Positions 1 to 22,067 of a DNA stretch of 22,067 bases are shown in pieces. The DNA is from a virus: positions 1 through 22,067 of IMG/VR virus record IMGVR_UViG_3300034152_001163; one strand, given 5' to 3'. Made by a program: the position numbers and the translations under genes. The notes below the pieces were generated by a model, which did not search any database, had not been told where the DNA came from, and saw nothing but the letters and a program-made list of their open reading frames with translations. The stretch's first letter is position 1. Every line of letters begins with the position of its first letter.

Positions 1-1988
1 ATGGTTCAACTGGTACGACTGACAGGGACTTTTTTGGGCATGATAGACCTGGTTATAACGGCTATAGTATCGGTGCTTATGAGTATGTGAGAGATAATGT
101 CTGGATTGGTATAACCGGTGTTGATTCATCCTCTAGTTGTGATAGCTGTTACTCTCAAGGGCGTGTGCCAACAACTAATGATACTACAAGATTTAACGGA
201 AGTTCAGAAACAAGTTGGATTGTTGACGCTAATTTTTCTTGTTCGGAAATATTTGGCCAATTGAGTTTTGGGTTTGATATAGACCAAAACGGAAACAAAA
301 TAACAACATCGGGGGACCAGACTTGGCGCGGAGATGGAACTGGAACGCTCACTCTTGATGATACATGTGTTGTAAATGAGTCTGGAAGTGGAAGCGACAT
401 TTGGTCTGCAACAAATCAAGGCAATTACATTTTAGACGGGTTAACTTTAATACACAATTCTACAGGAGATGTCCAAAACTCTTCTAGTGATATAGCTAAA
501 GCTTATATCTTTGGAGACGACACTAATGATAGTGTTAAGGTTACTGGCTTAACAGTTATTAAAACAGAAAGCTTAAAACTTAGAGCTGGGGCACTTAATC
601 TAGTAACAGACCTTACGCAAACACTTGATGACTACGAGACAGATTCAATTGTTTTTGCTGCTAATACACGGTTTTATTTAGGTGATAATAGCGGCGATTA
701 TTATGTGATACAACCATCTGATAATACCGACACTTTAGAGATACCGGCTATTACATCGTTAAGTGGCTCGGGTCAATTACATATACAATCATTTGTGCTT
801 ACAGACCCATTGCGTATTGAGTTAATAGGTGATATTGAAGTTCCGATATTACAAGTAATTAAATACAGTAATGGTGGACCAATGGTGTTTGACCTTAACG
901 GGTATGATATAACTGCCAAAAACAGTGATGGTATACTGATGTACAATTCCAATTCTTTTAGCACCCTAGAGGTATATTTAGGTTCTGGAACTTTAGAGAC
1001 TAATTTTGTTAACGGTGGTAATTTAATTTTTGGTCGTTATTCAGATTTTTATTTTGAGTCTGCAACAATAAAAGCTACTGGTAATATTACAGCCGCTGTC
1101 AATTCTAACCTTATTAAGGGAACAGCTACACTTTTAAGTAATGGCACATCAAATAACACACTTACTTCTAACGGTGAAGAATGGCCTGCTATAACATTAA
1201 ACAAAACAAATAACGGCCTATCTCTTGCAGATAACTTAACAGCAACATCATTCACTGGTATTGATGGAAACTTTGATTTTAATGAAAAAAGAGTAATCCT
1301 ATCCGGTGATTTTGACTGGACAAGCGCAGACGCTTTAACCGCAGATTCAACTCTTGAATTTACCGCAAATGCTAATTTTATTGCAGACGGTGAAACGTTT
1401 GAAAGAATGGTTTTAACAGGTAGCCCAGAAATAACTTTTGATGACGCAGGGGCTATAACTTTTACAACCTATGTTTCTGGTGATTGGGATGGTGGTACTT
1501 TTAAATCTGATAGTCCTGGAAATGCTGCAGAAATTGTTGCTCCGCTTGGAATGACTGTTTTAAATATGACTGTAACCGATAACAATAATACTGGTGGTGA
1601 CAATATAGATGCTACAAGTGGTGGTGTTAATGGTGGAAATAACTCTGGATGGATTTTTCCTTGTGTAATTCCCGACACGTCTCGATACCGAAGAACAAAT
1701 GGGCAGCCGACATATATAGCTGCAATACTTATGAACTCAGATTCGTGCACTAAAAAATATCGTGGTTCATTAACAAATGCCGGTGTTGCTGCATTTTCAT
1801 ATAATGACGGCGGAAGCACAACTCCCAGAGCAATCTCTGGCTCGCCAAGTCAGTACTTAGCTACCGGAGCATGGTTTTTGCCTCTTACTGGTGCAGAAGC
1901 AACTCCTGGAACAGATTCTATTTTGGTATTAAGAATATATGCAGATGAAATCGATACATCACGAGCTTACAAAATAACTCTGGAGTAA
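1..1988 (+). CDS. Large beta-helix virion/adhesin-like protein, 5' end outside the window
   Basis: The reading frame is open from the first bases (first full codon at 3), so the GTG at 87 is internal and the gene begins upstream. The residues before it include RP, a spaced Tyr/Gly stretch and IGAYEY. This is the ending typical of right-handed parallel beta-helix proteins with a choice-of-anchor Q type C-terminus (family knowledge). The next ~630 residues are rich in Asn, Thr, Ser and Gly with many short alternating strands and no catalytic motif I recognise, which suits a second beta-solenoid region. The last ~60 residues (from about 1795) form a small beta domain that recurs in the next gene. 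The most likely role is a tail fibre, tail spike or other host-contact virion protein, inferred from composition and phage context. The protein ends 2 nt before the next start, so the two genes are probably co-transcribed. Confidence 0.7.
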   Translation, partial: GSTGTTDRDFFGHDRPGYNGYSIGAYEYVRDNVWIGITGVDSSSSCDSCYSQGRVPTTNDTTRFNGSSETSWIVDANFSCSEIFGQLSFGFDIDQNGNKITTSGDQTWRGDGTGTLTLDDTCVVNESGSGSDIWSATNQGNYILDGLTLIHNSTGDVQNSSSDIAKAYIFGDDTNDSVKVTGLTVIKTESLKLRAGALNLVTDLTQTLDDYETDSIVFAANTRFYLGDNSGDYYVIQPSDNTDTLEIPAITSLSGSGQLHIQSFVLTDPLRIELIGDIEVPILQVIKYSNGGPMVFDLNGYDITAKNSDGILMYNSNSFSTLEVYLGSGTLETNFVNGGNLIFGRYSDFYFESATIKATGNITAAVNSNLIKGTATLLSNGTSNNTLTSNGEEWPAITLNKTNNGLSLADNLTATSFTGIDGNFDFNEKRVILSGDFDWTSADALTADSTLEFTANANFIADGETFERMVLTGSPEITFDDAGAITFTTYVSGDWDGGTFKSDSPGNAAEIVAPLGMTVLNMTVTDNNNTGGDNIDATSGGVNGGNNSGWIFPCVIPDTSRYRRTNGQPTYIAAILMNSDSCTKKYRGSLTNAGVAAFSYNDGGSTTPRAISGSPSQYLATGAWFLPLTGAEATPGTDSILVLRIYADEIDTSRAYKITLE

Positions 1989-1990
1989 TT

Positions 1991-2377
1991 ATGAGCGTAT
2001 CAATCACAAGAGGTCAAGCCGCGACAATTACCGATGATGGAAGCGGAGCCATTACCCTTAACGATAAAGACGGTGGTGTTTATACCGGAACGACATTGAC
2101 AAATCAGGAGGTTTCTGCGCTTGTTTATGAAGATGGTGGAAGCCAGGCAGCATGGACGGTTTCTGGCGTTTTAACACACATATCAGGAAATAACTGGCAA
2201 CTACAACTTTCTGAGTCTGAAACAAATCAATCTGAAGCCTATGGAATTATAATGGTTGCTGCAGATGATATCGTTCCATACCAGTTAAACATTGTTTTTT
2301 CTGATAGTGCTGGTGGTGGTGGAGAGGTTGTCGGTGCAGGAGCTATGGCTATTTCAATGGGTCTTGCTCTCGCTTAA
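1991..2377 (+). CDS. Small beta-rich virion-associated protein sharing a domain with the upstream protein
   Basis: This 128-residue protein has a GGAG ribosome binding site at 1982-1985 overlapping the upstream stop, which fixes the ATG at 1991. Residues ~45-103 follow the same pattern as the C-terminus of the upstream protein: a DGG turn, a Gly-Asn/Ala-x-Trp strand, an L-x-x-x-E turn, then an I-x-V/I-x-A-D-D/E-I strand. A Gly4 linker and a hydrophobic Ala/Gly/Met/Leu tail end the protein. Phage receptor-binding and baseplate proteins often carry such small domains, so a tail accessory role is likely but not shown. Its last 29 nt overlap the convergent gene ending at 2349. No catalytic residues are visible. 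Confidence 0.65.
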   Translation: MSVSITRGQAATITDDGSGAITLNDKDGGVYTGTTLTNQEVSALVYEDGGSQAAWTVSGVLTHISGNNWQLQLSESETNQSEAYGIIMVAADDIVPYQLNIVFSDSAGGGGEVVGAGAMAISMGLALA

Positions 2378-2531
2378 CCCATTTTTCCCCAAAGCATTTC
2401 GGGCAGACTTGATTCGGCTTTTTTGGTTTCATTCCTGAACCTTTACAGCGAGGACATAATTTAAACCTGTTCTCGCTGTTTCTTTTTATTGCCCTATCTG
2501 CAATTTCATCAAGCCTCTTCCGGTTCATCAT
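2349..2531 (-). CDS. Small zinc-finger-like protein (DnaJ-type CxxCxGSG)
   Basis: A 60-residue protein. A longer reading from ATG 2543 exists, but the GGAAGGGA ribosome binding site lies just before the ATG-ATG pair at 2531/2528, so the inner start is preferred. It has two cysteine pairs, CPRCKGSG and CPKCFGEKW, spaced like the repeats of the DnaJ cysteine-rich domain, so it probably binds one zinc ion. It overlaps the upstream small gene by 23 nt and the convergent gene ending at 2377 by 29 nt. It is the last gene of the left array, and no recombination site is visible downstream. Function unknown; a protein- or nucleic-acid-binding adaptor is possible. Confidence 0.6.
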   Translation of the reverse strand: MMNRKRLDEIADRAIKRNSENRFKLCPRCKGSGMKPKKPNQVCPKCFGEKWVKREQDPLK

Positions 2532-2661
2532 ATTCCCTTCCATCGTCCCAATTAGGGCATCCTTCTGCCTGTTTTTTTGATTTACATTCTCTTATACATG
2601 TCCAGCATCTACCTATATCAGCAATTGCTATCCCGAATAAATTTTGTTGGATGTAATTCAT
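2509..2661 (-). CDS. Small Cys-rich hypothetical protein (50 aa)
   Basis: This ORF starts at ATG 2661 with AAAGAG six bases upstream and stops at TGA 2511-2509. Four cysteines (CWTC, a third five residues later, then CPNW) suggest a small metal-binding fold, and the C-terminus is acidic. It begins directly after the GTT box ending at 2674, the position of the first gene in a cassette, and overlaps the following gene. I do not recognise a family. Confidence 0.5.
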   Translation of the reverse strand: MNYIQQNLFGIAIADIGRCWTCIRECKSKKQAEGCPNWDDGREYDEPEEA

Positions 2662-2668
2662 ATCTCTT

Positions 2669-2702
2669 TATTTCTTACAACGTATTGCAAAGTGCATGCT
2701 GT
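2669..2702 (-). repeat. Recombination-site-like repeat (GTTGTAAG box)
   Basis: On the minus strand 2702-2676 matches 20140-20166 on the plus strand at 25 of 27 positions. The 15 bp ACGTTGTAAGAAATA (2683-2669) is identical to 20351-20365. It sits between the stop of one small gene and the SD of the next. The inner TGCA-CTT-TGCA is palindromic, but the left arm is poorly preserved, so this may be a degenerate attC. Confidence 0.6.
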
Positions 2703-3085
2703 TATTTTTTGTAGCAAGTACCACAATTCCAACAATAGCTATGATGTTCTCTCATTTCAGCCGAACACTCATCACAAGATAATGGCATACTTTTGCTGTT
2801 GGTGGATGTAAATTTTTCTTCCACCAGTTTAGCAAACTCATCAATTGCATCGTTTGAAATGTCCAATAGTTGCTCTAGTGCCTTATTCATCCATCCTTCC
2901 GCTGTAATACGACACCCATCTAAATGGGCATCTTTCGCCAATTCCAAGTACTGGAGCAATTTTGGGTTGCCTGTGTTGGTGGATGTAAGTTTTTCTTCCA
3001 CCAGTTTTAGGGCTGTGAATATAGACGGGTCGTATGATGTATCAACACAATTTCGTACAATCTCCCATGCATTTTCTAAATTCAT
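2702..3085 (-). CDS. Small two-part protein: helical N-domain plus C-terminal zinc ribbon
   Basis: The start is ATG 3085 because GGAGG lies 5 nt upstream (3091-3095); an in-frame TTG at 3097 is not needed. The 127-residue protein has a helical N-terminal half, two copies of a KLVEEK(L/F)TSTN segment, and a C-terminal ribbon with CDEC and CWNCGTC pairs. The linker NSKSMP just before the ribbon is encoded by 20 bp identical to DNA in the gene at 19796-20137. Family unknown. It looks assembled from interchangeable modules. Neighbours and spacing suit a cassette gene. Confidence 0.6.
   Translation of the reverse strand: MNLENAWEIVRNCVDTSYDPSIFTALKLVEEKLTSTNTGNPKLLQYLELAKDAHLDGCRITAEGWMNKALEQLLDISNDAIDEFAKLVEEKFTSTNSKSMPLSCDECSAEMREHHSYCWNCGTCYKK
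2799..3007 (-). repeat. Two 32-bp direct repeats, each able to form a hairpin, inside a gene
   Basis: Copies at 2799-2830 and 2976-3007 differ at one base (2812 versus 2989). Each contains TGGTGGA and TCCACCA as a perfect 7-bp inverted repeat. Both copies are in the same frame and encode LVEEKxTSTN. The outer part ACATCCACCA recurs on the minus strand at 3236-3246 and, in another frame, on the plus strand at 20832-20841. Confidence 0.8.
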
Positions 3086-3102
3086 TATAGCCTCCAATGA
3101 AA

Positions 3103-3142
3103 AATTTATTTACACTAACGTCTTGCCAATAACTGAAGTGTT
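3103..3142 (-). repeat. Recombination-site-like repeat (GTTAGTGTAAAT box)
   Basis: On the minus strand the stop codon is followed by ACACT, a short loop, then CGTTAGTGT, so the outer arms pair ACACT with AGTGT. The box is a variant of the GTTGGTGTAAAT box at 3380-3393 and 20606-20619. The inner arms are weak; a diverged attC-like site is possible. Confidence 0.5.
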
Positions 3143-3348
3143 TAATCCCATTCAAACCTTTTACAGTTTTGATTAAAGCAATGCAGTACATGGTATGCAT
3201 CGCCTCCACATTCAGGACATTTCGGTTTTGGCTTGTTGGTGGATGTGTTTTTGACTACCTTCGTTTTTCTGTGGCGTTCCGAATGGACACCTACCCAAAA
3301 ACAAACGTATGCCACTAATCCACAATATATTGAACCTGCCCAACTCAT
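3142..3348 (-). CDS. Small membrane-anchored zinc-ribbon protein
   Basis: The 68-residue protein starts at ATG 3348, with GGTGAT upstream as a modest SD. Residues ~2-20 are hydrophobic (a single membrane helix or uncleaved signal), followed by a basic stretch, a TSTNKPKPK linker and a C-terminal zinc ribbon CPECGG...C...NCK. The linker DNA shares ACATCCACCAACA with the neighbouring cassette gene. The likely topology is inner-membrane anchored with a cytoplasmic zinc ribbon (N-out/C-in by the positive-inside rule). Function unknown. Confidence 0.6.
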   Translation of the reverse strand: MSWAGSIYCGLVAYVCFWVGVHSERHRKTKVVKNTSTNKPKPKCPECGGDAYHVLHCFNQNCKRFEWD

Positions 3349-3376
3349 TTTATATCACCTACAAGTTAAAAGTTAA

Positions 3377-3470
3377 AAACATTTACACCAACGGTATGGC
3401 AAACGGGTGAAGTTAGCAGCCCGCAATAAGAGTACAAAGAGAATGATAAAAAACTGCGAGTGTTAAAAGT
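3377..3470 (-). repeat. Intergenic site with GTTGGTGTAAATG box
   Basis: On the minus strand 3393-3377 is identical over 17 bp to plus-strand 20606-20622. Upstream lie short inverted segments: CACCCG pairs with CG-TT-GGTG, and CGGG with CCCG. A clear left arm like those of the better sites was not found, so it may be eroded. The 122-bp gap 3349-3470 holds no other gene I can see. Confidence 0.5.
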
Positions 3471-3686
3471 TTAATTGCAATCGCTACTTCTTGCATAATT
3501 TTCCCCTTTGCCTGTTGTGTGTTGTAAAATTTTTTCTTCCTTAATTTCATTTGCGCAATTCAATGCATAGTTAAGGTAATCAACTATATGCTTTTCAGGA
3601 ACGAACCCTGCTGCACCTGCTTTTTTAACAATATTTTTTGCGCACTGTATATTTATTATTAATTCGTCAAGTTTTGTAAACGCCAC
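3471..3686 (-). CDS. Small hypothetical cassette protein (71 aa), distantly like the gene at 20650
   Basis: Starts at GTG 3686 with AAAGGAG 7 nt upstream, a leader almost the same as that of the gene at 4017. It is helical, with the pattern ELI...I..A...A..GFVPEKHIVDYLNYALNCANE. The protein at 20650-20865 has a similar layout (LINRHCAEN...FILVDYLSACLYAF), so the two may be members of one phage family of small helical proteins. No catalytic residues. It begins right after the attC-like site 3715-3771. Confidence 0.55.
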   Translation of the reverse strand: MAFTKLDELIINIQCAKNIVKKAGAAGFVPEKHIVDYLNYALNCANEIKEEKILQHTTGKGENYARSSDCN

Positions 3687-3714
3687 CTATAATCTCCTTT
3701 CAAAAAATTTTATT

Positions 3715-3771
3715 GCACACAACGTTCCGGCGCACACCGGATGCGTCAGTTTACGGTTGCGCCTGTTGTGC
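3715..3771 (-). repeat. attC-like recombination site, 57 bp
   Basis: Minus strand, in order: outer box GCACAAC (3771-3765), inner arm GGCGCA (3763-3758), a loop holding the TAA stop of the upstream gene, inner arm TGTGCGCC (3736-3729), spacer GGAAC, and outer box GTTGTGTGC (3723-3715). Inner arms pair over 6 bp and outer boxes pair with a bulge. Length, box order and the stop in the loop match integron attC sites. The boxes depart from the textbook GTTRRRY/RYYYAAC at one base. Confidence 0.75.
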
Positions 3772-4017
3772 GAAGTTCGGGTGGCCCTCCATAGTTTTCT
3801 GCCGCCCTTCTTCCGTAACATGAAACACATAGCTTTCGTTTACTTCGTCAAACGGATTGCGCCGTTTTTCCATAAGCCCTTTTGAAACAAGCGATTCCAA
3901 ATGCGGCATATCGCTATGACCAGGACCGGCAACAAAATTATTGCGATACGGCGAATCTTGATAATCCAACCCTAAACTATGACGCATAATACTCATTTCT
4001 CTCGGCGTGATTTCCAC
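3751..4017 (-). CDS. Small phage hypothetical protein, winged-helix-like (88 aa)
   Basis: Starts at GTG 4017 with AAGGAG six bases upstream. The order REMSIMRHSLGLD, YRNNFVAGPGH, LESLVSKGLM, then YVFHVTEEGRQ resembles a family of ~80-residue proteins widespread in phages and prophages (recognised by eye, not searched). The last part reads like the wing of a winged helix-turn-helix. The codons for its final residues double as the left arm of the attC-like site 3715-3771. It is the first gene after the leading-edge element 4070-4108. Confidence 0.65.
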   Translation of the reverse strand: MEITPREMSIMRHSLGLDYQDSPYRNNFVAGPGHSDMPHLESLVSKGLMEKRRNPFDEVNESYVFHVTEEGRQKTMEGHPNFAQQAQP

Positions 4018-4069
4018 AAATATCTCCTTTCGTGTGGGCGGCCTATAACTCAGAAAGCCACCCGGATTT

Positions 4070-4108
4070 CGTACAACTACTTCAATTATGCCCTATGTTC
4101 GCAATTGA
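4070..4108 (-). repeat. 39-bp leading-edge element, near-identical to 19270-19308
   Basis: The minus strand 4108-4070 matches plus strand 19270-19308 at 36 of 39 bases and ends in AGTAGTTGTACG. It covers the last codons and stop of the gene 4082-4270 and ends at the start of the left array. Its partner stands at the start of the right array. This is the position expected of an attI-like insertion site. An alternative is a duplicated gene tail carrying the site. Confidence 0.8.
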
Positions 4109-4270
4109 GTCTCTTTGAGCTGTTTTTCTGAACTTTATCTTTTCAGGATGAGATTCCGGATAGTCTGCCATTACCTTCTCAACTTTTTCAATACAAGTTT
4201 GCTTATATTTACATTGAAACTCTTTGCATCCAGGACATTTTTTTACTGGCTCAACTTCTTTTTTGGGCAT
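4082..4270 (-). CDS. Small Cys-containing hypothetical protein (62 aa)
   Basis: ATG 4270 lies 20 nt inside the end of the primase gene, which ties this gene to the replication operon rather than to the cassettes. It has a CPGC...C...C cluster near residues 12-26 in a Lys-rich context, then a charged C-terminus ending IANIGHN. The C-terminal codons form part of the 39-bp element repeated at 19270. Possibly a zinc-binding accessory of the replication genes; no family assigned. Confidence 0.6.
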   Translation of the reverse strand: MPKKEVEPVKKCPGCKEFQCKYKQTCIEKVEKVMADYPESHPEKIKFRKTAQRDSIANIGHN

Positions 4271-5198
4271 TCTGCTCCCTTTGTTTTAATACTATGTCAT
4301 TCCAGTCTCCGGTAACCGGAGGAAAAGCAACTATAACCTCAAATTTTCCATAAAGCCTTGTCGCTAATTTATATGCGCTGGCTTGCCCCTGAAAACTTTT
4401 ATCATTATCTCCAAATATCCAAACCGTTTTTATTCCATGAGGAGGAGTAAAAGTCTCCATAATCTTGTTCGATATTGTTGCCCACACAGGTACTTTAAAC
4501 AGGCTAGAAGCGGCCAAAGCAGTTTCGACTCCCTCTGCTACCCCTAGCACGTCTTTTGGGGCCTCAGCAAGTCGTATAGCGCAATTTTTAGCCTTTTGGG
4601 TTGTTGGAGTCATCTTCTTTGGGCTCTCAAGGTCTGCTTTCCGGTCTCCAGTTATATATGTTCGGTGAATACCAACAACCTTGCCGCCAAAGTTTTTAAC
4701 CAGAGACAGAATTGCCGGCTGGTATTCTTTTGTTTCTGAGCAATAGCATTTTGATGAAAATCTGACATCTTGAATCCCTTTGATGTCCAGGGCTCTTTTA
4801 TGGAAATATTTTGCTGCCTGGTCATAATATCTTCCCACCGGTATTCCGCTTTTCCATATCGAACGGATTAATTTTTTGACCTTTTCTTTTTCTTCAACTG
4901 CTTTTTTGTGTTCATCGCTATGAAAAAGGTCTACGCCAAGCTTTAGCGCAACAGTCTTTTTTGCTTCTCCAAAGTTTATGTTGAAAACTTTTTGCAGCAA
5001 ATCCCATCCGTCACCGGCTCCGCAGGTGTTGCAAATCCATGTCCCTCTGCCCTCCTGGTCATCAAATCTAAACCTGTGTCCATTCCTTCCTTTTCCGCAT
5101 ATCGGGCACGGTCCATGAGTTTGAGCGTTTTGTGGCACTTCAATACCCAGAAGGCTTAGAATTTCTGCCCATCTTCCAATTGCAAAGCTATTATCCAA
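4251..5198 (-). CDS. Phage DNA primase (zinc ribbon + Toprim)
   Basis: A 315-residue protein starting at TTG 5198, supported by GGAGG 6 nt upstream inside the end of the helicase gene (8-nt overlap). Residues 31-59 form a zinc ribbon (CPIC...CNTC) with the intervening RFDD segment seen in P4/T7-type primases. The C-terminal half has a Toprim core: AEGVETALAA (E222), IFGDNDKS (D264, D266) and GDWNDI. The protein should synthesise RNA primers on phage DNA at the replication fork. The helicase is a separate gene immediately upstream, so unlike T7 gp4 this is a primase without a fused helicase. It shares a transcript with that gene and with the small gene at 4270. Confidence 0.88.
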   Translation of the reverse strand: MDNSFAIGRWAEILSLLGIEVPQNAQTHGPCPICGKGRNGHRFRFDDQEGRGTWICNTCGAGDGWDLLQKVFNINFGEAKKTVALKLGVDLFHSDEHKKAVEEKEKVKKLIRSIWKSGIPVGRYYDQAAKYFHKRALDIKGIQDVRFSSKCYCSETKEYQPAILSLVKNFGGKVVGIHRTYITGDRKADLESPKKMTPTTQKAKNCAIRLAEAPKDVLGVAEGVETALAASSLFKVPVWATISNKIMETFTPPHGIKTVWIFGDNDKSFQGQASAYKLATRLYGKFEVIVAFPPVTGDWNDIVLKQREQNAQKRS

Positions 5199-7665
5199 CT
5201 GCAGCCTCCATCTTTTCTCGTTTTTGTTTCTGCTTAATCCATTTGATTCTGAGGTGTTTCATGTAGTTATTAAACTCGGTGCTAGGTTTTATAGCATCAA
5301 CTCCTCCCATATTTCTTGGCCAGCATCCTATTTTTTCTCGGTACTTGTGAGCTACCCATCCTGGGTTGTATCCTTTTTGCCTTTGAATATACATAAACAT
5401 TCCGTACCATTGTTGTTTGTCTTTTAGTGTAAATTTTTTGTCATCTTTATTCAAGCTTTTTAATTCAGCTTCCAAAGCTTCAATCTTTTTTCCGTAGTTG
5501 GGAATTTCTGTCATGCATTCTGGACACTGCTTACCAGTAAATATACAATCACACTCTTTACACGTCATCTTATGCTTCTCTTTGACGTTACGGATTGCTT
5601 TGTAATGTGCAATCTTTTTCCCTTCCAAAGACCAGTACGTATCGTCCTCATAGAATCCATGTTCATTAACGTTAGCACCGTGGTCAAGAACAATAAAATT
5701 ATCTTTGTTGTGAAACGGTCTCGCTCCCCTTCCAACCATCTGGATGTATCTACCGATTGATTTTGTCGGGCGAGCCAGGCAAACACACTCGATATCTGGG
5801 ATATCTGTCCCTTCGGTGTACAGGTCGACATTGCAAAGCACTCTGACTTCTCCGGACCGGAATCGATTAAGTACTTCCTCTCGCTCTTCGTCTGAGCTAT
5901 AACTATCCAAATGCTCTGCGGTGATGTCGTATTTTTGAAACTCTCTGCAGATGGCGACGGAGTGTTTTACGTTTACCGCGAAAACGATTGTCTTTTTGTT
6001 GTTGGCTATTTTAAGCCAATTTGTGACAATATCACCGATAATTTTGTGGTCTTCTACCGCTTCTCCTAACTCCTTTTTGTCGTAGTCACCGGCAACCATC
6101 CTTATTTTGTCTAAATCCGGTGTAGAAAGTCCGTAGTAAACGCCTGGAACCAAAGCTCCTGCCTCAATCAATTGCTTTACGGAAACAGGCTGTACGAGGC
6201 TCTCATAGTAATTACCCATAGCAACTCCGGAAGACAGTGACGGTGTCGCAGTAAATCCGATGACAATTTTGTCTTGATATTTTTCGAGAGTGTCTTGAAA
6301 TGTTTTTGATAGTGAGCGGTGGCAATTACCCGTAATAGAAACTCTGTTATTTCGTCGGATTATAATATTTCCACTTGGCACTCGAACACAGTAAACATTT
6401 CCATGGTAGTTATATTTAGATTTTTTGATTGTTTGGCATGATTTTGTGTTTGTAAATTTAAAGCACATCCTATGGACATCCTTGTATGTTTCTTTTCTGC
6501 TATCTTTTTGGATGTTATGAGAAGACCATATCCCTCCGAGAGCGCATAATGCCTGAATAAAGTCTGCGTCTTTCCCGTTTGTTCCGCTCCAGTACGTCAC
6601 ACCTTTTGTATATCCATCCCACAAAACAAGCTCTTTAATAAAGTCCACAGCATAGTCTTTTGAAATGTCTTCCAGATGAATTATATCTCTCAAATTTTTA
6701 CTCCACAATCCGTCTGGAACGTAAACCTGGAACCTTCTTTTTTTGTTTGTGTTTCCATTTTCAGGTGTAGATTTTACTTCTTTAAATTCAAATTTGCAAT
6801 GAGATATTATTTTTAACAGTCTATCAATTTTTCTTTCTTTTGAAAACTGAAACTGAATTATTTGTCTTCCTCGTGGTTTCTTTTTGATAATGCAACCGTC
6901 TGCAGCTAATGCAATTTTAAACCTATCAAGAAAAGTAAGTTGTTTTTTTCCGGACCCAAATCCAGCACAAAATATTTTTTGAGAGCCATTAGGTCTCCAG
7001 CCTTCAAATGGTTCTTTACGAGTAGACTTTAATTTTTTTACTAACTGCAGGTGGTTTCCTGTTCCAACAATATCAACATGAGTGTTTTTAAATTTGTACA
7101 TTTTCCCAGTGTATTCTTTTTTTACGATTTTTTCTGGGACAACAAAGTCAACCTTATGAGAGTCCGCGTCAAACTGTGCAACCTTTTCGTGTTTAAGGTT
7201 TTTAATTAACGTCCATCCCGATTCTGTAAGTATCTCAGTTTCTGGGTCTAAGCATTCATCAATGAAAACAACATCCGCATTTATAAACCAGGGGCTTTCC
7301 GTTTCCCCGAAGACAGTGTTCTCTTCAATCTGGATTCTTCTTGAGTATGTTTGAATGGTTCCTATTTGACACATGCTGTTAAGGTTAGACCCTTCTCCTG
7401 CCATTAGAAGACTACTTTCAACCTCACAACTTTCAAATCTATCCTGAAGCTGCATGACTAATTGCCGACGATGCATCAGAGCTAAAACTCTTTTGCGGTT
7501 GTCTATGCATAACTTGGAGATAATTCCCATGATGATGGATTTACCTGAGCCAGTGGGAAGTGTAACTAAAATCTTTCTGAATCCTTTTCTGAGCTGTTCC
7601 CGAATTTTTTCGACCACATCCGACTGATAATCTCTTGGAGTAATCACGACATTTCCTCTCTGCAT
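5191..7665 (-). CDS. SF2 DNA helicase (DECH box) interrupted by an intein
   Basis: 824 codons, of which residues 138-447 are an intein. The joined exteins (~514 aa) form an SF2 helicase of the SSL2/UvsW-like type: a DYQ motif near the N-terminus (Q-motif-like), Walker A LPTGSGKS (36-43), motif II DE|CH split by the intein (136-137/448-449), GFTATP (470-475), motif V TEGTDIP and motif VI QMVGRGARP (641-649). A cysteine cluster CKEC-C...CPEC (702-717) suggests a C-terminal zinc ribbon. It likely unwinds or remodels phage DNA in replication or recombination. The ATG at 7665 has no SD, whereas an in-frame GTG at 7647 has AGAGG at good spacing and may be the true start. The end overlaps the primase gene. 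Confidence 0.9.
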   Translation of the reverse strand: MQRGNVVITPRDYQSDVVEKIREQLRKGFRKILVTLPTGSGKSIIMGIISKLCIDNRKRVLALMHRRQLVMQLQDRFESCEVESSLLMAGEGSNLNSMCQIGTIQTYSRRIQIEENTVFGETESPWFINADVVFIDECLDPETEILTESGWTLIKNLKHEKVAQFDADSHKVDFVVPEKIVKKEYTGKMYKFKNTHVDIVGTGNHLQLVKKLKSTRKEPFEGWRPNGSQKIFCAGFGSGKKQLTFLDRFKIALAADGCIIKKKPRGRQIIQFQFSKERKIDRLLKIISHCKFEFKEVKSTPENGNTNKKRRFQVYVPDGLWSKNLRDIIHLEDISKDYAVDFIKELVLWDGYTKGVTYWSGTNGKDADFIQALCALGGIWSSHNIQKDSRKETYKDVHRMCFKFTNTKSCQTIKKSKYNYHGNVYCVRVPSGNIIIRRNNRVSITGNCHRSLSKTFQDTLEKYQDKIVIGFTATPSLSSGVAMGNYYESLVQPVSVKQLIEAGALVPGVYYGLSTPDLDKIRMVAGDYDKKELGEAVEDHKIIGDIVTNWLKIANNKKTIVFAVNVKHSVAICREFQKYDITAEHLDSYSSDEEREEVLNRFRSGEVRVLCNVDLYTEGTDIPDIECVCLARPTKSIGRYIQMVGRGARPFHNKDNFIVLDHGANVNEHGFYEDDTYWSLEGKKIAHYKAIRNVKEKHKMTCKECDCIFTGKQCPECMTEIPNYGKKIEALEAELKSLNKDDKKFTLKDKQQWYGMFMYIQRQKGYNPGWVAHKYREKIGCWPRNMGGVDAIKPSTEFNNYMKHLRIKWIKQKQKREKMEAAVG
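6325..7254 (-). mobile_element. Intein with LAGLIDADG endonuclease in the helicase
   Basis: Residues 138-447 (310 aa) of the helicase. It begins CLDPETEIL (block A) and has TGNH (block B). Two dodecapeptide-like endonuclease motifs follow, around IALAADG and ELVLWDG. It ends VYCVRVPSG...VSITGN (blocks F/G), followed by Cys+1. The insertion lies between E and C of the DECH box. The residue before the terminal Asn is Gly rather than the usual His, as in some other phage inteins. Removing it rebuilds VFIDECHRSLS exactly. Confidence 0.93.
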
Positions 7666-7679
7666 GAAGATAGATCTTA

Positions 7680-7796
7680 TTAACTATCTTGGCTAGGATC
7701 TTCATTTTCAACTGCATTTTCATTTTCTAAGGAATATCCATGGTAATACCACGGTATAAATCCATGGTTATTCCACGGTATTACCAGTTGACTTCT
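7680..7796 (-). pseudogene. Out-of-frame 3' part of the replisome-organiser-like gene
   Basis: In the +1 frame relative to the gene ending at 7768, the minus strand reads on without a stop from the A5 run at 7800-7796 to TAA 7682-7680. It encodes an IPWNNHGF / IPWYYHGY repeat followed by an acidic, low-complexity tail ENENAVENEDPSQDS. Proteins related to the upstream part typically end with such a tail, so a one-base insertion or a +1 frameshift is likely. The extension fills the otherwise empty gap and ends 14 nt before the helicase ATG. Confidence 0.65.
7736..7779 (-). repeat. 20-bp tandem direct repeat, 24-bp period
   Basis: Two copies on the minus strand, 7779-7760 and 7755-7736, share ACCGTGG-AT-ACCATGGAT with two differences. 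In the shifted frame they encode IPWNNHG and IPWYYHG, so they are best explained as coding repeats. ACCGTG also appears in the promoter spacer at 8264-8280, so an operator role is a weaker alternative. Confidence 0.7.
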
Positions 7797-8106
7797 TTTT
7801 GTCCCAGTAATCCTGTATTCTTTTGCGCTGTTTTTCCGCATGTTCTTTGCGCTTTTGAGTAGATTCGGACAGCCATTCTATGTGGTATTTGCCGTCATCT
7901 TTCATAGTTAGAATCATTTCGATTGCAGGCCAGCACTTTTTGAAGTCTTTTCCAAGGATTTTCCGCGCTTGTTCCACGGTATACCCACCGAATTTTCTTT
8001 GTGCCTGTATCAAATCAAAATAGCATCCTCTTTCAATGCGATTCATATGAGAAACGTCTCTGGCAGCATCGCCATCATAAAATAAAAATGCAGGGTCTTT
8101 AGCCAT
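7768..8106 (-). CDS. Phage replisome-organiser-like protein (DUF1376/YdaU-like N-domain), frame broken at 3' end
   Basis: 112 residues starting at ATG 8106 with a weak AGG upstream. The segment from KDPAFLFYDGDAARDVSHMNRIERGCYFDLI to the conserved IEWLSES and KQRKRIQDYW resembles the N-terminal domain of phage replication-initiation proteins related to DUF1376, which bind DNA through a winged helix and help load the helicase. The frame closes at 7768, right after an A5 run, while a second frame continues the expected acidic tail to 7680. Full length would be ~140 aa. Position immediately upstream of the helicase and primase fits a replication-start role. The family assignment is by eye. Confidence 0.7.
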   Translation of the reverse strand: MAKDPAFLFYDGDAARDVSHMNRIERGCYFDLIQAQRKFGGYTVEQARKILGKDFKKCWPAIEMILTMKDDGKYHIEWLSESTQKRKEHAEKQRKRIQDYWDKKKSTGNTVE

Positions 8107-8114
8107 AATAAAAC

Positions 8115-8198
8115 CTATAAAAAATAGACCAGCCTCCAGACATGGAGACGCAAGGCACGATAGGAGTAATGCTTTGCTACTGGTCTAATATTTTTCAC
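8115..8198 (-). CDS. Possible leader peptide (27 aa) of the replication genes
   Basis: GTG 8198 is preceded by TAGGAG with 8-nt spacing, an excellent SD, and the ORF runs 27 codons to TAG 8117-8115, just before the ATG at 8106. The peptide is basic and aromatic (YSYRALRLHVWRLVYFL). Almost the whole ORF lies in the three-way-junction fold 8125-8187, so translation would have to open the structure. This is typical of attenuating leaders, though it may also be a small membrane-active peptide. Confidence 0.5.
   Translation of the reverse strand: MKNIRPVAKHYSYRALRLHVWRLVYFL
8125..8187. other. Three-way-junction structured element
   Basis: Closing stem TAGACCAG (8125-8132) with CTGGTCTA (8180-8187), a perfect 8 bp. 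Hairpin CTCCA-GACA-TGGAG (8134-8147). Hairpin GCAAGGCA (8150-8157) with TGCTTTGC (8170-8177), with one G·U if read from the plus strand. On the minus strand the closing stem is followed at once by six T, and on the plus strand by AATATTTTT. So it could act as an attenuator or a two-way terminator. No known riboswitch class recognised. Confidence 0.6.
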
Positions 8199-8257
8199 TT
8201 TTGAATCTCCTACCTATTGGTGTGAACTGCAACGGGTTGTCTATGTCCGTTAGTTAA

Positions 8258-8286
8258 AGTATAAATCACGGTAAAAATTATGTCAA
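8258..8286 (-). promoter_or_regulatory. Strong sigma-70-type promoter
   Basis: The minus strand has TTGACA (8286-8281), a 17-bp spacer, then TATACT (8263-8258). The predicted start is near 8251, giving a ~145-nt leader with the 27-codon ORF before the gene at 8106. It should boost the replication genes over the upstream part of the operon. The rest of the gap 8199-8332 shows nothing else I can name. Confidence 0.8.
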
Positions 8287-8332
8287 TAGTATTTTTGAAC
8301 AAAGTCTTTACCAAATCAAATGGGTTAAAAAA

Positions 8333-8527
8333 TCAATTAGATTCCACGTTATCACGATTATCAGTCCGGCTGCCGCTGCTGTAGCGAATGGAGTCCATAT
8401 CAGCCTTGAGCCCTGCCCTGAGGATTTTCGTCGCATAAGTCGTCCTTTTGAGGTGGTTTCTTTCTGCAAGAAGGTCCAGCGCCATTCCTTCTTCTTCTGT
8501 TAGTGAACAATTAACTCTATCTCTCAT
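8333..8527 (-). CDS. Ribbon-helix-helix-like DNA-binding protein
   Basis: 64 residues from ATG 8527, with AAGGA 7 nt upstream. RVNCSLTEEE (strand), helix ALDLLAERNHL, then KRTTYATKILRAGLK (second helix) match the CopG/Arc ribbon-helix-helix plan; the C-terminal ~20 residues are polar. The start overlaps the preceding gene by 11 nt. Such proteins dimerise and repress promoters. The strong promoter 8258-8286 lies just downstream and is a plausible target, but no matching operator was identified. Confidence 0.6.
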   Translation of the reverse strand: MRDRVNCSLTEEEGMALDLLAERNHLKRTTYATKILRAGLKADMDSIRYSSGSRTDNRDNVESN

Positions 8528-8924
8528 AAGTAATTCCTTCTTCGTTTGGAGGTGGTATGTTTATGCCAAGAAAGTCTGCTGCCCAATTTCTTATTTGAGT
8601 CATCCATTCTTCCCACTCTGCGGTAGATAGCTCTGCAGAGCTTTTGACTGTCGGGGGGAGTGGTGGATTCTCTTCTCTAAGAAATTCAAACTTCATAGCT
8701 TCCTTGGCTTGCTCGTTGGTCGTGTATCCGCACTCTTCTCTAATCATTGGAAACACAACTCCATGAGCGTATGCGTTTTGGTTAAGAGAGCGACTTTTTC
8801 GGAACTGTTTGATACTGCATATTACTCTCTTGCCCTCATGCTTAAGCATGTCATCTTTAAAACGACCGGCCATTTCTGGAACAAACTGACCATTTTGAAT
8901 GGTTCCTGGGTGTAGGGCAATCAT
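8517..8924 (-). CDS. NinB-like phage recombination protein
   Basis: 135 residues, with ATGA coupling to the upstream exonuclease gene. The KSRSLNQNAYAHGVVFPMI segment and the later WEEWMTQIRNWAADFLGINIPPPNE are typical of a phage family resembling NinB (lambda Orf), which loads on single-stranded DNA and SSB during recombination. Length agrees with NinB (~140). The neighbours, a Cas4/RecB-like exonuclease and a candidate annealing protein, support a recombination function. I judge the family by pattern, and a different RSLNQN-containing family is possible. Confidence 0.55.
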   Translation of the reverse strand: MIALHPGTIQNGQFVPEMAGRFKDDMLKHEGKRVICSIKQFRKSRSLNQNAYAHGVVFPMIREECGYTTNEQAKEAMKFEFLREENPPLPPTVKSSAELSTAEWEEWMTQIRNWAADFLGINIPPPNEEGITYER

Positions 8925-9835
8925 ATTACTTCCGGCTTAAAAGTGTAGGCTCCTCTTGCGCTTTTTTTGCCAGTGACGCGGTATTTCCCGATAATTACAT
9001 TTAGGTTGTCTCCATTTGCAGAAGCTTTAAATCTGCTTTTGCAGATGTCCCATACCTTTTTGTAGTTTGCTGCAGGTTCTTTGAGGGATAAAGCTTCATC
9101 AATCCGAGCTTCCAGTTCGGGGTCGTCTTCAATTTTAAGCTCCGCACCAAAATCGATATCTGGAAGACAAAGGTGTTTGAACGGACATTTTTTGCAAACT
9201 TCTCTGTCAGTGATTCTTTCGGCAAGAGTATTTTCTTTTACATGTTTATTGATTGCTTCCGCTGCTCTAATGGCATATTCTGTTAGCTCATAGTCAAGAG
9301 TAACATTAATCTGTTTAAAGTCGCCACTAGACTTGTCTTTAAAAAGAAGAATTCCCTGCTCCATCTCTTTGAGAAGCATGTATAGGTTGATTTGGATTTT
9401 GTATGAGCGAAGCCATGGTTTTTTGTTTAAATCCTCAAAAGAGTGGATTTGGTCAAAAATGTATGGAGAAGCGGATTTTATTTCTAGTACAACTGGCTTG
9501 CCATCTACAACAAGGACAGCATCAAGATGACCGGTAATCTCTTTTTCTTTCCATTCCAAGGCTGTCTGCTGTTCGATAGGATTGAGGCCAGCTTTGATAA
9601 GGTCAGCCATAATGTGTGCTTCTTGCCGATTACCTTCTTCAAATCTCATAAGAGAGTCAGCATCCCATAGTTCTTTCTTTTCCCATTGGGTCCGCTCATA
9701 TACTCCACGACGAATACAACCTTTAAGCTCAGGAACAAAGTATCCGAGGGAAGACGCTCTATTCGTATGACATGGAAAGCGCTTCGGAACAAAAAGATTT
9801 TTTATTTGTTCTGGAATGTTAGGAAGTTCAATCAT
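8921..9835 (-). CDS. Cas4/RecB-like PD-(D/E)xK exonuclease
   Basis: 304 residues. The nuclease core has FEEGNRQE (66-72), TGHLDAVL (101-108), VLEIKSA (117-122) and QINLYML (148-154), i.e. the E, D, ExK and QxxxY motifs of RecB-family nucleases. Four cysteines, C40 and C214/C217/C223 (CKKCPFKHLC), suggest the iron-sulphur cluster of Cas4/AddB-type enzymes. It should resect double-stranded ends for phage recombination. The ATG at 9835 overlaps the upstream stop by 1 nt (TAATG), with AAGGAG upstream, and the 3' end overlaps the NinB-like gene by 4 nt. Confidence 0.85.
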   Translation of the reverse strand: MIELPNIPEQIKNLFVPKRFPCHTNRASSLGYFVPELKGCIRRGVYERTQWEKKELWDADSLMRFEEGNRQEAHIMADLIKAGLNPIEQQTALEWKEKEITGHLDAVLVVDGKPVVLEIKSASPYIFDQIHSFEDLNKKPWLRSYKIQINLYMLLKEMEQGILLFKDKSSGDFKQINVTLDYELTEYAIRAAEAINKHVKENTLAERITDREVCKKCPFKHLCLPDIDFGAELKIEDDPELEARIDEALSLKEPAANYKKVWDICKSRFKASANGDNLNVIIGKYRVTGKKSARGAYTFKPEVI

Positions 9836-10725
9836 TACATTGCTCCTTCTGATTTTTTAAAGTTAGTATAATCTTCTTTTATTTTGTTGTGGGTTACTTG
9901 AAGCCTTTTGCCTTTAAGGTGCGCCCGATTTCTTTTGCCTTTAACCATGCCGGACTTGTCGGGCTTTGGAAACTCAGAGTATTTTTCCAGTTGGTTGGCA
10001 AGAGCGTTTTTGTCCCCGTTGTTCATTTCCATAAGCATCGAACCAATTTCACTTCTAAGTATCTTGTCTTGCTCTGTGTCTGCCGGTGGTGGTGATTTGT
10101 CGTTGCCTTTGGATTGGTAATTAACATGAGCGCAGGTGTCTTTATCGATTTTGCCTTCAGAGTATTCTTTAATCTCTTGCCAAGTGTATGCCAGCCCGAG
10201 CAGGTCTTTTATTCCGCGCTGAAGCATGTTGGTAAATGCTTTTTTCTGGACTGAAACAACATCGATTTCAGAGAGTGGTTTTGGAGAGCCATCTTTCATG
10301 CAGAAAAAACTGTCTCGGGTAGAGCATTTTCCGACATTTGACTTGTAGTTGTTTTGCCAGACAAAGTCCCCTGTAACAGTATAAATACGGTATTCTCCAA
10401 GTTCATCTGTAACTGTTTCTGGTTCAATGTATTTTGCATTTTCAACGCGGATTCCAAAACCACCTGCAATTTTATCGCAGCCAGACTTTAAAAGGTAGGG
10501 TTTTCCTCCTTGGTTTGTCCAGTCGGCATAGTTGGTCATTTTGATTGCAAGCTTCCTGATGCGATCCAAAGCTTTCATGTATCGCTCAGCCTGATTCAAT
10601 GATTTTTCAAGGGCTTCTACCGGTATTGCCGCGTCAACCCCTCCCTGTATGGCAGGTAGGTTTTCTGTTTGAACTGTAATTGGAACAGCGGCCTGTTCTA
10701 CTTTTTTGTCATCTGGAAGTGACAT
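9835..10725 (-). CDS. Candidate phage annealing/recombination protein
   Basis: 296 residues, no signal or membrane segment. The central part has YADWTNQGGKPYLLKSGCDKIAGGFGI, an alternating-strand stretch, STRDSFF, and EIDVVSVQKKAFTNMLQRGIKDLLGL. I have the impression of a family found beside phage exonucleases, but I cannot name it firmly. The C-terminal third is charged and flexible. Its place directly before the exonuclease gene (1-nt overlap) is where single-strand annealing proteins of the RecT/Bet/Erf kind usually sit, hence the call. Role inferred mainly from context. Confidence 0.5.
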   Translation of the reverse strand: MSLPDDKKVEQAAVPITVQTENLPAIQGGVDAAIPVEALEKSLNQAERYMKALDRIRKLAIKMTNYADWTNQGGKPYLLKSGCDKIAGGFGIRVENAKYIEPETVTDELGEYRIYTVTGDFVWQNNYKSNVGKCSTRDSFFCMKDGSPKPLSEIDVVSVQKKAFTNMLQRGIKDLLGLAYTWQEIKEYSEGKIDKDTCAHVNYQSKGNDKSPPPADTEQDKILRSEIGSMLMEMNNGDKNALANQLEKYSEFPKPDKSGMVKGKRNRAHLKGKRLQVTHNKIKEDYTNFKKSEGAM

Positions 10726-10748
10726 AATTCCTCCAAATTAAAGGTTTA

Positions 10749-11015
10749 TTATTGATTGTACAGAGCAAAAACTTGCTCTCGGTTTTCTTTCGATGATTCA
10801 AAATTCGATTTACTTTCTTCCCATAGTTCGACTCTACCGGTATCGGATTTTTTGCACTTGTCTGCAAATTTGATTCCGACCTTGCAGAGGCTATGAACGA
10901 TAAAAAACTTTGCCGGCTCCTGGTTTTCAATGACATCAACAACCTCTTCCATTAAAGATGTGAGAAATTCGATTCTGGTCTCAAGAGACTGAATTCGTAA
11001 TTGTGATGCTGACAT
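10749..11015 (-). CDS. Small hypothetical early protein (88 aa)
   Basis: First gene of the leftward operon, ATG 11015, with GAGGA upstream. The N-terminus (SQLRIQSLETRIEFLTSLMEEVVDVIEN) predicts an amphipathic helix or short coiled coil; the rest is mixed with two cysteines. As first gene after an operator-bearing promoter it could be a regulator, but no DNA-binding motif is visible. Confidence 0.6.
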   Translation of the reverse strand: MSASQLRIQSLETRIEFLTSLMEEVVDVIENQEPAKFFIVHSLCKVGIKFADKCKKSDTGRVELWEESKSNFESSKENREQVFALYNQ

Positions 11016-11062
11016 AAAACATCCTCGTTAAAGGTTAGTTCTTTTCTTTGCTTGGTTACCTA

Positions 11063-11091
11063 AATATACCACTGGTTACCAGTGTTGTCAA
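11063..11091 (-). promoter_or_regulatory. Early leftward promoter
   Basis: The minus strand has TTGACA (11091-11086), exactly 17 bp, then TATATT (11068-11063). It lies ~50 bp before the start of the first leftward gene and reads away from the terminase genes. Its spacer is filled by the palindrome 11070-11084. Confidence 0.85.
11070..11084. promoter_or_regulatory. Palindromic operator CACTGGTTACCAGTG
   Basis: A perfect 7+1+7 inverted repeat located between the -35 and -10 of the leftward promoter. A second partial copy (TTGGTTACC) lies at 11052-11060, just past the -10. A dimeric repressor bound here would block the early promoter. The repressor is not in this window, or is one of the small proteins. 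Confidence 0.75.
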
Positions 11092-11107
11092 GTAAAAAAT
11101 GCACAAT

Positions 11108-11136
11108 TTGATTTTTTTTTGTAATTATGCTATACT
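11108..11136 (+). promoter_or_regulatory. Rightward promoter for the terminase genes
   Basis: TTGATT (11108-11113), 17-bp spacer with a T-rich run, TATACT (11131-11136). It sits 37 bp before the TerS start and is back to back with the leftward promoter; the two -35 boxes are only 16 bp apart. Confidence 0.75.
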
Positions 11137-11173
11137 ATAAGAGTGTAAAGTCAATAATGACAGGGAGTTTAGT

Positions 11174-11764
11174 ATGCCACCAAAAGGAAAAAAAGCCGCA
11201 AGGGTGAGCCCGAAGACTTGGGGGCTTATCAAAGGTCTTTATGTTGGAGGGAATTTTTCTTCCATTGAAGATTTGCACTCGTACCTTGAAAAAAACTTTG
11301 AATCCGGAACGTACCCATCTTTTTTCCGGTTAAGAGCTGTTGCAAATAAGCAAAAGTGGTACGATGAAAAAACTCAGAATCCAGTAAAAGACATTATTGC
11401 TCAGAGCACTCTAGAGCTGTTTGCTCAAGAGGGTATGCCCAAAAGAGAGGCAGTTAAGCTTTGTATCGAAGGTATGACTGCTGGCAGGCAATGCTTTGAA
11501 AAGCTACAGAAAAGAATTGTTGATGAAGGCAATATGCCTCAGGCAATAGAGATTCTTGAGTTTATGAAAAACCATATCAAGGACCAGGGTGTAGCTCTTC
11601 GTTATTTGTCTGAATACAATAAAATGTGTGGTAACTATGAGCCAGTTAAGGTTCAAGATGTGACCACAGAGGCGGAAGCTCAAAGCAAAGCAAACGACGA
11701 AGCTTACAAGAAACGGTTTAAATTGTATGAATCAGCTAAAGATAGAACCGGTACTGACGGCTGA
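11174..11764 (+). CDS. terS: Terminase small subunit
   Basis: 196 residues from ATG 11174 with AGGGAG upstream. The basic N-terminus is followed by a helix-turn-helix-like region (WGLIKGLYVGGNFSSIEDLHSYLE ... FFRLRAVANKQKWY), common in DNA-recognising small terminase subunits, then a long helical region for oligomerisation. Its main support is position: it overlaps the start of the large subunit by 38 nt. It should bind the phage packaging start site and regulate TerL. Confidence 0.75.
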   Translation: MPPKGKKAARVSPKTWGLIKGLYVGGNFSSIEDLHSYLEKNFESGTYPSFFRLRAVANKQKWYDEKTQNPVKDIIAQSTLELFAQEGMPKREAVKLCIEGMTAGRQCFEKLQKRIVDEGNMPQAIEILEFMKNHIKDQGVALRYLSEYNKMCGNYEPVKVQDVTTEAEAQSKANDEAYKKRFKLYESAKDRTGTDG

Positions 11765-14700
11765 TGCAATTGATTACTACTGGGACCGACCGGTAGAATT
11801 TATACAGGATAATATTATTTATCCTGCTTCAAAAATTATACACGGTCTTTCGATGACTCATCATCAAAAACATTTTGCGAATGCGGTTTCCAAATACCAT
11901 AGGGTTTCAATAGAGTCTGGGCACGGATGTCTTGCTAAAGGCACAGAAGTTCTTATGTGGCCTATGGGTGTAAAAAAAGTTGAAGATGTTTGTGTTGGCG
12001 ATTTGTTGATGGGTGACGATTCTTTCCCGCGAGTTGTTGAACGATTGTGGCGTGGGCAAGAGCAAATGGCAGAGATTCATTATAGAAACGGTGAGCATTA
12101 TAAAGTTAATATGTCTCATAAACTGTGCGTCATTGCTTCTCAGAGCCATGGGAAACAAAAAAAAGGTGATATTACAGAAGTTACTGTTAGAGATTATCTA
12201 AAATGGTCAGACCGAAAAAAAAGAACAAATGTTGGATATAAAACTGAAATTCATTATTGTTTAGATTTTTACGATGAAGAATTACCACCTTACCTGCTTG
12301 GCTTATGGCTTGGAGATGGCAGCTCTGACAGGGGAGTTATAACAAATGTTGATAAAGATGTTATTGATTATTTAAAACCAAAGATTACAAGTTCTTACAA
12401 AAATTCTTCAGGTTGTTCTTCTTTTTATATAAAAAATCTTAAAAAAGCATTAAAAAGGTGCGGCCTTTTAAAAAACAAGCACATTCCTTCTTTTTATCTT
12501 TATTCTTCTAAAAAACATCGATACGATTTGTTGGCAGGATTAATTGATACTGATGGCTGTTTAAGTCGCAAATCAAATTATGATATTGTTCAAAAAAATA
12601 AAACATTGGCTTATGACATACTTTTTCTTGCCAGGTCTTTGGGGCACAATGCAACAATAAAAAAATGCAAAAAAATGTGTTGTAACAATGGTGTTTGGGG
12701 TGTTTATTACCGAATTAATATCACTAGAAATATATGGAAAATTCCCGTAAGGATATTAAGGAAAAAGGCTTTAAAACCAAAAAAACCCCAAAGAACTAAC
12801 CTTAATATGGCTATAAAAATTAAACCTGTTGAAACTGATAATTATTATGGATTTACAATTTCAGGAAATGGAAGGTTTGTTTTAAAGGATTTTACTGTTA
12901 CTCGTAATACTGGTAAGTCTTCCTCGATGTCGTGGGTTGCATGCTGGTTTCTTTGCACCAGGCATAATACTCTCGGGATGCTCACCAAAATTCCCATTAT
13001 TGCCCCAACTTTTCATCAGCTTTACGATATTATATGGCCGGAATTTAAACGCTGGATTCCAATGAGTCGGCTTAAAGCACTGTTTCAAACAAAATCTGAC
13101 GAGATTTATATCTCTGGGTACAAAGACAATTCTTATATTCGCGCTCGTTCACCAAAAGAGCCCGATAATGTTCAAGGGTTTCACGCAGCACATTTACTTT
13201 GGATTTGCGATGAAGCTTTTGGTATTACTAATGAGCAGGTCTGGGAAACTATTGAAGGTTCACTTACCGAGCCAGACAATAGGATTGTTATTGCCGGTCA
13301 GCACACGTTAATGGTTGGGTATGCTCACGATTCGTTTAACCGAGACAAAGAGTTTTGGAAAAATTTAAGATTCAATTCTGAGGAGTCTCCTCTGGCTAAG
13401 CCTGAGTATGCTGCTCGCGTAGCCAGAAAGTACGGTAAAAGTTCTCCTGTTTACCGCGTTCGTGTTCTTGGGATGGACCCAGGTGATAATCCAGATGCAT
13501 TTTTGGCAATCGGTGAAGTTCAAAAGGCAATGGACAGGGAGAATGTTTTAATTGACGGAGAGTTTTGCATCGGTCTTGACTGTGCTCGATTTGGAGATGA
13601 TTTGACTGTTGTAACTCCTGCTGTCGGGAATCACATTTTTGACCAGACGTTTTCAAGTAATACTGATACATTTGATATAGTAAACCTTGCTCTTCAAGCG
13701 ATTCGAAAAATCAGAAAAGAATACGGAATTCAAAGGACCTGCTATATCAAAGTTGATGCGACAGGTGGGTATGGCGCAGGGGCTATAGACGTTTTAAACA
13801 AAAATACAGAAGATAATATTGTTGTTGTTCCGATTAATTTCTCTGAAGGTGGAAATAATGAGTATCACGATAAAATATCTATTATGTGGGGAGAGATAAA
13901 AGAAAAACTTCCGTACCTCCGGCTGCCAAAGTGTGATTTCTTATTTGAAGAGTTATCAACCAGAAGCTATAAAATTGATAGCAAAAGTCGGGTGTGGATT
14001 GAGCCAAAAGAGCAGTATAAAAAAGACCATGAGTCATCTCCTGACCGGTCTGATTCTCTGGCTCTCTGCCTTACAAGCAAAGCAATTGTTCAAAGGGTAT
14101 GGCCGTATTACATCTCGACTAATCCTACCTGTAAGAGAAAGTTTAATCTTGATTTTAGGCACATGAGTCCGGAAGATGGTGCTGTTTATGGTGTTATGAC
14201 TCGGGACAAAGATACTGGCATTTACGGCAATTGGTTTTTCTGGGGCAGAAAGACTCGTGTGCTGAGAGTGATTTCTGAATTTGTTCACACATCACCGGTA
14301 ATTGAAGATGTCGTTTATGACGCTCTGGATAAAGCTAGTGTCCCTCTTAAGAAAAAACCAAATGAAGTCTGCGTTGAAAAGGTGTTTGCAAATGATGAGT
14401 GCTTTAAAGATGGTAACAATTTGAAAAAAGCATTTCGTCGGTATGGAATAACTTTAAAACAAAACTCTCGATTTGAGCCAGCAGCATCTATTGCGGTTGC
14501 AAATCAAATGTTTAGAGAGCATAGAACTGTTGTGCATGCCACAAAGTGTCCAGAGACCGATTTGCAGTGGAACTCCTGGAGGATAGAAAACAAAATGCCC
14601 GCCAAAGGATATCCTTTATGCAATAACCTTCTTATTGTGGTAAACGAATTAAAGTCTCTTGGCGAGCTTACAGACAAGCTTCCTATGCAACCATATTCTC

Positions 14701-14795
14701 AAAGAAAGTATAATTTGCGGAACCGGCTAAGAAAAAAAGAGTCTGGAGCCCTTACTGGTAACGATAAAAGGGAATATGATTATCTTCTTTCATAA
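11727..14795 (+). CDS. terL: Terminase large subunit with an intein in the P-loop and an extra C-terminal domain
   Basis: 1022 codons, with residues 68-394 an intein. After splicing, the P-loop GHGTGKSS is restored; Walker B is LLWICDEAF (D495, E496). The nuclease domain has GLDCARFGDD (D618, D624/D625), KVDATGGYG (D677) and DRSDSLAL (D773/D776), a normal TerL RNase H fold ending near residue 795. Residues ~805-980 then form a further domain whose layout (LDF, EKVFAND, KQNSRFEP.ASIAV, WNSW, a C-terminal helix NNLLIVVNEL) recalls a second TerL nuclease. TerL drives ATP-powered DNA packaging and cuts the concatemer. The ATG at 11727 lacks a clear SD and is inside terS, so translation is probably coupled. 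Confidence 0.92.
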   Translation: MNQLKIEPVLTADAIDYYWDRPVEFIQDNIIYPASKIIHGLSMTHHQKHFANAVSKYHRVSIESGHGCLAKGTEVLMWPMGVKKVEDVCVGDLLMGDDSFPRVVERLWRGQEQMAEIHYRNGEHYKVNMSHKLCVIASQSHGKQKKGDITEVTVRDYLKWSDRKKRTNVGYKTEIHYCLDFYDEELPPYLLGLWLGDGSSDRGVITNVDKDVIDYLKPKITSSYKNSSGCSSFYIKNLKKALKRCGLLKNKHIPSFYLYSSKKHRYDLLAGLIDTDGCLSRKSNYDIVQKNKTLAYDILFLARSLGHNATIKKCKKMCCNNGVWGVYYRINITRNIWKIPVRILRKKALKPKKPQRTNLNMAIKIKPVETDNYYGFTISGNGRFVLKDFTVTRNTGKSSSMSWVACWFLCTRHNTLGMLTKIPIIAPTFHQLYDIIWPEFKRWIPMSRLKALFQTKSDEIYISGYKDNSYIRARSPKEPDNVQGFHAAHLLWICDEAFGITNEQVWETIEGSLTEPDNRIVIAGQHTLMVGYAHDSFNRDKEFWKNLRFNSEESPLAKPEYAARVARKYGKSSPVYRVRVLGMDPGDNPDAFLAIGEVQKAMDRENVLIDGEFCIGLDCARFGDDLTVVTPAVGNHIFDQTFSSNTDTFDIVNLALQAIRKIRKEYGIQRTCYIKVDATGGYGAGAIDVLNKNTEDNIVVVPINFSEGGNNEYHDKISIMWGEIKEKLPYLRLPKCDFLFEELSTRSYKIDSKSRVWIEPKEQYKKDHESSPDRSDSLALCLTSKAIVQRVWPYYISTNPTCKRKFNLDFRHMSPEDGAVYGVMTRDKDTGIYGNWFFWGRKTRVLRVISEFVHTSPVIEDVVYDALDKASVPLKKKPNEVCVEKVFANDECFKDGNNLKKAFRRYGITLKQNSRFEPAASIAVANQMFREHRTVVHATKCPETDLQWNSWRIENKMPAKGYPLCNNLLIVVNELKSLGELTDKLPMQPYSQRKYNLRNRLRKKESGALTGNDKREYDYLLS
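11928..12908 (+). mobile_element. Intein with LAGLIDADG endonuclease in TerL
   Basis: Residues 68-394 (327 aa). It starts CLAKGTEVLM (block A) and has NMSH (block B). Two endonuclease motifs, LLGLWLGDG (189-198) and LLAGLIDTDG (268-277), are followed by a block F YYGFTISGNGRFVLKDF and an ending TVTRN before Thr+1. It sits between G and T of GHG|TGKSS in Walker A. The penultimate residue is Arg rather than His. The DNA is noticeably more AT-rich than the exteins. Confidence 0.95.
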
Positions 14796-14811
14796 AAAAA
14801 TTTTTTTTGTG

Positions 14812-14855
14812 TTGACACTGTCTACACTTTAATGTAAATTATAACTGTCTACACT
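14812..14855 (+). promoter_or_regulatory. Promoter with two 11-bp direct repeats
   Basis: TTGACA (14812-14817), 17 bp, TAAATT (14835-14840). CTGTCTACACT occurs at 14818-14828 and again at 14845-14855, 27 bp apart start to start, so the copies flank the -10 region. This is the usual layout of an operator pair. It lies 30 bp before a small ribbon-helix-helix-like gene, suggesting self-regulation. Confidence 0.65.
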
Positions 14856-14885
14856 GATTGGCAGGTGTGAATTAAGGCTTACATT

Positions 14886-15041
14886 ATGAATACGATAACA
14901 ATTCGCTGTTATCAGAAAGACCGAAACAGTCTTTATGAGTACGGTAAGAAAAAAAACATTCATCACATGGCAGACATAATTGCCGATGTCGTTAAGGAAA
15001 TAAAAGATGGTAAAAAACGCAGGGCCAGAGTTAAGGGTTGA
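14886..15041 (+). CDS. Small ribbon-helix-helix-like regulator (51 aa)
   Basis: This ORF runs from ATG 14886 to TGA 15041. NTITIRC (strand), KDRNSLYEYGKKKN (helix 1), IHHMADIIADVVKEI (helix 2) and a basic tail give the plan of an Arc/MetJ-type dimeric repressor. It sits directly after the promoter with repeats at 14818/14845. No strong SD (AAGGCTTACATT). The 3' end overlaps the acetyltransferase gene by 35 nt. Confidence 0.6.
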   Translation: MNTITIRCYQKDRNSLYEYGKKKNIHHMADIIADVVKEIKDGKKRRARVKG

Positions 15042-15426
15042 GCCTCAAATTAGAGTTTCATGCCCTCCGCATCAAACGGTAAACCTTGAAATGGTTACCA
15101 ATCTTAAGGACCGCAATTCGATTTCTTTGTTGGAGCTGCAGGTCTCCCCTGTTGTTATGGGCGGCAAAATTGTTAAAGATGGTGAGCATACTGTTTGTTG
15201 GGCAAAAATTCCTCGAATGTTTACAAGGGAAGCTCATCGAAACAAAGGTTATATGAGGGCACTTTTGGATGCGGCTAAGAATGGTGCTGGTGTACCTGGT
15301 GGCTTGAAGTATATCGTGACTAGTTGGGAAGATTCAACGGAGCAGGGAAAATGTTTTTTAAGAAACCACGGGTTCAAAAGAAAAGACGACCTTCTAGTCT
15401 GGGAAAAAGTCTCAAGAGGAAATTAG
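15007..15426 (+). CDS. GNAT-family N-acetyltransferase-like protein
   Basis: 139 residues from ATG 15007 with AAGGA upstream. The motif-A region ...IPRMFTREAHRNKGYMRALLDAAKN (R-N-K-G-Y binding acetyl-CoA pyrophosphate, then a helix) and the later C-F-L-R-N-H-G-F (the GNAT motif-B ending x-x-x-G-F) are recognisable. It would transfer an acetyl group from acetyl-CoA to an amine; in phages the target may be a host protein, a toxin or modified DNA, and cannot be told here. Its last 76 nt are shared with the NinG-like gene in another frame. Confidence 0.7.
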   Translation: MVKNAGPELRVEPQIRVSCPPHQTVNLEMVTNLKDRNSISLLELQVSPVVMGGKIVKDGEHTVCWAKIPRMFTREAHRNKGYMRALLDAAKNGAGVPGGLKYIVTSWEDSTEQGKCFLRNHGFKRKDDLLVWEKVSRGN

Positions 15427-15782
15427 ACGATGTATTTTCCGTATACATCAGACGAAGGGATTCTGACTCGAATGGTATTGTCCGGTGTTGTACGTGCGGA
15501 AGATGTTACCACTGGAAAATGGTCGACAACGGGCACTTTTTGGGCCGGAGGCATCTCGGGACCCGTTACGATGAGCGTAATTGTCACTCGCAGTGCCGGT
15601 ACTGCAATCGTTTTGAAGAAGGAAAAAAGCACATCTATGCGAGATTCCTTGTTCAGAAGTATGGAGAAGGGATTGTTGAACTTCTTGAAAGTAAAGCTGC
15701 TGAGACGACTAGGTTTTCTGCCGACGAGTATAAGTGTTTAATTGTGCATTATAAAGATAAAATAAAAGGATTTGATGAATGA
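15351..15782 (+). CDS. NinG (Rap)-like recombination nuclease
   Basis: The CVTCG...HxGHF...QCxxCN pattern is clear: RCCTCGRCYHWKMVDNGHFLGRR, then DERNCHSQCRYCN, then EEGKKHIYARFLVQKYGEG. This is the NinG/Rap family, a zinc-bound HNH-type Holliday-junction nuclease that supports phage recombination. I take ATG 15351 (AGGG just upstream; 143 aa); a longer start at 15324 lacks SD support. The basic N-terminus KKPRVQKKRRPS is read through DNA that also encodes the end of the acetyltransferase. No other in-frame ATG lies between 15351 and the domain. Confidence 0.82.
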   Translation: MFFKKPRVQKKRRPSSLGKSLKRKLDDVFSVYIRRRDSDSNGIVRCCTCGRCYHWKMVDNGHFLGRRHLGTRYDERNCHSQCRYCNRFEEGKKHIYARFLVQKYGEGIVELLESKAAETTRFSADEYKCLIVHYKDKIKGFDE

Positions 15783-15880
15783 ACTCTCACGAACGTTTTT
15801 GGGCGTATGACAAGGCTTCCTCTCAACTTGCTTCCACAAGCATTCCCGTATTCTTAATCCGTATGCATGGCATTGTCTAA
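15779..15880 (+). CDS. Possible small protein (33 aa)
   Basis: ATG 15779 overlaps the NinG-like stop (ATGA), with AAAGGA upstream; the ORF ends at TAA 15880. Mixed composition, no motif. The translational coupling geometry is the only support. Confidence 0.3.
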   Translation: MNSHERFWAYDKASSQLASTSIPVFLIRMHGIV

Positions 15881-15919
15881 GTGAGGGTATTATAAACTAT
15901 ATAGCAAGGGATAATAATT

Positions 15920-16096
15920 ATGAAATGTGAAATTTGCAGTGGAAACACTCGCGTTTTAATCAGCGAAAAGAATCCTAAGTCCTCTGAGTATTACTGTGAA
16001 AAATGCGACAAAAGCTTCCTGATGAGTGAAGGTGAGTATCGGGAAGAGTCTGTCCGGAAAAAACAGTTTCAGCAGCAGGTAGGAATGAGACGATAA
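15920..16096 (+). CDS. Small zinc-ribbon protein (58 aa)
   Basis: ATG 15920 with AAGGGAT 7 nt upstream; ends TAA 16096. CEIC near the N-terminus and CEKC at residues 26-29 form a four-cysteine ribbon, followed by a charged helical tail EGEYREESVRKKQFQQQ. Probably a nucleic-acid or protein-binding adaptor. It lies between the NinG-like gene and the hairpin-rich segment. Confidence 0.65.
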   Translation: MKCEICSGNTRVLISEKNPKSSEYYCEKCDKSFLMSEGEYREESVRKKQFQQQVGMRR

Positions 16097-16101
16097 ATGG
16101 G

Positions 16102-16281
16102 ATGAGAATTTGTAATATGATAATTTATAATAACCAACTCTCGACTCCTCTTTTTTCTGTGCTTTATCGCCATACTACCAGACACATAGGGTTCCATCCG
16201 CAGCAAGGGCCTTTGCACGGCCTGGATGGGTTGCGCCCCACGATTGTTAAGGGTGGTATGGCGAAAGAGTATAGGGTTTAA
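16102..16281 (+). CDS. Doubtful ORF across a hairpin-rich segment (59 aa)
   Basis: ATG 16102 to TAA 16281 is open, but the SD is poor (only GGG adjacent) and more than half of it coincides with the long inverted repeat 16167-16264. Either a real small gene or untranslated structured RNA; I lean to the latter. Confidence 0.25.
   Translation: MRICNMIIYNNQLSTPLFSVLYRHTTRHIGFHPQQGPLHGLDGLRPTIVKGGMAKEYRV
16167..16264 (+). other. 98-nt hairpin-rich element
   Basis: Outer arms TCGCCATACTACC (16167-16179) and GGTGGTATGGCGA (16252-16264) pair over 13 bp, with one G·U when read as plus-strand RNA. Inside, CCATCC (16194-16199) pairs with GGATGG (16224-16229), enclosing smaller GGCC/GGCC and GCAA/TTGC stems. 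No T run follows, so it is not a simple terminator. It ends 22 nt before the glycosyltransferase start. Confidence 0.6.
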
Positions 16282-16286
16282 TAATT

Positions 16287-17183
16287 ATGAATTGGAATAA
16301 AATAGCACTATATTTGCCTACCTATCGTCGTTCGGATAAAAAGCTTCCGGAGCATCTAGAGTCTTTTGTTAAGAATGCTAGCGATAGAAAAAACATTTAT
16401 TATATTTTTGTTATTCAGCGACACCAAAACAAAAGGTTTGATGATTATGAGTCAGAAGCCCTTTGTAAGCGGATGATGGGAGAGTATGGCGTTAATTTTG
16501 AAATTATTCATGATGTCAATCCTAATCCTAGCCTTGCTCGGTTTTATAATCGATGTTATTTGGAGGCGAAAAACAAAGACGAAGCAATGTTGGTTTCTAT
16601 GGTTGGAGATGATATGCTTTGTCGCAGTATGGATTGGGATGCTCGTATTCTTGAGACTGTAAATAAAACTGGGGGTATGGGAGTTTACTACACAGCAGGG
16701 GATGAGCGGTTTGACGATGCATTATGTGTAAATGCATTTATGACCAGGCAGTGGGTTGACTTGTGTGGTGGCTGGGTTCCGAAAGAACATTCTCGTTGGC
16801 GACATGTTTACGGTTTTTCAGCGTTTGCTCCCTTTATGTGTCCGGCCTTCGATGCGAACGGAATTGACATCGTATGGCAACGCATAGCCGACCACGTTGG
16901 TCGGGCATATTATTTACCAGACGTTCAGATTCAGCATGAGCAGTGGTCACGGTCTCATATTGGCGAGGATGAGACCTCAAAAAGACTTGGCACTCATCGC
17001 AAAGAAGCTACCCGAAGAACAAACAGTCGTCATCGTCCTCATGTAGAGGGTGCAGATGTAATAGTTAATCGTCTCCATAGAGCCGGTATCGGTCCAGGCG
17101 GCACAACTGACAAACTAAACGGCATTATTAAGGGCCGCTCTGGTCGGTACTGGTGTTATAAAGGCGAAGTAGTTAAGAAATAA
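16287..17183 (+). CDS. GT-A type glycosyltransferase
   Basis: 298 residues, ATG 16287. The N-terminus KIALYLPTYRRSDKKLPEHLES resembles the nucleotide-sugar binding start of GT2-like enzymes. NPNPSLARFYNRCYLEAK and LVSMVGDDMLCRSMDWD give the DxD-equivalent (GDD) followed by an aspartate-rich acceptor loop. It would transfer a sugar from a nucleotide donor, perhaps onto modified phage DNA bases, virion proteins or host surface glycans; the target is unknown. Four or five related genes follow in the same direction. Confidence 0.7.
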   Translation: MNWNKIALYLPTYRRSDKKLPEHLESFVKNASDRKNIYYIFVIQRHQNKRFDDYESEALCKRMMGEYGVNFEIIHDVNPNPSLARFYNRCYLEAKNKDEAMLVSMVGDDMLCRSMDWDARILETVNKTGGMGVYYTAGDERFDDALCVNAFMTRQWVDLCGGWVPKEHSRWRHVYGFSAFAPFMCPAFDANGIDIVWQRIADHVGRAYYLPDVQIQHEQWSRSHIGEDETSKRLGTHRKEATRRTNSRHRPHVEGADVIVNRLHRAGIGPGGTTDKLNGIIKGRSGRYWCYKGEVVKK

Positions 17184-17202
17184 TCAATAATAAGGGGGTA
17201 TT

Positions 17203-17556
17203 ATGGATAATATAATGAGATTCTGGAAGAATTGGAACGGTAAGCTTGACCAGTCCATCTTCAATACCATCCGTGGTGAGGATAAAGAAATACTTAAATC
17301 AAAGGTTGGACAAGAATTTGATGTCTATATCAAAGACGTGTTTAAGTGTAAAGCCATCCTGATTAGTGTTGATGTGCAGGAAATGCGGACTATACCGGCA
17401 GGATTCCTGATGACTGATACTGGCCTAGATGACATGGGAGCCGTAATGGACCTTTTTCTCCGTCTCGATATCTCTGACCCATTTGACAAAGTCTCTATAT
17501 TAACTTTTAAGAGGGTTGAGGATAAAGTTGCCTTCGACCGGACTGCGGAGTTATAG
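17203..17556 (+). CDS. Hypothetical protein (117 aa) in the glycosyltransferase cluster
   Basis: AAGGGGG lies 4 nt before ATG 17203. Mixed alpha/beta sequence with a strand pattern FDVYIKDVFKCKAILISVD; no recognised motif, no signal or membrane segment. It ends sharing one base with the next start (TAGTG), so it is co-translated with the glycosyltransferase that follows. Confidence 0.6.
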   Translation: MDNIMRFWKNWNGKLDQSIFNTIRGEDKEILKSKVGQEFDVYIKDVFKCKAILISVDVQEMRTIPAGFLMTDTGLDDMGAVMDLFLRLDISDPFDKVSILTFKRVEDKVAFDRTAEL

Positions 17557-18242
17557 TGAATAAAGTAATATCTTTTTCTGTCTGGGGCTCTGACCCGATG
17601 TACATTCAAGGAGCTATTGAGAACGCAAGACTCTTGCCAAAAATGCAAGCAAAAGGTTATTACAAGGATTATACATGCAGATTTTACACTGATAAGCGCA
17701 TATGTGCTAATGATAGTTGGTTTAAAACTGTTTGTGACCTTGGCGTGGACATCATTCCTATGGATGCTTGCGATAGTTACATTGGACTATTCTGGCGCTT
17801 TAAACCAGCGTTTGACGACACTGTTGACAGATTTATTGTTCGTGACACGGACTCTCGCCTCAACAGTCGGGATGGCGCTGCTGTTCGTGAGTGGGAAAAC
17901 ACACCGTATCCGTTTCATTGTCAAAGAGACCATAAAAGATATCACAGAGTACATATAATGGGTGGTATGTGGGGCGCTGTTAAAGGGTTCATGCCTGATT
18001 TTAAAGAAAAAATGGAAAAATTTATTGCTTCAGAACTTAAGTCTACTAAAGACAAAGGGTTATGGGGTAATGACCAGACTTTTTTGTATCGATATGTGTG
18101 GCCGGTGATAGTTGGTAACCACTTGTGTCATGATGATTATAGGATGGTTACTGGTAAAGAGCTGAAATACAAAGTCTTTTTACCAAGAAAACAATTTGTG
18201 GGGATGCAATGGACAGCAAAGAACAAACCGATAATACCTTAA
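17556..18242 (+). CDS. Glycosyltransferase-like protein with DTDSR motif
   Basis: 228 residues starting at GTG 17556 with GGAG upstream. FSVWGSDPMYIQGAIENARLLP at the N-terminus, YKDYTCRFYTDK and especially FIVRDTDSRLNSRDGAAV are typical of a group of small phage/bacterial glycosyltransferases in which D-x-D binds a metal and nucleotide sugar. GLWGNDQTFLYRYVWP suits the acceptor side. Cytoplasmic, no membrane segment. The 3' end overlaps the next small gene by 34 nt. Confidence 0.7.
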   Translation: MNKVISFSVWGSDPMYIQGAIENARLLPKMQAKGYYKDYTCRFYTDKRICANDSWFKTVCDLGVDIIPMDACDSYIGLFWRFKPAFDDTVDRFIVRDTDSRLNSRDGAAVREWENTPYPFHCQRDHKRYHRVHIMGGMWGAVKGFMPDFKEKMEKFIASELKSTKDKGLWGNDQTFLYRYVWPVIVGNHLCHDDYRMVTGKELKYKVFLPRKQFVGMQWTAKNKPIIP

Positions 18243-18394
18243 AAGAATTTTATACTGCTTTTAAAGAGTATCAAGATTTGATTGAAGAGCTTTTAATCCA
18301 CTGTGATTACAAGATGTCGATATTAGACAGGGTGTTTAGGATAAGGTGTGCTGCAATGAAGTTGTTTGGGCTTTTAATGAGGGTTAATAAATGA
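18209..18394 (+). CDS. Small helical protein (61 aa)
   Basis: ATG 18209 follows GGGGATGCA, lies inside the end of the previous gene, and its stop overlaps the next start (ATGA). Predicted mostly helical with a heptad-like stretch LKEFYTAFKEYQDLIEELL. No family. The double overlap argues for a real, coupled gene. Confidence 0.55.
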   Translation: MDSKEQTDNTLKEFYTAFKEYQDLIEELLIHCDYKMSILDRVFRIRCAAMKLFGLLMRVNK

Positions 18395-19245
18395 ATATAC
18401 TATGCTTACAGTCTAAAGGTCAGAATCCGAAGAATGCTAAATATGGTGAAGGTTGGCAATTAGCTCTTAAAAAGCTTGATCACGATGTAAAATGTTATGG
18501 ATCTGGTTATCCATGGCAAAAAGGGCTTAAAATTGACCATTCCGACCTTAAGATTGATTTAGCGATTTTGCTTGCAGATTATCCAGATGGTGACTGGTAC
18601 AAGGACATGTCTGTTCTTAAGTGTCCAAAAGTATTTGTCTCTATGGATTCTCACATGTGTTTGAATCGGCACGTTGAAATGGCAAAAGAGTGTAAGATTG
18701 ATTTGGTGTGTGCTGCAAACGTGTCTGATGTCCCTGTTTTCAGTGAAATTACAAAGTCTGTATGGATGCCTAATATGTATTCATCTGATTTAATTGATAA
18801 CAGCGACCGCAAAGAGCGGTTTAATATTGGTTTTTGTGGTAATTATGCTAATCGCAGAAGGGATATCCGGAAGCTTGGAATGGCTCTTGGTCTTAAAAAA
18901 GATATTGGAGTCATTGGTGATGATATGTCTCGGGCTATAAAGAGCTACCGGATTCACTGGAATAGAAATATTAAAACTGATATTAATTGCAGGACATTCG
19001 AAACTCTCGGGTGTGGAACTTTCCTGCTGACCAATCGAACTCCTGGCGTGGAGGATTTGTTTGAGCATGAAAAGCATTTGGTGTATTATGAAGATATAAA
19101 TGACTGTATTGACAAAGCTCGGTACTATCTAAGGAATGATAGAGTTCGGAATAAGATTGCTGATGCCGGCCATAAACACGTTTTGGCTAATCATACTTAT
19201 GATGTGCGAGCCAAAGAGTTGGTTGAGCTTGTTGGTAAGTTGTAG
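18391..19245 (+). CDS. CgeB-like GT-B glycosyltransferase
   Basis: 284 residues, ATGA-coupled to the previous gene. The C-terminal half is characteristic: INCRTFETLGCGTFLLTNR, then GVEDLFEHEKHLVYYED, then a helix DKARYYLRNDRVRNKIADAG and the final NHTYDVRAKELVE, as in the Glyco_trans_1_2/CgeB group. The N-terminal Rossmann half is shorter than in larger members. It is the last gene before the right cassette array; the gene at 20997 continues the cluster after it. Confidence 0.8.
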   Translation: MNILCLQSKGQNPKNAKYGEGWQLALKKLDHDVKCYGSGYPWQKGLKIDHSDLKIDLAILLADYPDGDWYKDMSVLKCPKVFVSMDSHMCLNRHVEMAKECKIDLVCAANVSDVPVFSEITKSVWMPNMYSSDLIDNSDRKERFNIGFCGNYANRRRDIRKLGMALGLKKDIGVIGDDMSRAIKSYRIHWNRNIKTDINCRTFETLGCGTFLLTNRTPGVEDLFEHEKHLVYYEDINDCIDKARYYLRNDRVRNKIADAGHKHVLANHTYDVRAKELVELVGKL

Positions 19246-19269
19246 CTCGTAGTTGGTGTAATATAGGTT

Positions 19270-19308
19270 TCAATTACGAACATAGTGCATAATTGAAGTA
19301 GTTGTGCG
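19270..19308 (+). repeat. 39-bp leading-edge element, near-identical to 4070-4108
   Basis: Matches the minus strand of 4108-4070 at 36/39. It contains the inverted repeat TTCAATTA (19269-19276)/TAATTGAA (19290-19297), followed by AGTAGTTGTGCG. In the left copy the same bases encode a gene's C-terminus; here the gene is absent. A further GTTGGTGTAA box lies just upstream at 19253-19262. Confidence 0.8.
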
Positions 19309-19333
19309 AAAAACCCTTTCCTTTGGAGATTAT

Positions 19334-19693
19334 ATGCGAAACCTAATTAGACAACTGTTGCCACATTTAGCTCGATTGCACCATTCGAACTGGCGCGAGT
19401 CTCGGCACCTGTATCCCCAGACGTGGTGGCTGGTTCCCGGTCGCCGGAATCGAAATGGATTGCTGTATCGTAGCATTACTGCTCTATGTGGATTTCTCAC
19501 CGGCCACGAGTTGTCAGCGACCGAAAAAGGTTATGGTGGTGGCACCCACATGGATTGTAATTGCCGGTGGTGTGATAAGGGGATACAGGTGCCTCTTGCC
19601 GAATGCGAAATGTCTCCCCATTTGCGGGGTTTGGTGGAAAGGTTTCGCGGGAATACCTTGGAGGGAAACGGGTTCGACGCACAACAACCGTAA
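19334..19693 (+). CDS. Cassette protein with Cys cluster (119 aa)
   Basis: GGAG at 19325-19328 selects ATG 19334 over the upstream GTG at 19304. Basic N-terminal half (LIRQLLPHLARLHHSNWRES), then the GHELS...GYGGG...CNCRWCD segment, a pattern I associate with small phage proteins that bind zinc. The last codons and TAA lie in the left arm of the attC-like site 19679-19746, as in integron cassettes. GC content is visibly higher than in neighbouring genes, which supports separate origin. Function unknown. Confidence 0.6.
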   Translation: MRNLIRQLLPHLARLHHSNWRESRHLYPQTWWLVPGRRNRNGLLYRSITALCGFLTGHELSATEKGYGGGTHMDCNCRWCDKGIQVPLAECEMSPHLRGLVERFRGNTLEGNGFDAQQP

Positions 19694-19746
19694 GCCGTTC
19701 GCTTCGCACACGCAGGAGCACGTCGGCTTACTATTCCGTTGTTTGC
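19679..19746 (+). repeat. attC-like recombination site, 68 bp
   Basis: Outer box GCACAAC (19679-19685), inner arm GTAAGCCG (19690-19697, includes the TAA stop), loop, inner arm CGGCTTAC (19724-19731) pairing perfectly over 8 bp, spacer TATTCC, outer box GTTGTTTGC (19738-19746). This is the cleanest example of the layout. Confidence 0.8.
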
Positions 19747-19795
19747 AATTTCGGTTTCTTTGGATTTGTAGGCAGCACTACTGGAAAGGAATATT

Positions 19796-20137
19796 ATGGT
19801 TGTATCAAAGGTTGTTGAACAAATGGAGCGTGATTATATTCGTGCATCTGCGTTGTGCGGTCAAATGCTTGCAACGTTGGCGCTCCCAAGAAACAAGGAG
19901 ACGTTTGCAGAATATTTGCCACCCGAACAATGGGAGCGTTTTAACCGTGAAATTGAGTTGTGGGAGCGCATATTTAAACGTGATGTCTCTTATCGCAGGT
20001 TTGCCGTGCTGCTGGGTAATGCGGAAGAAACCGAAACAACAAACAACAGCAAAAGTATGCCATGCAATCACGAAAATACACGTTCAGGCGGTTTGGGTAA
20101 ACCAGATATCTGTAACGATTGCAATAGTGAACTTTAG
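19796..20137 (+). CDS. Cassette protein: helical domain plus C-terminal Cys motif (113 aa)
   Basis: GGAAAGGA 5 nt upstream supports ATG 19796. Residues 1-75 are helical (QMERDYIRASALCGQML ... LPPEQWERFNREIELWERIF); a Thr/Asn-rich linker NNSKSMP follows, then a short C...C-N-D-C end. The DNA for the linker (20044-20063) is identical over 20 bp and in frame with the linker of the gene 2702-3085. The stop lies in the loop of the attC-like site 20110-20167. Function unknown. Confidence 0.6.
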   Translation: MVVSKVVEQMERDYIRASALCGQMLATLALPRNKETFAEYLPPEQWERFNREIELWERIFKRDVSYRRFAVLLGNAEETETTNNSKSMPCNHENTRSGGLGKPDICNDCNSEL

Positions 20138-20167
20138 GCACAGCATACATTTTGCAATACGTTGTAC
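20110..20167 (+). repeat. attC-like recombination site, 58 bp
   Basis: Outer box CTGTAAC (20110-20116), inner arm ATTGCAA (20118-20124), loop with the TAG stop, inner arm TTGCAAT (20152-20158), outer box GTTGTAC (20161-20167). The right half repeats the site at 2676-2702 (25/27). Confidence 0.72.
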
Positions 20168-20308
20168 AAAATAAAAAAGTGTTTCCGTATTGTATATCAA
20201 AAAGCCAGTCAAGGGTTATAGCTTTGTCCCCGCCTAGACAAAACAAAGTAAAGCTGTTTCGAGCTTCAGCGGCAGTACTTGCGGAGACACTTTTTTACAT
20301 CGTACAAC
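20161..20308 (+). repeat. Gene-less cassette bounded by 27-bp inverted repeats
   Basis: Ends 20161-20187 and 20282-20308 are inverted copies matching at 23 of 27 positions (GTTGTAC....TAAAAAAGTGT.TCCG). About seven of these pairs are expected from the flanking boxes, but the AAAAAAGTGT-TCCG part goes beyond them. A smaller stem AGCTTTG/CAAAG-TAA-AGCT lies inside. No ORF with SD fits, and the plus-strand frame that crosses it runs through both flanking sites. Possibly a regulatory or RNA-only cassette. Confidence 0.65.
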
Positions 20309-20359
20309 AACCCAAGTATTCAATAGCAAGTACTGCATACATTGGGCAGAACGTTGTAA
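20302..20359 (+). repeat. attC-like recombination site, 58 bp
   Basis: Outer box GTACAAC (20302-20308), inner arm CCCAAGTAT (20311-20319), loop, inner arm ATAC-A-TTGGG (20337-20346) pairing over 9 bp with one bulged A, spacer, outer box GTTGTAA (20353-20359). A bulged base in an inner arm is a hallmark of attC sites. Confidence 0.78.
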
Positions 20360-20398
20360 GAAATATGAAATTTCATTTTTATTATAGGAGTACTCAAA

Positions 20399-20602
20399 AT
20401 GGTCAATAAATACCGATATGTAGTTCACGAATTACCCAACGAGCGTTCAGCAGTTTACGATACATCAATTGGCAGAACGGTTTGTAATGGTATGCACGTT
20501 TCTGATTCGACCGAAATTGCAAACGCACTCAACATTAAGGAGGAAATTTCATACATCTTACAACACACACAAGCCGCAATTGAAACAGACGGCTGTGCGT
20601 GA
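20399..20602 (+). CDS. Small hypothetical cassette protein (67 aa)
   Basis: AGGAG upstream of ATG 20399. The sequence YRYVVHELPNERSAVYDTSIGRTVCNG reads as a beta hairpin, followed by helix STEIANALNIKEEISYILQH; no known family. Its stop TGA is inside the right inner arm of the attC-like site 20558-20616. Confidence 0.55.
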   Translation: MVNKYRYVVHELPNERSAVYDTSIGRTVCNGMHVSDSTEIANALNIKEEISYILQHTQAAIETDGCA

Positions 20603-20616
20603 GAACGTTGGTGTAA
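20558..20616 (+). repeat. attC-like recombination site, 59 bp
   Basis: Outer box TTACAAC (20558-20564), inner arm CACACAAGCCG (20566-20576), loop, inner arm CGGCTGTGCGTG (20590-20601) pairing with one unpaired G and one mismatch, spacer AGAAC, outer box GTTGGTGTAA (20607-20616). The last box plus flank is identical over 17 bp to 3393-3377 on the minus strand. Confidence 0.78.
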
Positions 20617-20649
20617 ATGTTTCCTCTTTGAACTTATAGGAGTTTTGCT

Positions 20650-20865
20650 ATGTCATTGCAGAAAGAATTAGAAGGTTTAATAAATCGTCATTGTGCAGAA
20701 AATGAATCCGATACGCCAGACTTTATTCTGGTGGACTATTTGTCAGCTTGCCTATATGCGTTTAACCGTTCAGTAAATATGCGTGAGACTTGGTATGGCC
20801 GCAAAACTCGGTATAATGCAGAATCGGAAACACATCCACCAGCAGGCAAAGAAAGTGCGAAATGA
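20650..20865 (+). CDS. Small phage hypothetical protein (71 aa)
   Basis: AGGAG upstream of ATG 20650. The N-terminus SLQKELEGLINRHCAENESDTPDFILVDYLSACLYAFN and the WYG motif recall a common family of ~70-residue phage proteins beginning SLQ.ELE.LINRHSAEN (recognised by eye). Helical, no catalytic residues. The final codons form the left arm of the palindrome 20851-20959. Its codons for THPPA contain the ACATCCACCA block also seen in left-array genes, here in a different frame. Confidence 0.65.
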   Translation: MSLQKELEGLINRHCAENESDTPDFILVDYLSACLYAFNRSVNMRETWYGRKTRYNAESETHPPAGKESAK

Positions 20866-20959
20866 GAGCTGAAAAAATCACTTGACCATACAAGGGCTTG
20901 CATCCAGAAATATGGTTATCTTCTGGTCACTGTAAGGTATGCTCACTTCGCACGTTTTC
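20851..20959 (+). repeat. 109-bp nested palindrome closing the right array
   Basis: The left arm 20851-20866 (GAAAGTGCGAAATGAG) pairs with 20942-20959 over 16 bp with one mismatch and a two-base bulge. Inside, CCATAC pairs with GTATG(C), and CCAGAA with TTCTGG. The right arm ends in CGTTTTC. It includes the stop of the previous gene. Either a long attC-like site or a structured terminator. Confidence 0.6.
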
Positions 20960-20996
20960 AGTACGTTCTATTAAATAATCATATAAAGGGGATGTA

Positions 20997-21971
20997 ATGA
21001 AGTTTTTTTTGGCAGACATGCACATTGCCACTATGCAGGATACAAGGGCAATCTTTGAAGAGCTAGGGCACGAAGTTGACACCCTGTGTCTGTCCGGACA
21101 TGCTCATCTAATTGGAGAAGAAAAGAAGCAATGGGACTTCAGCTTCTCTCTTGGCGAGGTGTTGACGGAACCAGTAAAAAAACAGTTTTTTGAAAAGTAT
21201 AGCTGGATGATGGGCAAGTATGATGGATTTATCGTAAATTATCCCCCTGCATTCGCTCCATTGTATGAAAAATTCGGCAAGCCTATCATTATGAATATCC
21301 CGATTCGGTATGATTATCCGTGGGCAGACGACATGAAAAAAATGCACCAGTGGAATGATTGGATTAAAAACATGCAGTCATGCAATCAGCTTCAGATTGT
21401 CTGCAACAACAAGTTTGACCAGTGGTGGCTAGAAAAAAATACCGGCTGCTACTCAGAGCACATACCTTCTCTGTGTGAATATACCAAAATGCAGTATTCT
21501 GGCGAACGTGATGAGGCTCTGCTATATTCTTCTCGGGGAATAAAACTTCCTGGGTGTGTCGAAAAAGAAAACCTTGGAATATATAAGTATGATGATCTTG
21601 CAAAGTTTAAGGCTATTGTTCATTTCCCGTATCAGGTCAGTACAATGAGCATCTTTGAGCAGTACACCGCAAATATTCCATTATACGTTCCGGAAGAGAG
21701 CTTGCTACGACAGTTCACAAAGGAAGGTCGTGCTCTTCGCCAGTTGCATTGGAGCCCTAGAACTCCGATTAATTTCAGAGCGGTTGCAAAGTACTCTGAT
21801 TACTATGGGGCAAATATGCAGCATGTAAGAAAGTTTCCCTCTCTGGTGCGGTTATCTCAAATGCTTGCTAATGATGACCATAAGAAGATATCTGCTGAAA
21901 TGAAGACTCACAACACATTTAGACGCAAAGGAATTATGTCAAAATGGACAAATCTCTTGAATCAGTTATAA
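20997..21971 (+). CDS. Glycosyltransferase-like protein (324 aa)
   Basis: AAAGGGG upstream of ATG 20997. The N-terminus MKFFLADMHIATMQDTRAIFEELGHEV is the beta-alpha-beta start of GT-B glycosyltransferases. KYDGFIVNYPPAFAPLYEKFGKPIIMNIP and the later FKAIVHFPYQVSTMSIFEQYTANIPLYVPEESLL (the segment that usually contacts the sugar nucleotide) agree with it. Catalytic residues cannot be fixed. It continues the glycosyltransferase cluster after the array and overlaps the next gene by 28 nt. Confidence 0.6.
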   Translation: MKFFLADMHIATMQDTRAIFEELGHEVDTLCLSGHAHLIGEEKKQWDFSFSLGEVLTEPVKKQFFEKYSWMMGKYDGFIVNYPPAFAPLYEKFGKPIIMNIPIRYDYPWADDMKKMHQWNDWIKNMQSCNQLQIVCNNKFDQWWLEKNTGCYSEHIPSLCEYTKMQYSGERDEALLYSSRGIKLPGCVEKENLGIYKYDDLAKFKAIVHFPYQVSTMSIFEQYTANIPLYVPEESLLRQFTKEGRALRQLHWSPRTPINFRAVAKYSDYYGANMQHVRKFPSLVRLSQMLANDDHKKISAEMKTHNTFRRKGIMSKWTNLLNQL

Positions 21972-22067
21972 AAGGCTTTTACCATAGATTATCGACAGAA
22001 GAGTTCAGTAATCCCTCTATTATTGATGGCTATGGTGCTTCTGATAAGTTCCCCTGGGCTCCGTATG
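21944..22067 (+). CDS. Start of a further gene, cut by the window end
   Basis: ATG 21944 with AAGGA 11 nt upstream, open to the last base (41 codons). The visible part (VIKGFYHRLSTEEFSN ... DKFPWAPY) is too short to assign. The overlap with the preceding gene is typical for this cluster. Confidence 0.55.
   Translation, partial: MDKSLESVIKGFYHRLSTEEFSNPSIIDGYGASDKFPWAPY

Follow-up and report, generated by a model that had tools for sequence, protein, structure and literature searches.

The question raised by this locus is whether the tiny genes that split a glycosyltransferase cluster on a phage contig constitute an array of mobile gene cassettes of the integron type, carried without an integrase. 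All 22,067 bases of an IMG/VR record make up the window under analysis, the contig of a tailed phage on which genes for terminase, helicase and primase are found; a homing-endonuclease intein was recognized in its terminase large subunit (TerL, 11727-14795) by a Pfam match, and the sequence of the helicase ORF (5191-7665) looks intein-interrupted as well. Cassettes in phages are already known, and 17 integron cassette arrays lacking an integrase (CALINs) were described in phages by Qi et al. 2023 (PMC9892861). According to the analysis below, the window probably carries two arrays of mobile gene cassettes that are moved in trans, most likely by an integron-type integrase of the host.

Layout of the two arrays

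Array A was located on the plus strand at about 19.25-20.96 kb, flanked by glycosyltransferase genes of the same strand, and array B on the minus strand at about 4.08-2.67 kb, after the primase gene of that strand; the direction of each array is that of the surrounding genes (Table 1). The single array of the original prediction corresponds to array A, whose co-oriented tiny ORFs and one gene-less unit were found as described, and array B (minus strand, about 4077-2675) had been overlooked. When units were read from GTT to GTT, array A was resolved into four complete units and a truncated one, and array B into four complete units and an extra start without an end; since no matching end was found for this start, array B is cut short there. 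Over the two arrays, eight intact sites lie between small co-oriented genes, the CALIN criterion being at least two recombination hairpins. The first unit of array A is richer in GC than the window (0.52 versus 0.40), as had been noticed before.

The palindromic joints do carry the AAC...GTT outer boxes that had been reported for them, and the stop codon, said to lie inside each site, does so for the intact genes. Site length is about 55-135 nt across the arrays in place of the 58-68 bp given previously, the boundaries of sites with long loops being set by folding and own-end matching. The completeness attributed to all sites does not hold for the leftmost, which is without R'', nor for the last (that of c5, about 20837-20960), in which AAC is changed to AGC and the matching right half is gone. 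The site of c2, the second of the array, spans 20041-20167 and has its R'' inside the ORF, and about 40 nt are common to the left ends of arrays A and B. In b4 (2975-3119, minus strand), a second internal R''-like end is present, as if from fusion of two units.

Table 1. Features of arrays A and B in the window
Feature	Positions	Strand	End repeats (start / end)	ORF	Hairpin core
Left end of array A: half site with L stem and R', without R'' AAC (from sequence reading and fold; leftmost site 19261-19308)	19252..19300	+
Cassette c1	19301..19737	+	19301-19322 / 19664-19685	end at 19693	19686-19737
Cassette c2	19738..20160	+	19738-19759 / 20026-20047	19796-20137	20048-20160
Cassette c3	20161..20352	+	20161-20182 / 20287-20308	none on cassette strand	20309-20352
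Cassette c4	20353..20606	+	20353-20374 / 20543-20564	20399-20602	20565-20606
Cassette c5, truncated	20607..20960	+	20607-20628 / 20822-20843	20650-20865 (phrog_18819)
Left end of array B: half site within 3' end of an ORF, resembling the left end of array A	4070..4116	-		4270-4082
Cassette b1	3724..4077	-	4077-4056 / 3786-3765	4017-3751 (phrog_13561)	3764-3724
Cassette b2	3393..3723	-	3723-3702 / 3535-3514	3686-3471	3513-3393
Cassette b3	3120..3392	-	3392-3371 / 3256-3235	3348-3142	3234-3120
Cassette b4	2682..3119	-	3119-3098 / 2819-2798	3097-2702	2797-2682
Start of a further array B unit, GTTGTAAGAAAT...	2509..2681	-		50 aa

Most of the cassette products, which are small, have no known relatives. 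The families of c5 and b1 are phage families, and their members in cultured phages are arranged in tight overlapping operons without such hairpins. The Cys-containing C-termini of c2, b3 and b4 are encoded by the hairpin loop (20048-20137, 3234-3142 and 2797-2702, respectively); the tail of b3 contains CxxC and that of b4 is Cys-rich. These three tails are zinc-ribbon-like in appearance, and SKSMP is common to c2 and b4, the remaining parts of the genes being unrelated.

Matching of each unit with its own end

The first 22 nt of each unit form an inverted complement to the 22 nt that precede AAC at the end of that same unit, with 16-20 of the 22 positions identical. This was observed in 11 of 11 units, namely the eight complete units of the window, the truncated one and two end-matched units in L001, a portion of the 64-kb contig of an uncultured phage distantly related to that of the window (p < 5e-6 when starts and ends were permuted), and comparison of the end of a unit with the start of the next gave no match above background. 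At position 11, A at the start is opposed to G in the complement of the end, and this mismatch is invariant in all 11 units; position 10 is mismatched in nine. A scan of the whole window for end-matched units returned arrays A and B only, with an average of 0.6 in shuffled windows. A looser scan based on R/L grammar was weak (four window hits of at least 14 versus 1.1 per shuffle) and was not used as support. Of 13 starts, 11 are followed at +28 to +32 by a TTRTA(G/T) box, compared with 0.8 after shuffling; a second small stem often holds this box (for example, 20382-20388) in its loop.

Shape of the hairpins

Seven sites were aligned after removal of the long loops. CAAC and CGTTG are invariant and the stem sequence is free, with nine of ten L-stem pairs changed on both sides; covariation was 0.552, compared with at most 0.199 when the pairing was slid. 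In the register, which is constant, left and right spacers of 1 and 5 nt are followed by 6 bp of stem, a 1-nt bulge in the right arm and more stem. Chance hairpins were ruled out by the covariation and by the restriction of end-matched units to the arrays. When the start of each unit was joined to its own end as in a circle, 10 of 10 junctions folded alike, and the outer stem continued past the interruption at positions 10-11. The bottom strands do fold, as the original prediction required, though in a modified attC form. Folding energies prefer the bottom strand at some sites only, and mismatches in wobble pairs were counted as 19 of bottom type versus 7 of top type, a result that is not decisive for the folding strand because 11 of the 19 represent one invariant position.

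Comparison with integron cassettes

Bacterial integron cassettes (class 1, Vibrio, Shewanella and Bacteroidota) share with the window the GTT...AAC cores, the R and L stems, the placement of the site after the gene and a start that matches its own R''. Own-end matching of the R-box part is a known property of integron cassettes. It was also seen in 21 control cassettes taken from Vibrio, Shewanella, TJE1 and Bacteroidota arrays, few of them from Bacteroidota; in these, unlike in the window, the own ends match in the 7-nt R box and not beyond (p = 0.44). In canonical sites the spacers are 5/6 or 3/6, and the extra base is on the left (L'') arm.

The full attC layout ascribed to the sites by the original prediction was not borne out. 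Canonical geometry has an unpaired central spacer of similar length on both arms and an extrahelical base on L'', whereas the window sites have spacers of 1/5 and a bulge on the L' arm, and in place of the R' consensus GTTRRRY they read GTTGTTT, GTTGTAC, GTTGTAA, GTTGGTG, GTTGTGT and GTTAGTG. A covariance model built from ten canonical attC sites (R2) recovered attC sites outside its training set in Vibrio, Shewanella and Bacteroidota and gave no match above chance in the window and L001; E-values of the covariance models made here are rough. These departures count against the integron reading. The window behaves as an integron cassette array would, yet it fails defining tests of standard attC and is therefore classed as a variant, not as an ordinary attC array. 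The CALIN of Tetrasphaera phage TJE1 (Qi et al. 2023) resembles the window in its co-oriented cassettes carried without an integrase by a virulent phage, and differs from it in having canonical attC geometry and an own-end match of 7-8 nt.

Units of the same type in cultured phages

The family was searched for by combining own-end matching with the position-11 signature, and is known here from two uncultured contigs and three cultured phages. Five units were found in Polaribacter phage P12002L, compared with 0.12 in shuffles; its sister phage P12002S also carries long-ended units, and Cellulophaga phage phi12:1 contains one unit (1439-1700 of L082) that shares these end repeats and the mismatch at position 11. 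The same scan found none in the Vibrio, Shewanella, TJE1, class 1 and Bacteroidota chromosomal controls. As in the window, the cassettes of P12002L (a CALIN) and P12002S are carried by virulent phages without an integrase, have own-end repeats of about 17-29 nt with a mismatch at positions 10-11, and show a longer hairpin spacer beside the following GTT. They differ from the window in their spacers (3/6, not 1/5), in their genes and in having ORFs opposed to the cassette direction. For P12002L, attC sites were reported by Qi et al. 2023 (PMC9892861), and IntI1 was shown there to recombine one of them, attC2 in the naming of that paper, with attI1. Integrons are not mentioned in the genome paper of the two phages. 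The own-end scan shows many more units than the two described attC sites (29237-40764 of L023 in P12002L and 1777-13678 of L081 in P12002S).

The two Polaribacter phages are about 99% identical elsewhere in the region, yet their cassettes differ. P12002S has an extra methyltransferase cassette of about 850 bp, and one cassette block is swapped for another between the phages, both breaks being at GTT in each case; P12002S also has three more cassettes with matched own ends, and in this third event the breaks are within the site and precede GTT by about 7 nt. Most of the breaks are thus exactly at GTT.

The related phage L001

Besides one further gene, TerS, the C-terminus of TerL and an acetyltransferase-like gene are common to L001 and the window. 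The array of L001 sits between TerS and TerL; in the window these two genes overlap, and this array locus is therefore empty there. Indirect evidence for mobility in the window comes from comparison of the 71-aa cassette of array A with its homolog in L001: the two are similar from GTT on (88/115) and unrelated upstream of it (33/67 versus a shuffled mean of 32.8). The small genes were not seen in a fixed order, for a single gene family is common to the window and L001, in different arrays at different loci. When carriers of arrays were sought among relatives by glycosyltransferase, TerL and cassette proteins, L001 was the only one obtained, and arrays A and B showed no DNA similarity to cultured phages. 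No close relative was found, and hence no empty site for the window arrays, which counts against the integron-type reading. The earlier claim of integrase-less cassettes in a phage is supported by the own-end matching, the break in homology at GTT and the gain and loss of cassettes between sister phages that carry this cassette type.

Source of the recombinase

No tyrosine recombinase (PF00589) was matched in the window or the L001 contig, both of which are possibly fragments, and none was found in P12002L or P12002S; the enzyme is therefore probably supplied by the host. An intI gene with attI beside an array, which defines a complete integron, was not found in the window. IntI above the curated cut-off was detected in 105 of 395 sampled Bacteroidota genomes, several of which had more than one. 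A bacterial integron with the site type of the window was found neither in about 1,090 sampled genomes nor at 20 Bacteroidota IntI loci. When a bacterial source was sought with model R1, the sampled Pseudomonadota, Bacteroidota and Bacillota yielded a single match, within an unrelated coding gene, and a pattern scan of genome contigs gave three hits, none with cassette context.

Proposed mechanism and alternatives

In the integron-type reading preferred here, each unit starts at GTT, carries one small gene or none, and ends in a folding site. In a circular unit, the site and its own start would fold into one long hairpin. Its outer stem would reach to about position 22 with the fixed mismatch at 10-11, and its inner stem would end in CAAC/GTTG; a net bulge of 4 nt, 6 bp of stem, a bulge of 1 nt and a loop that varies would follow. 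A recombinase acting in trans, for which an integron-type tyrosine integrase encoded by the host is the most likely candidate, would read the folded single strand by its shape and cut at or near G|TT, and the window phage could consequently lose, gain or shuffle units. The arrays, which follow the direction of the local phage operons, presumably depend on phage promoters for their expression.

It is possible, though unlikely, that the arrays represent a phage-adapted cassette system distinct from integrons, in which small genes would move as units closed off by a long hairpin of free sequence and fixed shape (22-nt own-end repeats, the 10-11 mismatch and bulges of 4 nt and 1 nt) under the action of a putative recombinase. 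Improbable, too, is a separate integron-like system that arose by convergence, with long inverted-repeat ends and a mover other than IntI (a Xer-like enzyme of the host, an HUH endonuclease or a phage enzyme that escaped recognition). The distinct hairpin geometry, the 22-nt end repeats and the fixed 10-11 mismatch, all absent from canonical cassettes, argue for such a system, as do the negative result of the canonical model and the lack of a link to IntI. The GTT/AAC core, the R and L stems, the order of gene and site and the own-end match of the R box are, however, features of integrons, and IntI1 acts on one site of P12002L, a phage with units of the long-ended type (Qi et al. 2023, PMC9892861).

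In T4-type phages, stem-loop/promoter elements serve to terminate and initiate transcription and are spread by homologous recombination; as in the window, small genes are separated there by stem-loops and reshuffled. It is nevertheless very improbable that the present hairpins are RNA elements or terminators whose gene order was changed by homologous recombination between repeated joints. Covariation alone cannot tell RNA from DNA hairpins, and the conserved box after most starts would suit such elements; however, unlike in the T4-type elements, no terminator-like site (a GC-rich stem followed by a T run) was present at any joint, promoter-like sites were at or below the shuffle level, and two observations would be left unexplained: starts that match the end of their own unit on the far side of a gene, and cassettes that differ in the absence of long homologous flanks. 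Equally remote is the possibility that the phage took up part of a host chromosomal integron on a single occasion and that this passive piece, not moving within phages, is now decaying, which would account for the broken ends of both arrays (c5, the left half sites and the end of B) and the missing integrase, but not for two arrays at separate loci in opposite orientation, cassette families common in phages with a related gene at a third locus in L001, sister phages that differ by whole cassettes of the same unit type, or the failure to find a bacterial integron with such sites.

Significance

Earlier phage cassettes were found through models of bacterial attC sites, and the family described here escapes the canonical model; own-end matching together with the position-11 mismatch provides a concrete rule by which it can be searched for. 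The family spans marine Bacteroidota phages and uncultured phages, and its cargo comprises ordinary phage genes and methyltransferases. Sister virulent phages differ by whole cassettes of this family. The family also makes it possible to test directly if such phages use an integron-type mechanism to shuffle small genes of their own.
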